Source of the DNA: Paenibacillus sp. | GTDB lineage: Bacteria; Bacillota; Bacilli; Paenibacillales; YIM-B00363 | Direction: 5' to 3' | Assembly (NCBI RefSeq): GCF_035645195.1 | Contig: NZ_DASQNA010000018.1 | Location: 124,001-188,000, forward strand | DNA length: 64,000 bases | Shown here: positions 1-64,000 of the stretch, piece by piece | How the letters are laid out: every line of letters begins with the position of its first letter | Numbering within the stretch: the first letter of the stretch is position 1 | The notes under the pieces: model-generated | Databases searched by the model: none | Told to the model about the DNA's origin: nothing | The model's input: the letters and a program-made list of their open reading frames with translations, nothing else | Translations under genes and position numbers: made by a program

Positions 1-21
1 GCCTCGGCTGCTCGCCTCCGT

Positions 22-50
22 TTGACGGGCGACAGTCCTCCCCCTATAAT
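22..50 (+). promoter_or_regulatory. Predicted sigma-A promoter of fur
   Basis: A -35 box TTGACG (22-27) is followed, after exactly 17 bases, by a consensus -10 box TATAAT (45-50). It lies 41 bases upstream of the TTG start of the Fur-family gene. No clear Fur box overlaps it by eye, so autoregulation is not shown. Confidence 0.8.
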
Positions 51-91
51 GAATAGAAGAGTCATAGAGGTGCGTGAGGGGGGACGACGCT

Positions 92-562
92 TTGGAGGCG
101 CGCATAGAGAAAATCAAGCAGCAGCTGCAGTCGCAAGGGTACAAGCTAACGCCCCAGCGCGAAGCGACCGTCCGGGTCCTGCTGGAGAACGAGGAGGATC
201 ACCTCAGCGCGGAAGACGTGTTCATGCTCGTGAAAGACAAAGCCCCCGAGATCGGCCTTGCTACCGTGTACCGCACGTTGGAGCTGCTCAGCGATCTTCA
301 CGTGGTCGAGAAGATGAATTTCGGAGACGGCGTCGCCCGCTACGACCTGCGCAACGACAGCGCGCATCACCACCATCACCATTTGATTTGCGTCCAATGC
401 GGCGCGGTCGATGAAATTATGGAAGATTGGCTGGGCGAATTGGAAGAGAGACTCGAGCGCGAATTCCGCTTCGCGGTGCTCGATCATCGCCTCGACTTCC
501 AAGGCATTTGCAGCCGCTGCCGAGACCAAGGCGTACCGGTTCCGAACCGAGCGAAGATGTAA
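92..562 (+). CDS. fur: Fur-family ferric uptake regulator
   Basis: Metal-dependent repressor of the Fur family, 156 residues from the chosen TTG start. The winged-helix DNA-binding half (about 1-82) carries the typical LTPQREATVRVL and IGLATVYRTLELL segments. The dimerisation/metal half follows, with a run of six His (92-97) leading into CVQC (C100, C103) and a second CxxC (C140, C143), a structural zinc site in this family. TTG at 92 is preferred over an in-frame GTG at 74 because a GAGGGGGG SD sits 8 bases before it and family members begin with MEARI-like residues. Upstream of the yqzK-xerD region, as in B. subtilis, this is most likely Fur itself rather than PerR or Zur; regulator specificity is inferred. 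Confidence 0.9.
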   Translation: MEARIEKIKQQLQSQGYKLTPQREATVRVLLENEEDHLSAEDVFMLVKDKAPEIGLATVYRTLELLSDLHVVEKMNFGDGVARYDLRNDSAHHHHHHLICVQCGAVDEIMEDWLGELEERLEREFRFAVLDHRLDFQGICSRCRDQGVPVPNRAKM

Positions 563-567
563 CGCGA

Positions 568-604
568 ACACTCCTTTCCGAACGGAAGAGGGGTGTTTTT
601 ATTT
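568..604 (+). terminator. Rho-independent terminator after fur
   Basis: A stem of about 13 base pairs (ACACTCCTTTCCG paired with CGGAAGAGGGGTGT, with wobbles and one bulge) is followed by a T-rich run. It begins 6 bases after the fur stop codon. Confidence 0.75.
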
Positions 605-707
605 TGCGTTCGCCCCCCTCTCGAGGGAATAATTTCCTGTCCGTTGCAAAACAATGATAACGTGCCGCATAGGCGCAACATTACGGACGGGGGTCACGGA
701 AACGACG

Positions 708-1334
708 ATGAACACGTTAGGCGCACATGAATTGTTGGAACTGCACGAAGTATTGAGCGACGCGATCCACGGCTTGAACACGCTGAAGCTGTATCGGCCG
801 CATGCGCGGGACAGGCAGCTTGCGGCGATGGTCGACGCCCATATGCATGCGCTGACGATGGAGTACAACGAGATGGTGCAGATGGCGCACCGAATGGGCG
901 GCTCGCAGGCGGTGCCGATGCGCCGAAGCGCTTCGGCGGCGGGTATGGGCGCAGGCTTCGGAGGGCAGCGGCAGGCAGCGTTCCAGCCGACGTACGGACT
1001 GCACCAGCCGCAGCCGCAAACGCCGGCGTCCGGCGCCGAGGACATCGACGACGTCGACGTCGCGATCTGCCTCGTCAACTGCCACAAGCAAACGGCCTCG
1101 CTCAAAATGAAAGCGACGCTCGAAATGGCGCATCCGACGCTGCGGAGCATGCTGCAGTCGGCGGCCAACGCGTCGGCGAACATGGCGTACGAGGCGTTCC
1201 AGTACGCGAACCAGCGCGGTATGTACCAAGTGCCGACGATGAAGGACACGACGACGGAAACGTTCCTGTCGGCGTATGGCAGCGCCCCTTCCGCGTCGCA
1301 GGCGAATGCGCAGGGACAGCCGTATATGATGTAA
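708..1334 (+). CDS. Spore coat protein, CotF family
   Basis: A 208-residue CotF-like (Coat_F) protein, predicted to be a spore coat component made in the mother cell. The helical N-terminal part (about 1-75, starting MNTLGAHELLELHEVLSDAI) and the C-terminal part (about 125-195, with VAICLVNCHKQTASLKM and YEAFQYANQRGMYQVP) form the two conserved halves. A Gly/Ala/Gln/Pro-rich linker separates them. The ATG at 708 is chosen over one at 654 because the family starts with this helix and 654 has no SD. It stands alone between two terminators. No convincing sigma-K promoter was found upstream. Confidence 0.8.
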   Translation: MNTLGAHELLELHEVLSDAIHGLNTLKLYRPHARDRQLAAMVDAHMHALTMEYNEMVQMAHRMGGSQAVPMRRSASAAGMGAGFGGQRQAAFQPTYGLHQPQPQTPASGAEDIDDVDVAICLVNCHKQTASLKMKATLEMAHPTLRSMLQSAANASANMAYEAFQYANQRGMYQVPTMKDTTTETFLSAYGSAPSASQANAQGQPYMM

Positions 1335-1343
1335 ACCAACGAG

Positions 1344-1367
1344 GGGAGTCGAGAGACTCCCTTTTTT
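1344..1367 (+). terminator. Rho-independent terminator after the CotF-like gene
   Basis: Perfect 7-bp stem GGGAGTC / GACTCCC with a GAGA tetraloop followed by six T, 9 bases after the stop codon. Confidence 0.9.
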
Positions 1368-1467
1368 CGTTGCCGGACGGCTGCGCGGCATCGTACATAA
1401 TTTCCCATGGCGGAAGCAATCTAACGGGGAATAGCGAAGGGAAGGAAAGGAAGGTGTCGAATCTTTT

Positions 1468-2319
1468 ATGGTGATATCGTTGTTCGCGAAGGAAGACAAG
1501 CGCGGGAGCGAACCGTCCGACGCCGGACGGGCGCCGGCGCGGCGCAGGCTCGAAGGCATGGCCGCGTTCGTGACCGGGGCGGGGTCGGGCATCGGCCGCG
1601 CGGCGGCGATCCGGATGGCCCAGGAAGGGGCGCGGGTGTGCCTCGTCGATTTGAAGGAGCGCAACGCGGACGCGGTGCGCGAGACGATTGAATCGCTCGG
1701 CGGGGAGGCGATCGTGACGGATACGGACGTGTCGGACCCGGGGCGCGTCGAGGAGGCCATGCAGGCGGCGGTAGACGAGTTCGGGAGGCTCGACGTCGTC
1801 TTCGCCAACGCGGGCATCAACGGGACGATGGCGCCGATCGAGACGATGACGCCGGAGCAGTGGGCGCACACCTTGACCACGAACTTATACGGCACGTTCT
1901 ACGCGGTGAAATACGCGATTCCGCATTTGAAGGAAGACGGCGGCAGCATTATCATTACGAGCTCGATTAACGGCAACCGGAAGTTTAAAAATTTCGGCGG
2001 CGCGGCGTACAGCGTGTCGAAGGCGGGGCAGGTCGCGTTCGCGAAAATGGCGGCGCTCGAGCTGGCGCAATACCGGATTCGGGTCAACGCGATTTGCCCG
2101 GGGGCGATCCAGACGAACATCGGCGAAAATACGCAGCAGACGGACGAAGTCCAATCGATCGAAATTCCCATAAAATATCCCAAAGGCAGCCAACCGCTCG
2201 CGCATCGGGCCGGGCGGCCCGAGCAGGTCGCGGAGCTGGTCGCGTTTTTGGCGAGCGCCGAATCGAGCCACATCACGGGAACCGAGGTGTACATCGACGG
2301 GGCGGAGTCGCTGCTGTAG
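1468..2319 (+). CDS. Short-chain dehydrogenase/reductase (SDR)
   Basis: NAD(P)-dependent classical SDR oxidoreductase, 283 residues. A non-conserved Arg/Ala-rich leader (about 1-30) precedes the Rossmann fold with TGAGSGIG (cofactor binding), NAG (about residue 112), catalytic Ser in ITSSIN and the YSVSK catalytic Tyr-Lys pair. The C-terminal TGTEVYIDGAESLL matches the usual family end. The family normally begins near residue 30, so the true start could be the internal ATG at 1558; 1468 is kept because an AAGGAAGG stretch lies upstream. Substrate unknown. It is followed 97 bases later by ald and may be co-transcribed. Confidence 0.8.
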   Translation: MVISLFAKEDKRGSEPSDAGRAPARRRLEGMAAFVTGAGSGIGRAAAIRMAQEGARVCLVDLKERNADAVRETIESLGGEAIVTDTDVSDPGRVEEAMQAAVDEFGRLDVVFANAGINGTMAPIETMTPEQWAHTLTTNLYGTFYAVKYAIPHLKEDGGSIIITSSINGNRKFKNFGGAAYSVSKAGQVAFAKMAALELAQYRIRVNAICPGAIQTNIGENTQQTDEVQSIEIPIKYPKGSQPLAHRAGRPEQVAELVAFLASAESSHITGTEVYIDGAESLL

Positions 2320-2416
2320 CCTAAACGCGCGGCGAGCGCCGAAGATACGGGGAGGCGCGTCAGGATGCGCGCGGATGCGCGGAGAAGCGCAAGGAGCCCA
2401 GAGGAGGAATGCGAAC

Positions 2417-3532
2417 GTGATCGTAGGGGTGCCGAAGGAAATCAAAAATAACGAATACCGCGTCGCGCTGACGCCGGCGGGGGCGGCGATGCTGGCCGCC
2501 GCGGGACATACGGTCGTCGTCGAGGCGGGCGCCGGCGCGGGCAGCGGCTTCGAAGACGCCGACTACGCGGCGGAAGGGGCGCGCGTCGAGCCGTCGGCCG
2601 ACGCCGTCTGGGCCGAAGCCGACATGATTCTGAAGGTGAAAGAGCCGCTTCCCGAGGAGTACGGACGGTTCCGGGAAGACCAAATCTTGTTCGCCTATTT
2701 GCACCTCGCCGCGGCGGGGGACCTTACCGACGCGCTGATCGAAAAGCGAGTGTCGGGCGTCGCGTACGAAACGATTCAAGCGCCGAACGGTTCGCTGCCG
2801 CTGCTGACGCCGATGAGCGAGGTCGCCGGACGGATGGCGGTGCAGATCGGCGCGCGCTACCTCGAAGCGTACCACGGCGGCCGAGGCATCCTGCTCGGGG
2901 GCGTGCCGGGCGTGCCGCCGGCCGAAGTGATCGTGCTGGGCGGCGGCATCGTCGGCCTCAACGCGGCGCGCATGGCGCTCGGCCTCGGGGCGCAGGTCGT
3001 CATTATCGAGCGCAGCCCGGAACGAATGCGGTATATCGACGAAGCGTTCGACGGGCGCATCTCGACGCTCATGTCGAATCCGCACAACATCGCCAGCGCC
3101 GTTCAGAAGGCCGATCTGCTGATCGGCGCGGTACTCATTCCCGGCGCGCGGGCGCCGAAGCTCGTCACCGAAGAGATGGTGATGCGCATGAAGAAAGGGG
3201 CGGTCATCGTCGACGTCGCCGTCGATCAGGGCGGCTCGATCGAGACGATCGACCGGGTGACGACGCACAGCGCCCCGACCTACGAGAAGCATGGGGTCAT
3301 CCATTACGCCGTAGCGAACATGCCCGGCGCGGTGCCGCGCACGTCGACGCTGGCGCTGACGAACGCGACGATGCCGTATGTGCTCGAGCTCGCGAACAAA
3401 GGGCTCCGCCAGGCGGCGATGGAGGATGCCGCGCTGCGAGGCGGCGTCAACGTATACAACGGCCGCGTCGTGCACCGCGCGGTCGCCGACGCCGTCGGCA
3501 AGCCGCATGTGCCGTTGCTGGACATTTTGTGA
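2417..3532 (+). CDS. ald: Alanine dehydrogenase
   Basis: NAD-dependent L-alanine dehydrogenase, interconverting L-alanine with pyruvate and ammonium; in Bacillus it is needed for normal sporulation and for alanine catabolism. From the GTG at 2417 the protein is 371 residues, the usual length, starting [20 protein letters not shown]. Catalytic Lys75 (LKVKEP) and His96 (AYLHLAAA) fall at the positions known from the B. subtilis enzyme. The NAD-binding [17 protein letters not shown] is near 170-190. The start is set by GAGGAGG at 2401-2407. Its place between fur and xerD differs from B. subtilis. Confidence 0.95.
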
Positions 3533-3635
3533 GCGGAGAGCGGTCCTCAGCCGAGGGCGACAGACATAGCGGCCGGGACAAGTTCATATGATAAGCGTAT
3601 ACGTGCCTATCGTTCGCGGGAGGTGGCCCGAAGTT

Positions 3636-3869
3636 ATGATCGTACCGGCGAAACGCTGGCTTCAGCGGCTGAAATATATTCTGCTGTTCATCGCGCTCAC
3701 CTACGCGATGTACCATTTGTTCGATGTCGTCACCGCTTGGATCGAGCCCGACAAATATCGGGAGCCCGGCGGACGCGCCGTCAAGGCGTTCCAATCGGAG
3801 ACGCCGCTGCGGGAGCATGAGGAAACGGCGCTCGACCGGCTGCGGCTGTTTTATTGGTACGGCGAATGA
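3636..3869 (+). CDS. yqzK: YqzK-like (DUF4227) small membrane protein
   Basis: A 77-residue protein with one hydrophobic segment near the N terminus (LKYILLFIALTYAMYHLF) followed by a charged tail ending LDRLRLFYWYGE. Size, topology and location immediately before xerD match YqzK of B. subtilis, which has no established function. The ATG at 3636 has an excellent SD (GGAGGTGG at 3619-3626, 9-base spacing); an in-frame ATG at 3588 lacks one. Assignment rests mainly on synteny and topology. Confidence 0.75.
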   Translation: MIVPAKRWLQRLKYILLFIALTYAMYHLFDVVTAWIEPDKYREPGGRAVKAFQSETPLREHEETALDRLRLFYWYGE

Positions 3870-4018
3870 CGCGCGCGCAGGGCGCCGGCGGCCGAAAGGC
3901 GCGCGGCGCCTTTTTCTTTGCCGCGCCCCGGCGGCAGGAATCGATTCGCCCCGCGGCGAACGTTATAGGTCGGAGCGCGCGGAAGGGCATTCGCGCGACG
4001 CAAAGGGGCGATCGATAC

Positions 4019-4921
4019 GTGAAACATTTGCTGCGACAGTTCATCGATTATATCGCCGTGGAACGCGGCCTGTCCCGCAATACGCTGGACGCGTACGAAC
4101 GGGATTTGACGCTGTATCTCGAGTATTTGAAGGAGAACGGCGTGGACGGCGTCGAGGCGACGACGTCCGCGCATGTGCTCGGCTTCATGACGGCCGGGAA
4201 GCGCAGCGGGAAGGCGGCGTCGACCGTATTTCGGCGGCAGGTGGCGATCCGCTCGTTTTATCGGTTCCTGACGGAGGAACGCCTCATTCCCGCGGATCCG
4301 ACGGCGACGATGGGGACGCCGAAGCCGGGGAAGAAGCTGCCGTCCGCGCTGACGAGCGAGGAGGTGGAGCGGCTGCTCGCCGCGCCGTCCGCCGCCACGC
4401 CGAACGGGGTGCGCGACCGGGCGATGCTCGAGCTGCTATACGCCACCGGGATGCGGGTGTCCGAGCTGCTCGATTTGAATCTCGGCAGCGTCCATACCGG
4501 CATGGGCTTCGTGAAGGCGGTCGGCAAAGGCTCGAAGGAACGCATCATCCCGATCGGCCGCATGGCGATTTCGTGCTTGAACGACTATTTGCAGGGAGCG
4601 CGCGGGAAGCTGCTGAAAGGCGGGCGCCGGGCGGAGGACGACGCTTTGTTTCTCAACCATCTCGGCGGCCGCATGACGCGGCAGGGCTTTTGGAAAATCG
4701 TCAAAAAATACGCGCTCGAGGCGGGCATCCGGAGCGAGCTGACGCCGCACACGCTGCGCCATTCGTTCGCGACCCATCTGCTCGAGGGCGGCGCGGACCT
4801 AAGGGCGGTGCAGGAAATGCTCGGCCACGCCGACATATCCACGACCCAGATATACACCCACGTCGCGAAAACGCGGCTGAAAGAAGTGTACGACCGGACT
4901 CACCCGCGGGCGAAACGGTGA
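4019..4921 (+). CDS. xerD: Site-specific tyrosine recombinase XerD
   Basis: Tyrosine recombinase that, with XerC/CodV, resolves chromosome dimers at dif during division. From GTG 4019 it is 300 residues. The N-terminal SAM-like core-binding domain (about 1-85, FIDYIAVERGLSRNTLDAY) precedes the catalytic domain with Arg in ATGMRVSELLDL, Lys in GKGSKERIIPI, HTLRHSFATHLL (HxxR), His in LGHADISTTQIY and the nucleophile Tyr of that motif. The start is supported by AAAGGGG 10 bases upstream and by family length. Position between yqzK and deoB matches ripX/xerD of B. subtilis. Confidence 0.95.
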   Translation: MKHLLRQFIDYIAVERGLSRNTLDAYERDLTLYLEYLKENGVDGVEATTSAHVLGFMTAGKRSGKAASTVFRRQVAIRSFYRFLTEERLIPADPTATMGTPKPGKKLPSALTSEEVERLLAAPSAATPNGVRDRAMLELLYATGMRVSELLDLNLGSVHTGMGFVKAVGKGSKERIIPIGRMAISCLNDYLQGARGKLLKGGRRAEDDALFLNHLGGRMTRQGFWKIVKKYALEAGIRSELTPHTLRHSFATHLLEGGADLRAVQEMLGHADISTTQIYTHVAKTRLKEVYDRTHPRAKR

Positions 4922-4993
4922 CGCGCCGTTTTGCATCCTTCCTGGCGGAGTGAGATAATGGAAACTGACCTATGTTCGAAGGAGGAACGCGCC

Positions 4994-6169
4994 TTGCGCA
5001 CATTCGATAAAATTTGCATGATCGTGCTCGACAGCGTCGGCATCGGCGAGCTGCCGGACGCGGAGAAGTTCGGCGACGCCGGGGCGCACACGCTGGGGCA
5101 TATCGCGGAGCGCGTGCCGACGCTCTCGCTGCCGCATTTGCGCGAGCTCGGGCTCGGCAACATCGCGGGCGTCACGGGCATCGCGCCGGTCGAGAGGCCG
5201 AAGGGCGCGTACGGCAAAATGGCCGAAACGTCCGCAGGCAAAGACACGATGACGGGCCACTGGGAGCTGATGGGCCTGAACGTGACGATTCCGTTCCAGA
5301 CGTACCCGAACGGCTTCCCGCCGAAGCTGATCGAGGCGTTCGAGAAGGAAACCGGCCGCCGCGTCATCGGCAACAAACCGGCGTCGGGCACGGAAATTCT
5401 CGACGAGCTCGGCGAGGAGCAGATGAAGACGGGCGCGTGGATCGTCTACACGTCGGCGGACAGCGTGTTCCAGCTCGCCGCCCACGAAGAGGTGATCCCG
5501 CTCGAGGAGCTGTACGACGCCTGCCGCGTCGCCCGCCGCCTGACGCAGGGCGAATTCGCCGTCGGGCGCGTCATCGCGCGGCCGTACGTCGGGGGACCCG
5601 GCGCGTTCCAGCGGACGAGCAATCGTCACGATTACGCGGTGAAGCCCCCGGCGCCTACGGCGCTGAACGTCCTGAAGGAAGCCGGCAAGGACGTCATCGC
5701 GGTCGGGAAAATCGGCGACATTTTCTCGATGGAGGGCATCACGGAATCGCTGCCGACGAAGAGCAACGCGGACGGCGTCGACAAGACGATCGCCGTCATG
5801 AAGCGGGATTTCAACGGGTTGTGCTTTACGAACCTCGTCGATTTCGATTCGCTCTACGGCCATCGCCGCGATCCAGTTGGGTACGCGCGGGCGCTTGAAG
5901 CGTTCGATCGGTCGCTGCCGGCGCTGATGGAGACGTTCACGGAGCGGGACCTGCTCATCGTGACGGCGGACCACGGCAACGATCCCGTCCATGCGGGCAC
6001 CGATCATACGCGGGAGTACGTGCCGATTTTGGCGTGGAGCCCGGGGCTTGCCGGAGGCGGGACGATCGGCGTGCGCGAGACGTTCGCGGACGCGGGCGCG
6101 ACGATTTTGGACAACTTCGGCCTTCGCCCGATGGAGCACGGCACTTCATTTCTTAAGGAGTTGAACTGA
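4994..6169 (+). CDS. deoB: Phosphopentomutase
   Basis: Mn-dependent phosphopentomutase converting (deoxy)ribose 1-phosphate to the 5-phosphate, the step after nucleoside phosphorolysis. The TTG start at 4994, with AAGGAGGA 7 bases upstream, gives 391 residues beginning [20 protein letters not shown]. That opening motif carries the metal-binding Asp of the alkaline-phosphatase superfamily; [12 protein letters not shown] holds the catalytic Thr; TADHGNDP and TDHTRE near the C terminus carry further metal ligands. Upstream in-frame ATGs at 4931 and 4958 would add non-conserved residues. It is the first gene of the salvage operon deoB-punA-pnp2-pdp. Confidence 0.95.
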
Positions 6170-6174
6170 TACTT

Positions 6175-7023
6175 ATGGCAAACGCAAACGGCAGCCTGAC
6201 CGCTTCGATTCGGGAGGCGGCGGCTTACATCGCGGAGCGGACGACGATCCGTCCGCAAATCGCTCTGGTGCTCGGCTCGGGGCTCGGCGTGCTCGCCGAA
6301 GGCATCGAGGACGCCGTGTCGATCCCGTACAAAGACATTCCGCACTTCCCGGTTTCGACCGTCGAAGGCCACGCCAGCGAGCTCCTCGTCGGCATGCTGG
6401 CCGGCAAGCCCGTGCTAATGATGAAAGGCCGGTTCCATATGTACGAAGGGTACGGGCCGGAGACGGTGTCGTTCCCGGTGCGCGTCATGAAGGAGCTCGG
6501 CGTGACGACGCTGCTCGTGACGAACGCGGCCGGCGGCGTGAACGCGTCGTTCCGCCCGGGCGATCTGATGCTGATTAAGGACCATATCAATTTCATGTTC
6601 CGCAACCCGCTGATCGGTCCGAACGACTCGTCGATCGGCGTGCGCTTCCCGGATATGTCCGAGGCGTACAGCCGCAAGCTGCGCGAGCTCGCCCGGTCCG
6701 TCGGGGAGAAGCTCGGCGTCGAGTTCCAAGAGGGCGTCTACGCGGGCGTGCTCGGGCCGTCGTTCGAGACGCCTGCCGAAATCCGGATGTTCCGCGCCCT
6801 CGGCGCCGACGCGGTCGGCATGTCGACGGTGCCGGAAACGATCGCCGCGCGCCATTCCGGCATCGAGGTGCTCGGCATTTCGTGCATTACGAATATGGCC
6901 GCAGGCATGCTCGACCAGCCGCTCAGCCACGACGAAGTGATGGAGACGGCGGAGCTCGTGAAGGAAGCGTTCATTCGGGTCGTAAAAGGGATCGTCGCGG
7001 AGCTGCCGGACGCGAAAGCGTAA
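6175..7023 (+). CDS. punA: Purine-nucleoside phosphorylase (trimeric, 6-oxopurine type)
   Basis: Class I trimeric purine-nucleoside phosphorylase (282 residues), splitting inosine, guanosine and their deoxy forms with phosphate. Phosphate and sugar sites are visible in LVLGSGLG (32-39), KGRFHMYEGY (84-93), VTNAAGGVN and the GMSTVPET segment. The base-specificity residues of the human enzyme (Glu201, Asn243) are both kept: E198 in GPSFETPAE and N240 in SCITNMAAG. It starts 5 bases after deoB and is followed 40 bases later by a paralogue. A standard PupG/PunA-type enzyme. Confidence 0.95.
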   Translation: MANANGSLTASIREAAAYIAERTTIRPQIALVLGSGLGVLAEGIEDAVSIPYKDIPHFPVSTVEGHASELLVGMLAGKPVLMMKGRFHMYEGYGPETVSFPVRVMKELGVTTLLVTNAAGGVNASFRPGDLMLIKDHINFMFRNPLIGPNDSSIGVRFPDMSEAYSRKLRELARSVGEKLGVEFQEGVYAGVLGPSFETPAEIRMFRALGADAVGMSTVPETIAARHSGIEVLGISCITNMAAGMLDQPLSHDEVMETAELVKEAFIRVVKGIVAELPDAKA

Positions 7024-7063
7024 CCGGCGCTGCACGCGGCTTAACGGGAGGATGCTATAACTG

Positions 7064-7912
7064 ATGGCTACATATATCGAACAACTGCAAGAAGCGGCGG
7101 ACGCGCTCCGCGCGAAGCTCGGCGGCCGGCAGCCGAAGATCGGCCTCATTCTCGGCTCCGGCCTCGGCGACCTCGGCGACGACATCGCGGACGCGGTGAA
7201 GGTGCCGTACGACGAGCTGCCGCATTTCCCGGTGTCGACCGTGGAAGGACATGCGGGGCAATTCGTGATCGGCGAGCTGGAGGGCAAGACGGTCATCGTC
7301 ATGCAGGGCCGCTTCCACTATTACGAAGGGTATGCGATGCGCAAAGTCGTGTTCCCGGTGTACGTCATGAAGCTGCTCGGCGTGTCGACGCTCGTCGTCA
7401 CGAACGCGGCGGGCGGCATGAACCGCTCGTTCCAAGCGGGCGATTTGATGCTGATCGCGGACCATATCAATCTGACGGGCGACAACCCGCTCGTCGGCGC
7501 GAACGACCCGCGGCTCGGCGTCCGGTTCCCGGACATGTCGACCGCGTACGACGCGGAATACCGCGCGCTGGCTCGCCGGCTCGCCGAGGGCGTCCGGGGC
7601 GAGAGCGGCGAGCCGCTGCGCCTTGTGGAAGGCGTCTACTGCGGCATTAGCGGTCCGACGTACATGACGCCGGCCGAGCTGATCATGCTCGCCCGCGTCG
7701 GCGGCGACGCCGTCGGCATGTCGACGGTCGGCGAGACGATCGCCGCGCGGCATGCGGGCATGCGCGTGCTCGGCATCTCCTGCATCACGGACATGGCGAT
7801 CGGCGAAGAGCTCGAGCCGCTCACGCACGAGCAGGTCGTCGCCGTGGCGAACCGGACGAAGCCGAAGTTCAAGTCGCTCGTCCGCGCGTTCGTGCGCGAC
7901 GTCGAGGTGTAA
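7064..7912 (+). CDS. Second purine-nucleoside phosphorylase paralogue with altered base-site residues
   Basis: A 282-residue paralogue of the preceding phosphorylase, with the same GSGLG, QGRFHYYEGY, VTNAAGGMN and VGMSTVGET motifs, so phosphorolysis itself should be intact. The two residues that hold a 6-oxopurine differ. Human Glu201 corresponds to Met201 (codon 7664-7666, GPTYMTPAE) and human Asn243 to Asp243 (codon 7790-7792, SCITDMAIG); the neighbouring Phe200 is Tyr. An Asp at 243 is known to let the mammalian enzyme accept 6-aminopurines, so adenosine or another purine is a plausible substrate (inference). In the operon between punA and pdp. Confidence 0.85.
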   Translation: MATYIEQLQEAADALRAKLGGRQPKIGLILGSGLGDLGDDIADAVKVPYDELPHFPVSTVEGHAGQFVIGELEGKTVIVMQGRFHYYEGYAMRKVVFPVYVMKLLGVSTLVVTNAAGGMNRSFQAGDLMLIADHINLTGDNPLVGANDPRLGVRFPDMSTAYDAEYRALARRLAEGVRGESGEPLRLVEGVYCGISGPTYMTPAELIMLARVGGDAVGMSTVGETIAARHAGMRVLGISCITDMAIGEELEPLTHEQVVAVANRTKPKFKSLVRAFVRDVEV

Positions 7913-7916
7913 CGCG

Positions 7917-9260
7917 ATGCGCGCGGTCGATCTCATTCGGGCGAAGCGCGACGGAGCGGAGCTGACGCCGGAGCAAATCCGGTTTCTCATCGAGGGCTAC
8001 GTCTCCGGCGAGGTGCCGGATTACCAAATGTCCGCCTGGGCGATGGCGGTGTTTTTCCGGGGTATGACCGCGAGGGAAACGGCGGCGCTGACGCTCGCCA
8101 TGGCGGAATCCGGCGACACCGTCGATTTGTCGGCCGTGCGCGGCGTGAAAGTCGACAAGCATTCGACCGGCGGCGTGGGCGACACGACGACGTTGATTTT
8201 GGCGCCGCTCGTCGCGAGCTGCGGCGTGCCCGTCGCCAAGATGTCCGGCCGCGGCCTCGGCCATACCGGCGGCACGATCGACAAGCTGGAGTCGATCCCC
8301 GGTTTTCGGGTGGAGCTGTCGCAGCAGGAATTCGTCGCGCAGGTGAATCGGATCGGCGCGGCGGTCATTTCGCAGTCGGGCAACATCACGCCGGCGGATA
8401 AGCTGCTGTACGGGCTGCGCGACGTGACGGCGACGATCGAAGCGGTGCCGCTCATCGCGAGTTCCGTCATGAGCAAGAAAATCGCCGCCGGGGCCGATGC
8501 GATCGTGCTCGACGTGAAGACGGGCGGCGGCGCGTTCATGAAGACGGTCGACGATTCGATCCGGCTGGCCGAAGCGATGGTCGCGATCGGCACGGAGGTC
8601 GGCCGCCGCACGGTCGCGGTCATCAGCGACATGAACCAGCCGCTCGGCAACGCGATCGGCAACGCGCTCGAGGTGCGCGAAGCGCTCGCCGTCCTGCGCG
8701 GGGAGAGCGGCGTGTCGCCCGATTTGATCGAGGTGACGCTGACGCTCGGCGCGCATATGCTCGTGCTCGGCGGCGCGGCGCCGTCGGTCGAGGCGGCGAA
8801 GGAGACGCTGCGGGCGAAGCTCGCCTCCGGCGAGGCGCTGCGCAAGTTCGCCGAGCTGCTCGGCGCGCAGGGGGGCGATCCGGCCGTCGCGGACGACCCG
8901 TCCCGCTTGCCTAGCGCCGCGCGCGTCGTACCGGTGCCTGCGCCTCGCGCCGGCGCCGTGACCGCCATCGAGGCCGAGGCGCTTGGCACGGCGGCGATGC
9001 TGCTTGGCGCGGGCCGCGCCACGAAAAGCTCGAGCATCGACCTGTCGGTCGGCATCCGCCTGCTGAAGCGGATCGGCGACACGGTCGACGCGGGCGAGAG
9101 CGTGGCGGAGCTGCACGTGAACGCGGCGATGGGTGGCGAGGCGCTGGACGACGTCCTGCGCCGGACGGCGGCCGCGTTCGAATTGCGGGACGCCGCGGCG
9201 GCCCCGCCGCCGCTCGTCCGCGCGGTCGTGACGAAAGACGGCGTCGAGCGGTTCGATTGA
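7917..9260 (+). CDS. pdp: Pyrimidine-nucleoside phosphorylase
   Basis: Pyrimidine-nucleoside phosphorylase (thymidine/uridine phosphorylase family), 447 residues, making ribose or deoxyribose 1-phosphate that DeoB isomerises. Signature motifs include KVDKHSTGGVGDTTTL (phosphate and K+ site), MSGRGLGHTGGTIDKLE (the family signature), SKKIAAGADAIVLDVKTG and a C-terminal alpha/beta domain ending with a barrel-sandwich region. Reading continues open upstream into the previous gene, but the ATG at 7917, 4 bases after the stop of the second phosphorylase and with GAGGTG at 7904-7909, gives the conserved MRAVDLIRAKRDG start. Last gene of the operon. Confidence 0.95.
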   Translation: MRAVDLIRAKRDGAELTPEQIRFLIEGYVSGEVPDYQMSAWAMAVFFRGMTARETAALTLAMAESGDTVDLSAVRGVKVDKHSTGGVGDTTTLILAPLVASCGVPVAKMSGRGLGHTGGTIDKLESIPGFRVELSQQEFVAQVNRIGAAVISQSGNITPADKLLYGLRDVTATIEAVPLIASSVMSKKIAAGADAIVLDVKTGGGAFMKTVDDSIRLAEAMVAIGTEVGRRTVAVISDMNQPLGNAIGNALEVREALAVLRGESGVSPDLIEVTLTLGAHMLVLGGAAPSVEAAKETLRAKLASGEALRKFAELLGAQGGDPAVADDPSRLPSAARVVPVPAPRAGAVTAIEAEALGTAAMLLGAGRATKSSSIDLSVGIRLLKRIGDTVDAGESVAELHVNAAMGGEALDDVLRRTAAAFELRDAAAAPPPLVRAVVTKDGVERFD

Positions 9261-9265
9261 TGATT

Positions 9266-9302
9266 AAGCCTGCGTCCTTAATTGGGACGCAGGCTTTTCT
9301 TG
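9266..9302 (+). terminator. Rho-independent terminator ending the nucleoside operon
   Basis: Near-perfect stem AAGCCTGCGTCC / GGGACGCAGGCTT with a short AT loop, followed by TTTTCTT, 5 bases after the pdp stop codon. Confidence 0.9.
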
Positions 9303-9362
9303 TGCTGGAGGGAAGCTCGCCGTCGCCCGCAGGCCCCCGCACCGCTGCCTCTCGCCGGAACC

Positions 9363-9512
9363 GCACAAAAGTTGTGCTCTTCCCGGCGAACCGCACAAAT
9401 TTTGCGCTGTCGCCGCACATCCGGCTGCCTGCCGCACCCCGCGCCGCCGCCGTCACCCGCCGGAACCGCACAAAATTTGTGCTCTTGCAGGCGAACCGCA
9501 CAACAGTTGTGC
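9363..9512 (-). repeat. Two copies of the paired-palindrome intergenic repeat
   Basis: Two units lie here (9363-9407 and 9468-9512), 105 bases apart. Each consists of a 15-base palindrome of the type GCACAA-N3-TTGTGC, a 15-base linker and a second 15-base palindrome, so palindrome starts are exactly 30 bases apart (9363/9393 and 9468/9498). Read on the minus strand the linkers (GGTTCGCCGGGAAGA, GGTTCGCCTGCAAGA) and the trailing GGTTCCGGCG match the larger array at 40690-41199. The rest of 9303-9731 has no gene; its last 200 bases are AT-rich. Confidence 0.85.
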
Positions 9513-9613
9513 AAACCCACGGTGAGTGCGGCGTGCCAAAAATTTTTTTTAAGATTAGTACAATTTCTCATTTCAATCCCGGCGCGGTTTCGGAGACGTT
9601 CGAGCTTTATTTT

Positions 9614-9630
9614 TATACTCTTCGAGTATA
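9614..9630. promoter_or_regulatory. Palindromic operator candidate upstream of the ABC/TetR operon
   Basis: A perfect 7-bp inverted repeat TATACTC-TTC-GAGTATA. Further AGTATA half-sites occur at 9648-9653 and 9711-9716 and the reverse TATACT at 9691-9696, in the AT-rich promoter region of the exporter operon whose last gene encodes a TetR repressor. Binding by that repressor is inferred. A TTGACA at 9661-9666 may be the -35 box, but no well-spaced consensus -10 is visible. Confidence 0.5.
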
Positions 9631-9731
9631 CCAATTAAATAAATAAAAGTATAAAAACGGTTGACACATGCACTAAATGAGAGTTAAAAATATACTATAA
9701 ACAAATATAAAGTATAAATGAGGTGTCCGAC

Positions 9732-10637
9732 ATGCTAGCAATCGAAGCCGTGCGCGTGACGAAGACGTACGGCGCTGCCCGCGGCGTCAGCAACGTCGAC
9801 CTTGCCGTGGAGCCGGGCGAAATATTCGGCTTTATCGGCCCGAACGGAGCCGGCAAATCGACGACCATCCGCATGCTGATGGGGCTGTCCCGGCCGGACA
9901 GCGGCGCCATCAAGCTCCTCGGCCGGCCGGTGCGGGGAGATGCGGCGGAGCTGCGGGCGTCCGTCGGCTATTTGCCGTCGGAGGTCGAGTTTTACCCCGA
10001 ACTGACGGGCGAGCAGCTGCTCGCGTTCGCGGCGCGCGCCTACGGCTTGCGGCTCGAGCGAACCCGCGCCCGCGAGTATGCGGAGCGCCTCCAATTCGAC
10101 ATGTCGCGCCGCATCAAATCGTATTCGCTCGGCAACCGGAAAAAGCTCGGCATCATCGCCGCCTTGATTCACGAGCCGGAGCTGCTCATCCTCGACGAAC
10201 CGACGTCGGGGCTCGACCCGCTCGTCCAGCAATCGTTCTTCGAGCTGCTGCGGGAGCGGAACCGGGAAGGGGCGACGATCTTTTTCTCGACGCACGTCCT
10301 CACCGAGGTCGAACGGCTTTGCAAACGGGTGGCGTTCCTGAAGGACGGGGAAATTCGCCACGTGTCCGAGGTGGACGCCATCCCCGGGCGCAGCCGGCTG
10401 CATATCGCGGTCGCCTACCAGGAGCCCGGCAGCTTGATCGAAAAATACGAGCTGCGGGCGATCGATCCGCAAGTCTCATACCGCGACGGCGTGCATCATT
10501 TTACGGCGGAGGGGCCGGCGATCCATGAGTCGCTCCGGGATATCGCGCGCTTGCCGATCGCAGACATCGACATCCGCAAGCCGACGCTGGAAGAGTTGTT
10601 CATGGCCTATTACGAGAAGGGAGGCGCCCGCCAATGA
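9732..10637 (+). CDS. ABC transporter ATP-binding protein
   Basis: ATPase subunit of an ABC-2 type exporter, 301 residues. Walker A IGPNGAGKST, Q-loop replaced by the LPSEVEFYPELT segment, signature SLGNRKKLGI (a variant of LSGGQ), Walker B LLILDEPTSGLDP and the switch His in FFSTHVLTEVERL are present. A C-terminal regulatory extension (about 215-301) follows. ATG 9732 is preferred over GTG 9723 because AGGTG at 9721-9725 is then the SD. Translationally coupled to the permease by a 4-base overlap. Substrate unknown; this class often exports drugs or peptides. Confidence 0.88.
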   Translation: MLAIEAVRVTKTYGAARGVSNVDLAVEPGEIFGFIGPNGAGKSTTIRMLMGLSRPDSGAIKLLGRPVRGDAAELRASVGYLPSEVEFYPELTGEQLLAFAARAYGLRLERTRAREYAERLQFDMSRRIKSYSLGNRKKLGIIAALIHEPELLILDEPTSGLDPLVQQSFFELLRERNREGATIFFSTHVLTEVERLCKRVAFLKDGEIRHVSEVDAIPGRSRLHIAVAYQEPGSLIEKYELRAIDPQVSYRDGVHHFTAEGPAIHESLRDIARLPIADIDIRKPTLEELFMAYYEKGGARQ

Positions 10638-11431
10638 TCAAAGCGAATGTGATCCAACTGGAATGGAAGCTGGGACGGCGGGGCTTCGCGACCGCGGCGG
10701 TCGTCGTTCTGTCGTTCCTCGCGATGTTCGCCGGCGTCGCGGACATGTATACCGGAAACGAGGAACTCATGAAGCTGGTAGAATCGTATCCGCCGGCACT
10801 GCTCGCCGCCGTCGGCATCGACCCGGCCGCGCTGACGACGTTCGAAGGCTGGATGTCGACGCAGCCGTACACGTTCTACACGCTGCTGATGGGCGTCTTC
10901 GGCTCGATGTGGGCGGCGGCGTCGATCGCCAAGGAGCGGGACCGCGGCACGGCGGAGTGGCTGTTCTCGCTGCCGTACGGCCGCGCGCAAATCTATTTCT
11001 CGAAAGCGGCGGCGCATGGACTGCAGGTGACCGCGGTGTACGCGCTCGGCGTCGCGGCGACGCTCGGCGTCGGATACGCGGCGGCGGACGTGAACGAGCC
11101 CGGTAAGGTGGCGCTGCTGCTGACCGGCGGGTATTTGACGGCGCTGGCGTTCAGCGGCCTCGGCTTCGCGCTGACGGCGCTGCTGCGGTCGGAACGCTCG
11201 GCGATGGGCGCCGCGGCCGGCATCGTCGTCGTTTCGTTCCTGCTGAACATGCTGGACGGACTGCAAGGCGGCATCCGCCGGCTGGCGCAGCTCAGTCTAT
11301 TCCAAGCGTTCGACAGCGGCGACATCTTGGCCGAAGGCGTCTTGACACCGCTCGGCGTCGGGACTACATTAGGGATATATATCGTCGGCTTGCTCGTCGG
11401 ATGGGCGGTGTTGCGCCGTCAGGACGTGTAA
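10634..11431 (+). CDS. ABC-2 type transporter permease
   Basis: Membrane subunit (265 residues) of the exporter. About six hydrophobic segments are visible, including AAVVVLSFLAMFAGVAD, FYTLLMGVFGSMWAAASI, VTAVYALGVAATLGVGYA and GIYIVGLLVGWAVL. The IAKERDRGTAEWLFSLPYGR motif after the second segment is typical of ABC-2 permeases. The start codon overlaps the ATPase stop codon, which supports a one-to-one complex. Substrate not inferable. Confidence 0.85.
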   Translation: MIKANVIQLEWKLGRRGFATAAVVVLSFLAMFAGVADMYTGNEELMKLVESYPPALLAAVGIDPAALTTFEGWMSTQPYTFYTLLMGVFGSMWAAASIAKERDRGTAEWLFSLPYGRAQIYFSKAAAHGLQVTAVYALGVAATLGVGYAAADVNEPGKVALLLTGGYLTALAFSGLGFALTALLRSERSAMGAAAGIVVVSFLLNMLDGLQGGIRRLAQLSLFQAFDSGDILAEGVLTPLGVGTTLGIYIVGLLVGWAVLRRQDV

Positions 11432-11469
11432 AGGGGAAGCGCGGCGGCGGCAGCGAGGAGCAGGGTAAG

Positions 11470-12063
11470 GTGAACGAACCGAAAAAGCCGAAAGAACAGG
11501 AGAAGCGCCGAAGCATCGTCGAAACGGCGGAGCGGCTGTTTTGCAGCCGGGGCATCGCCGAGACGAGCATGGACGACGTCGCGGAGGCGGTTCCCGTCTC
11601 GAAAATGACGCTGTATAAATATGTGGGGAGCAAAGACCAGCTGCTCGATTTGGTGCTGGACGCCTTGATGGAACGCGGGCAAGAGGACTTTCGGTCGATG
11701 CTGGAAGGCGCGCCGTCCCCGCTCGAAGCGTTCAAAGCGATGGCGCAGTACCGCGGAATGGATCATATCAACGGCGCGTTCGTGAGCGATTTGATGCGGC
11801 TGTATCCGGAGAAGGCGAAGCGGATCGTGCAGCTGCAGTATCAGACCGTGACGCCGCTGATGGAACGGCTTATTTTCGAAGGCCAGCAGAAAGGCCAAAT
11901 CCGCAAAGATTTGTCGCCCCACGTCGTGCTGCTGTTCATGATGGGGCTGAAAGATTTCGTCGCCCGCTCCGAGGCGATGGGCGGCCCGCTCGACGTTCGT
12001 ACGGTCGGGGAGCAGCTGCTCTCGATTTTGTATTATGGCATCGTCGCCCCGGATCAGGTATAA
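11470..12063 (+). CDS. TetR/AcrR-family transcriptional regulator
   Basis: A 197-residue TetR-type repressor. The N-terminal helix-turn-helix (about 10-55) reads IVETAERLFCSRGIAETSMDDVAEAV with recognition helix SKMTLYKYVGSKDQLL; the C-terminal all-helical ligand domain is not conserved. GTG 11470 is chosen because GAGGAG lies 9 bases upstream; an in-frame ATG at 11401 would overlap the permease and lacks an SD. Last gene of the exporter operon, so it probably autoregulates through the palindromes at 9614-9716 (inference). Confidence 0.85.
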   Translation: MNEPKKPKEQEKRRSIVETAERLFCSRGIAETSMDDVAEAVPVSKMTLYKYVGSKDQLLDLVLDALMERGQEDFRSMLEGAPSPLEAFKAMAQYRGMDHINGAFVSDLMRLYPEKAKRIVQLQYQTVTPLMERLIFEGQQKGQIRKDLSPHVVLLFMMGLKDFVARSEAMGGPLDVRTVGEQLLSILYYGIVAPDQV

Positions 12064-12091
12064 TTTATAAAAAATACGGCCGCGAAGCACG

Positions 12092-12130
12092 CGCCGCTCG
12101 GTTCTCTTCAGGAGAACGGGCGGCGTTTTT
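12092..12130 (+). terminator. Rho-independent terminator of the exporter operon
   Basis: Long GC-rich stem CGCCGCTCGGTTCTC / GAGAACGGGCGGCG followed by five T, 29 bases after the TetR stop codon. Confidence 0.88.
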
Positions 12131-12160
12131 GCGTTTCGCGGCGCAGGAGGACACGCGCGA

Positions 12161-12805
12161 TTGAGTACGACGGCCGCATTCGAAACCGAGTATAAAAGCT
12201 GGCTCGTAAGCTTCGCGGCGGCGGGCGCCGGAGGGAGGAGGCCGACGCGGGCGGAGCGGCTGTTCGCGCGGCGCGTCTGGTGGCCGGCGTTCCGCTCGTT
12301 CGAGCGGCTGCGCCCCGGGGAGCGGGCGGGGGACGAGCGCGCGGGCCGGTTCGAATACGCCCGCGAGCCGTTCGCCATCGCGGTGGAAATCGACGGAGGC
12401 GATCCCGCGAAGGAGGCGAACGCCGCCTCGCGGCCGGCGCGCCCGCCCGAGACAACCGGGGCCGCGCCGACGATACGCGTCGCCGTCCGGTTCTCGTACG
12501 GCGACGTGCGGGACGCTCCCGAGCGGTGCCGCGAAGCGCTGGCCGCTTTGTTCGCGCGGCTGTATCCGGAATCGATCGCGAGCGACGGCCTCGCCCCGTG
12601 CGAGCGGGAAATCGCCCGTCTGGCGCAGCAAGCGCCGCGGCCGATTACGCCGGCGGACGTCTCCCGCCTGCTGCGAGTCTGCGACAAGACGGCCCGCAAA
12701 AAGCTGAAAGCGTTGGTCGCCAAGCGGGTGCTGCGTCCCGCCGGGCGAGGCGCGGGCCGCATCCGCGCATACAAGCCCGCCGAGGCGCGGGCGACCCTCC
12801 GCTGA
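12161..12805 (+). CDS. Degenerate DUF559/Vsr-like nuclease-fold protein fused to a winged helix
   Basis: A 214-residue protein without a recognised name. Residues 63-131 resemble the PD-(D/E)XK/DUF559 core: FEYAREPFAIAVEIDGGD (hydrophobic strand ending in EIDG) and VAVRFSYGDVRDAPERCREAL (the VLRF-type strand and helix). The stretch between them (81-105), which should hold the conserved basic helix, is instead Ala/Pro-rich, and the first acidic position is Glu (FEYA), so catalysis is doubtful. Residues 160-206 form a wHTH-like segment (ITPADVSRLLRVCDKTARKKLKALVAK). TTG start, with AGGAGG about 10 bases upstream. Assignment is inference from motif memory. Confidence 0.5.
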   Translation: MSTTAAFETEYKSWLVSFAAAGAGGRRPTRAERLFARRVWWPAFRSFERLRPGERAGDERAGRFEYAREPFAIAVEIDGGDPAKEANAASRPARPPETTGAAPTIRVAVRFSYGDVRDAPERCREALAALFARLYPESIASDGLAPCEREIARLAQQAPRPITPADVSRLLRVCDKTARKKLKALVAKRVLRPAGRGAGRIRAYKPAEARATLR

Positions 12806-12833
12806 CGCCGGGAAATTTCCCGCGAAAAAAAGG

Positions 12834-12862
12834 CGCCGCCGCGCCTCGAGGGCGGCGTCCTT
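12834..12862 (+). terminator. Weak hairpin after the nuclease-like gene
   Basis: CGCCGCC (12834-12840) pairs with GGCGGCG (12851-12857) and is followed by TCCTT only, so termination would be inefficient. A second palindrome, GGGAAATTTCCC, lies just upstream at about 12810-12821. Confidence 0.35.
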
Positions 12863-12964
12863 CCGGTATAAAACGGTCCAGCGCCGTCAACAATGGTAAA
12901 AGCGCACAAACCGCATTTTGCCAATTTCTCGCGAAGGGCAATGCAGAATCAGGAGGGGTAGAAT

Positions 12965-14170
12965 TTGTTTAAAGCACAGACGAAACGACTTGCAACGACC
13001 ATCCTCGCCATGCTTATCGCTTTATCGTTCAGCACCGCCGCCAGCGCTTCCATCGGGGCGGACGAAGCTGCCACCGCGCAGGCGCCGGCGGTCGACCTCG
13101 CGCCGAACGCGCGGTCCGCGATTTTGATGGACGCCGACACCGGCACCGTCATCTTCGAGAAAAACAAGGCGGAGAAGCTGCCTCCGGCATCGATCACGAA
13201 AATTATGACGATGCTGCTCATCATGGAGGCGCTGGACGCCGGCAAAATCAAGTTCGACGACCCCGTGACGACGAGCGAATACGCGGCTTCGATGGGCGGC
13301 TCGCAAATTTTCCTCGAGGTCGGCGAGACGATGACGGTCCGCGAAATGCTGAAGGGCATCGCGATGGCGTCCGGCAACGACGCGTCCGTCGCGATGGCCG
13401 AGAAAATCGCCGGCAGCGAAGCAGCGTTCGTCCAAATGATGAACGAGCGCGCGAAAGAACTCGGCATGAACAACACGAATTTCGTGAACGTGAACGGATT
13501 GCCGGCGGACAACCACTATACGACGGCGGAAGATATCGCGATCATGTCGCGCGAGCTCATGAAGCACGAGGAAATTACGTCTTTTACGAGCGTCTACCAA
13601 GACTATCTGCGCAAAGATTCCGAGAAGCCGTTCTGGCTCGTCAACACGAATAAGCTCGTCCGCTTTTATTCCGGCGCGGACGGCCTGAAGACGGGGTATA
13701 CGAGCGAAGCGAAGTTTTGTTTGTCCGCGACGGCGAAGCGGGACAACTTCCGCGTCATCGCGGTCGTGCTCGGCGAGCCGGACACGAAAACGCGCAACGC
13801 CGAAGTGACGGCGCTGTTCGATTACGCGTTCGCTCAATTCCAGAACCACATTCTGATTAAGGACGGCGACCCGATCGGCACGATCCGCGTCGAGAAGGGA
13901 CAGCAGCCGTACATCGAGCTGAAAGCCGACCACCAATACAGCGTGCTGCTCCGCAAAGGCGAGTCGACGAACGACATCCGCTACGAGTTAACCTACGACG
14001 AAAACTTGAAGGCGCCGATCGCCATCGGCCAACGAATCGGCAAAATCGTCGTCTATAAGGGCGACGGGGTGCTACGAGAGTACGATATCGAGTCGCCGGT
14101 CGACATCCAAACCGCCAGCTGGTGGACCATCCTGAAGCGAACCGCATCGAAGCTGTTTTTGATCGAGTGA
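12965..14170 (+). CDS. dacF: D-alanyl-D-alanine carboxypeptidase DacF
   Basis: Penicillin-binding DD-carboxypeptidase (S11 family), 401 residues, trimming peptidoglycan pentapeptides; in Bacillus DacF acts in the forespore on cortex cross-linking. A signal peptide (LATTILAMLIALSFSTAASA) is followed by SxxK (S76-K79, ASITKIM), SGND (SxN) and KTG in LKTGYT, then a C-terminal beta-rich domain and an amphipathic end (TASWWTILKRTASKLF). TTG start with AGGAGGGG 6 bases upstream. Directly before spoIIAA as in B. subtilis. No convincing sigma-F promoter was found. Confidence 0.92.
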   Translation: MFKAQTKRLATTILAMLIALSFSTAASASIGADEAATAQAPAVDLAPNARSAILMDADTGTVIFEKNKAEKLPPASITKIMTMLLIMEALDAGKIKFDDPVTTSEYAASMGGSQIFLEVGETMTVREMLKGIAMASGNDASVAMAEKIAGSEAAFVQMMNERAKELGMNNTNFVNVNGLPADNHYTTAEDIAIMSRELMKHEEITSFTSVYQDYLRKDSEKPFWLVNTNKLVRFYSGADGLKTGYTSEAKFCLSATAKRDNFRVIAVVLGEPDTKTRNAEVTALFDYAFAQFQNHILIKDGDPIGTIRVEKGQQPYIELKADHQYSVLLRKGESTNDIRYELTYDENLKAPIAIGQRIGKIVVYKGDGVLREYDIESPVDIQTASWWTILKRTASKLFLIE

Positions 14171-14190
14171 CCGAGTTCCGACCCTAACGT

Positions 14191-14212
14191 CCCCGCCGAC
14201 ATTCCGGCGGGG
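14191..14212 (+). terminator. GC hairpin between dacF and spoIIAA
   Basis: CCCCGCCG / CGGCGGGG stem with a short loop; no T run follows, so it may slow rather than stop readthrough from dacF into spoIIAA. Confidence 0.4.
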
Positions 14213-14311
14213 GCGAGGCGTCGTTCCGACGCTCATATCAACCTAGCAAATTCCCGAGGTTCCTGCGAAATAGAGTGGAAAATGTCGCATTGCTTCTAGT
14301 TTTGTCGGCAG

Positions 14312-14341
14312 GCAGGAAAGGAAGAACCTTCCGTAGAATTG
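14312..14341 (+). promoter_or_regulatory. Predicted sigma-H promoter of the spoIIA operon
   Basis: GCAGGAAAG (14312-14320) fits the sigma-H -35 consensus RNAGGAWWW in all but the last base. GTAGAATTG (14333-14341) fits RNNGAATWW in all but the last base. The spacer is 12 bases. It sits 34 bases upstream of spoIIAA, whose B. subtilis counterpart is sigma-H controlled. Confidence 0.7.
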
Positions 14342-14374
14342 GAACGGACAAGACCAGGAAGGAGAGGGAACAGC

Positions 14375-14728
14375 ATGAGCTTCGGCATTCATATGGAGCA
14401 GCATCGTCAAGCGCTCATCGTCCGGATGACCGGCGAATTGGACCATCATTCGGCGGACTCGGCTCGCACGCAAATGGAAGACGCCATTATTCGGGGGAAC
14501 GTCACGCATCTCGTGTTAAGCTTGAAAGATTTATCCTTCATGGACAGCTCCGGCATCGGCGTCATCTTGGGCCGGTACAAGCTGATCACGAGCCGGGGCG
14601 GCCGCATGGTCGTCTGCGACGTATCGCCGGCGGTTCGCCGCCTGTTCGATATGTCCGGCTTGTTCAAGATCGTATCGATCGAACAAAACGAGCGAGAGGC
14701 GCTCTCGAGTCTGGGGGTCGTATCATGA
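14375..14728 (+). CDS. spoIIAA: Anti-sigma-F factor antagonist SpoIIAA
   Basis: STAS-domain protein of 117 residues that releases sigma-F by binding SpoIIAB. The regulatory phosphorylation site Ser58 lies in [13 protein letters not shown], at the position known from B. subtilis. When dephosphorylated by SpoIIE it frees sigma-F in the forespore. The ATG at 14375 follows GGAAGGAGAGGG with a 6-base gap; an earlier in-frame ATG (14339) precedes this SD and would add a non-conserved Arg-rich leader. The stop overlaps the spoIIAB start. Confidence 0.95.
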
Positions 14729-15171
14729 GCGAAACGAATTTCATGACGCTGCAGTTCGCCAGCCGGTCCGTGAACGAATCGTTCGCGCGCGTCGCGGTCG
14801 CGGCGTTCGCGAGCCAATTGGACCCGACGCTCGACGAGCTGACGGATATCAAGACCGTCATCTCGGAGGCGGTGACGAACGCGATCATTCACGGGTACAA
14901 CGAGGACCCGAGCGGCGTCGTCACGATCCGCGGCCGGATCGAAGGCGACATGCTGTATTTGACCGTCGAAGACGAGGGCGGCGGCATCGAAGATTTGGAG
15001 CTGGCGCGCACGCCGCTCTACACTTCGAAGCCGGAGCTGGAGCGCTCGGGCATGGGCTTTACGATTATGGAAAACTTCATGGATCGCGTCGAGGTGTTCT
15101 CCGAGCCCGGCAAAGGCACGAAGGTAGAGATGGCGAAGCGGATCGAGTCGAAAAAAGTGATGTATAACTAG
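14725..15171 (+). CDS. spoIIAB: Anti-sigma-F factor / serine kinase SpoIIAB
   Basis: GHKL-type kinase of 148 residues that both sequesters sigma-F and phosphorylates SpoIIAA. N-box [13 protein letters not shown]1 box DEGGGIED and G2 box [10 protein letters not shown] form the ATP site. The ATG overlaps the spoIIAA stop by 4 bases (translational coupling), and sigF starts 11 bases after its stop, which fits the need for balanced amounts of the three proteins. Confidence 0.95.
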
Positions 15172-15182
15172 GAGTTGGGCAG

Positions 15183-15938
15183 ATGGATGTCGATGTAAAG
15201 AACGCCTCGCACAGCTACCTTGACGACGCCGAAGTCAAGCGCCTGATCGCGCTCAGCCAAGCCGGCGAAACGACCGCGCGCGACACGCTCGTCAATTGCA
15301 ACATCCGCTTGGTCTGGTCGGTCGTGCAGCGGTTTCTCAACCGCGGGTACGAACCGGAGGACCTGTTCCAAATCGGCTGCATCGGGCTGCTGAAGTCGAT
15401 CGATAAATTCGACTTGTCCTACGACGTGAAGTTTTCCACGTACGCCGTGCCGATGATTATCGGGGAAATCCAACGATTCCTCCGGGACGACGGAACGGTG
15501 AAGGTGAGCCGATCGCTCAAGGAAATGGCGAACAAGGTGCGCAAGACGAAGGACGAGTTGTCCAAGCGCCTCGGCCGGCTGCCGACGATCGGCGAAGTCG
15601 CGGAGGAGCTCGGCGTCACGCCGGAAGAAATCGTGTTCGCGCAGGAGGCCAACAAGCCGCCGTCTTCGATCCACGAGACGGTGTTCGAGAACGACGGCGA
15701 TCCGATTACGCTGATGGACCAAATCGCGGACGACTCGCAGGAGCGATGGTTTGACAAGCTGGCGTTGGGCGAAGCGATCAACGCGCTGTCCGAACGGGAG
15801 CGCTTGATCGTTTACCTAAGGTACTACAAGGACCAGACGCAATCCGAGGTCGCCTCCAGGCTGGGCATTTCCCAGGTGCAGGTGTCGAGGCTCGAGAAAA
15901 AGATATTGCAAAGCATCAAAGACCAGATCGCCCAATAG
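15183..15938 (+). CDS. sigF: RNA polymerase sigma-F factor
   Basis: Forespore-specific sigma factor of 251 residues. Region 2 (NCNIRLVWSVVQRFLNRGYEPEDLFQIGCIGLLKSIDKFD, aromatic -10-melting residues in KFSTYAVPMIIGEIQRFLR), region 3 (RLGRLPTIGEVAEELGVT) and region 4 helix-turn-helix (SEVASRLGISQVQVSRLEKK) are complete. Last gene of the spoIIA operon; its terminator overlaps the final codons. Confidence 0.95.
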   Translation: MDVDVKNASHSYLDDAEVKRLIALSQAGETTARDTLVNCNIRLVWSVVQRFLNRGYEPEDLFQIGCIGLLKSIDKFDLSYDVKFSTYAVPMIIGEIQRFLRDDGTVKVSRSLKEMANKVRKTKDELSKRLGRLPTIGEVAEELGVTPEEIVFAQEANKPPSSIHETVFENDGDPITLMDQIADDSQERWFDKLALGEAINALSERERLIVYLRYYKDQTQSEVASRLGISQVQVSRLEKKILQSIKDQIAQ

Positions 15939-15955
15939 GGCGGTCTGGTTTTTTG
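15921..15955 (+). terminator. Rho-independent terminator of the spoIIA operon
   Basis: Stem GACCAGATCGCCC / GGGCGGTCTGGT with an AATA loop that contains part of the sigF stop codon, followed by six T. The stem overlaps the last codons of sigF. Confidence 0.85.
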
Positions 15956-15984
15956 GCTTGTTCGCGAAGGTGCGCCGCCGCAAG

Positions 15985-16401
15985 TCAGCCGGCCGTCCCG
16001 CCGATCCGCCGCACCATCGCTTCGCGGCGCACGAAGCCGTACTGCTCGTACAGGCCGTGCGCGTCCCGCGTGCCGAGCCCCATATGCGTATCCTTCAGCG
16101 TCGGATGCTCGACCGCGGCGGCGACCAACCGTTTGCCGACGCCCCGGCCGCGATGCGCCTCGTCGACGATGACGTCGCAAATCCAAGAGAACGTCGCCCC
16201 GTCCGTAATCGCGCGCAGAAATCCGACCTGCTTCCCGCCGGCGAACGCCGAGAGGCAGACCGAGCCTGCGATGCTCCTTAGAATCGTCGCCCGGCTCCGT
16301 TCGGCCGCCCAATACGAGCCCGCCAGCCATCCGCACAGCGCGTCGACGTCGATGCGCTCCGCTTCGTCCGTAATCGTGAGGTCGTCCCAAGTCCATTCCA
16401 T
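15985..16401 (-). CDS. GNAT-family N-acetyltransferase
   Basis: A 138-residue acetyl-CoA dependent N-acetyltransferase. Conserved motif A reads ICDVIVDEAHRGRGVGKRLVAAAVEHP (R-G-x-G-x pyrophosphate loop) and motif B LGTRDAHGLYEQYGFVRRE with the usual YxxxGF. The start at 16401 (MEWTWDDLTIT) has AAGGAGG about 9 bases upstream on the minus strand; the longer open frame begins with non-conserved residues. Divergent from the MocR regulator, which may control it. Acceptor substrate unknown. Confidence 0.85.
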   Translation of the reverse strand: MEWTWDDLTITDEAERIDVDALCGWLAGSYWAAERSRATILRSIAGSVCLSAFAGGKQVGFLRAITDGATFSWICDVIVDEAHRGRGVGKRLVAAAVEHPTLKDTHMGLGTRDAHGLYEQYGFVRREAMVRRIGGTAG

Positions 16402-16452
16402 GTCGGTTTGCCTCCTTGATCCTTCTCGAAATCTAGTTCCTTGGGTATGATT

Positions 16453-16463
16453 GGTATAATACC
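16453..16463. promoter_or_regulatory. Palindrome with TATAAT in the GNAT/MocR divergent region
   Basis: GGTATAATACC is an 11-base palindrome containing a consensus TATAAT (16455-16460) midway between the two divergent genes. It may serve as -10 element and operator; no clear -35 box is spaced correctly on either strand. Confidence 0.4.
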
Positions 16464-16538
16464 TTGAAAGCGAGATCCTCAGGAAGCGCGAGTTCGTTCG
16501 ATTGTACGGGTACAAATTGCGCGGAAGGCGGCGATTCG

Positions 16539-17936
16539 ATGAAAGAGGACAGCAAATACGCGGCGTTGGTGCGCTATGCGCTGGAGCGGATGGACGAAGG
16601 CGCTTGGAAGCCGGGGACGAAGCTTCCGTCCGTCCGGGAGATGGCGGCGCAGCGCGGCTGCAGCGTCAATTCGGTGCTTCGCGCCTACGAATACTTGCGC
16701 GACGAAGGCTATTTGTACGCGAAACCGAAGGCGGGTTTTTACGTCGCGACATCGGGCGGCGATGCCGCGGAGCGGCGGGACGCGGACGTCGTCGACTGGA
16801 TGTCGGCCTCGCCCGATGCGTCGGCGATGCCGTACCGGGAGTTTCAAGCGGCGATGAACAAGGCGATCTTCCTGCATAAGGGGGCGCTGTTCGATTACGG
16901 CGACCCGCAGGGGCTGCCGTCGCTTCGTCGCGCGATCTCGCGGCAGCTGAAGGAGCTCGGCTGGTTCGCGGACGAATCGCGCGTGTTCGTCACGTCGGGC
17001 GCGCAGCAGGCGCTGCAGCTGCTCGCCGCGATGCCGTTCCCGAACGGCAAGACGCAGGTGCTCGTCGAGCAGCCGGCGTATCACGGCATGCTGCGCGCGC
17101 TGCGTCTTATGAACGTGCCGGCGATCGGCATCGAGCGGACGCGGGACGGCGTCGATTTGGACGAGCTCGAGCGGCATTTCCGCAGCAACCAGATCAAGTT
17201 CTTCTATACGACGAGCCGCTACCACAATCCGACCGGCTGGTGCTATTCGAAATCGCAGCGAGAATCCATCGCGCGGCTCGCGCGCAAGCATGACGTGTAC
17301 ATTCTGGAAGACGACTATTTGGCCGATCTGGCCGCCCCGGGCGCGAAGCAGGCGCCGATCGTCGCGAGCGACGGAAGCGAGCGGGTCATCTACGTGAAAA
17401 GCTTCTCCAAAACGATGCTGCCGGACCTTAGGCTCGGCGCGGCCGTGCTGCCGACGGCGCTCGCGGGAACGTTCCGCGCGTACAAGTCGGCTTCCGACCT
17501 CAGCTCCTCGACGCTGTCGCAGAACGCGCTGGAGCTGTTCATCGAGAACGGCATATACGCGCGGCACGCGGAAGCGATGCGGGGGCTGTACCGCGCCCGA
17601 ATGGACGCGCTCGTTCGGCTGTGCCGCGAGGCGCTGCCCGACGCGTTCGCGATCGACGCGCCGGCGGGCGGCATTTTCGCCGCGCTGCGCCTTCCCGCGT
17701 CGCTGCCCGAGACGGAGCTCGTCCGCGCGCTGCGGGAGGCGGGCGTGCTCGCGCTGCACGGGGAGCCGTTCTACCTCCCCGACTTCCCGCGTCCGCAGCT
17801 GCTGCGCCTGTCCGTCATCCGCGCGGACGAAGCCGCGCTGCGAACCGGCGTCGAGCGGCTCGCCGCGGCGGCCCTGCGGCTGCTCCGCACGACGCCGAGA
17901 GAGCGCGCCGCGCTGCGGAACGAGCTGTGGCTGTAG
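16539..17936 (+). CDS. MocR/GabR-type regulator (GntR helix fused to PLP aminotransferase fold)
   Basis: A 465-residue MocR-family transcription factor. The N-terminal GntR winged helix (about 1-70: LPSVREMAAQRGCSVNSVLRAYEYLRDEGYL) is joined to a class I aminotransferase domain with RYHNPTGWCYSKSQR, ILEDDYLADL and the PLP-binding Lys291 in KSFSKTMLP. Such proteins sense PLP and an amine or amino acid. GGAAGGCGG is the SD, 8 bases before the ATG at 16539. The divergent GNAT gene is a likely target; the effector is unknown. Confidence 0.88.
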   Translation: MKEDSKYAALVRYALERMDEGAWKPGTKLPSVREMAAQRGCSVNSVLRAYEYLRDEGYLYAKPKAGFYVATSGGDAAERRDADVVDWMSASPDASAMPYREFQAAMNKAIFLHKGALFDYGDPQGLPSLRRAISRQLKELGWFADESRVFVTSGAQQALQLLAAMPFPNGKTQVLVEQPAYHGMLRALRLMNVPAIGIERTRDGVDLDELERHFRSNQIKFFYTTSRYHNPTGWCYSKSQRESIARLARKHDVYILEDDYLADLAAPGAKQAPIVASDGSERVIYVKSFSKTMLPDLRLGAAVLPTALAGTFRAYKSASDLSSSTLSQNALELFIENGIYARHAEAMRGLYRARMDALVRLCREALPDAFAIDAPAGGIFAALRLPASLPETELVRALREAGVLALHGEPFYLPDFPRPQLLRLSVIRADEAALRTGVERLAAAALRLLRTTPRERAALRNELWL

Positions 17937-17944
17937 ACCGACGC

Positions 17945-17974
17945 GCATGACGAGCGGTCCCCTCACCCATACTA
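17945..17974 (+). promoter_or_regulatory. Predicted sigma-G promoter of the spoVA genes
   Basis: GCATG (17945-17949) and CATACTA (17968-17974), 18 bases apart, match the sigma-G consensus GHATR-N18-CATNHTA at every position. The B. subtilis spoVA operon is sigma-G dependent. The start codon lies 26 bases downstream. Confidence 0.8.
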
Positions 17975-18000
17975 TGGACACATGGTAGGAGGGGACTGCG

Positions 18001-18630
18001 ATGAAGCCTGTTGTCTATTTGCGCCTTCGCAAGCGTTCGCGCGTGCCGCGGGGCGGCGTCGTCCGATTGCGGGACGTGGCGCAGCTGCTCACGGAGCCGG
18101 AGCTCGAGGCGAAGCTGCTTCCGCTCGTCGTGCATCGGCCGGACCGTTCGGAAGGCAATTTGGTGCTGATCGACATTTTGCGCGTGATCGAAACGATTCG
18201 CCGGGAGGCGCCGGAGGCGTCGGTCGAGGCGTTCGGCGACCCGCATACGCTCGTCGAAGTGTACGCGGGCCGCAAACCCGCGAGCCGGATCGGTTTCGTG
18301 ATCGTTTGGCTGCTGTTGTTTTTCGGCTCCGGGCTTGCGATTATGAATTTTCATGAAGACGTGTCGATGCCGGCGGTCCATCAACGGATCGTCTTTTTGC
18401 TGACCGGCCGCACGGTGGAACATCCGTACGCGCTGCAGATCCCGTACTCGTTCGGCATCGGGCTTGGCATGGTCATCTTTTTCAACCACGTGTTCAAGAA
18501 AAAAATCAACGAGGAACCGAGTCCGTTGGACGTGGAGATGTTCAAGTACGAAGAGAGCGTTCATCAATACGTCGTGACGGAGGAATACAAACGGCTGGAC
18601 GAAACTAAGCGGGAGAGGGGACGCCGATGA
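18001..18630 (+). CDS. spoVAA: Stage V sporulation protein AA
   Basis: A 209-residue inner-membrane protein of the SpoVA group, involved in dipicolinic acid movement into and out of spores. A soluble domain (about 1-95, starting MKPVVYLRLRKRSRVPRGG) is followed by two transmembrane segments (about 97-116 and 148-165) and a charged tail. TAGGAGGGG provides the SD. It overlaps spoVAB by 4 bases and lies behind a good sigma-G promoter. Confidence 0.9.
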   Translation: MKPVVYLRLRKRSRVPRGGVVRLRDVAQLLTEPELEAKLLPLVVHRPDRSEGNLVLIDILRVIETIRREAPEASVEAFGDPHTLVEVYAGRKPASRIGFVIVWLLLFFGSGLAIMNFHEDVSMPAVHQRIVFLLTGRTVEHPYALQIPYSFGIGLGMVIFFNHVFKKKINEEPSPLDVEMFKYEESVHQYVVTEEYKRLDETKRERGRR

Positions 18631-19055
18631 CGGAAGCGCTCGCGTACGCGGCGGAGGCGTTCCTCGGTCTCGCCAGCGGACTCGCCGTCGGCAGCGGTCT
18701 CGTGGCGTTCCTCGTCGTGCTCGACGTCATCCCCCGCCTCGCGCAAATTACGGGCTCCACCTCGCGAGGCGCGGATCTCGAGCTCGCGGTCGTCGCCGGG
18801 GCGGTGTTTTGGACGTGCGCCGACCTGTTCGGCTTCTCGCTCGGCCTCCCCGAATGGGTGCTGCTCGCTGTCGGCTTGCTGACGGGCGGATTCATCGGCA
18901 CGGTGGCCGCGGCGCTCACGGAGGTGCTTAACGTATTCCCGATTTTGGCGAGGCGGCTTCGGATGGAGCTGCAGCTGCGCTGGCTGCTCGCCGCCATGGT
19001 GCTCGGCAAGGTGCTCGGTTCGCTGTTTGAATGGCTGGCGTTCAGGACACATTAA
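18627..19055 (+). CDS. spoVAB: Stage V sporulation protein AB
   Basis: A 142-residue polytopic membrane protein with about four hydrophobic segments (FLGLASGLAVGSGLVAFLVVL, LELAVVAGAVFWTCADLFGF, EWVLLAVGLLTGGFIGTVAAAL, LRWLLAAMVLGKVLGSLFEW). Size, start overlap with spoVAA and sequence character fit SpoVAB. In B. subtilis spoVAC follows; here a spoVAF-like gene begins 43 bases later. Confidence 0.88.
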   Translation: MTEALAYAAEAFLGLASGLAVGSGLVAFLVVLDVIPRLAQITGSTSRGADLELAVVAGAVFWTCADLFGFSLGLPEWVLLAVGLLTGGFIGTVAAALTEVLNVFPILARRLRMELQLRWLLAAMVLGKVLGSLFEWLAFRTH

Positions 19056-19098
19056 AGGCAATGCAAGGCACCAGAGGACTTCTAAGGAGTGAGCGAGG

Positions 19099-20778
19099 AT
19101 GAGCGCGACGGATCAGCGCGAACCGAACGGGACGAAGGATGTCGTATTCGTACCGGAAGGGAACATCGATGCGGTATTCGAGCCGGACGTGCCGTTCGGC
19201 GGGGCGGAGCCCGACTTGAAGGAACGCATTCGGGAAGGCATCCCGGCGAAGAAGGAGCCTCCGGAAAACGACTTATACGTGTATACCGAGGCGGAGAAGG
19301 CGTTCCTGTATACGGACGACATCCCGACGAATCTGGACGACGTCCTGCGAGTTATGGAAGAGCGAGCCGGATTCAACGCGAGCTTCGACGCGATCACGCG
19401 GGAGATGACGTTCGGCGGCAAGCGCACGATTTTGTTTTATTTAAACGGCTTCGTCAAAGACGAAGTGCTGACGATGATCATGAACCGCCTATCGCTGCTG
19501 TCGCCGAAGGAGCTGACCGCGGGAGCGGCCAAGAAGCTGTTCGAAAACTACCTCGTGCACGTGCAGGTCGACGAGCTGAAGACGATGACCGAAGTGATCG
19601 GCAAGACGCTCGCGGGCGGCAGCGCGCTGTTCATCGAAGGCGAAGCCAAGGCGCTCGTCATGGACGTGAAAAGCTTGCCGCAGCGCGGTACGGAGGAGCC
19701 GTCCGTCGAGAAGGTCGTACGCGGCTCGCGCGACGGCTTCATCGAGACGCTGTTGACGAACGTCACGCTGCTGCGCCGGCGGCTGAAGGACCCGCGGTTG
19801 AAGCTGGAGGCCGTCAAGGTAGGCAGGCGGACGAAAACGGACGTTTGCATCGCGTACATTCAGGATATCGCGGACATTAGTCTCGTGCAATCCGTTAAGA
19901 AAAAGATCGAGGCGCTCGATATCGACGGGCTCGCCATGGCGGATAAGGAGCTGGAAGAGGCGATCATCGGCAAAGGCTGGAATCCGTTCCCGACGGTGCG
20001 GTATACGGAACGGCCGGACGTGGCGGCGTACCATTTGCTCGAAGGCCATGTCTGCTTGTTCGTCGATACGAGCCCGAGCGTCATCATTTTGCCGGCGACG
20101 TTTTTCCATCATGTGCAGCATGCAGAGGAATATCGGCAGACGCCGTTCGTCGGAACGTATTTGCGCTGGGTGCGCTTTTTCGGCGTGTTCGCGTCGATTT
20201 TTTTGCTGCCGCTCTGGTTTTTGTTCGTGCTCAAGCCCGAGCTTCGTCCGATGGCGTTCGCCTTCGTCGGTCCGCAGGAGCCCGGCCGGCTGCCGATCAT
20301 TGCGCAGTTTTTGCTCGTCGAGGTCGGCGTCGACATGATGCGGCTCGCCGCCATCCATACGCCGACGCCGCTCGCCTCCGCGATGGGCCTTATCGCCGCG
20401 ATTCTCATCGGCGATATCGCGATTAAGGCGGGGCTGTTCATCAACGAGGTCATTCTGTATATGGCCGTCGCCGCGATCGGCATGTTCGCGACGCCGAGCT
20501 ACGAGCTGGGGCTTGCGAACCGGCTCGTGCGGATCGGGCTGATCATCGCCGTCGCGATGTTCGGCATCCCCGGCTTCGCCGTCGGCACGATGCTGGTGAT
20601 GCTCATGCTTATTACGCAGCGTTCTCTCCGCACGCCGTACATGTGGCCGTTCATTCCGTTCAACGCGCGGGCGCTGATGGACATCATTTTCCGCCGGCCG
20701 TTCCTTACCCATAGGTACCGGATGACGCTGACGAAGCCGCAGGACCGGACCCGGATGGCGCCGGGTGGACGCAAGTGA
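19099..20778 (+). CDS. spoVAF: Stage V sporulation protein AF (GerA-family spore membrane protein)
   Basis: A 559-residue protein of the GerAA/SpoVAF family. A large cytoplasmic N-terminal region (about 1-340, with LYVYTEAEKAFLYTDDIP and VEKVVRGSRDGFIETLLTNVTLLRRRL) precedes four to six membrane segments, including VGTYLRWVRFFGVFASIFLLPLW and LGLANRLVRIGLIIAVAMFGIPG. SpoVAF forms a complex with the SpoVA channel and helps germination. AAGGAG, 9 bases before the ATG at 19099, sets the start. SpoVAC, AD and AE are not between this gene and spoVAB. It is followed by lysA, as spoVAF is in B. subtilis, which separates it from ordinary gerA operon genes. Confidence 0.88.
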   Translation: MSATDQREPNGTKDVVFVPEGNIDAVFEPDVPFGGAEPDLKERIREGIPAKKEPPENDLYVYTEAEKAFLYTDDIPTNLDDVLRVMEERAGFNASFDAITREMTFGGKRTILFYLNGFVKDEVLTMIMNRLSLLSPKELTAGAAKKLFENYLVHVQVDELKTMTEVIGKTLAGGSALFIEGEAKALVMDVKSLPQRGTEEPSVEKVVRGSRDGFIETLLTNVTLLRRRLKDPRLKLEAVKVGRRTKTDVCIAYIQDIADISLVQSVKKKIEALDIDGLAMADKELEEAIIGKGWNPFPTVRYTERPDVAAYHLLEGHVCLFVDTSPSVIILPATFFHHVQHAEEYRQTPFVGTYLRWVRFFGVFASIFLLPLWFLFVLKPELRPMAFAFVGPQEPGRLPIIAQFLLVEVGVDMMRLAAIHTPTPLASAMGLIAAILIGDIAIKAGLFINEVILYMAVAAIGMFATPSYELGLANRLVRIGLIIAVAMFGIPGFAVGTMLVMLMLITQRSLRTPYMWPFIPFNARALMDIIFRRPFLTHRYRMTLTKPQDRTRMAPGGRK

Positions 20779-20872
20779 TTTTTTATGGAAGCGGGCGTCC
20801 GGTTCTGTTTTTCCCCGCGGTTTTGTGATAATGTCAGTCAGAGAGGATTGACAAGCCAAAGGGGATACGAAC

Positions 20873-22210
20873 ATGCATTTATACGGAACGAGTCGCATTA
20901 ATCGCCACGGCCGATTGGAAATCGGAGGGGTCGACACGGCGGACCTGGCCGAAAGGTTCGGGACGCCTTTATATGTGGTGGACGAGGCGCTCGTCCGCCA
21001 GCGGTGCCGGGAATTCATGGACGCGTTCCGCGCCTCCGGCGTGCCGTTCGAGGTGTCGTACGCGAGCAAGGCGTTCTGCGTGAAAGCGATCGTCCGCGTC
21101 GTCGAGGAAGAAGGGCTGGCGCTGGACGTCGTGTCGGACGGCGAGCTGTACACGGCGCTCGAGGCGGGCTTTCCGGCGCGCCGCATTCATTTCCACGGCA
21201 ACAACAAGACGCCGGAAGAGATCGCGATGGGGTTAGAGGCGGGCATCGGCTGCTTCGTCGTCGACAATTTCACGGAAATCGCGCTGCTGAACGCGATGGC
21301 CGGCGAGCGGGGCATCCGCGCGAAGGCGCTGCTCCGCATTACGCCGGGCGTAGAGGCCCACACGCACGAATTTATCTCGACCGGACAGGAAGATTCGAAG
21401 TTCGGCTTCAACCTCGCCGGCGGCGCGGCGTTCGAAGCGGTCAAAGCGGCCGCCGAAGCGCCGCATCTCGAGCTGCTTGGCGTTCATTCGCATATCGGCT
21501 CGCAAATTTTCGAAGTCGAAGGCTTCCGCCTCGCCGCCGAGAAGGTGGCGGATTTCGCCGCGGACGTGAAGAAGCGGCTCGGCGTAACGTTCCCGGTCGT
21601 CAATTTGGGCGGCGGGTTCGGCATCCGCTACGTCGAAGGCGACCTGCCGCTCGCGGTCGGCGAGTACGTCAAGGCGATTACCGACGCCGTCAAGGAGCGG
21701 TTCGGGGCGCACGGCCTCGAAATGCCGAGCATTTGGATCGAGCCGGGCCGGAGCATCGTCGGCGACGCGGGCACGACGCTGTACACGGTCGGGTCGGTGA
21801 AGGACATTCCGGGCGTGCGCAAGTACGTCGCCGTCAACGGCGGCATGACGGACAACCCGCGCCCGGCGCTGTACGGCGCCGTGTACGAAGCCGTCATCGC
21901 GAACCGCGCGAACGACGCGCCGGAGGAGAAGGTGTCGATCGCCGGCAAATGCTGCGAAAGCGGCGACATGCTCATCTGGGACGTGGAGCTGCCGAAAGTG
22001 CAGACGGGCGACACGCTCGCGGTGTTCTGCACGGGCGCGTACAACTACTCGATGGCGAGCAACTACAACCGGCTGCGCCGCCCTGCGGTCGTGTTCGTGA
22101 AAGACGGCGAAGCCGATCTCGTCGTCCGCCGCGAAACGTACGAAGACCTCGTCTCGAACGACGTCATTCCGGAGCGTCTCCGAAAGCAGCCGGCGGTGAA
22201 CGGACGATAA
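20873..22210 (+). CDS. lysA: Diaminopimelate decarboxylase
   Basis: PLP-dependent meso-diaminopimelate decarboxylase, last step of lysine synthesis, 445 residues. The N-terminal barrel has the PLP Lys in EVSYASKAFCVKAI, His in LGVHSHIGSQI, the glycine-rich phosphate loop NLGGGFGIRY and EPGRSIVGDAG. The C-terminal domain has the catalytic Cys in KCCESGDML and the PLP-contact Tyr in GAYNYSMASNYN. AAAGGGG is the SD. Its place after spoVAF and before ppiB is as in B. subtilis. Confidence 0.96.
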   Translation: MHLYGTSRINRHGRLEIGGVDTADLAERFGTPLYVVDEALVRQRCREFMDAFRASGVPFEVSYASKAFCVKAIVRVVEEEGLALDVVSDGELYTALEAGFPARRIHFHGNNKTPEEIAMGLEAGIGCFVVDNFTEIALLNAMAGERGIRAKALLRITPGVEAHTHEFISTGQEDSKFGFNLAGGAAFEAVKAAAEAPHLELLGVHSHIGSQIFEVEGFRLAAEKVADFAADVKKRLGVTFPVVNLGGGFGIRYVEGDLPLAVGEYVKAITDAVKERFGAHGLEMPSIWIEPGRSIVGDAGTTLYTVGSVKDIPGVRKYVAVNGGMTDNPRPALYGAVYEAVIANRANDAPEEKVSIAGKCCESGDMLIWDVELPKVQTGDTLAVFCTGAYNYSMASNYNRLRRPAVVFVKDGEADLVVRRETYEDLVSNDVIPERLRKQPAVNGR

Positions 22211-22229
22211 CGGCGCGTTTGCGCCGGAT

Positions 22230-22258
22230 TTGTCGCGGGACGGGGAATCGGGTACAAT
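22230..22258 (+). promoter_or_regulatory. Predicted sigma-A promoter of ppiB
   Basis: TTGTCG (22230-22235), 17-base spacer, TACAAT (22253-22258), 34 bases upstream of the ppiB start. A short hairpin GGCGC-GTTT-GCGCC sits between lysA and the -35 box. Confidence 0.6.
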
Positions 22259-22292
22259 ACGGTAGATATCGACTCAGGAGTGTGAGGAACGC

Positions 22293-22724
22293 ATGACTAA
22301 GCAAGCAGTGATCAAACTGGCGGACGGCAACGAGGTCAAAATCGAGCTGTTCGAGAAAGACGCGCCGAACACGGTAGCGAATTTCGAAAAACTGGCGAAC
22401 GAGGGCTTCTACGACGGCCTGACGTTCCACCGCGTCATTCCGGGCTTCGTCGCGCAGGGCGGCTGCCCGAAGGGCAACGGCACGGGCGGCCCGGGCTATA
22501 CGATCAAGTGCGAAATCAACCCGAACAAGCATGAGCGCGGCGCGCTGTCGATGGCGCACGCCGGTCCGAACACGGGCGGCAGCCAGTTCTTCATCGTGTA
22601 CAAGCCGCAGCCGCATTTGGACGGCGTGCACACGGTGTTCGGCAAAGTGATCGAAGGCATGGAGCATGTCGATGCGTTCCAAGGCCGCGACCGGATGGAA
22701 TCCGTCCGCGTCACGGAAGTATAA
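22293..22724 (+). CDS. ppiB: Peptidyl-prolyl cis-trans isomerase (cyclophilin)
   Basis: Cytoplasmic cyclophilin of 143 residues, catalysing proline isomerisation during folding. [13 protein letters not shown] (catalytic Arg and substrate-pocket residues), [24 protein letters not shown] and the compact single-domain length are typical. No signal peptide. SD AGGAGTGTGAGG. Monocistronic between its own promoter and terminator. Confidence 0.95.
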
Positions 22725-22738
22725 GGTTCGATGGACCG

Positions 22739-22774
22739 AAGCCGGGTCTCTCCTCGCGGGAGATGCCGGCTTTT
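22739..22774 (+). terminator. Rho-independent terminator after ppiB
   Basis: AAGCCGG..CTCTCC / GGGAG..CCGGCTTTT stem with small internal mismatches, then TTTT; 14 bases after the stop. Confidence 0.85.
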
Positions 22775-22798
22775 CGTCGCCTCGGGACCTGCCTAAGG

Positions 22799-22827
22799 TT
22801 GCAAAATGCGGTCCAAGGTGATATTAT
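22799..22827 (+). promoter_or_regulatory. Predicted sigma-A promoter of the riboflavin operon
   Basis: TTGCAA (22799-22804), 17-base spacer, TATTAT (22822-22827). Transcription would start near 22834, just before the FMN riboswitch. Confidence 0.65.
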
Positions 22828-22851
22828 CGGCACAATAATACAATATTTTAC

Positions 22852-23013
22852 GATCCTTCGGGGCCGGGTGAAATTCCCGACCGGCGGTGATGCGCCTTGG
22901 CAAGATCGCAAGACGCTCAGTCCGTGACCCGACGCGCACGGAAGCAGTACGCGCGGCGGTGGACTCGGTGAAAATCCGAGACCGACAGTTACAGTCTGGA
23001 TGGGAGAAGGAGA
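22852..23013 (+). ncRNA. FMN riboswitch (RFN element)
   Basis: The RFN core is readable: TTCGGGGCCGGGTGAAATTC, then CCCGACCGGCGGTGATGCGCC in the 5' part, and GGTGAAAATCCGAGACCGACAG with CAGTCTGGATGGGAGAAGGA in the 3' part. A variable hairpin lies between them (about 22910-22965). Closing bases GATCC and GGAGAC bound the element. It precedes ribD and a terminator at 23091-23119, so FMN binding is expected to favour premature termination. Confidence 0.95.
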
Positions 23014-23090
23014 CGCAATGGCTTGAACGGCGGTTTATGTGCAATTTTTCACATGAATCAAACCGTTATTTTGCGTTGACCTAAAAACCG

Positions 23091-23119
23091 GACGCCCCGA
23101 AATCGGAGGCGTCTTTTTT
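23091..23119 (+). terminator. Riboswitch-controlled terminator upstream of ribD
   Basis: GACGCCCCGA / TCGGAGGCGTC hairpin followed by six T, between the RFN element and the ribD SD. This is the expression platform expected for an FMN riboswitch. Confidence 0.9.
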
Positions 23120-23156
23120 GTTGCGGACGCCCGGTTCGACGGGAGGGATAAACCGA

Positions 23157-24329
23157 ATGAACGACGTGGATTACATGCGAATGGCTTTGACGATCGGACG
23201 GACCGCGCTCGGGCAGACGGGAACGAATCCGTCCGTCGGCTGCGTCGTGGTGAAGGACGGGCGCGTGCTCGGCATGGGTGCGCATCTTCGCCAAGGCGAA
23301 GCGCACGCGGAGGTGCACGCCTTGAACATGGCCGGCGCCGAAGCGGAAGGGAGCACGGTGTACGTCACGCTCGAGCCGTGCAGCCACCACGGCCGGACGC
23401 CGCCCTGCGCGGACAGGCTCGTGCGAGAGAGGGTGAAGCGAGTCGTCGTGGCGACGACCGACCCGAATCCGCTCGTCGCCGGACGGGGCGTGGCGCGGCT
23501 GCGCGAGCACGGCATCGACGTGACGGTCGGCGTGCTCGAGGAAGAGGCGGCCGCGCTGCACGAGCACTTCTTCCATTGGATTCGCGCCGGACGCCCGTTC
23601 GTCGCCCTGAAGACGGCGATGACGCTCGACGGCCGCGTGGCCGCGCCGACCGGCGACAGCCGGTGGATTACGAACGCCGCCTCGCGCGCGTTCGTGCACG
23701 AGCTGCGGGAGCGGTATCAAGCGATTCTCGTCGGCGTCGGCACGGTGCTCGCGGACGACCCGCAGCTGACGGCGCGGGGCGACGCAGCCCCGAAGCGGGA
23801 CCCGGTGCGCGTCATCGTCGACTCGCGGCTGCGCACGCCGCCGGACGCCGCCGCGCTGCGGCCTCGCGAAGACGGAGCGCCGCCGGCGATCGTGCTGACG
23901 ACGACCGGCGCCGACGCGTCGGCCCGCGCCGCGCTTACAGCGCGCGGCGCGCTCGTCGTCGACTGCGGCCCGGGGCCGCGCGTCGACTTGGAAGCAGGTC
24001 TTAGGGAGCTGGGTCGGCTCGGGATCGCTTCCGTGCTCGTCGAAGGCGGCGGCACGGTGAACGGAGCGATGCTCTCGGCGAGGCTCGCCGACAAGGTGTA
24101 CGCCTTCGTCGCGCCGAAAATCATCGGCGCCGGCGGCCCGTCCGGCTTCGAGTTTCCGGGGCCGCCGCGCATGGCGGAGGCGATCGCGCTGACGCGGCTG
24201 AACGTTCGCACGTTCGACGGGGACGCGCTGTTCGAAGGATACCCGGCATACCCCGAACGGCCCGGCGAAGCCGCAGGCTCCGGCGCCGAAGCGGCTCGAT
24301 CCGGCGGGGATGCCGCAGAAACGAGGTGA
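23157..24329 (+). CDS. ribD: Bifunctional pyrimidine deaminase/reductase RibD
   Basis: Riboflavin synthesis: deaminates then reduces the pyrimidine made from GTP. The N-terminal deaminase domain has the zinc site HAEVHAL and PCSHHGRTPPC; the C-terminal reductase domain has KTAMTLDGRVAAPTGDSRWIT, GVGTVLADDPQLT and VLVEGGGTVNGAML. From ATG 23157 (GGGAGGG 9 bases upstream) it is 390 residues, with a low-complexity Ala/Gly tail of about 20 residues. First gene of the riboflavin operon. Confidence 0.95.
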   Translation: MNDVDYMRMALTIGRTALGQTGTNPSVGCVVVKDGRVLGMGAHLRQGEAHAEVHALNMAGAEAEGSTVYVTLEPCSHHGRTPPCADRLVRERVKRVVVATTDPNPLVAGRGVARLREHGIDVTVGVLEEEAAALHEHFFHWIRAGRPFVALKTAMTLDGRVAAPTGDSRWITNAASRAFVHELRERYQAILVGVGTVLADDPQLTARGDAAPKRDPVRVIVDSRLRTPPDAAALRPREDGAPPAIVLTTTGADASARAALTARGALVVDCGPGPRVDLEAGLRELGRLGIASVLVEGGGTVNGAMLSARLADKVYAFVAPKIIGAGGPSGFEFPGPPRMAEAIALTRLNVRTFDGDALFEGYPAYPERPGEAAGSGAEAARSGGDAAETR

Positions 24330-24341
24330 CGCACGACCGAC

Positions 24342-25013
24342 ATGTTTACTGGACTAATCGAAGAAATCGGCACGCTGCAGCAGGTGACTAGACAAGGCGA
24401 AGCGCTCGTCCTGACGATCCGCGCGAAGCGCATTCTCGAAGGCGTGAGGCTCGGCGACAGCATTTCCGTGAACGGCGTCTGCTTGACGGCAATCCGGTAC
24501 GACGCGAACACGGTGTCGATGGACGTCATGCCGGAGACGTTCCGGCGCACGACGCTCAACCGGCTCGCGCCCGGCGACCGAGTCAACCTCGAGCGGGCGA
24601 TGCAGGCGACGGACCGGTTCGGCGGCCACATCGTGCAGGGGCACGTGGACGGCACCGGCGCGATCCGCGGCCGTGAGTCGCTCGACAACGCCGTCTATTT
24701 CACGATCGAGCCGCACGACCCCGCCCTGTTTCGCTACATTTTGCCGAAGGGCTCCATCGCGATCGACGGTATCTCGCTGACGGTGGTGGACGCGGCGGAG
24801 CGGACGTTCCGCGTATCCATCATCCCGCATACGCTCGCCGAAACGGTGCTGCAGTACAAACACCCGGGCGACGAAGTGAACCTGGAAACGGACATCGTAG
24901 GCAAGTACGTGGAACATTTGCTGTCGTGGACGGCAAAGGGGGGCGCCGCGGCGCGGCCGGCCGCGAAATCGGCGCTCAGCGAGTCGTTCCTGAGGGATCA
25001 CGGATTCGCATAA
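24342..25013 (+). CDS. ribE: Riboflavin synthase alpha subunit
   Basis: Riboflavin synthase of 223 residues, dismutating two 6,7-dimethyl-8-ribityllumazine molecules to riboflavin. The two tandem lumazine-binding barrels are visible: first MFTGLIEEIGTL with ISVNGVCLT and GGHIVQGHVDG, second IAIDGISLTVVDA with PHTLAETVL. Second gene of the operon, 12 bases after ribD. Confidence 0.95.
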   Translation: MFTGLIEEIGTLQQVTRQGEALVLTIRAKRILEGVRLGDSISVNGVCLTAIRYDANTVSMDVMPETFRRTTLNRLAPGDRVNLERAMQATDRFGGHIVQGHVDGTGAIRGRESLDNAVYFTIEPHDPALFRYILPKGSIAIDGISLTVVDAAERTFRVSIIPHTLAETVLQYKHPGDEVNLETDIVGKYVEHLLSWTAKGGAAARPAAKSALSESFLRDHGFA

Positions 25014-25055
25014 AGAAAACGATAAGAATCGGAGAAGCGGAGGAGGAGAATCCCT

Positions 25056-26306
25056 ATGGCGAACGAGAAAATCAAGTTCGATACGATCGAGGAAGCGATT
25101 TACGACCTGATGATGGGGAAATCGATCATCGTGGTCGATGACGAGAACCGCGAGAACGAAGGCGATTTTATCGCCTTGGCCGAGAAGGCGACGCCGGACG
25201 TCATCAACTTCATGATCAAGGAAGGACGCGGGCTCGTCTGCGTTCCGATCACGGAGGAGCGCGCGACGGAGCTCGATTTGCCGCCGATGGTGCAGCGCAA
25301 CACCGACTACCACGGCACGGCGTTCACGGTGTCGATCGACCATGTCGGCACGTCGACGGGCATTTCGGCGGCGGAGCGGGCAGCGACCGTCAAAGCGATG
25401 ATCGATCCGCGGGCGAAGCCGTCCGATTTCCGCCGGCCCGGCCACATCTTCCCGCTCATCGCGAAGAAAGGCGGCGTGCTGCGGCGCGCGGGGCATACGG
25501 AGGCGGCCGTGGATCTCGCCCGCATGTGCGGCAGCTATCCGGCGGCGGTCATTTGCGAAGTGATCAAGGAAGACGGCGAAATGGCGCGCGTGCCCGATCT
25601 GCGCGAAATCGCCGACAAGTTCGGCCTGAAGCTGATCACGATCGAAAACTTGATCCGGTACCGCAACGAGAAAGAGAAGCTCGTGCGCCGCGAGGTCGAA
25701 GCGAACCTGCCGACGGACTTCGGCACGTTCCGCGCCGTCGCGTATACGAACGAGATCGACGGGAAGGAGCATGTCGCGTTCGTCAAAGGCGACATCGACC
25801 CGGAGAAGCCGGTGCTCGTCCGCGTCCACTCGGAATGCCTCACCGGCGACGTGTTCCATTCGCATCGGTGCGACTGCGGTCCGCAGCTCGCCGCCGCGAT
25901 GGAAGCGATCGAGAAGAACGGCTCCGGCGTGCTGCTGTATATGCGCCAGGAAGGCCGCGGCATCGGCCTCATCAATAAATTGAAGGCGTACGTGCTGCAG
26001 GAGCAGGGATTGGACACCGTCGACGCGAATATTAAGTTAGGCTTCGCCCCGGATCTGCGGGATTACGGCATCGGCGCGCAAATTTTGAAAGATTTGGGCG
26101 TGCGGACGATCCGGCTGCTCACGAACAACCCGAGGAAAATCGCCGGTCTGGAAGGATACGGCTTATCGATCGCGGAGCGGGTGCCGCTCCAAATGACGGC
26201 GAACAAAGACAACAGCCGCTACCTGCATACAAAGAAAGAGAAGCTCGGCCACCTGCTGCAGTTCGAGGAGCAGGGCGAGCCGGCCGCGGAACCGACAAAA
26301 TTGTAA
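25056..26306 (+). CDS. ribBA: Bifunctional DHBP synthase / GTP cyclohydrolase II
   Basis: A 416-residue fusion making both riboflavin precursors. The N-terminal DHBP synthase (about 1-205) shows [12 protein letters not shown] (acidic metal site) and [15 protein letters not shown]. The C-terminal GTP cyclohydrolase II shows the zinc Cys set [28 protein letters not shown] and [20 protein letters not shown] before the ATG gives a strong SD. Both active sites look intact. Confidence 0.95.
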
Positions 26307-26322
26307 AGGAGATCTCACATAT

Positions 26323-26793
26323 ATGGTACACTTGTACGAAGGCAATCTCATTTCCCAAGGCAAAACGTACGGCATCGTCGTCGGCCGTTTCAATGAATTC
26401 ATTTCCTCGAAGCTGCTCAGCGGCGCGCTTGACGCGCTCAAGCGGCACGGCGCCGCCGAGGACGAGATCAGCGTCGCGTGGGTGCCTGGCGCGTTCGAAA
26501 TTCCGCTCGTCGCCCAGAAGATGGCCGAAAGCGGCCGTTTCGACGCGGTGATCACGCTGGGCGCCGTCATCCGCGGTTCGACCCCGCACTTCGACTTCGT
26601 GTGCAACGAAGCGGCCAAAGGCGTCGCGGCGATTGCGCTGAAAACCGGCGTGCCGACGATTTTCGGCGTGCTGACGACCGATTCGATCGAGCAAGCGGTC
26701 GAGCGCGCGGGCACGAAAGCGGGCAACAAAGGCTGGGAAGCGGCCGTCACCGCCATCGAGATGGCGAACCTCGTGTCCCAGTTCCAAAAGTAA
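26323..26793 (+). CDS. ribH: 6,7-dimethyl-8-ribityllumazine synthase
   Basis: Lumazine synthase of 156 residues, condensing the RibD-pathway pyrimidine with DHBP. Typical segments are [54 protein letters not shown] (catalytic His) and [20 protein letters not shown]. Strong SD AAAGGAG. Last gene of the riboflavin operon; no terminator separates it from scpA 30 bases later. Confidence 0.95.
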
Positions 26794-26823
26794 TTACCTT
26801 ACTGCAAACGGACTGAAGCCTGA

Positions 26824-27609
26824 ATGAGCGTAACCTACAAGCTGCCAGCCTTCGAAGGACCGCTGGACCTGCTCCTCCACTTGATCGACAAGGCGGAAGT
26901 GGACATCACGAATATCCCGATCAGCGACATAACGGACCAATATTTGGGGTACGTGTCGATGATGGAGGAGCTCGAGCTGGAAGTGGCGAGCGAGTTTCTC
27001 GTCATGGCCGCGACGCTGCTGTCGATCAAAAGCAAAATGCTGCTGCCGAAGCCGCCCGCGATCGACCTCGACCTCGAGTACGAGGAGTACCCGGAGGACT
27101 CGCTCGAGGAGCTCGTGCACAAATTGATCGAGTACCGCAAGTACAAATCGATCGCGGAGCATCTGCGGGAAAAGGAGCTGGAGCAGAGCCTCGTCTATAC
27201 GCGCGAGCCGCACGATCTGTCGCCGTATGCCGTAGAGATCAAGCGGAATCCGGTCGAGGGGCTCGACACGTTCGATTTGCTGCTCGCCTTCCAGAAGGCG
27301 CTCAAACGCGCGGCGAACCGGAACGTCGTGGCGAAAATTCGCCGCGACGAAGTGTCGGTCAAAGACCGCATCCGCGACATGATCCTCCTGCTGCGGAACG
27401 AGGGCGGACGCCTCTTGTTTTCCCAATTGTTCGACGAGACGGCGACGCGCGACGACCTCGTGGTGTCCTTCTTGGCGCTGCTTGAGCTCATGAAGATGAA
27501 TAAGGTATCGTGCTACCAGCACGACCGATTCGGCGACATCGTCATCCAGGCGAAGGAAGGAGCGGATACCGATGACGAAGAGCTGGAACGATTGGAAATC
27601 GATCATTGA
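26824..27609 (+). CDS. scpA: Segregation and condensation protein A
   Basis: Kleisin of the SMC-ScpAB condensin, 261 residues. The N-terminal FEGPLDLLLHLIDKAEVDITNIPISDITDQYL, the MAATLLSIKSKMLLPK helix and a C-terminal winged helix (GGRLLFSQLFDETATRDDLVVSFLALLELMKMNKV) are typical. The SD is weak, so it may depend on readthrough from ribH. It overlaps scpB by 38 bases, as in other Firmicutes. Confidence 0.95.
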   Translation: MSVTYKLPAFEGPLDLLLHLIDKAEVDITNIPISDITDQYLGYVSMMEELELEVASEFLVMAATLLSIKSKMLLPKPPAIDLDLEYEEYPEDSLEELVHKLIEYRKYKSIAEHLREKELEQSLVYTREPHDLSPYAVEIKRNPVEGLDTFDLLLAFQKALKRAANRNVVAKIRRDEVSVKDRIRDMILLLRNEGGRLLFSQLFDETATRDDLVVSFLALLELMKMNKVSCYQHDRFGDIVIQAKEGADTDDEELERLEIDH

Positions 27610-28204
27610 GGGTCTGCTGTTCGCGGCCGGCGACGAAGGGCTGGACGTCCGCGAGATCGCCGACGTGCTCGAAATCGATTGGCGCGTCGTCGAAGAGCTG
27701 ATCGAGGATATGCGCGAGGCGTATGTCAGAGAAAATCGCGGCTTTCGGATCGCGAAAATCGCCGGCTCGTACCAGCTGACGACGAACCCGGACCATGCGC
27801 CGTACTTCGCGAAGCTGGCGCAGGCGCCGACGCGCGGCTCGCTGTCGCAGGCGGCGCTCGAGACGCTCGCCATCGTCGCGTACCGCCAGCCGATCACTCG
27901 AGTCGAGATCGACGAGATCCGCGGCGTCAAATCGGATCGCGCGCTGCATACGCTGATGGCCAAAGAGCTCATCCACGAGGCGGGCCGCGCCGAGGCGGTA
28001 GGCCGTCCGATTTTATACGAAACAACCAAGCAATTTTTGCAATATTTCGGCCTCTCCGGTCTGAAAGATTTGCCCGACGCCGAACGGTTCGCGGGCGAGA
28101 TCGATCTGGAGGCGGAAACGCGCATGCTGTTCGAAAAGCTGGAAGAAAAGCAAATGACGATCGACGATTTACCGGAATCATCCAATTCCATCGATGACGC
28201 ATGA
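27572..28204 (+). CDS. scpB: Segregation and condensation protein B
   Basis: Second accessory subunit of SMC condensin, 210 residues. Two winged-helix domains: the first in IIEGLLFAAGDEGLDVREIADVLEI, the second in QAALETLAIVAYRQPITRVEIDEIRGVKSDRALHTL, with the GRPILYETTKQFLQYFGL signature at the end of the fold. AAGGAG within scpA is the SD. Translationally coupled to scpA. Confidence 0.95.
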   Translation: MTKSWNDWKSIIEGLLFAAGDEGLDVREIADVLEIDWRVVEELIEDMREAYVRENRGFRIAKIAGSYQLTTNPDHAPYFAKLAQAPTRGSLSQAALETLAIVAYRQPITRVEIDEIRGVKSDRALHTLMAKELIHEAGRAEAVGRPILYETTKQFLQYFGLSGLKDLPDAERFAGEIDLEAETRMLFEKLEEKQMTIDDLPESSNSIDDA

Positions 28205-28261
28205 AACGGCGGCCTCCGACCCGATACTAAGATGCAACGTATTGGGAACGGAGGTTTTTTT

Positions 28262-28945
28262 ATGTGGTGGTGGATCGCATTGGCCGTCCTCGCCGTTCTG
28301 TCGTTCGCGGTGCTGCTATCCAACGTATGGATCGGGGCGGCCTATGTGCGCGAAGGGGAGAACGACGAAATCGATCTTTCCGTCCGCGCTTTGTTCGGGC
28401 TCGTCCGGCTGCGATACAAGGTGCCGACCGTGGAGCTGAAGCCGTGGCTTCGCGGCCTTCGACTGAAGGTGGACGAGGAGGAAAGCAGCACTTCGCTGCC
28501 CGTGCTCGATTTTACCCGCGAGGAAATCCACAATTTTATTTTGCGGGTGCGCGAGCTGATTCAACATATGAAAAACGTGCGGGCGTTCCTCGCGGGCACG
28601 CTGCAGCATATTCATGTCACCGAGATCGTCTGGTCGACGCGGTTCGGGGTCGGCGACGCCGCCGAAACCGGCATGACCGGCGGCGTCGTGTGGGGGCTCA
28701 AGAGCGCGGTCATCGGGTATTTGTCGCGCTGGGTGACGCTCGAACGCCGGCCCGAGATCCAAGTGGTCCCGGCGTTCAACAAAACCGAATTTCGCACGGA
28801 CTTCCGTCTCGAAAGCCGCGTGCGGGTCGCGAAGCTGTTCGTCATCGGCGCCATGCTGTTTTACCGCGTGCTGAAGCGGCCGGGCGGCTGGAAGGTGTGG
28901 CTGCGGGAGCTGTTCCTGCGCGCTCCGGACGAGCGACCTGCCTAA
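28262..28945 (+). CDS. DUF2953 (YtfI-like) membrane-anchored protein
   Basis: A 227-residue protein with an N-terminal hydrophobic anchor (WWWIALAVLAVLSFAVLLSNVWIG) and a mostly soluble remainder, with a short hydrophobic stretch near the C terminus (AKLFVIGAMLFYRVLK). DUF2953 genes pair with gerW/ytfJ in Bacillales, as here (gerW follows by 71 bases). CGGAGG about 9 bases before ATG 28262 sets the start. Function unknown; a sporulation role is inferred from the neighbour. Confidence 0.75.
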   Translation: MWWWIALAVLAVLSFAVLLSNVWIGAAYVREGENDEIDLSVRALFGLVRLRYKVPTVELKPWLRGLRLKVDEEESSTSLPVLDFTREEIHNFILRVRELIQHMKNVRAFLAGTLQHIHVTEIVWSTRFGVGDAAETGMTGGVVWGLKSAVIGYLSRWVTLERRPEIQVVPAFNKTEFRTDFRLESRVRVAKLFVIGAMLFYRVLKRPGGWKVWLRELFLRAPDERPA

Positions 28946-29016
28946 GCCCGCATATTTTGGAGGGGCGGCGGGGATAGTACCGGAAGGGACAAACCCTTAC
29001 CGAGGAGGAATAGCAC

Positions 29017-29535
29017 ATGAGCGAACACCCGATTCAAGGCTTAATGCGGACGGCGATGGAAAACCTGAAGCAGATGGTCGATGTCAATACGATCGTCGGC
29101 GATCCGGTGACGACGCCGGACGGTACGTTGATTTTGCCGATCAGCAAGGTCGGGTTCGGCTTTGCGGCAGGCGGCAGCGAGTTTACGGTCGAGCACGAGG
29201 ACGACCGCGCGGATGTGACGGATCGCGGCGTGACGCCGTTCGAATCGAGAGCGACGTCGCAGGTCGGCTTTCCGTTCGGCGGGGGCAGCGGCGGAGGCGT
29301 GTCGATTACGCCGATCGCGTTCCTCGTCGTCGGCACGCACGGCGTCAAAGTGGTGCCGCTCGATAATTCGTCGCGCCTCGTGGAGCGCATTTTCGACTCC
29401 GCCCCGGGCCTTGTCGAGAAAATCACGAGTATGTTCGGCGGAGACAAGTCGAGCCCGAACGTGACGATGAACGAGTTCAACGACGTCACCATCGGAGCGC
29501 CGATGGAGCCGATCCCGAAAAGCACGATTTCTTAA
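29017..29535 (+). CDS. gerW: GerW-family sporulation protein (YtfJ)
   Basis: A 172-residue YtfJ/GerW protein, needed for normal spore germination in Bacillus. The conserved core reads MRTAMENLKQMVDVNTIVGDPV, ILPISKVGFGFAAGGSEF, a Gly-rich FPFGGGSGGGVSITPIAFLVV and a C-terminal amphipathic segment. No signal peptide. GAGGAGG is the SD. The family is named from memory of these motifs. Confidence 0.88.
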   Translation: MSEHPIQGLMRTAMENLKQMVDVNTIVGDPVTTPDGTLILPISKVGFGFAAGGSEFTVEHEDDRADVTDRGVTPFESRATSQVGFPFGGGSGGGVSITPIAFLVVGTHGVKVVPLDNSSRLVERIFDSAPGLVEKITSMFGGDKSSPNVTMNEFNDVTIGAPMEPIPKSTIS

Positions 29536-29565
29536 CAGATTGTCGTCTGTCGTCATCTGGCCTAC

Positions 29566-29599
29566 CCGCCGCGGAGCTCCGCTCCGTCGGCGGTTTTTT
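29566..29599 (+). terminator. Rho-independent terminator after gerW
   Basis: CCGCCG-CGGAGC / GCTCCG-TCGGCGG stem with a short loop followed by six T, 31 bases after the gerW stop codon. Confidence 0.88.
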
Positions 29600-29649
29600 G
29601 CTTGTAAATGTTTCCATTTGTCTCCTGGCGGTTTCTCTGCCTCCTCTAA

Positions 29650-29671
29650 CCTCTTATACTGGAATAAGAGG
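29650..29671. promoter_or_regulatory. Inverted repeat over a TATACT box before the SLH/CAP gene
   Basis: CCTCTTAT (29650-29657) and ATAAGAGG (29664-29671) form a perfect 8-bp inverted repeat around ACTGGA and overlap a TATACT (-10-like) at 29655-29660. It could be an operator or a 5' leader hairpin; no good -35 box is seen. Confidence 0.4.
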
Positions 29672-29698
29672 CTTGACCTACTGGAGGGAGAGAACATC

Positions 29699-31132
29699 AT
29701 GCGGCAATTTCAGATGCGGCATGCGATGCTGGCCATGATCGCGTTTCTGCTTACGTTCGGCGTCGCAAATTCCGCGGAAGCGGCTTCGTTCAAGGACGTT
29801 TCGGGGCATTGGGCGGCGGATACGATCCAATGGGGCGTCGAGACCGGTGCCGTGAATGGATTTCCGGACGGGAGCTTTCGGCCGAACGGCGCCGTGACCG
29901 AGGCGCAGTTCGTCGCCATGCTGTTCCGGGCGTTCCCGGACAAAGCTCCGAAGGAGAGCGGGCCGTATTGGTACAGCGCTTATTATCGGTTAGCGGCCGA
30001 GTGGAACTGGCCTGTCGACGCCGCCAAGGCGAACGCGCCGATGAAGCGCGGGGCGGTGGCGCAAACGGTGGCGGCCGCGTTCGGCAGCCAGCTGAGCGTC
30101 GAGGACGCCGTGGCGTTCCTGCTCGACAACGGGCTCGCGCAGGGGCGCCGGGCGGCGAACGGACGCGTCGACTTCGGAGAGAACGGTACGCTGACGCGCG
30201 CAGAGGCGGTACAGTTCGTGCGCAATGCGGCGTTATTCGCTCGAGATATCGGACCGGCGGACAAACCGCCGGCGAAGCCGAGCGACGCGGCGGCGATTCG
30301 CGTATCCGGCGTCGCGATCGGCGATACCGAAGCCGAGCTGCTGCAGGCGCTCGGCGCGCCGGCGCGCAAAGACGCGAGCGAATACGGCTTCACGTGGTAC
30401 GTCTACAACAAGGACTACACATCCTTCGCGATGGTCGGCGTGAAGAACGGCGCCGTCGTCGCCTTGTACGGGAACGGCGCGAGCTTGCATCTGCGCGGCC
30501 TTCCGGACGGCGCCGTCGCGGCCGACGCCCGGAAGGCGTTCGGCAAGCCGCTCGCGCACATTTTGAAGGGAAATACCCAATTCTTGATCAGCTCCGACGG
30601 CGAATACGACGTGTTCGATACCGGCGGCGCGTTCCTTACTGTCTTCTACGACATTGTCGACGGCGGCGTCGTCGTCGGAGCGCTCGCGGTCGAGAAGAAG
30701 ACGGAGTTGTCGCTCGCCGGCTTCTACGGTAACCCTTCCGCCGCGTTGAGGGACGCCTTCGAACGGCAGTCGCTCGACCTCGCGAACAGCGCTCGGGCGG
30801 CGCGCGGATTGTCTATCCTTACGTGGCACGAGGGGGCGGCGGCCGTCGCTAGAGGCCACAGCGAGGATATGGCGGAGAACGCCTTCTTCTCGCACACGAA
30901 CCTGCGCGGCGAATCGCTCGGCGGTCGGCTCCAGGACGGGGATGTCGACTACCGGTCGGCAGGCGAGAATATCGCCTATGGCCAAACGAGCGCGATTTTC
31001 GCCCATGAAGGCTGGATGAATTCGCCGGGTCACCGCAAAAACATGCTCGGAGCTTTCGAACGCCTCGGCGTCGGCGTCGCCTTCGCGAAGGAGAAAGTGC
31101 CGTATTACACGCAAAACTTCGTTACGCCATAA
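29699..31132 (+). CDS. Secreted SLH-domain protein with C-terminal CAP/SCP domain
   Basis: A 477-residue exported protein. A signal peptide (MLAMIAFLLTFGVANSAEA) leads into an SLH domain (FKDVSGHWAADTIQWGVETG..NGFPDGSFRPNGAVTEAQF) and a second, weaker SLH-like stretch (to about 180). A CAP-associated N-terminal-like domain follows (ISDTEAELL-type VAIGDTEAELLQALGAPA, WYVYNKDYTSFAMVGVKNG). The C-terminal CAP domain (about 345-477) has ILTWHEGAAAVARGHSEDMAENAFFSHTN, SAGENIAYGQT and GWMNSPGHRKNML. SLH domains bind pyruvylated cell-wall polymer, so it is probably a cell-surface protein; the CAP activity is unknown. GGAGGGAG is the SD. Confidence 0.85.
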   Translation: MRQFQMRHAMLAMIAFLLTFGVANSAEAASFKDVSGHWAADTIQWGVETGAVNGFPDGSFRPNGAVTEAQFVAMLFRAFPDKAPKESGPYWYSAYYRLAAEWNWPVDAAKANAPMKRGAVAQTVAAAFGSQLSVEDAVAFLLDNGLAQGRRAANGRVDFGENGTLTRAEAVQFVRNAALFARDIGPADKPPAKPSDAAAIRVSGVAIGDTEAELLQALGAPARKDASEYGFTWYVYNKDYTSFAMVGVKNGAVVALYGNGASLHLRGLPDGAVAADARKAFGKPLAHILKGNTQFLISSDGEYDVFDTGGAFLTVFYDIVDGGVVVGALAVEKKTELSLAGFYGNPSAALRDAFERQSLDLANSARAARGLSILTWHEGAAAVARGHSEDMAENAFFSHTNLRGESLGGRLQDGDVDYRSAGENIAYGQTSAIFAHEGWMNSPGHRKNMLGAFERLGVGVAFAKEKVPYYTQNFVTP

Positions 31133-31205
31133 TCCTTGTAACTTTCGACAGGCCTCTTGCGGCCGGCGCCCCCGCCGGTTTTCGCAGGAGGCTTGTTTGC
31201 CGTTC

Positions 31206-31235
31206 GAATATCCGAGATGGATAAGCATATACATG
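31206..31235 (+). promoter_or_regulatory. Possible sigma-E promoter of dacB
   Basis: GAATATC (31206-31212) resembles the sigma-E -35 consensus KMATATT and TATACATG (31228-31235) has the ATACA core of the -10 consensus CATACAMT, with a 15-base spacer. dacB-spmA-spmB is a sigma-E operon in B. subtilis. Confidence 0.5.
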
Positions 31236-31281
31236 TAGTAACTGTCGGACGGACAAACAGACCTACTGTCGGGAGGTACCG

Positions 31282-32475
31282 ATGAAACCTGCATCTTTTC
31301 GTTTCGCTTCACTACTTGCTTCCGTCACCGCCGCGACGGTTTGGCTTGCGTCCGCGGCGCTGCCGGCGCCCGCGAAAGCGGAGCCGCCGCGCATTTCGAC
31401 CCATGCGGCCGCCTCTTCGGTCATCGACGTCAAGTCGAACCGGATTGTGTTTCAAGAGAACGGCGACGAGCGGATGCGCATCGCTTCGCTGACGAAGGTC
31501 ATGACGGCGATCGTCGCGATCGAGAACGCCGACTTGACGGACATCGTGAAGGTGAGCTCGCGCGCGTACGGGAAAGAAGGCTCGTCCATTTATTTGCACC
31601 TCGGCGAAGAAATGACGCTCCACAATATGCTGTACGGACTTATGCTGCGCTCCGGCAACGACGCGGCGACGGCGATCGCCGAGCATGTCGGCGGCTCTGT
31701 CGAAGGGTTCGTCTATTTGATGAACGAGAAGGCGCGCATGCTCGGCATGAAAAACTCGAGCTTCAAAAACCCGCACGGTCTCGACGAGGAAGGGCACTAC
31801 TCCTCGGCGAACGACATGGCGGTGCTGACCGCTTACGCCTTGAAGAACAAAGTGTTCCAGGAAATCGTCAAAACAAAGGTCAAACGGGCGCCGAACCCGA
31901 ACGAAGATTGGGACTACAAATGGGTCAACAAAAACAAAATGCTGAACATGTACGAAGGCGCCGACGGAGTCAAAACCGGTTACACGAAGCTGGCGCACCG
32001 CACCTTGATCTCTTCGGCGACGCGGAACGGCCAGCAGTTCGCGGTCGTGACGCTTAACGACGGCGACGATTGGAACGATCATAAACGTCTCCTGGATTAC
32101 GCCTTCCAACATTACCCGTCGACGACGATCGTGCGCGCCGGCGAACGGGTCGAAGCGCCGAACCTCGTCGTGGCGCGGTCGTTCGAATACCCGCTCGCCC
32201 AAGGGGAAATCGGAGATTTGCGCAAAAAAATCGTGCTCGAAGACGAACTGTCGACGGATTACCGGCTCGGCGAGCGCGGACGGCTGGAGCTGTATCTGAA
32301 GGGCAAGCTGATCGGCTCGCTTCCGCTGTTCGAAGACGGCAGCGAACGCTATAAAGTGCAGGAACAGGCGACGTTCCTCTATACGAAATACGAGGAGCGG
32401 GAACAGAGCTACGGCGACGTGTTTCGGACGCTGCTCAAGGAGCTGCTGACGGGCGGCGCGAAAGAGGGTCCGTAA
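31282..32475 (+). CDS. dacB: Spore cortex D-alanyl-D-alanine carboxypeptidase DacB
   Basis: S11-family DD-carboxypeptidase (PBP5*-like), 397 residues, which limits cortex cross-linking during sporulation. A signal peptide (SLLASVTAATVWLASAALPAPAKA) precedes SxxK (S69-K72, ASLTKVM), SGND and KTG (GVKTGYTKLAHR). Direct linkage to spmA-spmB identifies it as DacB rather than DacA or DacF, both of which share the motifs. SD GGGAGG. The stop lies 1 base before the spmA start. Confidence 0.92.
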   Translation: MKPASFRFASLLASVTAATVWLASAALPAPAKAEPPRISTHAAASSVIDVKSNRIVFQENGDERMRIASLTKVMTAIVAIENADLTDIVKVSSRAYGKEGSSIYLHLGEEMTLHNMLYGLMLRSGNDAATAIAEHVGGSVEGFVYLMNEKARMLGMKNSSFKNPHGLDEEGHYSSANDMAVLTAYALKNKVFQEIVKTKVKRAPNPNEDWDYKWVNKNKMLNMYEGADGVKTGYTKLAHRTLISSATRNGQQFAVVTLNDGDDWNDHKRLLDYAFQHYPSTTIVRAGERVEAPNLVVARSFEYPLAQGEIGDLRKKIVLEDELSTDYRLGERGRLELYLKGKLIGSLPLFEDGSERYKVQEQATFLYTKYEEREQSYGDVFRTLLKELLTGGAKEGP

Positions 32476-32476
32476 T

Positions 32477-33097
32477 ATGGTCAATTACATTTGGTTGTTC
32501 TTTATCGCCGGCGGCTTCGTCGTCGCGGCGATCAACGGCAACGTCGAGGAAGTGACCGCGGCGGCGTTCGACGGAGCGAAGACGGGCGTGACCGTCTGCT
32601 TCGGGCTGATCAGCGTGCTCGTCTTCTGGCTCGGAATGATGCGCATCGCCGAGGATGCGGGGCTGCTGCAGAAGCTGGCGAAGCTGCTCAGCCCGTTCGT
32701 GCGCTTCTTGTTTCCGTCGCTGCCGCGGGATCATCCGGCGTTCGGATACATCTTGTCGAACATGAGCGCGAACGTGCTCGGGCTCGGCAACGCGGCGACG
32801 CCTGCGGGCATTAAAGCGATGCAGGAGCTGCAGAAGCTGAATCCCGACAAAACGAAGGCGAGCGCGGCGATGTGCACGCTGCTCGCGATCAACACGGCCA
32901 GCATCACCTTGATTCCGACGACGATGATCGCGATCAAAATGAATTTCGGCTCGGAGCATCCGACCGATATCGTCGGCACGACGCTCGCCGCGACGGCGGT
33001 GTCGCTGCTGGCCGCGATTATGCTCGACAAATGGTACCAGCGGCGGGAGGCGCCGCCAGCCGAGGCGAAGCCGCCCGCTCCGCCGGCCGACAACTAG
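32477..33097 (+). CDS. spmA: Spore maturation protein A
   Basis: A 206-residue polytopic membrane protein with about five hydrophobic segments and nucleoside-recognition (gate) family features (AAFDGAKTGVTVCFGLISVLVFWLGMMRIAEDAGLL, GNAATPAGIKAMQELQ). With SpmB it is needed for spore core dehydration in Bacillus. Immediately after dacB and 21 bases before spmB; the order dacB-spmA-spmB is conserved. Confidence 0.93.
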   Translation: MVNYIWLFFIAGGFVVAAINGNVEEVTAAAFDGAKTGVTVCFGLISVLVFWLGMMRIAEDAGLLQKLAKLLSPFVRFLFPSLPRDHPAFGYILSNMSANVLGLGNAATPAGIKAMQELQKLNPDKTKASAAMCTLLAINTASITLIPTTMIAIKMNFGSEHPTDIVGTTLAATAVSLLAAIMLDKWYQRREAPPAEAKPPAPPADN

Positions 33098-33118
33098 AAG
33101 GAAAGGGGAACGAACGCG

Positions 33119-33652
33119 ATGTCTTCGCTGATTACCGCCATATCCGCTTGGGCCGTGCCCGTGATGATCGTGTTCATTCCCTTGTATGCCGCTTACCGCA
33201 AAGTGCCGGTGTACGAGTCGTTCACGGAAGGGGCCAAAGAAGGCTTCGACACGGCGATCCGCATCATCCCGCATTTGGTCGGCATGATGGCCGCCATCTC
33301 CGTGTTTCGCGCCTCGGGCGCGATGGACATGCTCGTGGGCTTGTTCCTCCCGCTGTTCGCTTGGCTCGGCGTGCCGGCGGACGTGCTTCCGCTCGCCTTG
33401 CTGCGACCGATCACGGGCGCGGGATCGCTCGCGTATACGACAGACCTCATGAAAACGCACGGCCCCGACTCGTTCGTCGCCCAGATCGCCGCGACCGTGC
33501 AGGGCAGCACCGATACAACGCTGTATGTGCTTACCGTCTATTTCGGAGCCGTCGGCATCCGGAACGCCGGCTACGCGCTTCGCGTCGGGCTGTTTTCCGA
33601 CCTCGTCGGCTTTTTCGCCGCCGTCGCCGTCTGCTACCTCGCGTTCAGGTAA
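33119..33652 (+). CDS. spmB: Spore maturation protein B
   Basis: A 177-residue membrane partner of SpmA of the same gate family (KEGFDTAIRIIPHLVGMMAAISVFRASGAMDML, LLRPITGAGSLAYTTDLM, ATVQGSTDTTLYVLTVYFGAVGI). Strong SD AAGGAAAGGGG. No hairpin with a T run follows within the 78-base gap to the amidase gene. Confidence 0.93.
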   Translation: MSSLITAISAWAVPVMIVFIPLYAAYRKVPVYESFTEGAKEGFDTAIRIIPHLVGMMAAISVFRASGAMDMLVGLFLPLFAWLGVPADVLPLALLRPITGAGSLAYTTDLMKTHGPDSFVAQIAATVQGSTDTTLYVLTVYFGAVGIRNAGYALRVGLFSDLVGFFAAVAVCYLAFR

Positions 33653-33730
33653 TTCCTTCCTCGCAAGAACCCCCGCCGCCGGCCCCGCATAGTCTGTTAC
33701 CATGGATCGGAACGGAAGGAGTTTCCGCGC

Positions 33731-34069
33731 ATGGCAACAGGCATCGTCGTTCACCATTCCGCCTGTCCGTCGATCAACGGCAAAGGCTATGATTTTTACG
33801 TTACCCGCACGGGCTTCGTCATTCCCGGCGCCGAGCCGACGGAGCCGGGCGGGCGCATTCATGTCTGTCTCGAAGGCGATTTCAGCCGATACGACGGCAC
33901 GGACCCCGATACGGAGGAACAGCTGTTCGTGGCGGCGAAGCTGATCTCCCGGCTCGCGGACGCGCTCGGATTTTCGACGGCCGCGATGTATCGTCACGAG
34001 GCGCATTGCCCCGGCGAACGGTTCCCTTGGGCAAAACTTGTGATTTCCATATCGGATGGGTATCATTAG
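33731..34069 (+). CDS. Small N-acetylmuramoyl-L-alanine amidase-like protein
   Basis: A 112-residue protein resembling a minimal Amidase_2/PGRP zinc amidase. IVVHHSACPS supplies the first His ligand and YRHEAHCPGERFPW the second His and the Cys ligand in the usual HxxxxCPGxxFPW order; the middle is shortened. No signal peptide, so it would be cytoplasmic or released by lysis. GGAAGGAG about 10 bases before the ATG. A role in recycling or spore maturation is only inferred from position between spmB and rluB. Confidence 0.65.
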   Translation: MATGIVVHHSACPSINGKGYDFYVTRTGFVIPGAEPTEPGGRIHVCLEGDFSRYDGTDPDTEEQLFVAAKLISRLADALGFSTAAMYRHEAHCPGERFPWAKLVISISDGYH

Positions 34070-34087
34070 CTTGAGGTGAAGCCCATC

Positions 34088-34840
34088 ATGGAACGATTAC
34101 AGAAAGTGCTCGCCGCCGCGGGCCTGGCTTCGCGGCGCAAGAGCGAAGATATTATTCGGGAAGGTCGAGTCACGGTCAACGGCAAACCGGTGACGGAACT
34201 CGGCGCGAAGGTCGACCCGACGGCCGATGAAATCGCGGTGGACGGAAAACCGATCGCGAAGCAGAAAAAAATATATTTGGCGTTTTATAAGCCCAAAGGC
34301 GTCATTTCGAGCGCGAAAGATCCCGAGGGACGGCAGACGGTCATGGATTATATGCATGGCATCAAAGAGCGCGTGTACCCGGTCGGCCGGCTCGATTACG
34401 ACACCGAAGGGCTCATTTTGCTTACGAACGACGGCGAGTTCGCGAATTTGCTTATGCATCCGAGCTTTCACGTGCCGAAGACGTACCTGGCGACGACGAA
34501 AGGGGTGCCTCACGGTACGCTGCTGGACAAGCTGCGCAGCGGCATCCAGCTCGAGGACGGCATGACGGCGCCTGCGGAAGTCGAGTACGCCGACGTCGAT
34601 CCGGACGGCAAAGAGGCGGTCGTGCAAATTACGATCACCGAGGGGCGGAACCGCCAGGTGCGCCGCATGTTCGATGCGATCAAGTTCCCGGTCGTTCGGC
34701 TCAAGCGCATCCGCTTCGGCTCCGTTCTGCTCGGCGGCCTGCAGCGAGGCAAATATCGGCATTTGACGAAAGCGGAGGTGGACGAGCTTCGGGCGCTGGC
34801 GGAACAACACGCGACACATAAAGTTCATAAAGGACAGTAA
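34088..34840 (+). CDS. rluB: 23S rRNA pseudouridine synthase RluB
   Basis: A 250-residue RsuA/RluB-type pseudouridine synthase modifying 23S rRNA (position 2605 in E. coli numbering for RluB). An N-terminal S4 RNA-binding domain (LQKVLAAAGLASRRKSEDIIREGRVTVNG) is followed by FYKPKGVISSAKDPEGR, the catalytic Asp in VGRLDYDTEGLILLTNDG and EGRNRQVRRMFDAI. ATG 34088 has GAGGTG 9 bases upstream; a GTG at 34076 lies in that SD. Linkage to spmAB and resA matches B. subtilis. Confidence 0.92.
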   Translation: MERLQKVLAAAGLASRRKSEDIIREGRVTVNGKPVTELGAKVDPTADEIAVDGKPIAKQKKIYLAFYKPKGVISSAKDPEGRQTVMDYMHGIKERVYPVGRLDYDTEGLILLTNDGEFANLLMHPSFHVPKTYLATTKGVPHGTLLDKLRSGIQLEDGMTAPAEVEYADVDPDGKEAVVQITITEGRNRQVRRMFDAIKFPVVRLKRIRFGSVLLGGLQRGKYRHLTKAEVDELRALAEQHATHKVHKGQ

Positions 34841-34886
34841 GCGTCCGCCCGAGGTTATCGTTATAATAAGTGTAGGGTGAAAAATC

Positions 34887-35420
34887 ATGGGCAAACATAA
34901 AAAATGGATTCAGCTTTCCATCTTCGCCTTCGTCCTGTTGATCGCCGCGTATACGGTGGCGGGCAGCGTGTTCGGGGACGAGGAGCGGCCGCCGGAGGTC
35001 GGCGACCCCGTCGCGCCGTTCCAGCTCGCCTCGCTCGACGGAGAGAAGCTCGGCCCCGCGAGCTACGCGGGCCGTCCGACGGTTATCAATTTTTGGGGCA
35101 CGTTCTGCCCGCCGTGCGTGGAAGAAACGCCGGCGTTGCAGCGCATGTACGAGAAATACGAGGAACAAGGCGTCGTCATCATCGGCGTCAACCTCGGCGA
35201 GAAACCGGTCGTTCGCGTGGAACAATTCGCGAAGCAATTCGGCGTCACGTATCCGATTTTGCTCGACCCGGATCTTGCGGTGCGAGACCGCTACGGCGTA
35301 CGCTCGTATCCGACGACGTTCTTCGTCGACGCTTCGGGCGTCGTTCGCGAAGTGAAGGTCGGCGGCATGACGGAAGGGTATATCGAGGCCGCGATTCAGC
35401 GGCTGTTGCAACAATCATAA
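34887..35420 (+). CDS. resA: Thiol-disulfide oxidoreductase ResA
   Basis: Membrane-anchored thioredoxin-like protein of 177 residues that reduces apocytochrome c haem-binding cysteines on the outer face of the membrane. An N-terminal anchor (LSIFAFVLLIAAYTVAGSVFG) precedes the fold with the active site C74-P-P-C77 in FWGTFCPPCVEETPAL and the cis-Pro in SYPTTFFVD. First gene of resABCDE; a TATAAT at 34862-34867 upstream may be its -10 box. Confidence 0.93.
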   Translation: MGKHKKWIQLSIFAFVLLIAAYTVAGSVFGDEERPPEVGDPVAPFQLASLDGEKLGPASYAGRPTVINFWGTFCPPCVEETPALQRMYEKYEEQGVVIIGVNLGEKPVVRVEQFAKQFGVTYPILLDPDLAVRDRYGVRSYPTTFFVDASGVVREVKVGGMTEGYIEAAIQRLLQQS

Positions 35421-35427
35421 TAACGCG

Positions 35428-35446
35428 GCCCGCCGTTTCGGCGGGC
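35428..35446 (+). other. Intercistronic GC hairpin between resA and resB
   Basis: GCCCGCCG-TTT-CGGCGGGC forms a perfect 8-bp stem just after resA with no T run behind it. It ends about 24 bases before the resB start, so it may stabilise the resA 3' end or tune readthrough. Confidence 0.6.
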
Positions 35447-35469
35447 TGAAAGTGCGGGAGGTGGCGCGC

Positions 35470-37071
35470 GTGAGCGAAACGCCGAAGCCGCTCGACATGC
35501 GTTACGACGGCGCTCCCAGACGTTCGCAAAAGGCAGAGAAAGATTGGCTCGACCACGTGTGGAGCTTTTTTTCGTCGGTGAAGGTCGGGGTGTGGCTGAT
35601 CGTATTGACGCTGGTCGGCGCGGCGATCGGATCCGTCTATCCGCAGGAGGAGGCTTTTCTTTCTCCTCCCGGATTGGATTATTACGCGGAGCGGTACGGC
35701 ACGCTCGGCAAGTGGTACTACTTGCTAGGGTTCAGCCATACGTATACGTCTTGGTGGTTTCAACTGTTGGTGCTCATGCTCGGTACGTCCATCGTCGTCG
35801 CTTCGCTCGACCGGGGCGTTCCGCTGTACAAAGCGCTCAAAAAGCAAAAGCCGGATCGCACGGTCGATTTTTTGCGCAGGCAAGCGCTGTCGTACGAAAC
35901 GGATCTGCCTTTCGACGCGGCGTCGGGCGAGGAAGCGGCGCGCCGGGCGGACGAGCTCGAGGCGGCGCTGAAGAAGCTGCGGTATCGGACGAGCCGCGCC
36001 GGCAATGCTGTTTTAGGCGAGAAAAATCGTTGGTCCCGGTGGGGACCGTACGTCAATCACGTCGGTCTGATCATCTTTTTGCTGATCATTCTGGTACGCA
36101 CCTTGCCCGGCTTTACGCTGGAGGAATACGTGTCCGTGCTCGAAGGGGATACGGTTCCGATCCCGGGCACGAACTACTATGTGAAAAACGAGAAATTTAC
36201 GGCGGAGTTTTACGACAACGAGGAGCTTCGGGGGCAATTTCGGGAGGAGCAGCGTCTCGTGCCGAAGCTGTACAAAACCGAAGCGGTGCTGTACGAGTGC
36301 ATCGACCGATGCGGCACGTCCGCCCCCGAGCTCGTCGAAGTGAAGCGCGGTGACATTCTCGTCAACCAGCCAATGGAATACCGGGGGTTGTCGGTTTATC
36401 AGTTCGGCTACGAGGCGACGCCGCAAATCCGCAGCGTCACCGTGACGCTGAACGATAAGGAGACCGGCGAAGCGCATGGGCCGTTCACGCTGAAGACGCA
36501 CGATCCGGATCTTGCGTACGAAGCCGGACCGTACAAGCTCCGGCTCGTCAACTATTATCCGGAATTCGCGCTCGACGCGAACGGGCAGCCGACGACGACG
36601 TCGGCGGCGACCCCGAACGCGCCCGCGTACATTTTCCAAATCACGGGTCCCGATTTGCCGGAAGAAGGCGCATCTTACTTGTACTTCCCTAGGGAGATCG
36701 ACAAGGTGCGGTTCAATCAAGACGCGATCAACGCCGCGGTCGGCATCGGGAACAAGTTCGAAATCGCGGCGGGGGGCATGGAGAACGTCGAAATCGCTCA
36801 ATTCACGAGCACCCTGACGGCTCGCAAAGATTTGACGGTGCCGTATCTGCTCGTCGGCGGGGCAATCTGCATGCTCGGTCTCGTTATGGGCTTCTATTGG
36901 CAGCATCGCCGCATTTGGGTGCGGATCGACGGCAATCGGCTGACGCTCGGCGCCCATACGAATAAAAATTGGCACGGCATGAAACGGGAGACGGCGAAGC
37001 TGTTCGAGCTGGTCGGGCTTGAGCCCGCGGCCGCGTTGTCCGCCGGCACGAAAGAGAGGGAGTCTACTTGA
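35470..37071 (+). CDS. resB: Cytochrome c biogenesis protein ResB
   Basis: A 533-residue membrane protein of system II cytochrome c maturation, which with ResC moves haem and attaches it to apocytochromes. Transmembrane segments are visible near 32-52, 85-105, 190-210 and 455-475, separated by a large extracytoplasmic domain. The GTG at 35470 has GGGAGGTGG immediately upstream; an in-frame GTG at 35452 lies before that SD. The stop overlaps the resC start by 4 bases. Confidence 0.92.
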   Translation: MSETPKPLDMRYDGAPRRSQKAEKDWLDHVWSFFSSVKVGVWLIVLTLVGAAIGSVYPQEEAFLSPPGLDYYAERYGTLGKWYYLLGFSHTYTSWWFQLLVLMLGTSIVVASLDRGVPLYKALKKQKPDRTVDFLRRQALSYETDLPFDAASGEEAARRADELEAALKKLRYRTSRAGNAVLGEKNRWSRWGPYVNHVGLIIFLLIILVRTLPGFTLEEYVSVLEGDTVPIPGTNYYVKNEKFTAEFYDNEELRGQFREEQRLVPKLYKTEAVLYECIDRCGTSAPELVEVKRGDILVNQPMEYRGLSVYQFGYEATPQIRSVTVTLNDKETGEAHGPFTLKTHDPDLAYEAGPYKLRLVNYYPEFALDANGQPTTTSAATPNAPAYIFQITGPDLPEEGASYLYFPREIDKVRFNQDAINAAVGIGNKFEIAAGGMENVEIAQFTSTLTARKDLTVPYLLVGGAICMLGLVMGFYWQHRRIWVRIDGNRLTLGAHTNKNWHGMKRETAKLFELVGLEPAAALSAGTKEREST

Positions 37072-38324
37072 CGTTGTACGACATTAGCAATACGGCGCTC
37101 GTGATCGCATTGTTTACGTATATCGCGGCGTTCGTCGCGTTCACGATCACGATCACGGGGCGCGGGTTCGGCGCGGCCGGCGCCTCCGCCGGCGCCCCGG
37201 CCGTTTCGTCGAAACGGGCGAATCGCGCGTTCGGCATCGCGCTTGCGGGCCTTGCGTTTCATTTGATTTATTTCGTTGTGCGTTGGATCGCCAACGGGTT
37301 CATCCCGGTCAGCAACTTATTCGAATTTATGACGTTCCTGTCGATGATGATCGTCGTCGCTTTCATCATCATTTATTTGATTTATCGCAAGCCGCTGCTC
37401 GGCGCGTTCGCGACGCCGGTCGCTTTCATTATTCTTGCGTACGCGATGGTGTTTCCTTGGGAGGCGCAGCCGCTCATTCCGTCGCTGAATCACGCATGGC
37501 TGTACATTCACGTCACGACCGCCGCGGCCGGGGAAGCGTTCTTCGCCGTCGCATTCGCCTCGGGGCTGATGTATTTGCTCCGCGTCGTCGATTTTAAGTC
37601 TTCCGACAAACGCGCGCGCCGGCAGCAGCGCGGCGTCGAGTTTACGCTATTTTCGCTGCTGATCGTCGTCGGTTTCATCGTGGCGTCGTTCACGTTCCGC
37701 GGCATCGGCTACGAAGCGTCGTTCGTCGGCGAGGCGACGGTCGAAGGCCAAGTCGTGGAGGAGACGATCGAATATACGATGCCGCCGATCGCCGCCCCTT
37801 ACGGGTACGAGCTGGCCCAGATGGATTCGTTCCTCGGCATTCAGCAGCCGCTGTCCACCGCCCCGGAGTGGATGAAAGGGGTGAACGCGGGTCGGAAGTT
37901 CAATACGATCATATGGTCCGTATTGTTCGGTCTGTTGCTTTACGCGGCGATCCGGCTCGTCCTTCGCAAACCTCTCGGTTCGGCCATTCACCCGCATTTA
38001 AACGGCATCGATCCGGATGATTTGGATGAAATTACGTACCGCGCGGTCGCGATCGGGTTCCCGATTTTCACGCTCGGCGCGCTCATTTTCGCAATGCTCT
38101 GGGCGCATATCGCGTGGAACCGGTTTTGGGGCTGGGACCCGAAAGAGGTTTGGGCGCTCATTACATGGCTGTTCTACAGCGCCTATCTGCACCTTCGGCT
38201 CGGCCGCGGCTGGCTCGGTCTCCGGTCGGCATGGCTTGCGGTGCTCGGTTTCGTCGTCGTCATGTTCACGCTGATCGGGGTCAATCTCGTCATCGCGGGC
38301 TTGCATTCATACGCGGGCGTATAA
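37068..38324 (+). CDS. resC: Cytochrome c biogenesis protein ResC (CcsA-like)
   Basis: A 418-residue polytopic haem-handling protein, partner of ResB. The tryptophan-rich WWD motif is present (WNRFWGWDPKEVWALITWLFY), with conserved His residues in transmembrane segments (HAWLYIHVTTAAAGEA) and about eight membrane spans. TTG start overlapping the resB stop, SD AGAGAGGGAG. A Gly/Ala-rich insert follows the first span. Confidence 0.92.
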   Translation: MTLYDISNTALVIALFTYIAAFVAFTITITGRGFGAAGASAGAPAVSSKRANRAFGIALAGLAFHLIYFVVRWIANGFIPVSNLFEFMTFLSMMIVVAFIIIYLIYRKPLLGAFATPVAFIILAYAMVFPWEAQPLIPSLNHAWLYIHVTTAAAGEAFFAVAFASGLMYLLRVVDFKSSDKRARRQQRGVEFTLFSLLIVVGFIVASFTFRGIGYEASFVGEATVEGQVVEETIEYTMPPIAAPYGYELAQMDSFLGIQQPLSTAPEWMKGVNAGRKFNTIIWSVLFGLLLYAAIRLVLRKPLGSAIHPHLNGIDPDDLDEITYRAVAIGFPIFTLGALIFAMLWAHIAWNRFWGWDPKEVWALITWLFYSAYLHLRLGRGWLGLRSAWLAVLGFVVVMFTLIGVNLVIAGLHSYAGV

Positions 38325-38369
38325 GCGAACGGCTCGCAAGGTTCTCATTCGAGAAGGGAGCGGATAAGC

Positions 38370-39086
38370 ATGGAAGAACGACAGCATTCGATTCTCGTGG
38401 TGGACGACGAAGAACGCATTCGCCGCCTGCTGCGCATGTATTTGGAGAAGGAACATTTCCATATCGACGAAGCGGAAGACGGAGAAACGGCGCTGCGGAT
38501 GGCGCTCGAGACGGATTACGACCTCATCTTGCTCGACGTCATGCTGCCGGGCATCGACGGGGTCGAGGTGTGCTCCCGTCTGCGCGTGCAGAAGGCGACG
38601 CCCGTCATCATGCTGACGGCCAAGGGCGAGGAAGCGAACCGCGTGCAGGGCTTCGAGGTCGGCGCGGACGATTACGTCGTCAAGCCGTTCAGCCCGCGGG
38701 AAGTCATTTTTCGGGTCAAGGCGATTCTTCGCAGGTCGTCGGCGACGGCGTTCCTCGCCAAGGAATCGACGCCTTCCAGCACGATCGTGTTCCCGCATTT
38801 CATGATCGAGCACGACGCCCATCGCGTCACGGCGGACGGGCAGGAGGTCAGCCTGACGCCGAAGGAATACGAGCTGCTGCATTATTTGGCGGTGTCGCCG
38901 GATAAGGTGTTTTCCCGCGAGCAGCTGTTGAAGGACGTGTGGAATTACGAGTTTTTCGGCGATCTGCGCACCGTCGACACGCACGTGAAGCGGCTTCGCG
39001 AGAAACTGAACAAAGTGTCCCCGGAGGCCGCGGCGATGATTACGACGGTATGGGGCGTCGGGTATAAGCTCGAGGTGCCGAGGTAA
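38370..39086 (+). CDS. resD: Response regulator ResD
   Basis: OmpR-type response regulator of 238 residues controlling respiration and anaerobic genes with ResE. The receiver domain has VVDDEERI (acidic pocket), phosphoacceptor Asp in LILLDVMLPGIDGVEV, MLTAKGEE and DDYVVKPFSPREV; the winged-helix domain has LTPKEYELLHYLAVSPDKVFSREQLL and VDTHVKRLREKL. One base separates its stop from the resE start. Confidence 0.94.
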   Translation: MEERQHSILVVDDEERIRRLLRMYLEKEHFHIDEAEDGETALRMALETDYDLILLDVMLPGIDGVEVCSRLRVQKATPVIMLTAKGEEANRVQGFEVGADDYVVKPFSPREVIFRVKAILRRSSATAFLAKESTPSSTIVFPHFMIEHDAHRVTADGQEVSLTPKEYELLHYLAVSPDKVFSREQLLKDVWNYEFFGDLRTVDTHVKRLREKLNKVSPEAAAMITTVWGVGYKLEVPR

Positions 39087-39087
39087 C

Positions 39088-40530
39088 GTGGCGCTCTGGA
39101 AAAGCGTAGTCGGCAAACTGTGGATGACGATCATCGTGCTCGTCGCCGTCGTCCTATGTTTGCTAGGCGTGTTTCTGCTGCCGTACATCGATATGGAGTT
39201 CACCTCGAACTCTTACGAAGTGAAGCGGCTGTTCGTCATTATCTGCATCATCGGCTTCTCGCTGACGACATTCTTCGCCTTCTTCTTGTCGTTCAAAATC
39301 ACGCAGCCGCTCCTTCAATTGAAACGGGCCGCCGACATGATTACGATGGGCGAATACAAAACGAAGGTCGCGATCCGCTCGAGCGACGAAATCGGTCAAC
39401 TCGCCCGCGCTTTCAATCATATGGGCGAGAAGCTGGAAGGCACGATTCGCGATTTGAATTACGAGAAGGAGCATCTAGCCAGCATTCTCGGCTCGATGAC
39501 GGATGCAGTCGTGACGTTCGAGGCGAACGGGCGCATTATCTCGTCCAATCCGCACGGGGAGACGCTTCTCGCTGTGTGGCGGGAATTGATGCCGGCGGAA
39601 GGGGAAGACTTGCTCGGCCGCATCCCCGAACCGCTTAAGGAAGTATTCAAGGCGGTCGTCGCCGAGGAGAAGGAAGTGACGACGAAGCTGCACGTCGGCA
39701 GCGGCGTTTGGTCGGTCGTCATGGCGCCGCTGTATACGTCGGGAACGCTGCGCGGGGCCGTCGCGGTGCTTCGCGACGTGACAGAGGAAGCGCGGCTCGA
39801 GAAGCTGCGCAAAGACTTCGTCGCCAACGTGTCGCACGAGCTGCGAACGCCGCTGTCGATGCTTCAAGGGTATAGCGAGGCGCTGCTCGACGATATCGTT
39901 TCGACGCCGGAGGAGCGGCGCGAGCTGGCGCAAGTCATCTATGACGAGTCGCTCCGCATGGGCCGGCTCGTACAGGACTTGCTGGATCTCGCGCGCATGG
40001 AGGCGGGGCGTCTCGTGCTCAATGCGGTCGAGACCGATCTTACGCCGCTGCTGCAGCGGGTGCACCGCAAATTCGCCGCGCACGCGCGGGAGCGGGGCGT
40101 TACGATTACCCTCGAAGCGGACGCCGCGCCGGGCGCGTTGACGCTGCTCCGCGCGGACGAGGACCGTCTCGAGCAAGTGTTCACGAATTTGCTGGACAAC
40201 GCGATTCGGCATACGCCCGCCGGCAACCAAATCATCCTTCGCGCCGCTCGGCTCGAAGGGGAGCAAGGAGCGTCGGTGCGGATCGAGGTGGAGGATCAGG
40301 GCGACGGCATTCCGGCCGAGGATGTGCCGTATATTTTCGAGCGCTTCTACAAAGCCGATAAGGCGCGGAAACGGTCGACGGGCACCGGCCTCGGGCTCGC
40401 GATCGTCAAAAACTTGGTCGACGCCCACGAAGGCACCGTCGCGGTGCGCAGCCGGATCGGACAAGGAACGACATTCACCGTCATCCTTCCGGTCGTGCCC
40501 AAATCGCTTTCTGTTGAAAAAAGAAGATAA
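39088..40530 (+). CDS. resE: Sensor histidine kinase ResE
   Basis: A 480-residue membrane histidine kinase paired with ResD. Two transmembrane segments (about 8-32 and 45-70) lie close together with a very short external loop, followed by HAMP, a PAS domain (about 130-225), HisKA with FVANVSHELRTPLSMLQGYSEAL and an HATPase domain (NLLDNAIRHT, VEDQGDGIP, STGTGLGLAIV). GTG start. The minimal external loop suggests sensing through PAS or the membrane. Last gene of the res operon. Confidence 0.94.
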   Translation: MALWKSVVGKLWMTIIVLVAVVLCLLGVFLLPYIDMEFTSNSYEVKRLFVIICIIGFSLTTFFAFFLSFKITQPLLQLKRAADMITMGEYKTKVAIRSSDEIGQLARAFNHMGEKLEGTIRDLNYEKEHLASILGSMTDAVVTFEANGRIISSNPHGETLLAVWRELMPAEGEDLLGRIPEPLKEVFKAVVAEEKEVTTKLHVGSGVWSVVMAPLYTSGTLRGAVAVLRDVTEEARLEKLRKDFVANVSHELRTPLSMLQGYSEALLDDIVSTPEERRELAQVIYDESLRMGRLVQDLLDLARMEAGRLVLNAVETDLTPLLQRVHRKFAAHARERGVTITLEADAAPGALTLLRADEDRLEQVFTNLLDNAIRHTPAGNQIILRAARLEGEQGASVRIEVEDQGDGIPAEDVPYIFERFYKADKARKRSTGTGLGLAIVKNLVDAHEGTVAVRSRIGQGTTFTVILPVVPKSLSVEKRR

Positions 40531-40570
40531 TTCTTGTTGTTCGTGGAACATCCGCGAACGAGCGCAAAAA

Positions 40571-40600
40571 GGATCGCCAGACGGCGGTCCATTTTTTTTT
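40571..40600 (+). terminator. Rho-independent terminator of the res operon
   Basis: GGATCGCC-AGAC-GGCGGTCC stem (one mismatch) followed by A and nine T, 40 bases after the resE stop. Confidence 0.9.
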
Positions 40601-40641
40601 GCTTGTTAATGGGTGGGGGCGGGGTGGTGGGCGCGTCGGAA

Positions 40642-41216
40642 GGCGGTGGACGCGGCGGTCAGTGTGGCGGAAGGCGGCAAGCGTCGACAGCACAAATGTT
40701 GAGCGGTCGGCGGGGAGGAGCACAAAAAGTGTGCGGTCGCGGCGGAACTTGGGTTCGGCGGTGGACGCGGCGGTCGGTGTGGCGGAAGGCGGCAAGCGGC
40801 GACAGCACAAATGTTGAGCGGTCGGCGGGGAAGAGCACAAAAAGTGTGCGGTCGGCACGTGGGATAGACGAAGTGCAGGAAATTCGAAGGAGCGCGACTC
40901 GCTCGTAAAGTCCGGGCCAACACAAAATTTGTGCGGTCGGCGGGGAAAAGCACAAAAAGTGTGCGGTCGCGGCAGTACTTGGGTTCGGCGGTGGACGCGG
41001 CGGTCGGTGTGGCGGAAGGCGGCAAGCGGCGACAACACAAATGTTGAGCGGTAGGCGGGGAGGAGCACAAAAAGTGTGCGGTCGGTACGTGGGATAGACG
41101 AAGTGCAGGAAACGCGAAGGGGTGTGACTTGTCCGCAGCGCTCGGGACAGCACAAGATTTGTGCGGTCGGCGGGGAGGAGCGCAAAAAACGTGCGGTCGC
41201 GGCGGAAGGTCGGGTG
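40642..41216. repeat. Array of five paired-palindrome repeats with exact 115-bp period
   Basis: Five 50-base units start at 40690, 40805, 40920, 41035 and 41150, exactly 115 bases apart. Each is palindrome 1 (15 bases, GCACAAANNTTG-type), linker GGTCGGCGGGGAGGA (15, minor variation), palindrome 2 GCACAAAAAGTGTGC (15) and GGTCG. The 65-base spacers alternate between two sequences: type A (GGCGGAACTTGGGTTCGGCG...AGCGGCGACA, after units 1 and 3) and type B (ACGTGGGATAGACGAAGTGC..., after units 2 and 4). The higher-order period is therefore 230. Units match, in reverse, those at 9363-9512. No gene is present here. Confidence 0.9.
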
Positions 41217-41293
41217 CGATAGAAGTAAGGTCCACAGCACCGTACAAGCGCAAATCAAAAGGCGGCAGGAATCCCTGCCGCCTTCATGATGCA

Positions 41294-42883
41294 TTACAAC
41301 GTAATTTCTTTGGCGTTCGTCAAATCCGGAAGCTTCGTGAGCTCGTCGATGACGTGCTTCGGCGCCGGCTTGTCGATCGTGAGCACCATGATCGCGGAAC
41401 CGCCGACGACTTTCCGGCCGACCTGCATCGTCGCGATGTTGACGTCGTTCTGGCCGAGCAGCGTGCCGACGCGGCCGATGATGCCGGGCTTGTCCGTGTG
41501 CGAAATCAGCAGCAGATGACCTTCCGGCGGAATGTCGACCGGGTACGGATCGATCTGCACGATGCGCGCGCCGTAGCCGTTCAACAGCGTGCCCGCGGCC
41601 GAGTGCTGGCCTTCGCGCGTTTTCAACGTGACGCTGATCAAGTTCGTGAACCCTTTCGTGGCGGTCGACTTCTGGACGACGACTTCGACGCCGCGCATCT
41701 TCGCAAGGTGGAAGGCGCTGACGATGTTCACCTGCTCCTTGCCGAGATGGTGCGCCAGAACGCCCGTCAAGATGTGGCGCGTGAGCGGCGTCGTGTCGAC
41801 GTCCGTCAGCTCGCCGGAATAGCTGACCTGCACTTCGCTGACCGCGCCTACCGCCTGCTGCGCAAGGAACGAGCCCAGCTTCGTGCCGAGCGCGAAATAC
41901 GGCTCGAGCTTCGCCAGCACAGCCGGCGGAATCGGCGGCATGTTGACGGCGTTCTTGAACGCTTCGCCGCGGAGAATGTGCAGCACTTGCTCGGATACGT
42001 CGATCGCGACGTTCTCCTGCGCTTCGATCGTCGATGCGCCGAGATGCGGCGTGACGATGATTTTCGGATGCGTCAGGAACGGATGGTCCGGGCGAGGCGG
42101 CTCTTCTTCGAAGACGTCGAACGCGGCGCCGGCCACGATGCCTTCGTCGATCGCTTCCTTCAGCGCCATCTCGTCGATGATGCCGCCGCGCGCGCAGTTA
42201 ATGATACGCATGCCGCGCTTCATGACTTCGAATTGCGGCTTCGCGATCATATGACGCGTTTCTTTCGTGAGCGGCGTGTGTACCGTGATGAAGTCGGCTT
42301 GACGGATGATGTCGTCGACGGAGCCGAGGCGGACGCCCATCTTCTCCGCGCGGTCTTCCGACAAGAACGGATCGTATCCGATGATATCCATGCCGAACGC
42401 TTTCGCGCGCTTCGCCACTTCGGAGCCGATGCGGCCCATGCCGAGGACGCCCAGCACCTTGTTGCGAAGTTCGACGCCGAGGAACGACTTGCGGTCCCAG
42501 ACGCCTTCGACCGTCTTGCGGTACGCCTGTGGAATGTGACGCGCGAGCGCCATCATCATGGCGAAGGTGTGTTCGCAGGTCGTGATCGTGTTGCCGTCCG
42601 GCGCGTTGATGACGATGATGCCCCGCTTCGTGGCGGCGTCCAGATCGATGTTATCGACGCCGACGCCGGCGCGGCCGACGACTTTCAGCTTCGTGCCCGC
42701 TTCCAAAATGCGCTCGGTCACGCGAGTTTGGCTACGAACGAGCAGTGCATCGTACTCGCCGATGATGGCGACGAGCTCGTCCTCGGACAGGCCGGTCTTT
42801 TTCTCTACGGCGATGTCTGGGGCGTCCGTCAACTGCTGCAGACCCTGATCGCTGATCGGATCCGAAACTAATACCTTAAGCAT
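41294..42883 (-). CDS. serA: D-3-phosphoglycerate dehydrogenase
   Basis: First enzyme of serine synthesis, oxidising 3-phosphoglycerate, 529 residues (long form). The N-terminal substrate domain and NAD domain show VVGRAGVGVDNIDLDAATKRG, LGVLGMGRIGSEVAKRA, INCARGGIIDE and HLGASTIEAQENVA with the catalytic Arg/Glu/His set. An intervening domain and a C-terminal ACT domain (LLLISHTDKPGIIGRVGTLLG) follow, suggesting serine feedback. The MLKVLVSDPISDQGL start at 42883 follows the T-box terminator; longer in-frame starts would lie inside the leader. Confidence 0.95.
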   Translation of the reverse strand: MLKVLVSDPISDQGLQQLTDAPDIAVEKKTGLSEDELVAIIGEYDALLVRSQTRVTERILEAGTKLKVVGRAGVGVDNIDLDAATKRGIIVINAPDGNTITTCEHTFAMMMALARHIPQAYRKTVEGVWDRKSFLGVELRNKVLGVLGMGRIGSEVAKRAKAFGMDIIGYDPFLSEDRAEKMGVRLGSVDDIIRQADFITVHTPLTKETRHMIAKPQFEVMKRGMRIINCARGGIIDEMALKEAIDEGIVAGAAFDVFEEEPPRPDHPFLTHPKIIVTPHLGASTIEAQENVAIDVSEQVLHILRGEAFKNAVNMPPIPPAVLAKLEPYFALGTKLGSFLAQQAVGAVSEVQVSYSGELTDVDTTPLTRHILTGVLAHHLGKEQVNIVSAFHLAKMRGVEVVVQKSTATKGFTNLISVTLKTREGQHSAAGTLLNGYGARIVQIDPYPVDIPPEGHLLLISHTDKPGIIGRVGTLLGQNDVNIATMQVGRKVVGGSAIMVLTIDKPAPKHVIDELTKLPDLTNAKEITL

Positions 42884-42923
42884 GGTTTCTTGTCTCCTCC
42901 CGGAATTTGGAAAAATAAGAAAT

Positions 42924-42972
42924 AAAAAAACTCTCGACGCCATACGGGTTCCGTATGAAGGGACGAGAGTTT
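42924..42972 (-). terminator. T-box-controlled terminator upstream of serA
   Basis: On the minus strand AAACTCTCG pairs with CGAGAGTTT, enclosing a second hairpin (CATACGG / CCGTATG), and runs into seven T. It lies directly after the T-box sequence and competes with the antiterminator. Confidence 0.9.
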
Positions 42973-43244
42973 GATTCCGTGGTACCACCCTACTTCGCTG
43001 CCGATTCGCATCTGCAGCCTCATGCGGTCTTATACGCTAAGACCAGGAAGGATAACGGCATCCTTGGCCGGCTGCGTCTACTAATCCCGCTAGGGGATGT
43101 TCCACGCCGCAACTCCGGAGCGCTAGGGGGCTTCTCGCATCCGCCGATTCGCACCTTCCATCGGCTCTCTGGAGGATACCGCAAAGTCCCTTCTCCGTCA
43201 TCGTTTGTGTCGTATTCGAACGTTTCGGCAAATCATTAATTCTG
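42924..43244 (-). ncRNA. T-box leader of serA (serine-responsive)
   Basis: The minus strand carries the conserved AGGGTGGTACCACGG T-box (42977-42991), an AGAGAGCCGATGG..GGTGCGAATCGG stem I apical region and the CTCCGGAG stretch that typically follows the specifier. The triplet before it is AGC (43122-43124), a serine codon, consistent with sensing uncharged tRNA-Ser(GCU). A terminator closes the leader. Specifier choice rests on sequence context, not on a folded model. Confidence 0.9.
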
Positions 43245-43250
43245 CACAAT

Positions 43251-43279
43251 AATGTAACATGGGGTGGTAACCATGTCAA
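43251..43279 (-). promoter_or_regulatory. Predicted sigma-A promoter of the serA T-box transcript
   Basis: On the minus strand a consensus TTGACA (43274-43279) is followed after 17 bases by TACATT (43251-43256). Transcription would start near 43244 and run through the T-box leader into serA. Confidence 0.75.
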
Positions 43280-43301
43280 TATGCAGGCAGACCTTATTGT
43301 T

Positions 43302-43309
43302 GCTATAAT
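43302..43309 (+). promoter_or_regulatory. Extended -10 promoter of the rhodanese gene
   Basis: TGCTATAAT is a consensus extended -10 element 31 bases upstream of the rhodanese start; no matching -35 box is visible. Confidence 0.5.
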
Positions 43310-43340
43310 GGGATAACGCGCGCGCGGAGGAGGATGGAGA

Positions 43341-43667
43341 ATGTACGAGTACGAGCATATAACGCCTTATGAATTTTTGCGGAAATACGATCGCGGGGAA
43401 TTAGAAAACGGCCTCGTCATCGATGTGCGAGAGCCGTTCGAATGGGACTATTATCATTTGGACGATACCGTCTTGATGCCGCTGCAGACGATCCCCGGCA
43501 AGCTGAACGAACTGCCGCGGGACAGAACGCTGTACGTCGTCTGCGCCCACGGCGTCCGCAGCGAAACCGCCTGCAGATACCTCGCTCAGCAAGGCTACGA
43601 GCATCTGATCAATGTGCTCGGCGGGATGGCAGCGATCGCCGCGGCTAGAGGTTTCGCGTACGATTAA
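43341..43667 (+). CDS. Single-domain rhodanese-like protein
   Basis: A 108-residue rhodanese-fold protein, predicted sulfurtransferase. LVIDVREPFEWDYYHL is the N-terminal CH2A-like motif and VVCAHGVRSETACRYLAQQG holds the active-site Cys with a six-residue loop, the length typical of sulfurtransferases. GGAGGAGG is the SD. Divergent from serA and convergent, with a 4-base overlap, with the next gene. Physiological sulfur acceptor unknown. Confidence 0.88.
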   Translation: MYEYEHITPYEFLRKYDRGELENGLVIDVREPFEWDYYHLDDTVLMPLQTIPGKLNELPRDRTLYVVCAHGVRSETACRYLAQQGYEHLINVLGGMAAIAAARGFAYD

Positions 43668-44575
43668 TGAAAGAACGGCAGCTGCGGAAGCGTTTCGTCC
43701 CGGTATAGCTTTTCCTTAGAATGGATATAGTCGCCGCTGCGAATCGCGCCGGTTCGCAGCATCGTCGACATGGCGGAGCGCAGGTCGGTCCATTGAAGTT
43801 CGCCGATGCGCCCGGCCGCGTCGAGATCGTCGATACGAGCGGCCATATCCTGCGGGTAGAACGGAACGAACGTGCCGAGGCTTTGCAGCGCATTGGCGAG
43901 AAATACGTTTTTGCCGTTCAGCGGCAGCGTCCGCCATTCGTCGAACGTCAAATTGGGTTTGCCGACGAGCTCGGTCCCTGCGATACCGGGATCGTTCGCC
44001 TCGTGCCATTTCCAAATCGCTTCGTAATATTGGGCTTGAGCCTCGAGCGCGTAGCCGGACGCTTCGGCGACGTAGCCGTCTTGACGAACCGTCTCGGCGA
44101 GCGCTTTGCCGTCCGGACCGGACTGCAGCCGGTCCGCCGCTTCCGCGAACAAGGTTAAACTTTTTAAATAGTTTTTTTGAGCGTCCTGAAGCAGCGGAGA
44201 CGCTTCGGGAATCGTCATCGGCTTGATCTCGTTCGTCTTCTCGCGGGCCAGCCTGCCGAGCTCCTTCAGCAGCGCGTCGGCGTCCGTCGTGCTGCCGCCG
44301 GTTTCGATCGTTTCCATATGGCGGAACCACGTATCCTGGAATTCGCGAAACGGCAGAAGCACCGTATGATAGAAAGAGACGAGCTGCTGTTGATGGTAAG
44401 AAATATTTTCGCTGTTCCTCTCGTCGGTCAGCTCTGCGAGGACCGCCTTGTATTTCGCGTCGATCTGCTCTTTCCCGGTTTGGAGTCCGAAGAAGAAGGC
44501 GCCGACCCCGACGATTAGCGTGAAAATAAAGCCGAGCACCAGAAGAATGTCGAATTTTGAAAGTTTTTTATTCAT
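43664..44575 (-). CDS. Hypothetical membrane-anchored protein
   Basis: A 303-residue protein that I do not recognise. One N-terminal membrane segment (FDILLVLGFIFTLIVGVGAFFFGL) is followed by a predicted mostly helical extracytoplasmic domain of about 260 residues without Cys. The start MNKKLSKFDILL at 44575 has GAGGGG 5 bases upstream on the minus strand; a longer open frame begins with unlikely residues. It diverges from the CPBP protease gene, and its 3' end overlaps the rhodanese gene by 4 bases. Confidence 0.7.
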   Translation of the reverse strand: MNKKLSKFDILLVLGFIFTLIVGVGAFFFGLQTGKEQIDAKYKAVLAELTDERNSENISYHQQQLVSFYHTVLLPFREFQDTWFRHMETIETGGSTTDADALLKELGRLAREKTNEIKPMTIPEASPLLQDAQKNYLKSLTLFAEAADRLQSGPDGKALAETVRQDGYVAEASGYALEAQAQYYEAIWKWHEANDPGIAGTELVGKPNLTFDEWRTLPLNGKNVFLANALQSLGTFVPFYPQDMAARIDDLDAAGRIGELQWTDLRSAMSTMLRTGAIRSGDYIHSKEKLYRDETLPQLPFFH

Positions 44576-44653
44576 GCGAACCCCTCTGCTTCGGAGTGAC
44601 CAACTATCTGTTTTAGTATAGGGGATACGCGCCAAAAAAGGAATTGTTGTTCT

Positions 44654-45283
44654 GTGAAAAAATACGACTTTAATAAATGGCGCCAGCTCCGTTTTCAAAA
44701 AGCGGATTTGTCGAAACTTGACGATTTCACGCTGCTGGTCAACGTATATTTGACGCAGGCGTTAACGCTCCTGTTGGCCGTCGGTTTGTTCTGGATCCAA
44801 GGGCGATCGCCGGTCGATGCGTTGAAATTCCCGAGCGGATCCGAACCGTGGCTGTGGGGGGCGGGCTTCGCCGTGCTCGTGCTGCTCGTCGACGGCCTCG
44901 CCGCCCGCTGGGTGCCGGAGGAAGTGACCGACGACGGGGGCATCAACCAAATGCTGTTCGGACGCCGTGCGCTTTGGCATATCGCCGTCCTGTCTTTCGT
45001 CGTGGCCGTCTGCGAGGAAATGCTGTTTCGCGGCGCGATTCAGCACTGGCTCGGCCCGTACTGGACGAGCATCCTGTTCGCGCTCGTGCACGTGAGGTAC
45101 TTGAAGCATTGGCTGATGACCGGCCTCGTGTTCTCGATCTCGTACGGTCTCGGATGGATCGCCGTGCGGACGGGGACGCTCTGGACACCGATCGCCGCGC
45201 ATTTTATCATTGATTTAATCATGGGAGTCATTATTCGTTATCGGGGGACCGAAAGCCGTGGAGATGGAAAAGAAAGAGGATGA
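44654..45283 (+). CDS. CPBP-family intramembrane glutamic endopeptidase
   Basis: A 209-residue membrane protease of the CPBP (CAAX protease/bacteriocin-processing) family. Four to five hydrophobic spans are visible. The catalytic EEMLFRG motif (about 121-127) and the later His residues in FALVHVRYLKHW and AAHFIIDLIMG match the family's three motifs. GTG start with AAAGGA about 9 bases upstream. It overlaps the next small gene by 20 bases. Substrate unknown. Confidence 0.85.
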   Translation: MKKYDFNKWRQLRFQKADLSKLDDFTLLVNVYLTQALTLLLAVGLFWIQGRSPVDALKFPSGSEPWLWGAGFAVLVLLVDGLAARWVPEEVTDDGGINQMLFGRRALWHIAVLSFVVAVCEEMLFRGAIQHWLGPYWTSILFALVHVRYLKHWLMTGLVFSISYGLGWIAVRTGTLWTPIAAHFIIDLIMGVIIRYRGTESRGDGKERG

Positions 45284-45419
45284 ACCGCTTCCGCCGAGAA
45301 GCCGCATTCATCCTTCCAATAAAATGAAGATGATCCGCATTTTTTACAATGTGCTGGTCGCCGCGTTTCTGCTGCTGACCGGCGGACTGATCGCATGGGG
45401 GTTTCAGCTCTTGGAATAG
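45264..45419 (+). CDS. Small single-span membrane protein (51 aa)
   Basis: An uninterrupted 51-residue frame starting ATG GAA AAG AAA GAG. The first 25 residues are highly charged (EKKEDEPLPPRSRIHPSNK) and the last 25 form one membrane span (FYNVLVAAFLLLTGGLIAWG). It overlaps the end of the CPBP gene and probably shares its transcript; GTGGAG precedes the start. Its 3' end overlaps the deacetylase gene tail to tail by 16 bases. Function unknown. Confidence 0.65.
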   Translation: MEKKEDEPLPPRSRIHPSNKMKMIRIFYNVLVAAFLLLTGGLIAWGFQLLE

Positions 45420-46285
45420 TCCGGATCGATGCGGGCCGGATCCAGGACGGAATACCCTTTTTCTTTTAATGCGTTCAGCAGCCCGTCGAGCGCCTCGGCG
45501 GTCCACGGAAGCTCGTGCATTAAGATATTGCTGCCCGGGTGAAGCTGCTCCAGCACGCTCTCGATCACCTTCCTCGGGTCGTCGTACCCTTTTTCCCAAT
45601 CGCGCGAGCCGTTGGACCACGTCATGTACAATAGGCCGGCTTCCTTCGCCTTCGCTCGGACCGCCTCGCCCCCGGACCCGAACGGCGGACGGAAAAACGC
45701 CGGCGCCTCGCCGGTCGCCTCGCGCACGAGCGTCTGCACGTCGTCGATTTGCCGTTCCATTTCTTCCGGAGTCTGCTTCTTAAGGTCGACGTGATCCCAG
45801 GCATGGTTGCCGATATGATGGCCGCGTTCGCGCATCGACTTCAGCAGCTCCGGCTGGCGCTTCGCCCGGTAGCCGTTGACGAAAAAGATCGCCTTCGCTT
45901 CGTGCCGGTCCAACGCGTCGAGCATCGCCGCGAGCGTCTCCTCGTCCTTCGGACCGTCGTCGAAGGTGAGCAGCACGACCCGCTTGTCGCCCGATTCGTC
46001 CTTCGGACGCAGGATGAAGTTGGCGTCCATGTAATAGTCCCGATCGACGGGGACTGGGGCGGGCTCCGATTCGTCGGCGCGTTCTTCCGTCGGTTCGTCG
46101 GCGTTCCCCCCAGACGGGTCGCTAGGCTCGGACGGGGCCGGGGCCGCAGGAGCCGCAGGCGCGCCGCTTTCCGCGGGGACGGGTGCGTCGGTTCCGGACT
46201 CGGTTTCCGGCGGGACGGCGCCCGCGCCGCAGCCCGCCAGCAGCGCAATGGCCGCGATCGCCGCGATTCGGCCGAACATCCTCAT
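45404..46285 (-). CDS. Polysaccharide deacetylase lipoprotein
   Basis: A 293-residue NodB-fold deacetylase with a lipoprotein signal (IAAIAAIALLAGC). A Pro/Glu/Ala-rich linker of about 60 residues is followed by the catalytic domain with VLLTFDDGPKDEETL (two Asp), GHHIGNHAWDHVDL (metal His pair), RPPFGSGG and a terminal LMHELPW motif. It probably deacetylates peptidoglycan or another wall glycan outside the cell. The start at 46285 has CGGAG about 10 bases upstream; in-frame ATGs at 46315 and 46336 are less well placed. Confidence 0.85.
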   Translation of the reverse strand: MRMFGRIAAIAAIALLAGCGAGAVPPETESGTDAPVPAESGAPAAPAAPAPSEPSDPSGGNADEPTEERADESEPAPVPVDRDYYMDANFILRPKDESGDKRVVLLTFDDGPKDEETLAAMLDALDRHEAKAIFFVNGYRAKRQPELLKSMRERGHHIGNHAWDHVDLKKQTPEEMERQIDDVQTLVREATGEAPAFFRPPFGSGGEAVRAKAKEAGLLYMTWSNGSRDWEKGYDDPRKVIESVLEQLHPGSNILMHELPWTAEALDGLLNALKEKGYSVLDPARIDPDYSKS

Positions 46286-46455
46286 GGTCGTCACGCTCCG
46301 TTTATCGAATTTCATTTCGGAACTGGATACCTCCATTGTAGCATGCCCCGAGCTTGTCCTTGACTCGTCCGATTTACCTTATTTTCAACAGCATGTTTTG
46401 CGGACCGGGGAGACAAAATAGGGCTGTAGTTATTCTTGAAATGGAGGGATATCCG

Positions 46456-46866
46456 TTGAAAATGAACGGGTTTGTCGTCGGCGGATTGTTGGGTGCCGCC
46501 GCGGCCATGTACTTCAGCCGCAGCAACAAGTCGTTCAGCTTCTCGGGCCTCAGCTCGGCCGGCCAAGCGCTGGACAGCATGGTTGAAAAGGCGCGCAGCA
46601 AAATGATGGACCCCGATAAGCGTTCGTATTACGGCGGGCAGTCGGGCTCGTCGAACGCTTCGAGCTCGAACGCTTCTTCCTCGATGTCCGGCACGTCGCC
46701 GATGTCCGGCACGTCGCCGATGTCCGGAACGACGTCGATGTCCGGCGCGTCGAGCAGCGCTTCCGGACTCGATCGGGTAGAATCGATCGTGAAAGAAGAC
46801 CCGGTTTTGAAAAGCCAAGTGAACGACATTTTGTCGCAAAACCGCGACACCTCGACGATCCGCTAA
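46456..46866 (+). CDS. Hypothetical protein with MSGTSP hexapeptide repeats
   Basis: A 136-residue protein without a recognised domain. A short hydrophobic N terminus (FVVGGLLGAAAAMYFSR) may anchor it. The middle (about 57-100) is Ser/Gly-rich with four tandem 18-base repeats (46684-46755) encoding MSGTSP, MSGTSP, MSGTTS and MSGASS. The C terminus (DRVESIVKEDPVLKSQVNDILSQN) is predicted helical. TTG 46456 is chosen because GGAGGG lies 7 bases upstream. Topology vaguely resembles YtxH-like stress proteins, but no firm match. Confidence 0.6.
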   Translation: MKMNGFVVGGLLGAAAAMYFSRSNKSFSFSGLSSAGQALDSMVEKARSKMMDPDKRSYYGGQSGSSNASSSNASSSMSGTSPMSGTSPMSGTTSMSGASSSASGLDRVESIVKEDPVLKSQVNDILSQNRDTSTIR

Positions 46867-46892
46867 GCGCGATCGCAGCGGACGCGGGAACG

Positions 46893-46921
46893 AAGCCGCC
46901 GGAGTACTCCGGCGGCTTTTT
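46893..46921 (+). terminator. Rho-independent terminator after the repeat-containing gene
   Basis: AAGCCGCCGGAG-TA-CTCCGGCGGCTT perfect stem followed by a short T run; 26 bases after the stop. Confidence 0.9.
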
Positions 46922-47119
46922 CGCATGCCGCAAGAAAGCGCAATACGCCCGAAAAAAGGGGGCCATTTCATAGTGCATTCCCGGAAAAATAATGATAACA
47001 TGGGAGTACGCCGAGACAAGCGAACTTTTCCGGTAAAGCGTCTTCCTCGGCACACACCATTCCGGTCAAAGAACATACCTTGTTGTAACCGGATTTCTCG
47101 GATAAAGGAGGATCCTGCG

Positions 47120-47716
47120 ATGAAAATCGAGAGGTTGGGCCATGATAAGATTCGGATTTTCCTTACATTCGACGATTTAACGGAGCGGGGCATCCAGAAG
47201 GACGACATGTGGCGCGAAATCCCGAAAGTACACGAGCTGTTCAACGAAATGATGGACCAAGCTTACTCGGAATTCGGCTTCGAAACGAACGGACCGCTCG
47301 CGGTCGAAGTGTTCGCGATGCCGGCGCAGGGCATGGTCGTCATCGTCACGAAAGGAAAGCATACGGACAAGAAAGACCCGTTCGACGATGACGATGAAGA
47401 CGTATTCGAGATGGAAGTAACGCTCGAAGAAAGCGATCTGATTTCCTATACGTTCCGCGACATCGAACATCTCATTTCGGCTGCGAAACGAATCGGACCA
47501 CAATATACGGACGCCGGCGTGCTGTATTCGTACCAGAACAAGTGGGTGCTGCAGCTGGAATACGATACGGAGGACGACCGCATGTTCGACAACCTCATTT
47601 CGGTGCTGTCCGAATTCGGCGAACCGAATTCTTATACGGACGCCATGCTGGAGGAATACGGCAAGGTCGTCATCGCCGAAGGCGCCATCGGCGTCCTTCG
47701 CACCCGCTTTCAATAA
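47120..47716 (+). CDS. mecA: Adaptor protein MecA
   Basis: A 198-residue MecA adaptor that delivers substrates (such as ComK in Bacillus) to ClpC-ClpP. The N-terminal target-binding part (MKIERLGHDKIRIFLTFDDLTERGI) and the C-terminal ClpC-binding domain (DLISYTFRDIEHLISAAKR, WVLQLEYDTEDDRMFDNLISVLSEFGE, EEYGKVVIAEGA) are separated by an acidic linker (DPFDDDDEDVFE). The start at 47120 has AAAGGAGG about 8 bases upstream. A leader of about 200 bases without a clear promoter precedes it. Confidence 0.92.
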   Translation: MKIERLGHDKIRIFLTFDDLTERGIQKDDMWREIPKVHELFNEMMDQAYSEFGFETNGPLAVEVFAMPAQGMVVIVTKGKHTDKKDPFDDDDEDVFEMEVTLEESDLISYTFRDIEHLISAAKRIGPQYTDAGVLYSYQNKWVLQLEYDTEDDRMFDNLISVLSEFGEPNSYTDAMLEEYGKVVIAEGAIGVLRTRFQ

Positions 47717-47731
47717 AAGCGTCAACGGCAG

Positions 47732-47768
47732 AAGCATCTTCTCCCTCCCGAGGCGAGAGATGCTTTTT
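47732..47768 (+). terminator. Rho-independent terminator after mecA
   Basis: AAGCATCTTCTC / GAGAGATGCTT stem with a GC-rich loop followed by five T; 15 bases after the stop. Confidence 0.85.
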
Positions 47769-47846
47769 GTCCATGTCCGCATGATCCGCTGGCCCATTTC
47801 GAACAATAGATACCATATCCTATGCAAACCGAACGAGGTGGCGTAC

Positions 47847-49100
47847 GTGTCCGATACCGAAACGAGCAACGTGCTGACGTCGACGCAGACGGTCATTCGA
47901 GAGGCGCTGAAACGACTGGGTTATCCGGACGAAATGTTCGAGCTGCTGAAGGAGCCGCTCCGGATGCTGACGGTAAGGATTCCGGTCCGAATGGACGATG
48001 GCAATATCAAAGTGTTCACCGGGTACCGGGCGCAGCACAACGACGCCGTCGGTCCGACCAAAGGCGGCGTCCGCTTTCACCCCGATGTGACGGAGGACGA
48101 GGTAAAGGCGCTGTCGATTTGGATGAGCCTCAAATGCGGCATCGTCGATCTTCCGTACGGAGGCGGCAAAGGCGGCGTCGTGTGCGATCCGCGGCAGATG
48201 TCGTTCCGCGAGCTGGAGCGGCTGAGCCGCGGTTACGTGCGCGCCGTTTCGCAAATCGTCGGCCCGACGAAGGATATCCCGGCGCCGGACGTTATGACGA
48301 ATTCGCAGATTATGGCATGGATGTTCGACGAATACAGCCGTATTCGCGAATTCGACGCGCCGGGCTTCATCACGGGGAAGCCGCTCGTGCTCGGCGGGTC
48401 GCGCGGACGCGAGACGGCCACCGCCAAAGGCGTCACGATCATGATCCACGAAGCGCTGAAGAGGAGGGGCATCGATATCCGCGACGCCCGCGTCATCGTG
48501 CAGGGCTTCGGCAATGCGGGAAGTTATCTCTCGAAATTTATGCACGAGGCCGGCGCGAAGGTGGTCGGCATTTCGGACGTGTACGGCGCGCTGTACGATC
48601 CGAACGGGCTCGACATCGAATACCTGCTGGACAAGCGCGATTCGTTCGGCACCGTGACGAAGCTGTTCGAAAAGACGGCGATCACGAACGAAGAGCTGCT
48701 TGTGCGAGATTGCGATATTCTCGTGCCGGCAGCGATCGAAAACCAAATTACGATCAAGAACGCCGCCGACATTAAGGCTTCGATCATCGTGGAGGCGGCG
48801 AACGGTCCGACGACGCTCGAAGCGACCAAGATCGTGACGGATCGCGGCATTCTGCTCGTCCCGGACGTGCTGGCGAGCGCCGGGGGCGTCATCGTGTCCT
48901 ATTTCGAATGGGTGCAAAACAACCAGGGCTATTATTGGTCCGAGGAGGAAGTGCACGCGAAGCTGGAGGCGCTAATGGTGAAAGGCTTCGAGAACGTATA
49001 CCAGGTGCACGCGACCCGCGGCGTCGACATGCGGCTCGCCGCGTATATGGTCGGCGTGCGCAAAATGGCCGAAGCGGTTCGCTACCGAGGCTGGATATAA
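47847..49100 (+). CDS. gudB: NAD-specific glutamate dehydrogenase
   Basis: RocG/GudB-type catabolic glutamate dehydrogenase, 417 residues, converting glutamate to 2-oxoglutarate and ammonium. Conserved blocks include GYRAQHNDAVGPTKGGVRFHP, CGIVDLPYGGGKGGV (catalytic Lys), VGPTKDIPAPDVMTNSQIMAW and GFGNAGSYLSKFM (NAD site). None of these blocks is disrupted by the kind of short duplication that inactivates GudB in laboratory B. subtilis. GTG 47847 gives the family N terminus; GAGGTGG lies 5 bases upstream. RocG and GudB cannot be told apart here. Confidence 0.92.
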   Translation: MSDTETSNVLTSTQTVIREALKRLGYPDEMFELLKEPLRMLTVRIPVRMDDGNIKVFTGYRAQHNDAVGPTKGGVRFHPDVTEDEVKALSIWMSLKCGIVDLPYGGGKGGVVCDPRQMSFRELERLSRGYVRAVSQIVGPTKDIPAPDVMTNSQIMAWMFDEYSRIREFDAPGFITGKPLVLGGSRGRETATAKGVTIMIHEALKRRGIDIRDARVIVQGFGNAGSYLSKFMHEAGAKVVGISDVYGALYDPNGLDIEYLLDKRDSFGTVTKLFEKTAITNEELLVRDCDILVPAAIENQITIKNAADIKASIIVEAANGPTTLEATKIVTDRGILLVPDVLASAGGVIVSYFEWVQNNQGYYWSEEEVHAKLEALMVKGFENVYQVHATRGVDMRLAAYMVGVRKMAEAVRYRGWI

Positions 49101-49139
49101 CCGTTCGGCCGCATACTTTTGTGGAAAGGGGGGCGCCCC

Positions 49140-49835
49140 ATGGCAGTATTTTCGATCGCCGCGGCGGCCGCCGCTCCCGGGATCGCTTTGCTTTCTTATA
49201 TTTATTTGAAAGATCGTTACGAAGCCGAGCCGATCGCCATGGTCGCGAGGCTGTTCGTTTTCGGACTGTTGTCCGTGTTTCCGGTCATGGTGCTCCAGCG
49301 GGGGTTCGAGCTGTGGCTCGACACGTCGAACCCGTTTCTATTCTCGTTCGTGACGACGGCCGCCCTGGAGGAATCCGCGAAATGGCTCATCATCGCCTTC
49401 GCCGTCCTCCGGCACGCCGAATTCGACGAGCCGTACGACGGCATCGTATACGCCACCGCCGTCTCGCTCGGCTTCGCGACGATGGAGAACATGTTTTATG
49501 CGTTCCTCGAGCCGTTCTCGATGTCGTCGCTCATGGTCCGCGCGCTGCTGCCGGTGTCGGGTCATGCCCTGTTCGGAATTATCATGGGCTACTATTTCGG
49601 CCGCGCGAAGTTCACCAAAGCGGAAAAGAGCAAGTTTTTCGCGTTCTCTTGGCTGTTTCCCGTGTTTTATCACGGCTTGTTCGACTTCATCCTGCTGACG
49701 GCGGCGCCGCGCTGGATGTGGCTGATCGTGCCGTTAATGGCCTTCTTGTGGGCGAGGGGGCTGCTGAAGATCAAGCGGGCGAATCAGCGATCCCCGCTGC
49801 GCGGATTTACGCGAGAAGAAGAGTTTAAAATGTAA
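49140..49835 (+). CDS. prsW: PrsW intramembrane protease
   Basis: Glutamic-type intramembrane protease of 231 residues; in B. subtilis PrsW makes the first cut in anti-sigma factor RsiW and so activates sigma-W. Six to seven spans are visible. The catalytic AALEESAKWLII, EPYDGIVYATAVSLGFATMEN, VSGHALFG and FYHGLFDF motifs are all present. AAAGGGGGG lies 7 bases before ATG 49140. It precedes ypeB as in B. subtilis, but sleB is not between them. Confidence 0.9.
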   Translation: MAVFSIAAAAAAPGIALLSYIYLKDRYEAEPIAMVARLFVFGLLSVFPVMVLQRGFELWLDTSNPFLFSFVTTAALEESAKWLIIAFAVLRHAEFDEPYDGIVYATAVSLGFATMENMFYAFLEPFSMSSLMVRALLPVSGHALFGIIMGYYFGRAKFTKAEKSKFFAFSWLFPVFYHGLFDFILLTAAPRWMWLIVPLMAFLWARGLLKIKRANQRSPLRGFTREEEFKM

Positions 49836-49887
49836 CCGATCCGTCGAGACTGAAGGAAGCATTACGACAAAAGGACGGGTTACAAGC

Positions 49888-50040
49888 ATGACGAGAGTAA
49901 AAGTCTCGATTCGCTGCAACCGATGCGGCGAGCGTTTCGTGCTGCGGGGCAAAAAGGAGAAGGGCCGGATCGATACCGGCTTCAAACGCTGCCTCTGCGA
50001 CAACGAGCACGATTTTCAAGTCGACGAAGGAAATGTATAA
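49888..50040 (+). CDS. Small Cys-rich zinc-ribbon-like protein (50 aa)
   Basis: A 50-residue frame (start MTRVKVSIRCNRCGERF, stop TAA) with CNRC near residue 10 and CLC near residue 35, a possible four-Cys zinc site, and a basic middle (LRGKKEKGRIDTGFKRC). AAAGGACGG upstream serves as SD. It occupies the place of sleB between prsW and ypeB. No family recognised; a regulatory or structural nucleic-acid-binding role is only a guess. Confidence 0.65.
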   Translation: MTRVKVSIRCNRCGERFVLRGKKEKGRIDTGFKRCLCDNEHDFQVDEGNV

Positions 50041-50048
50041 CGGAGCTT

Positions 50049-50085
50049 CCTTCAACGAAAGCTATCGGTAAGTTTTCGTTGAAGG
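50049..50085 (+). promoter_or_regulatory. SD-sequestering hairpin before ypeB
   Basis: CCTTCAACGAAA (50049-50060) and TTTCGTTGAAGG (50074-50085) form a perfect 12-bp stem with a 13-base loop, extendable by two wobbles and one C-G pair. The 3' arm includes the GAAGG of the ypeB SD (AAGGGGGA, 50082-50089). There is no T run, so control of translation is more likely than termination. Confidence 0.65.
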
Positions 50086-50098
50086 GGGACCATCCGAA

Positions 50099-51466
50099 GT
50101 GTACCAACGATTGAGCGCCGTCCTATTCCCGATTTTCGCGGTGTTGCTCGCCGGGACCGCATTCTGGGGATACCAGGAGCACCAGGAGAAGAACCGGATT
50201 CTCGTTAAGGCGGAAAATCAGTATCAACGCGCCTTCCATGATTTGTCTTATCATATGGACCAATTGCACGAAGAGCTGGGCAACGCGCTGGCGGTCAGCT
50301 CCACGTCGAATTTCCATCGGAAGGGCTTGATCAACATTTGGCGGCTGACGAGCCAAGCCCAATCCGAGGTAAATCAGCTCCCGCTGACGCTCATGCCGTT
50401 CCACGAGACGGAGTCGCTTCTGGCCAATCTGGCCACGTTTTCATACAAGACGGCCATGCGCGATTTGCAAAAGCAGCCGCTCAGCGCCCAAGAAATGAAA
50501 GTGCTGACGACGCTGTATCAGCAATCGAAGGAAATCAAGAACGATCTGCGCAAAGTGCAGGAATCGGTAATCAACAACCATCTCCAGTGGATGGACGTCG
50601 AAGTGCTGCTCGCTTCGGGCAAAGAAAACTACGATAACGATATTATCGACGGCTTCCAGCTGATGAACAAGCGCGTCGGCGAAAACGGCGATGTCGATTG
50701 GGGTCCGACCGTCTCCGCGATGAACCGGCGGCTGACGATGAAATCGCTCGACGGCCCGGAGATCACGCCGGAGGAAGCGAAGAAGAGAGCCGCGCAATTT
50801 CTGGGTCAAAGCGACATGTCGAACATGAAAGTGGTCGAAAACGGAGCCGACACCGATTTCGTGACGTATACGGTATCGATTCCTCGCAAAAACCAAGAGC
50901 CGATGCAGCTCGAGTATACGAAAAAAGGCGGCAAGCTCGTCTACTTCTTGACGGAACGAACGGTACCGCAGATGAAGCTGTCGATCGACCAAGCGGTGGC
51001 GAAAGGCGGCGAGTTCCTCAAGGAGCATGGGTACGACGGTATGAAGGCTGTAGCGTTCGACGAATACAACAACGTCGCAAGCATCGTGTTCGCCCGCGTC
51101 GTGAACGGCGTCACGGTATACCCCGAGAAGCTGACCGTCAAGGTGGCGCTCGACAACGGCGAAGTGAGCGGGCTGTCGGCGGGCGAGCTGCTCCAAGGCG
51201 GCCTGACGGACCGCATTCACGATCCGGGAATGACCGAAGCGGACGCGCGCAAGCTGCTCAACCCGAATTTCCGGGTGAAGGACGTCGGGCTCGCGATCAT
51301 CCGCAACGATCTCGAAGAAGCGGTGCTGTGCTACGAGTTTCTGGGCAGCATCAACGGCGGCGATTACCGAATTTACTTGAACGCCGATTCCGGGTTCGAA
51401 GAAAAAATCGAACGCATTCGGACCTCCGACGCCGAAGCGTCGGACGGCAACAACCAAACGCAATGA
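50099..51466 (+). CDS. ypeB: Germination protein YpeB
   Basis: A 455-residue spore membrane protein that, in Bacillus, stabilises and localises the cortex-lytic enzyme SleB. A signal anchor (LFPIFAVLLAGTAFWGYQEH) is followed by a long helical region (about 30-230) and tandem PepSY-like domains (about 230-445: ITPEEAKKRAAQFLG, LSIDQAVAKGGEFLKEHG, MTEADARKLLNPNF). GTG start with AAGGGGGA 9 bases upstream, buried in a hairpin. sleB is not adjacent here. Confidence 0.92.
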   Translation: MYQRLSAVLFPIFAVLLAGTAFWGYQEHQEKNRILVKAENQYQRAFHDLSYHMDQLHEELGNALAVSSTSNFHRKGLINIWRLTSQAQSEVNQLPLTLMPFHETESLLANLATFSYKTAMRDLQKQPLSAQEMKVLTTLYQQSKEIKNDLRKVQESVINNHLQWMDVEVLLASGKENYDNDIIDGFQLMNKRVGENGDVDWGPTVSAMNRRLTMKSLDGPEITPEEAKKRAAQFLGQSDMSNMKVVENGADTDFVTYTVSIPRKNQEPMQLEYTKKGGKLVYFLTERTVPQMKLSIDQAVAKGGEFLKEHGYDGMKAVAFDEYNNVASIVFARVVNGVTVYPEKLTVKVALDNGEVSGLSAGELLQGGLTDRIHDPGMTEADARKLLNPNFRVKDVGLAIIRNDLEEAVLCYEFLGSINGGDYRIYLNADSGFEEKIERIRTSDAEASDGNNQTQ

Positions 51467-51473
51467 CCGTGCA

Positions 51474-51498
51474 GCGGGCCGAAAGGCCCGCTTTTTTT
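51474..51498 (+). terminator. Rho-independent terminator after ypeB
   Basis: GCGGGCC-GAAA-GGCCCGC perfect stem with a stable tetraloop followed by seven T, 7 bases after the stop. Confidence 0.95.
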
Positions 51499-51541
51499 GC
51501 GCGTCTTACGGATTCTTATCTTCCCTTTTCTTCCGGCCCGT

Positions 51542-51550
51542 TGGTATAAT
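51542..51550 (+). promoter_or_regulatory. Extended -10 promoter before ypfA
   Basis: TGGTATAAT matches the extended -10 consensus TGNTATAAT, 66 bases upstream of the GTG start; the -35 region is weak. Confidence 0.5.
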
Positions 51551-51615
51551 GACGATAAACGAGCATATAGGACGTTGGGACCATCGACGGAACGGCAGAG
51601 AGGAGCCCGGATCGC

Positions 51616-52260
51616 GTGAAAATCAATCAAACTTTATTCCTTCAGGTGGCGTCTCTCAGTGAAGAGGAAAGCAAAAAACAATTCAAAACCCGGATCGCCG
51701 ATATCGGCAGCGACAATATCGCCGTCGAGGTTCCGCTGGACGAAAAGACGGGCCGGCTGAAGCGGCTGGAGATCGGGGATCAAATATCCGCGCATTTCGT
51801 AACGAACGACGGCGTGAAAAACTTCTTCGAAACCGAAGTGCTCGGCTACCAAATGGACGTCGTGCGGCTCGTGCTGCTGCGAAGGCCCGAACCGGAAGCG
51901 ATCAGCCGCGTGCAGCGCCGCACGTTCCTGCGCGTGCCGGCGACGCTCGAGGTCGCGTGCAAGCTGGGCGAGCATCTGCAGTTTTTGGCGATGACGGAAG
52001 ACGTCAGCGGCGGCGGCATCTCGATCATTTGCGACGGGCACATCCCGGTTAAGTCGAACGATACGCTGAGCTGCTGGCTGCTCATTCATTACCGCAACGG
52101 AGCGATCGAGCACGTGCCGTTCAAGGCGGAGATCATTCGCACGAAGCCGCTGGAGACGGGAAAACAGCTCGTCATGATGCGGTTTTCGGACATCGCGGGA
52201 ATCGAGCAGCAGAAGGTGATTCGCTACTGTTTCGAGCGTCAGTTCGAGATTCGCAAATAA
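51616..52260 (+). CDS. ypfA: PilZ-domain c-di-GMP receptor (YpfA/MotI-like)
   Basis: A 214-residue YcgR-type protein. An N-terminal YcgR-N-like beta domain (about 1-95) precedes the PilZ domain with the c-di-GMP motifs RVQRRTFLRVPA (RxxxR) and EDVSGGGISI (D/NxSxxG). In B. subtilis the orthologue MotI disengages the flagellar motor when c-di-GMP is high. GTG start with GAGAGGAG upstream. Its position between ypeB and cmk matches B. subtilis ypfA. Confidence 0.88.
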   Translation: MKINQTLFLQVASLSEEESKKQFKTRIADIGSDNIAVEVPLDEKTGRLKRLEIGDQISAHFVTNDGVKNFFETEVLGYQMDVVRLVLLRRPEPEAISRVQRRTFLRVPATLEVACKLGEHLQFLAMTEDVSGGGISIICDGHIPVKSNDTLSCWLLIHYRNGAIEHVPFKAEIIRTKPLETGKQLVMMRFSDIAGIEQQKVIRYCFERQFEIRK

Positions 52261-52344
52261 CGGCGCGCGCTTTGAATAAGAACCTTCCAAGGGCGGCAAA
52301 GTAAGGAGTGATTCGATTCCTATCGCCGCAAGGACGGATGCACG

Positions 52345-52587
52345 ATGACTCCTCGATTCCAAGACCGCGTCGCCGAAGAAGAAAACAACTATATCGGTCG
52401 GTTTCTCAAGCTGTCCGCCGCCGTCGAGAAACGTCTGCTGCAAGCGATCGTCACGCTGCTTGCGCTGCTCGCGATATTTCAGGCGCTGCTTGCGATTGAC
52501 GGCGTGCGAGAGCGAATCAGCCCGGTGGATCGACTGGAAGGACGTCCCACCGCCTTTGCACCGCAGCCGGATCATGTGTTATACTAG
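52345..52587 (+). CDS. ypfB: YpfB-like small membrane protein
   Basis: An 80-residue protein with one transmembrane segment (LLQAIVTLLALLAIFQALLAI) flanked by charged regions. Place between ypfA and cmk, size and topology fit YpfB (DUF5359) of B. subtilis, whose role is unknown. Sequence identity cannot be judged by eye. Confidence 0.6.
   Translation: MTPRFQDRVAEEENNYIGRFLKLSAAVEKRLLQAIVTLLALLAIFQALLAIDGVRERISPVDRLEGRPTAFAPQPDHVLY
52556..52585 (+). promoter_or_regulatory. Predicted promoter inside the end of ypfB, reading toward cmk
   Basis: TTGCAC (52556-52561), 18-base spacer, TATACT (52580-52585) with TGT in front of it (extended -10). The start point would fall at about 52592, just before a hairpin, and 90 bases upstream of cmk. 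Confidence 0.6.
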
Positions 52588-52596
52588 AACGGCGCG

Positions 52597-52620
52597 AAAG
52601 CAGGCCATAGCCTGCTTTTC
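52597..52620 (+). terminator. Hairpin with short T run between ypfB and cmk
   Basis: AAGCAGGC-CATA-GCCTGCTT stem followed by TTCTCT. It can end the ypfA-ypfB transcript, but it also lies at the very 5' end of the transcript from the 52556-52585 promoter. Confidence 0.7.
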
Positions 52621-52681
52621 TCTGCGCGGCGGCAACGTCTCGGGCCAAATGGACCGCACATGACGAAAGGGAGTACCTGCT

Positions 52682-53371
52682 TTGAATTGGCCTACTACTG
52701 GGAAGATTAACGTCGCGATCGACGGGCCGGCCGGTGCGGGAAAAAGCACGGTCGCGCGCAAAGTCGCGGAGAAATTGGGTTACATATACGTCGATACGGG
52801 CGCGATGTACCGCACCGTGACGTTGAAAGCGATCCGCGCCGGCGCGGACATGGAGAACGCGGAAGCGCTCGCCGACATCGCCGGCCGCGTGGACATCCGT
52901 CTCGTTCCCGAAGCCGGAGGGCAGAAGGTGTTCATGGACGGGGAGGACGTCACGGACCCGATCCGCGCGCAGGACGTCACTAGACTCGTATCTCAGGTGG
53001 CTGCCGTCCCCGACATCCGCAGCGTGCTGGTGCGTCTGCAGCAGGACATCGCGCGCGAGCGCGGCGTCGTGATGGACGGCCGCGATATCGGCACGAACGT
53101 GCTCCCGGACGCCGAAGTGAAGGTGTTCATGACGGCCAGCGTTCGTATCCGAGCCGAGCGCCGCTGGAAAGAGCTGAAGGACAAAGAGCCGAACGTGACG
53201 GTCGAAAGCTTGATGGAAGCGATCGCCGAGCGGGACAAGTCCGATTCGGAGCGGGAGGCATCGCCGCTGCGCCAAGCGGAGGACGCCGTGCTGCTGGATA
53301 CGTCGGAGATGACCGCGGACGAAGCGGCCGATCGCATCGTCGAGTTGTGCCGGCAAGCGCTGGAGGTGTAA
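52682..53371 (+). CDS. cmk: Cytidylate kinase
   Basis: CMP/dCMP kinase of 229 residues. P-loop DGPAGAGKSTVARKVA, DTGAMYRTVTLKAI, the NMP-binding insert and MDGRDIGTNVLPDAEVKVFMTAS with RRWKELK are typical. TTG start (MNWPTTGKINVAIDGP) with AAAGGGAG 9 bases upstream. It starts a group cmk-plsC-rpsA; plsC begins 1 base after its stop. Confidence 0.94.
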   Translation: MNWPTTGKINVAIDGPAGAGKSTVARKVAEKLGYIYVDTGAMYRTVTLKAIRAGADMENAEALADIAGRVDIRLVPEAGGQKVFMDGEDVTDPIRAQDVTRLVSQVAAVPDIRSVLVRLQQDIARERGVVMDGRDIGTNVLPDAEVKVFMTASVRIRAERRWKELKDKEPNVTVESLMEAIAERDKSDSEREASPLRQAEDAVLLDTSEMTADEAADRIVELCRQALEV

Positions 53372-53372
53372 C

Positions 53373-53960
53373 GTGATATATACCGTTTCCCGCGCCGTCG
53401 TCAGGTCGCTGCTGCTGCTCGTGTTCCGCGTCCGCGCGTCGGGGGGAAGCAACGAACCGCCCGAAGGGCCGGTCGTCGTCTGCGGCAACCACCGCAGCCT
53501 GCTCGATCCGCCGATGATCGCCTGCTTCCTCAAGCGGAAAGTGAAATTCATGGCGAAAGCCGAGCTGTTCAACATTCCGGTGTTTTCGTCTTTCATCCGC
53601 GCATGCGGCGCGTTCCCGGTCAACCGGGGCGGCATGAGCATGGAAACGATGAAAACCGCCATCAACGTGCTGAAGGAAGGAAATATGCTCGTCATTTTCC
53701 CCGAGGGCACGCGGCAGAAAACCGGCAAGCTCGGCGAAGGCAAGAAGGGCGCCGCCAGCATGGCGCTGCGCAGCGGAGCGCGCATTTTGCCCGTCGCGAT
53801 CATCGGGCCGTATAAGCCGTTCCGCCGGATGAGAATCGTCTACGGCGAGCCGTTCGACGCTGCGGAAGCGGTCGCGGATTTGCCGTCCTCCGAACGCGGA
53901 GACGCGCTGACGGCGAAAATCATGACGGCCATTCAAGACTTGCTGGATCGCCATCAATAG
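53373..53960 (+). CDS. plsC: 1-acyl-sn-glycerol-3-phosphate acyltransferase
   Basis: A 195-residue PlsC, adding the second acyl chain to make phosphatidic acid. Catalytic NHRSLLDP (HxxxxD), the GAFPVNRGG block and the FPEGTRQKTG block are in the right order; a hydrophobic start anchors it. GTG start immediately after cmk, with GGAGGTG over the cmk stop. PlsY and GpsA for the same pathway lie 5 kb downstream. Confidence 0.92.
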   Translation: MIYTVSRAVVRSLLLLVFRVRASGGSNEPPEGPVVVCGNHRSLLDPPMIACFLKRKVKFMAKAELFNIPVFSSFIRACGAFPVNRGGMSMETMKTAINVLKEGNMLVIFPEGTRQKTGKLGEGKKGAASMALRSGARILPVAIIGPYKPFRRMRIVYGEPFDAAEAVADLPSSERGDALTAKIMTAIQDLLDRHQ

Positions 53961-54087
53961 TCGATATTAGATTACAAGTTTCCGAATGCCGGGCCCGTAC
54001 AATTGATTTCTAGCGTATGGAAATGGTATTTTGGAATTATACTACATTCATCAAAAGGGTTTCTTGGAAACTGAGGAGGGTATCGTT

Positions 54088-55353
54088 ATGACGGAAGAAA
54101 CGAAAGTACACGGCAGCGAAGGGACCGAATCGGTCGGCGAGGCCGGTGCGAAGGCTGTGAACGAGGAAGCGGCGGATTCCGCGGATACGGTGGACATGGC
54201 GGAGGTGTCGACGGTAAAGAAGGGCGACATCGTCAAAGGGACCATCGTGAAGGTGGAGGATAACCAGGCGTACGTCGATATCGGTTACAAGTACGACGGC
54301 GTCATCACCGCTCGCGAGTTCTCTTCCGTCCCTCTTGACAATATATCGGACGTCGCTCAATTGGGACAGGAAGTCACTTGCAAGGTCATCAGCATCAACG
54401 ACGCGAAAGAAACGTTGACGCTGTCCAAGCGCCAAGTCGAAGGCGAAAAAGCTTGGGATAAAATGCAGGAGCTCATGGACAACAACGAGACGATCGAAGC
54501 GAAGGTCGTCGACGTCGTCAAGGGCGGCCTCGTCGTGGACGTAGGCGTTCGCGGCTTTATCCCGGCATCGATGGTAGAGCGTCATTTCGTCGAAGATTTC
54601 AGCGACTACAAAGGCCGCACGCTGCGCCTGAAGGTCAAAGAGATCGACAGAGCGAACAACAAGCTGATCCTCTCCCAGAAGGACGTTCTCGAAGAGGAGT
54701 ACCAAGCGAAGAAGCTGGAAGTCATGGAAAACTTGAAAGCCGGCGACGTGATCGAAGGCACGGTGCAGCGCTTGACGCAATTCGGCGCGTTCGTCGACGT
54801 CGGCGGCGTGGACGGTCTCGTGCACATCTCCGAGCTGAGCTGGCAGCATGTCGAGAAGCCTTCCGACGTCGTGAAAGAAGGCGACAAAGTAAAAGTAAAA
54901 ATTCTTAAAGTCGATCCGGCGAACGAGCGCATCTCGCTCAGCATCAAAGCGGCTCAACCGGGTCCGTGGGAGCAAGCGGGCGAGAAATTCCAGATCGGCG
55001 ATATCATCGAAGGCACGGTTCGCCGCCTCGTCGACTTCGGCGCGTTCGTGGAAGTCGCTCCGGGCGTGGAAGGTCTCGTTCACGTATCTCAGATCGCTCA
55101 TCGCCGCATCGGCACGCCGCACGAGGTGCTTAAGGAAGGCCAGCAGGTGAACGTGAAGGTGCTCGACATCAACGTCGCCGAGAAGCGCATCTCCCTCAGC
55201 ATCAAAGAAACCGAAGAAGCTCCGGAGCAGCCGCAGCGCCAAGAGCGTCCGGCTCGCGCGCCGCGCCAGCAGCAAGTGGACATTCCGGATGCGCAGTCGC
55301 TCAACTTGACTCTCGGCGAGCGCTTCGGCGACAAGCTGAGCAAGTTTAAGTAA
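54088..55353 (+). CDS. rpsA: 30S ribosomal protein S1 homologue
   Basis: A 421-residue protein with four S1 RNA-binding repeats at roughly 40-110, 125-195, 210-280 and 295-365 (for example GDVIEGTVQRLTQFGAFVDV and GDIIEGTVRRLVDFGAFVEV). An acidic N-terminal tail (about 1-35) and an Arg/Gln/Pro-rich tail bracket them. Corresponds to YpfD of B. subtilis, which is not essential. ATG 54088 follows GAGGAGGG by 7 bases; an upstream in-frame ATG (54031) lies in the leader. Confidence 0.93.
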   Translation: MTEETKVHGSEGTESVGEAGAKAVNEEAADSADTVDMAEVSTVKKGDIVKGTIVKVEDNQAYVDIGYKYDGVITAREFSSVPLDNISDVAQLGQEVTCKVISINDAKETLTLSKRQVEGEKAWDKMQELMDNNETIEAKVVDVVKGGLVVDVGVRGFIPASMVERHFVEDFSDYKGRTLRLKVKEIDRANNKLILSQKDVLEEEYQAKKLEVMENLKAGDVIEGTVQRLTQFGAFVDVGGVDGLVHISELSWQHVEKPSDVVKEGDKVKVKILKVDPANERISLSIKAAQPGPWEQAGEKFQIGDIIEGTVRRLVDFGAFVEVAPGVEGLVHVSQIAHRRIGTPHEVLKEGQQVNVKVLDINVAEKRISLSIKETEEAPEQPQRQERPARAPRQQQVDIPDAQSLNLTLGERFGDKLSKFK

Positions 55354-55358
55354 GAAAC

Positions 55359-56444
55359 GTGGAACACGGGGAATCGCGCGCGCGTCAGTCGCGCAAGATG
55401 GATCATATCCGCTATGCGCTGAGCACCGGCCAAAGCGGCCGCAACGGCCTCGCGGACGTTCGCTTCGTGCATAATCCGCTCCCCGACACGTCCCTAGACC
55501 ATATTTCGCTTCATACCCGAATCGGCGAACTCGTTCTGAGCTCGCCGATTCTTATTAATGCGATGACGGGCGGGGCGGAGGAGACGGAGTCGCTCAATTA
55601 CGCCTTCGGCGAAGCGGCGCGGGCGGCTGGCGTCGCGATGGCGGTCGGTTCGCAAATGGCCGCCGTGCGGGACCCGGTTCTCGCCGCGACGTACGCGGCT
55701 GCGAGGCGGGCGAATCCGGACGGCGTGTTGTTCGCGAATCTCGGCAGCGAGGCGACGCCGGATCAGGCGATGCGAGCGGTCGAGATGATCGAAGCGGATG
55801 CGCTGCAAATTCATTTGAACGTCGTGCAGGAGCTCGTCATGCCGGAAGGCGACCGCGATTTTACGGGGGCGCTGCGCCGAATCGAGCGCATCGCTCGCGC
55901 CGTCGGCGTGCCCGTCGTCGCCAAGGAGGTCGGCTTCGGCATGACCGCGGAGGCGGCGGGGCGGCTGTTCGAAGCCGGCGTCGCCGCGGTCGACTGCGGC
56001 GGCAGCGGCGGCACGAACTTCGCCGCGGTCGAGAACGCCCGCCGGGACAAGCCGATCGATTGGTTCGACGACTGGGGCATCCCGACGGCCGCATCGCTGC
56101 TTGAGGCCGGCGCGGCATCGCCGAGCGGGAGCCTCATCGGCTCCGGCGGCATTCGGACGGGGCTCGAGGCGGCGAAGGCGATCGCGCTCGGCGCGGACGC
56201 GGTCGGCGTCGCCGGGGCGTTCCTGCGCGTCCTTCGCGAGGAAGGAACGGAGGCGCTCGCCGCCGCGATCCGGGCCATGCATGACGAGCTGCGCCTCGTC
56301 ATGGCCGCGGTCGGCGCACGCACCGTCGCCGAGCTGCGGCGGGCGCCGGTCGTCGTCGGGGGCGACACGGCCGTATGGTGCGCGGCGCGGGGCATCGACG
56401 CTTCGAAACTCGCGCGGCGATCCATCCGGAGCCGAACGGAGTAA
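55359..56444 (+). CDS. fni: Isopentenyl-diphosphate delta-isomerase type 2
   Basis: FMN-dependent type 2 IPP isomerase, 361 residues, interconverting IPP and DMAPP. SRKMDHIRYAL at the N terminus is the substrate-binding RKxxHI motif, so the GTG at 55359 (rather than the ATG at 55398) is needed. LINAMTGGAEETE, VGSQMAAVRDP, ANLGSEA, LQIHLNVVQELVMPEGDR (catalytic Gln and Glu), KEVGFGM and GSGGIRTGLEAAKAIALGAD follow. The SD is weak; probably coupled to rpsA, 5 bases upstream. Confidence 0.93.
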   Translation: MEHGESRARQSRKMDHIRYALSTGQSGRNGLADVRFVHNPLPDTSLDHISLHTRIGELVLSSPILINAMTGGAEETESLNYAFGEAARAAGVAMAVGSQMAAVRDPVLAATYAAARRANPDGVLFANLGSEATPDQAMRAVEMIEADALQIHLNVVQELVMPEGDRDFTGALRRIERIARAVGVPVVAKEVGFGMTAEAAGRLFEAGVAAVDCGGSGGTNFAAVENARRDKPIDWFDDWGIPTAASLLEAGAASPSGSLIGSGGIRTGLEAAKAIALGADAVGVAGAFLRVLREEGTEALAAAIRAMHDELRLVMAAVGARTVAELRRAPVVVGGDTAVWCAARGIDASKLARRSIRSRTE

Positions 56445-56505
56445 AACGCCGCCTTGCGTGCGATAATAGGGAAAACGACGACTGTCGTGATCCGGAGGAT
56501 GACGC

Positions 56506-57132
56506 ATGAATCCCGGGTATCTTTCCTATATCGCGTTAACGCTCTCGCTGATTTTGGTCGGCTTCGGCTTTCGCGCGCACGCGATCGGGCGGAGCTCCGC
56601 CTGGTCGGCGGCGTCGTTTAGCGCCGCGTGGATCGTTGCCGCGGCCGTCGATTGGAACGTCGGCGCCGCCTCGGGGACGCTCGTGTACGCGCCGCTCCTC
56701 GCGCTGATCGCCGCCGGGTTCGCGGCGGAGCCGCTCGGGCTGAAGGAGAGCGCTTCGGCGCTGACGTTCGGCCTGCTGCTGGGCGCGCTCTATTCGCTCG
56801 TCGAGCTGGTCGAATCGGTCGATCCGCTCATCATCGCGGTGCATCCGTCCGTCGATCCGGCGCTGCTGACGACTGCGCTCGTCGTTTGCTTTACGCATCG
56901 CCCCGCGCTGCAGTTCGCGCTCGTCTCGATCGCGGCAATCGTGAACGACGCGTACATGGCGATGCTGTACGCGGAATGGCAGACGCCGTACTTCGGGGGA
57001 CGGGCGTTCCAAGACGCATGGTGGCTGTGCGCCTTCTCCGTGCGGCTCGCAACCGTCGCCGCCGGAGCTGCCGCGGCCGCGCTGCGGCGGGGAGGCTCCC
57101 GGTGGCGCAAAGCCCCGAAAGCGAAACGATGA
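56506..57132 (+). CDS. yphA: YphA-like membrane protein
   Basis: A 208-residue polytopic protein with six or so spans (YLSYIALTLSLILVGFGFRA, WSAASFSAAWIVAAAVDW, LVYAPLLALIAAGFAA, LLLGALYSLVELV and others) and a basic C terminus. Size and location between fni and der fit YphA of B. subtilis, of unknown function. GGAGGA upstream. Its last codons form part of the following terminator. Confidence 0.7.
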   Translation: MNPGYLSYIALTLSLILVGFGFRAHAIGRSSAWSAASFSAAWIVAAAVDWNVGAASGTLVYAPLLALIAAGFAAEPLGLKESASALTFGLLLGALYSLVELVESVDPLIIAVHPSVDPALLTTALVVCFTHRPALQFALVSIAAIVNDAYMAMLYAEWQTPYFGGRAFQDAWWLCAFSVRLATVAAGAAAAALRRGGSRWRKAPKAKR

Positions 57133-57157
57133 CGCTTCGCAATCGGGGCTTCTTTTT
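57110..57157 (+). terminator. Rho-independent terminator overlapping the end of yphA
   Basis: AAAGCCCCGA pairs with TCGGGGCTT across a loop that itself can pair (AAGCG / CGCTT), followed by CTTTTT. The 5' arm lies within the last yphA codons. Confidence 0.8.
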
Positions 57158-57202
57158 GTTATGATGGTGGCTAGTAGTTCGTACATATAAGGGAGTGAAA
57201 GC

Positions 57203-58525
57203 ATGGCCAGACCGATCGTGGCCATCGTGGGCAGGCCGAATGTAGGCAAGTCGACGATTTTTAACCGTATTATCGGGGAACGGCTGGCAATCGTCGAAGA
57301 CCGCCCGGGCGTGACGAGAGACCGCATTTACGGTTCCGCCGAATGGAACGGCAAAGCGTTCAGCATCATCGACACGGGCGGTATCGAAATTTACGATGAA
57401 GACGAATTGCTCAAGCAAGTGCGGATGCAGGCGGAACTCGCCGTCGAAGAATCCGACGTCATTCTGTTCGTGGCGGACGGGAAAGTCGGCCTGACGCCGG
57501 CGGACGAGACGATCGCCCAGCTGCTGTTCCGTTCCAACAAGCCGATCGTGCTCGCCATCAACAAGATGGACAATCCGGCGAAGATGGACGAGGTGTACGA
57601 GTTTTATACCCTCGGCATCGGCGATCCCGTGCCGGTATCCGGCACGCACGGCACCGGCATCGGCGATTTGCTGGACGAGCTCGTGAAGCGCCTTCCGGAG
57701 AAGCCGGAAGACTTGTACGGAGAAGAAGTGATTAAAATTGCGCTCATCGGGCGCCCGAACGTCGGCAAATCGTCGCTCGTCAACGCGATTCTTGGGGAAG
57801 AACGCGTCATCGTCAGCGACATCGCCGGCACGACGCGAGACGCGATCGACACGCCGTTCGAGAAGGACGGGCAGAAGTACGTGCTGATCGACACGGCGGG
57901 CATCCGCAAGCGCGGCAAAGTGTACGAGACGACCGAGAAGTTCAGCGTCATGCGTTCGATGCAGGCGATCGAACGGGCGGACGTCGCGCTGATCGTCATC
58001 AACGGCGAGGAAGGCATTATCGAACAGGATAAGCATATCGCGGGCTACGCGCACGAAGCGGGCCGCGCGGCCGTGTTCGTCGTGAACAAGTGGGACGCCG
58101 TCGAGAAGGACGACAAGACGATGCAGCGGTTCACGGAAACGATCCGCGACCACTTCTTGTTCATGCCGTACGCGCCGATCGTCTACGTGTCCGCGACGAC
58201 GAAGCAGCGGCTGCACAAGCTGCTGCCGGTCGTGCAGCACGTCGCGGAGCAGCATTCGATGCGCGTGCCGACGAACGTCCTGAACGACATCGTCGCCGAC
58301 GCGGTAGCGGTCAATCCGCCGCCGACGGACAAAGGCCGCCGGCTGCGCATCAATTACGTGACGCAGGTGGCCGTCAAGCCGCCGACGTTCGTCCTATTCG
58401 TCAACGACCCGGAGCTGATGCATTTCTCGTACGAACGGTACTTGGAAAACCGCATTCGAACCGCGTTCCCTTTCGAAGGCACGCCGGTCAGGTTCGCGAC
58501 GAAGCGTAAAAACGAAGGGGAATAA
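57203..58525 (+). CDS. der: Ribosome biogenesis GTPase Der (EngA)
   Basis: Tandem GTPase of 440 residues required for 50S subunit assembly. G domain 1 ([25 protein letters not shown]) and G domain 2 ([29 protein letters not shown]) are both complete, followed by the KH-like domain ([22 protein letters not shown]). SD AAGGGAG. First gene of der-plsY-gpsA. Confidence 0.96.
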
Positions 58526-58539
58526 GGGGAGAGAAACAC

Positions 58540-59142
58540 GTGAACACCGTGATCGCGGTTGTTTTGGGGTATTTGCTCGGCTCGATCAGCTTCAGCTTTT
58601 TGTTTGGACGTCTGTTTCAGGGCATCGACATTCGCAAGCACGGGAGCGGCAACGCCGGCGCGACGAATACGCTTCGCGTCATGGGCGTCGGTCCGGCCGT
58701 CACCGTGCTCGCGCTCGATATCGCGAAGGGCGTGCTCGCCGTATGGTGCGGCTGGTGGCTCGCGCCGGAATCGACGCTGGCGCCGATTTTGGCGGGTCTC
58801 GCCGCCATCATCGGCCACAATTGGCCCGTGTTCTTCGCGTTCCGCGGCGGCAAAGGCATCGCGACGATGATCGGCGTCGTCGCGACGCTCTGCTTCCTGC
58901 CGGGCCTTGCGGCGGGACTCGTCGGCATCGCGTCGATCGTCGCGACGCGCTACGTGTCGCTCGGCTCGCTGCTATTCGCCGGGCTGCTGCCGTTCTCGCT
59001 GCTGCTCTTCGGCCGCGAGCTCGAGCTCGTCTGGTTCAGCGTCGCTTTGGCCGCGCTCGCGTTCTACAAGCATCGCGGCAATCTCGTCAAGTTGGCGCAA
59101 GGGAAGGAAAATAAGATTTCGTTCCGGCGCTCGAACGGATAA
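58540..59142 (+). CDS. plsY: Acyl-phosphate glycerol-3-phosphate acyltransferase PlsY
   Basis: A 200-residue polytopic enzyme acylating glycerol 3-phosphate at the membrane, the first step of phospholipid synthesis. The three conserved loops are present: LGYLLGSISFSFLFGR, HGSGNAGATNTLRV and GHNWPVFFAFRGGKGIAT. GTG start with AAGGGGAGAG upstream. Directly before gpsA, whose product is its substrate. Confidence 0.94.
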   Translation: MNTVIAVVLGYLLGSISFSFLFGRLFQGIDIRKHGSGNAGATNTLRVMGVGPAVTVLALDIAKGVLAVWCGWWLAPESTLAPILAGLAAIIGHNWPVFFAFRGGKGIATMIGVVATLCFLPGLAAGLVGIASIVATRYVSLGSLLFAGLLPFSLLLFGRELELVWFSVALAALAFYKHRGNLVKLAQGKENKISFRRSNG

Positions 59143-59156
59143 AGGGGGCCGCTGCG

Positions 59157-60179
59157 ATGAAGAAGGCAACCGTTTTCGTAGCGGGCAGCTGGGGCACCGC
59201 GCTCGCGAGCGTCCTCGCGGACAACGGCCTCGACGTGCTGCTGTGGACGAGGAACGAAGCGCAGGCCGCGGAAATCAACGAGCGCGGCACGAACGAGAAA
59301 TACGTGCCGGGCGCGAAGCTGCCCGCCGGCATTCGCGCCACGACCGATCTGGAGGCGGCGGCGCGCCACGGGGAGGCGCTCGTGTTCGTCGCCCCGTCGT
59401 CCGCGCTGCGCGACGTCGCCCGCCGGGCGAAGCCGTTCGTCCGGGACGACCAATTGATCGTCCACGCGACGAAAGGGTTCGAGACCGAGACGCTTCACCG
59501 CATGTCGACGGTGCTGGAGGAGGAGCTCGAGCTGCGCGAGCCGCGCGGCGTCGTCGTCCTGTCCGGCCCGAGCCATGCGGAGGAAGTCATTCAGCGGTCC
59601 CCGACGACCGTGGTGGTCGCCTCGACGACGCCGTCGCTCGCCGAGGCGGCGCAGGATTTGTTCATCACGCCGTCGTTCCGCGTCTATACGAATCCGGACG
59701 TCGCGGGCGTCGAGATCGCGGGCGCGCTGAAGAACATCATCGCGCTCGGCGCCGGCATGTCGGACGGACTCGGCTACGGCGACAACGCGAAGGCGGCGCT
59801 GCTGACGCGCGGCCTCGCGGAAATCGGCCGGCTCGGCGTCGCGATGGGCGCGAATCCGCTCACGTTCGCGGGTCTCGCCGGCGTCGGCGACCTCGTCGTC
59901 ACGTGCACGAGCCGCCACAGCCGCAACTGGCGCGCAGGCTACATGCTCGCGCAAGGGCGGCCGCTCGACGACGTGCTGAGCTCGCTCGGCATGGTCGTCG
60001 AAGGCGTGCGCACGACGAAGGCGTCGATGGCGCTCGCGGAGCGGTACGGCGTCGAGCTGCCGATCGCCTCCGAGCTGCACGCCGTCCTGTTCCAAGGCAA
60101 AGATCCCCGCGCCGCCGTCGAGGATTTGATGGGGCGCGGCCGAACGCACGAGATCGAGCATATCGTTCGCGACGTCTAG
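59157..60179 (+). CDS. gpsA: NAD(P)-dependent glycerol-3-phosphate dehydrogenase
   Basis: A 340-residue GpsA making glycerol 3-phosphate for PlsY. VLSGPSHAEEV, GVEIAGALKNIIALGAGMSDGLGYGDNAKAAL (catalytic Lys), GVGDLVVTCTSRHSRN and the C-terminal fold are typical. The N-terminal nucleotide loop reads FVAGSWGTALA: the first Gly of the usual GAGSWG is Val. The fold and all other motifs are intact, so activity is likely. Confidence 0.93.
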   Translation: MKKATVFVAGSWGTALASVLADNGLDVLLWTRNEAQAAEINERGTNEKYVPGAKLPAGIRATTDLEAAARHGEALVFVAPSSALRDVARRAKPFVRDDQLIVHATKGFETETLHRMSTVLEEELELREPRGVVVLSGPSHAEEVIQRSPTTVVVASTTPSLAEAAQDLFITPSFRVYTNPDVAGVEIAGALKNIIALGAGMSDGLGYGDNAKAALLTRGLAEIGRLGVAMGANPLTFAGLAGVGDLVVTCTSRHSRNWRAGYMLAQGRPLDDVLSSLGMVVEGVRTTKASMALAERYGVELPIASELHAVLFQGKDPRAAVEDLMGRGRTHEIEHIVRDV

Positions 60180-60194
60180 CGCCCGAAGCGCCTA

Positions 60195-60223
60195 CACCAA
60201 CCCTCTCTCCGTCTCATAGGATA
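60195..60223 (+). promoter_or_regulatory. Predicted sigma-K promoter of spoVIF
   Basis: CAC (60195-60197), 17-base spacer, CATAGGATA (60215-60223): a full match to the sigma-K consensus mAC-N17-CATAnnnTA, 26 bases before the spoVIF start. B. subtilis spoVIF is a late mother-cell gene. Confidence 0.7.
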
Positions 60224-60248
60224 AGGAAAACGGCGGAGGAGGTAGCGT

Positions 60249-60521
60249 ATGGCGAAGCAAATCGGCAAGGACGTGCTGAACGTCGTCAAGAAGAAAACCG
60301 GGAAGTCGATTTCCGAAAAGGACATCCACAAGCTCGCGAGCGGCGTCAAACCGTCCACGATGCAGAGCGAAGCCGAGCTGAAGAAGCTGATCAAAAAGGT
60401 CGGCGCGATGGCCGGCGTGAACGTCTCGGATTCCCTCGTGCAGGAAATCGCGTCCGCGGTCAAGAAGAGCGGCATGAATCCGAACAATATGGAACAGATC
60501 ATGAAAATGATGATGAAATAA
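60249..60521 (+). CDS. spoVIF: Stage VI sporulation protein F
   Basis: A 90-residue helical protein of the SpoVIF family, a late mother-cell factor for coat assembly. The conserved pattern is VKKKTGKSISEKDIHKLASGVKPSTMQSEAELKKLI followed by IASAVKKSGMNPNNMEQIMKMM. No membrane segment. GGAGGAGG is the SD, and a sigma-K type promoter lies just upstream. Confidence 0.9.
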   Translation: MAKQIGKDVLNVVKKKTGKSISEKDIHKLASGVKPSTMQSEAELKKLIKKVGAMAGVNVSDSLVQEIASAVKKSGMNPNNMEQIMKMMMK

Positions 60522-60554
60522 TCGGCATGCGTGGGCGTTACTCCGCTCACCGCG

Positions 60555-60586
60555 GGCGTTCGTCCTTCCGGGCGGACGCCTGTTTG
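60555..60586 (+). terminator. Probable terminator after spoVIF
   Basis: GGCGTTCGTCC-TTCC-GGGCGGACGCC stem with a small mismatch followed by TGTTTG; the T run is poor. Confidence 0.55.
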
Positions 60587-60684
60587 CGTGCGGGGGCTCC
60601 CCAAGCTATGGTATACTGGAATGAAAAGCAAAAAAATCGATGCCGCGGCGCTGGCCGCCGCGGCCGGAAAAACAGGTGAGAATG

Positions 60685-60864
60685 ATGTCGCCGCTGGATA
60701 AAATGTGGGCTTCGTTCGTCGCGATCGGGCTGATGGCGTTCGCCTCGGTGCTGATCACGTTCGCGCGGGCCAAAACGCAAGGCGCCGTGCGCCTCACGCT
60801 GTCGATCATCGCCTTCGCGATGCTCGTGCTGATGCTGCCGTTCGCGCTGCTATCGATGTTATAA
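60685..60864 (+). CDS. yphE: YphE-like (DUF2768) small membrane protein
   Basis: A 59-residue protein with two hydrophobic segments (MWASFVAIGLMAFASVLITFA and LTLSIIAFAMLVLMLPFALLSML). Size and place between gpsA/spoVIF and yphF/spoIVA fit YphE of B. subtilis. ATG 60685 has AGGTG 6 bases upstream; the ATG at 60682 is too close to it. Function unknown. Confidence 0.75.
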   Translation: MSPLDKMWASFVAIGLMAFASVLITFARAKTQGAVRLTLSIIAFAMLVLMLPFALLSML

Positions 60865-60880
60865 CGCCGGAGGACAAGCT

Positions 60881-61174
60881 ATGCTGACGCTGAAAGGAAG
60901 AACCGTCTCGAAGACGGTGGACATCAAGATCGGCTCGACGCTGCTCGATCACGCGCTTGCGAACGGCATTGACCTCGGCTTCTCGTGCACGCGGGGCACG
61001 TGCGCGCGCTGCCGCTGCTACGTCGAGGAGGGCCGCGATCTATTGAACGCGCCGACGGACGCGGAGTACGACCGCATGGACGACGAAGAGCTGGAGCAGG
61101 GGTACCGCCTCGGCTGCCAAGCGGCCGTCGTCCGCGAAGGCGACGTGCGCGCCGTCAACCGCACGTATTTTTGA
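60881..61174 (+). CDS. [2Fe-2S] ferredoxin, plant type
   Basis: A 97-residue ferredoxin. The cluster ligands are in FSCTRGTCARCRCYVEEG (C-x4-C-x2-C) with the fourth Cys in YRLGCQAAVV. It begins with the beta-grasp MLTLKGRTVSKTVDI and has no signal. It lies 16 bases after yphE and 28 bases before the nucleotidyltransferase-like gene. Redox partner unknown. Confidence 0.88.
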   Translation: MLTLKGRTVSKTVDIKIGSTLLDHALANGIDLGFSCTRGTCARCRCYVEEGRDLLNAPTDAEYDRMDDEELEQGYRLGCQAAVVREGDVRAVNRTYF

Positions 61175-61202
61175 AGTGAGTTTCTTGCCGGGGGATGACG
61201 AA

Positions 61203-61844
61203 GTGAAGAATAGGACCGATACGCTGCCCGCGCCGCTCGCGCACGCCATCCGGACGGCCGCCGCAAGCTGGTCGAGCGTGCCCGCCCCGTGGCTGGTGGG
61301 CGGCAGCTGCGGGCTGGCGCTCCATGACGTGCCGCTCGGCGCGACGCCGCGGGACGTCGACATTTACATCGACGCGGAAGGAGCCGCGGCGTTCCATGAC
61401 GCGCTGCGCGATTACGCGTCGGACGAGCAGCACTACAGCGAAACCGAGCGGTACCGCTCGACGCTGTCCCATTACGATATCGGCGGCGTCACCGTCGAGC
61501 TCGTCGCGGGCTTCGAGGTGCGCGCCGCCGGCGCGGACTACCGCATTGCCATCGCCGGCGCGATGGAGCGCCACGCGCTGCGCGCGGAGGTCGGCGGGGA
61601 GCCGGTCGGCGTCATGCCGCTCGCGCACGAGCTCGCCTTCAATTTGCTTCGCGGGCGCGAGGACCGCTACGAGGCGATCGCGGCGGCCATGCGCGCCGAC
61701 CCCGCGGCGCATCTGCCCGCGCTGCGCGACATCGTGGCGGACAACCGGTTCGACGCGGCGTGGCGGGGGCGGCTGACCGAGCTGCTCGGGCTGACCGAGG
61801 ACGCGTTCGCGCCCGGGGAAGGAGCGCCGCGATGCCGCGAGTAA
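61203..61844 (+). CDS. Nucleotidyltransferase-fold protein
   Basis: A 213-residue protein with a pol-beta-like nucleotidyltransferase pattern: LVGGSCGLALHDVPLGATPRDVDIYID gives GGS followed by DxD. The third acid may lie in VTVELVAGFEV. The rest is helical. GTG 61203 (MKNRTDTLPAPLAHAI) is preferred over GTG 61176 because GGGGGA lies about 8 bases upstream. It overlaps the second ferredoxin by 13 bases, implying coupled expression. Substrate unknown. Confidence 0.65.
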   Translation: MKNRTDTLPAPLAHAIRTAAASWSSVPAPWLVGGSCGLALHDVPLGATPRDVDIYIDAEGAAAFHDALRDYASDEQHYSETERYRSTLSHYDIGGVTVELVAGFEVRAAGADYRIAIAGAMERHALRAEVGGEPVGVMPLAHELAFNLLRGREDRYEAIAAAMRADPAAHLPALRDIVADNRFDAAWRGRLTELLGLTEDAFAPGEGAPRCRE

Positions 61845-62170
61845 CGTTCTTGCCCGACGGCAAGACGATCGACGTGCGCCTCGGCACGACGCTGCTCGCC
61901 GCGGCCAGGATGGCCGGCGTCGGCGTTCGCACGCGATGCGGCGGCGTCATGGGCTGTCTCATGTGCAAGGTGAGCGTGCGCGACGGCTCCGCCGTTTCGC
62001 CGCCGCAAGAAGGGGAACGCCGGAAGATGGGCGCCGGCGCCGGCGGCATGCGGCTGTCGTGCCAAGCGAAGGCGCTCGGGGACGTCACGGTCGAAGTGCC
62101 GGAGGATCCGCTGAAGGCGGCGGTCCGCAAGCAGCTCGAACGGCAGAAGGAGGACGAGGATTTATGGTAA
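61832..62170 (+). CDS. [2Fe-2S] ferredoxin, adrenodoxin/plant type
   Basis: A 112-residue ferredoxin. Cluster ligands in TRCGGVMGCLMCKVSV (C-x5-C-x2-C) with a fourth Cys in MRLSCQAKALG; a basic tail (LKAAVRKQLERQKEDEDLW) follows. The first Cys loop is one residue longer than in the upstream ferredoxin. AAGGAG is the SD, inside the previous gene. It overlaps yphF by 7 bases. Confidence 0.88.
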   Translation: MPRVTFLPDGKTIDVRLGTTLLAAARMAGVGVRTRCGGVMGCLMCKVSVRDGSAVSPPQEGERRKMGAGAGGMRLSCQAKALGDVTVEVPEDPLKAAVRKQLERQKEDEDLW

Positions 62171-62931
62171 CCGCGGGAGCCGTCCGGAGATGGACGCGGG
62201 CGGCGGCGTTGGCGCTGGCGCTGGTCCTGCTGTCCGGATGCATGTACCGCGCCGAGATCGAACGGCAAACGGCCAATCCGGCGTTCATCCGGGAGGAGCT
62301 CGACCGCGTCGCGGGAGCCGTGAAACGGTACTACGAGGCGCGAAGCGTGTATCCGATCGCGAATGCGAACGAATCGACGCCGATGTACGAGAAATACGTC
62401 ATCGATTTGAACCGGCTCGTGCAGGCCGGCATGCTGAGCGGCGTGCCGCGGAATGCGTTCGAGGCCGGAGGGAATTATTATTATTTGTTGATCCGGCCGG
62501 AGACCGAACCCGAGCCGGTCGTCATGCTGATGGATATCGCGGCCGTGCAGGCGGTCGCCGAGCTGCAACGGCAGATCGACGGCTACCGGCGCGAGAACGG
62601 CCGGCTGCCCGTCGGACCGGAGACGGCGCCGGGCTTCTTCGCGGTCGACTACGACGCGCTGAAGCGCAAGGCGCCAGGGATCGTCAGCCGGCTGACGAAC
62701 CGAACGCTGCCCGTGCTGCTCCACGAATCGGGCGAGGCGCTCATCGATTACGGCCTCGACATCGTGGAGGCGGCGCGGCGCGCGGGAGAAGGCGCTTCGC
62801 TCGCCGATGGAGCCGACGCCAGGGAGTGGCTCGTCCGCGCTTCGCCGCTGGCGCCCGTCCGCTCGTATCCGTACGCGTGGCGAAACGGGGAGCCGCAGCT
62901 CGTCGCGCCGTCGGCCGAGCTGCCGAAATAA
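62164..62931 (+). CDS. yphF: YphF-like lipoprotein
   Basis: A 255-residue lipoprotein with lipobox LVLLSGC (Cys near residue 26) and an extracytoplasmic domain of unknown function containing YEKYVIDLNRLVQAGMLSGVP and two similar halves (KRYYEARSVYPIAN and IDGYRRENGRLPVG). Position just before spoIVA matches yphF of B. subtilis. The start overlaps the stop of the second ferredoxin. Confidence 0.75.
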   Translation: MVTAGAVRRWTRAAALALALVLLSGCMYRAEIERQTANPAFIREELDRVAGAVKRYYEARSVYPIANANESTPMYEKYVIDLNRLVQAGMLSGVPRNAFEAGGNYYYLLIRPETEPEPVVMLMDIAAVQAVAELQRQIDGYRRENGRLPVGPETAPGFFAVDYDALKRKAPGIVSRLTNRTLPVLLHESGEALIDYGLDIVEAARRAGEGASLADGADAREWLVRASPLAPVRSYPYAWRNGEPQLVAPSAELPK

Positions 62932-62945
62932 TAGATTCGACTTTG

Positions 62946-62970
62946 AAACCGCCGACAATCGGCGGTTTTT
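62946..62970 (+). terminator. Rho-independent terminator after yphF
   Basis: AAACCGCCGA-CAA-TCGGCGGTTT stem followed by a short T run, 14 bases after the stop. The remaining gap to spoIVA (62971-63213) holds only the promoter candidate and SD. Confidence 0.88.
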
Positions 62971-63075
62971 CGCGTTTCCGACATATTTCCGAACCATCAA
63001 CCATACACCTAAGAAAGATTGACCGTTTCCGCGGCACTCCGTCCGAAGGGGGCGAAAACGCGCAAAGAAAATCAG

Positions 63076-63103
63076 TCATATCGGCCGCCGGAGTACATAT
63101 ATT
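63076..63103 (+). promoter_or_regulatory. Possible sigma-E promoter of spoIVA
   Basis: TCATATC (63076-63082) is close to the sigma-E -35 KMATATT, and CATATATT (63096-63103) resembles the -10 CATACAMT, with a 13-base spacer. spoIVA is a sigma-E gene in B. subtilis. Confidence 0.45.
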
Positions 63104-63213
63104 GATACTAGTCCATTTGCATGTACGAGTTCCGACGTCTCACAAGGCTTGCCTAGAACGACGTGCGGCGACATCCTCATGACGAAACCAATACTGGCTG
63201 GGAGGAGATCTCA

Positions 63214-64000
63214 TTGGAAAAAGTCGATATTTTCAAGGACATCGCGGAGCGTACGGGTGGCGACATTTATCTAGGGGTCGTGGGCGCGGTCCGTACAGGT
63301 AAATCCACGTTTATCAAGCGCTTCATGGAGGCCGTGGTGCTGCCGAACATCCCGAACGAGGCGGAGCGCGCTCGAGCGATCGACGAGCTGCCGCAAAGCG
63401 CCGCAGGCAAGACGATCATGACGACGGAGCCGAAGTTCGTGCCGAATCACGCGGTGCGCGTGCGCGTCGCGGAAGGGCTCGACGTCAACGTCCGCATGGT
63501 CGACTGCGTCGGCTACGCGGTGGAAGGCGCCAAGGGGTACGAGGACGAGAACGGTCCGCGCATGATTTCGACGCCGTGGTTCGAGGAGCCGATTCCGTTC
63601 CAGGAAGCGGCGGAGATCGGCACGCGGAAGGTCATTCAAGAGCATTCCACGCTCGGCGTCGTCATTACGACGGACGGCACGATTTCCGACATTCCGCGCG
63701 TATCGTACGAAGCGGCGGAGCAGCGCGTCGTCGACGAGCTGAAAGAAGTCGGAAAGCCTTTCATCATGATCGTCAACTCCACGAAGCCGCGCAGCCCGGA
63801 AACGCTCGAGCTTCGCGCGCAGCTCGCGGAGAAATACGATATCCCGGTCATTTCGGCCAGCGTCGCGACGATGACGGAAGACGAAATCTACGGCGCGCTG
63901 CGCGAAGTGCTGTACGAATTCCCGGTGCACGAAGTGAACGTCAACCTGCCGAGCTGGGTTATGGTGCTCGAAGAGCGCCACTGGCTGCGGGCGAGCTTCG
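63214..64000 (+). CDS. spoIVA: Stage IV sporulation protein A (5' part, runs off the window)
   Basis: The first 262 codons of SpoIVA, the ATP-hydrolysing protein that polymerises on the forespore to form the basement layer of the coat. The P-loop GVVGAVRTGKSTFIKRFM is near residue 21, and DCVGYAVEGAKGYEDENGPRMIST and VIQEHSTLGVVITTDGTI are typical. TTG start with GGGAGGAG 6 bases upstream. The frame is still open at the window edge, so the C-terminal domains are missing. Confidence 0.95.
   Translation, partial: MEKVDIFKDIAERTGGDIYLGVVGAVRTGKSTFIKRFMEAVVLPNIPNEAERARAIDELPQSAAGKTIMTTEPKFVPNHAVRVRVAEGLDVNVRMVDCVGYAVEGAKGYEDENGPRMISTPWFEEPIPFQEAAEIGTRKVIQEHSTLGVVITTDGTISDIPRVSYEAAEQRVVDELKEVGKPFIMIVNSTKPRSPETLELRAQLAEKYDIPVISASVATMTEDEIYGALREVLYEFPVHEVNVNLPSWVMVLEERHWLRASF

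Follow-up and report, generated by a model that had tools for sequence, protein, structure and literature searches.

A tandem trimeric-class purine nucleoside phosphorylase of Bacilli with Asp243 as a predicted adenosine phosphorylase in place of DeoD

The second of two tandem punA genes in a Paenibacillus genome, punA2, belongs to a family of trimeric-class purine nucleoside phosphorylases (PNPs) in which Asn243 of the base pocket (human numbering) is replaced by Asp, and this family and the hexameric phosphorylase DeoD nearly exclude each other among genomes. From the residue and the distribution we conclude that PunA2 is very probably a natural trimeric-class adenosine/2'-deoxyadenosine phosphorylase, which would go back to a single tandem duplication of punA, in some ancestor within the Bacilli, and has since stood in for DeoD. 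Teaching and annotation divide PNPs into two classes, of which the trimeric enzymes act on inosine and guanosine and the hexameric enzymes on adenosine too. Adenosine and deoxyadenosine are cleaved by DeoD, but only poorly by enzymes of the PunA1 type. In 6-oxopurine enzymes such as human PNP, Asn243 bonds O6 and N7 of the base and Glu201 accepts from N1-H (see also PMC5074518).

The locus and its base-pocket residues

The window, a stretch of 64,000 nucleotides of genomic DNA, carries both punA genes between deoB and pdp (Table 1). The spacing is tight, with 5 bases from the end of deoB to punA1, 40 bases from punA1 to punA2 and 4 bases from punA2 to pdp, and by their arrangement and predicted products we read the four genes as a nucleoside catabolic operon. 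The products PunA1 (P0001) and PunA2 (P0002) are 282 amino acids each, and the two reading frames lie where the first-pass annotation had placed them.

Table 1. Features of the nucleoside catabolic locus in the window
Feature	Positions	Strand	Evidence
deoB, phosphopentomutase (ribose-1-P to ribose-5-P)	4994..6169	+	NCBIfam TIGR01696, 567 bits, above cut-off
punA1, ordinary trimeric-type PNP with Glu201/Asn243 (human numbering)	6175..7023	+	TIGR01700, 377 bits, above cut-off; residue alignment
punA2, trimeric-type PNP paralogue with Met201/Asp243; proposed adenosine/deoxyadenosine phosphorylase	7064..7912	+	sequence, alignment, profiles, tree, AlphaFold model
codons Thr199-Tyr200-Met201 of punA2; Met201 in place of Glu201 of 6-oxopurine enzymes	7658..7666	+	sequence and alignment
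Asp243 codon (gac) of punA2, in place of Asn243	7790..7792	+	sequence and alignment
pdp, pyrimidine-nucleoside phosphorylase, same operon	7917..9260	+	NCBIfam NF004747, 625 bits, above cut-off

Alignment to human PNP bore out the residues that the first-pass annotation had read from the two copies: PunA1 has Glu198 and Asn240 (human Glu201 and Asn243), and PunA2, with Met201 and Asp243 instead, is without the pair that reads 6-oxopurines. The human reference sequence used for this alignment is consistent with the chains of human PNP that our searches matched. The phosphate and ribose motifs, which had been described as intact in PunA2, are all kept, with Ser33, Arg84, His86, Tyr88, Ala116, Phe159, Tyr192, Met219 and His257 common to PunA1, PunA2 and human PNP. 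Tyr in place of Phe200, also listed as a trait of the second copy, proved uninformative and was dropped as a mark of the paralogue, as Tyr is the norm in both classes (76/77 PunA1 and 79/80 PunA2). Here the window's PunA1 is the odd one with its Phe200; nearly all other PunA1-type copies read have Tyr, the count being 134 Tyr and 5 Phe with the human enzyme included.

Profile scores placed PunA2 with the low molecular mass, trimeric-class PNPs of the nucleoside phosphorylase-I superfamily (TIGR01697: 330 bits, cut-off 197). PunA2 also scored over the cut-off of the NCBIfam model 'inosine and guanosine-specific' TIGR01700 (335 bits, cut-off 293), a score that does not turn on positions 201 and 243. 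It fell far below that of the methylthioadenosine (MTA) phosphorylase model TIGR01694 (75 bits, cut-off 275) and gave no match to the DeoD model TIGR00107 at E 0.001 in the NCBIfam profile search. An AlphaFold2 model built from a 27-row alignment reached pLDDT 89 and pTM 0.90, with the gate loop (about 241-260) as its least certain part. Its best 50 matches listed among solved structures were all trimeric-class PNPs (Z 38-41), among them the human, T. thermophilus and C. perfringens enzymes at Z about 40. The proposed trimeric-type fold, as opposed to the hexameric DeoD type, thus agrees with profiles and structure matches alike, and PunA2 is probably a homotrimer. PunA2 shares fold, phosphate and ribose residues and 46-52% identity with the trimeric inosine/guanosine PNPs (PunA/PupG, TIGR01700; human PNP), but differs from them by Asp243 in all copies, loss of Glu201 in most and a re-set gate loop.

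The Asp243 class among relatives

Relatives were taken from two sets, 80 loci and whole genomes, of which a few genomes may be in both. Position 243 was Asp in 112 and Asn in 138 of 250 bacterial copies and no other residue in any, a split far beyond chance. All 138 Asn243 copies (PunA1 type) had Glu201, whereas the Asp243 copies had Met (60), Leu (23), Glu (12), Cys (11), Ser (5) or Gln (1) at this position. The classes are also separated by columns 120, 195, 206, 246, 248-250, 253, 259, 263 and 267, most of which lie near the base pocket and gate loop. The dN/dS of PunA2 was about 0.12 (NG86, versus close orthologues), indicating purifying selection.

A quick tree of 121 rows was made without bootstrap after masking columns 200, 201 and 243; in it, the 46 rows with Asp made up one side of a branch with an SH-aLRT of 99. 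The Asp copy stood directly behind PunA1 in 77/80 loci of the first set and in all loci with an Asp copy of the whole-genome set, and deoB and/or pdp were found at 110/111 tandem loci with an Asp copy. These results show that the Asp243 copies are a family and not a local oddity. Inside the Asp clade, the grouping by family (Paenibacillaceae, Thermoactinomycetaceae, Bacillaceae and others) is much like that seen for PunA1, and the simplest reading of the tree is therefore that a single old tandem duplication was passed on, with losses, although the tandem cassette may also have spread by transfer.

That the profile TIGR01700 accepts PunA2, and that tandem paralogues are often kept for dosage, would suit a second 6-oxopurine enzyme retained for dosage, for a stage such as spore germination or for temperature, in which Asp243 and Met201 are neutral for specificity. 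However, Asp243 never varies across this deep clade whereas residue 201 has drifted, mutation of Asn243 to Asp is well documented to switch specificity in this fold, and dosage leaves the exclusion of DeoD described below unexplained. We consider this explanation very improbable.

The first-pass annotation had also suggested that the second copy acts on an unusual base. A hydrophobic residue for Glu201 in most copies would match a base that has no 2-amino group, and isoguanosine, N6-methyladenosine or, as a further candidate, MTA could be such substrates. But position 201 varies freely (Met, Leu, Glu, Cys, Ser, Gln) and therefore has no conserved contact to N1 or C2, and an unusual base does not predict exclusion with DeoD. 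As for MTA, every copy tabulated retains His257, the residue for the 5'-OH, the score against the MTA phosphorylase model is low, and the window's genome already has MtnN for this nucleoside. We judge an unusual or modified base, or MTA, to be very unlikely. With Asp243 alone fixed and residue 201 free to vary, the better candidate for the base of PunA2 is plain adenine, and because of His257 and the low MTA phosphorylase score, ribose or deoxyribose fits better than methylthioribose as the sugar.

In human MTA phosphorylase, Ser178 stands at the position of PNP Glu201. MTA phosphorylase, which acts on a 6-aminopurine nucleoside, resembles PunA2 in its trimeric-class fold and the Asp at its adenine site (Asp230 in the S. 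mansoni enzyme; PMC5147791). It differs by a 5' pocket for methylthio groups, where PunA2 keeps His257.

Distribution of PunA2 and DeoD

If deoD were missing from the genome, the proposal of the first-pass annotation that the pair divides 6-oxo and 6-amino purine nucleosides would gain weight, and deoD is indeed missing. The window's genome (99% complete) encodes four proteins of the PNP/UDP family, namely PunA1, PunA2, the MTA/SAH nucleosidase MtnN and a futalosine hydrolase, and none of them is DeoD. The futalosine hydrolase (C30:285393-285950, L004) lies beside an ORF resembling another enzyme of the futalosine pathway. An assembly gap is an unlikely reason for the missing deoD, given the completeness of this genome and the recurrence of the pattern in single-contig genomes.

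We compared the presence of DeoD (TIGR00107 over cut-off) with that of PunA2 in a class sample of 151 genomes and an order sample of 179 genomes, which have 12 genomes in common and comprise about 320 in total. PunA2 was called by residues, as the score cut-off alone misses divergent copies in G005, G029, G157, G160 and G167; the exclusion is stronger once these are counted. In the class sample, DeoD was present in 2/35 genomes with PunA2 and in 102/116 genomes without (Fisher p 7×10^-20, ignoring kinship). The order sample gave 9/97 and 76/82, respectively (Fisher p 2×10^-32, again ignoring kinship). Eleven genomes of the two samples had both genes. Two controls for kinship pointed the same way: all seven genera with both states (g2, g3, g15, g52, g98, g99 and g104) showed the same direction, and independent pairs on the PunA1 tree gave 0 same-way versus about 5.6 (5-6) of 7 opposite changes (median p 0.03). 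PunA2 and hexameric DeoD thus strongly exclude each other. As PunA2 occurs almost only where DeoD is missing, it very probably replaces DeoD; and since DeoD handles adenosine and deoxyadenosine, and PunA1 does so poorly, PunA2 should supply the adenosine/deoxyadenosine step. As a prediction, the division of 6-oxo and 6-amino purines between the two copies within a trimeric fold is therefore strongly supported.

Some genomes had neither PunA2 nor DeoD (G154, G271, G174, G293, G309 and G315, and 14 class-level genomes, e.g. G018, G039, G021 and G095), and the single PunA copies read in such genomes had Glu201/Asn243. In many genomes of the order (G003, G190, G303 and G305 among them), DeoD was present two or three times, and the scores of the copies fell into two groups, of about 340-360 and 265-298 bits. 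This suggests that a divergent second family of DeoD exists.

Adenosine deaminase was rare in the class sample (17/151 genomes), and among the genomes with PunA2 it was found only in G000 and, weakly, in G061; most genomes with PunA2 are therefore without both DeoD and this deaminase family. G021, mentioned above, has the deaminase. The window's genome also encodes an adenosine deaminase (C41:100963-101937, L145; TIGR01430, 328 bits), so that adenosine can also go via inosine and PunA1 there. This rules out PunA2 as the sole adenosine route in that genome.

Precedents, predicted function and meaning

The claim that Asn243Asp admits adenosine in mammalian PNP held in the literature, and a yeast enzyme adds to it. 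Human PNP N243D is quoted as gaining about 5000-fold in kcat on adenosine (PMC5074518, PMC6128611), and human E201Q:N243D cleaves adenosine-based prodrugs (PMC2799393). In K. lactis PNP, the wild-type is inactive on adenosine, whereas N256D has a kcat/KM of 2.2×10^6 for adenosine versus 1.6×10^5 for inosine (14 times) (PMC5074518). By analogy with these human and yeast mutants, the Asn-to-Asp change can suffice for adenosine use. The engineered enzymes have the same substitution at the same site as PunA2, but were made in the laboratory, while PunA2 is a natural, conserved clade. One natural PunA2 (L098, genome G031, ORF from + 2415), in a genome that also has DeoD, carries Gln201/Asp243, the residue pair of the human double mutant made for prodrug cleavage.

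In our literature search, which lay mostly outside subscription journals, no characterised natural trimeric PNP preferring adenosine was found. The trimeric PNP of Aneurinibacillus migulanus (AmPNP), from a genus with a tandem punA pair, has a kcat/KM of 1.2×10^7 for inosine and 9.9×10^3 for adenosine, about 1000-fold poorer (PMC6983109). We considered AmPNP as a characterised PunA2 and rejected it: by its inosine/guanosine preference and its 66% identity to B. subtilis PNP, as given in that paper, it is most likely a PunA1, and its primer-encoded C-terminus does not end in -LNG or -NG as two PunA2 of Aneurinibacillus do. Being most likely a PunA1 and poor on adenosine, AmPNP illustrates that PunA1 alone would leave the adenosine role open.

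The solved trimeric PNPs 8swt (B. fragilis), 4lna (Spirosoma linguale) and 4m1e (Planctomyces limnophilus) also have Asp at 243, so that this residue alone is not unique to Bacilli; they differ from PunA2 in keeping Glu201 and in not being tandem Bacilli paralogues. The title of the 8swt entry describes crystals with the inosine-type analogue Immucillin H, and Asp243 therefore need not abolish 6-oxopurine use. The literature search found no papers naming these three structures and no statements on their adenosine activity; the enzymes may use adenosine too or be dual.

The Immucillin H complex also bears on a variant that overlaps with the adenosine phosphorylase reading, namely that Asp243 adds adenosine to a substantial inosine and xanthosine activity and that PunA2 is kept as a broad enzyme. 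K. lactis N256D is still active on inosine, xanthosine and guanosine (PMC5074518), and 11-12 PunA2 copies retain Glu201, as would suit such an enzyme. On the other hand, the neighbouring PunA1 already does the 6-oxo work, Glu201 is lost in most PunA2 copies while PunA1 always keeps it, and the exclusion with DeoD marks the adenosine part as the selected one. We regard a broad PunA2 as possible but rather doubtful.

For PunA2 as an adenosine phosphorylase, which we predict from Asp243 and the exclusion of DeoD, activity and exact hydrogen bonds would be as follows. The carboxylate of Asp243 would take the N6-amino hydrogen of adenine, and protonated Asp243 would donate to N7 and activate the adenine leaving group, on the model of Asp204 of DeoD and the equivalent Asp of MTA phosphorylases. 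Loss of Glu201 would remove a contact (to N1-H and the 2-amino group) favouring hypoxanthine and guanine, and Met, Leu, Cys or Ser at 201 may fill that side of the pocket. As the sites for phosphate and ribose are unchanged, down to His257 at the 5'-OH, the sugar would be ribose or deoxyribose. PunA1 (inosine, guanosine), PunA2, Pdp (pyrimidine nucleosides) and DeoB could together convert the pentose of all common nucleosides to ribose-5-phosphate and release the bases. PunA2 would then resemble DeoD (including the B. cereus adenosine phosphorylase) in its proposed substrates, in an Asp serving N7 and N6 and, through the exclusion, in its genomic role, although DeoD (TIGR00107) is another subfamily of the same superfamily.

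Already known are the fold, the type of operon and what mutating Asn to Asp does. What is new, as far as the papers searched show, is that tandem trimeric PNPs form a natural clade in which Asp243 is fixed and position 201 released, and that this clade and DeoD exclude each other. We think it likely that one ancient mutation from Asn to Asp in a tandem copy of punA provided the Bacilli with a trimeric adenosine phosphorylase that repeatedly exchanged with DeoD, that the rule of trimeric enzymes for 6-oxo and hexameric enzymes for 6-amino purines fails for a large natural clade, and that Asp243 may be the sign of other trimeric PNPs that use adenosine, in Bacteroidota and Planctomycetota. The tandem pair is a clean natural experiment on a specificity switch of the base pocket and would offer enzymes for the production of adenosine-type nucleosides. 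If the prediction is true, nature made the same change as the engineers of human and yeast PNP, many annotations are wrong, as TIGR01700 takes PunA2 for an inosine and guanosine-specific enzyme, and the textbook rule that the trimeric type does not use adenosine is contradicted. An explanation would then also be at hand for adenosine salvage in many Bacillales that have no DeoD.
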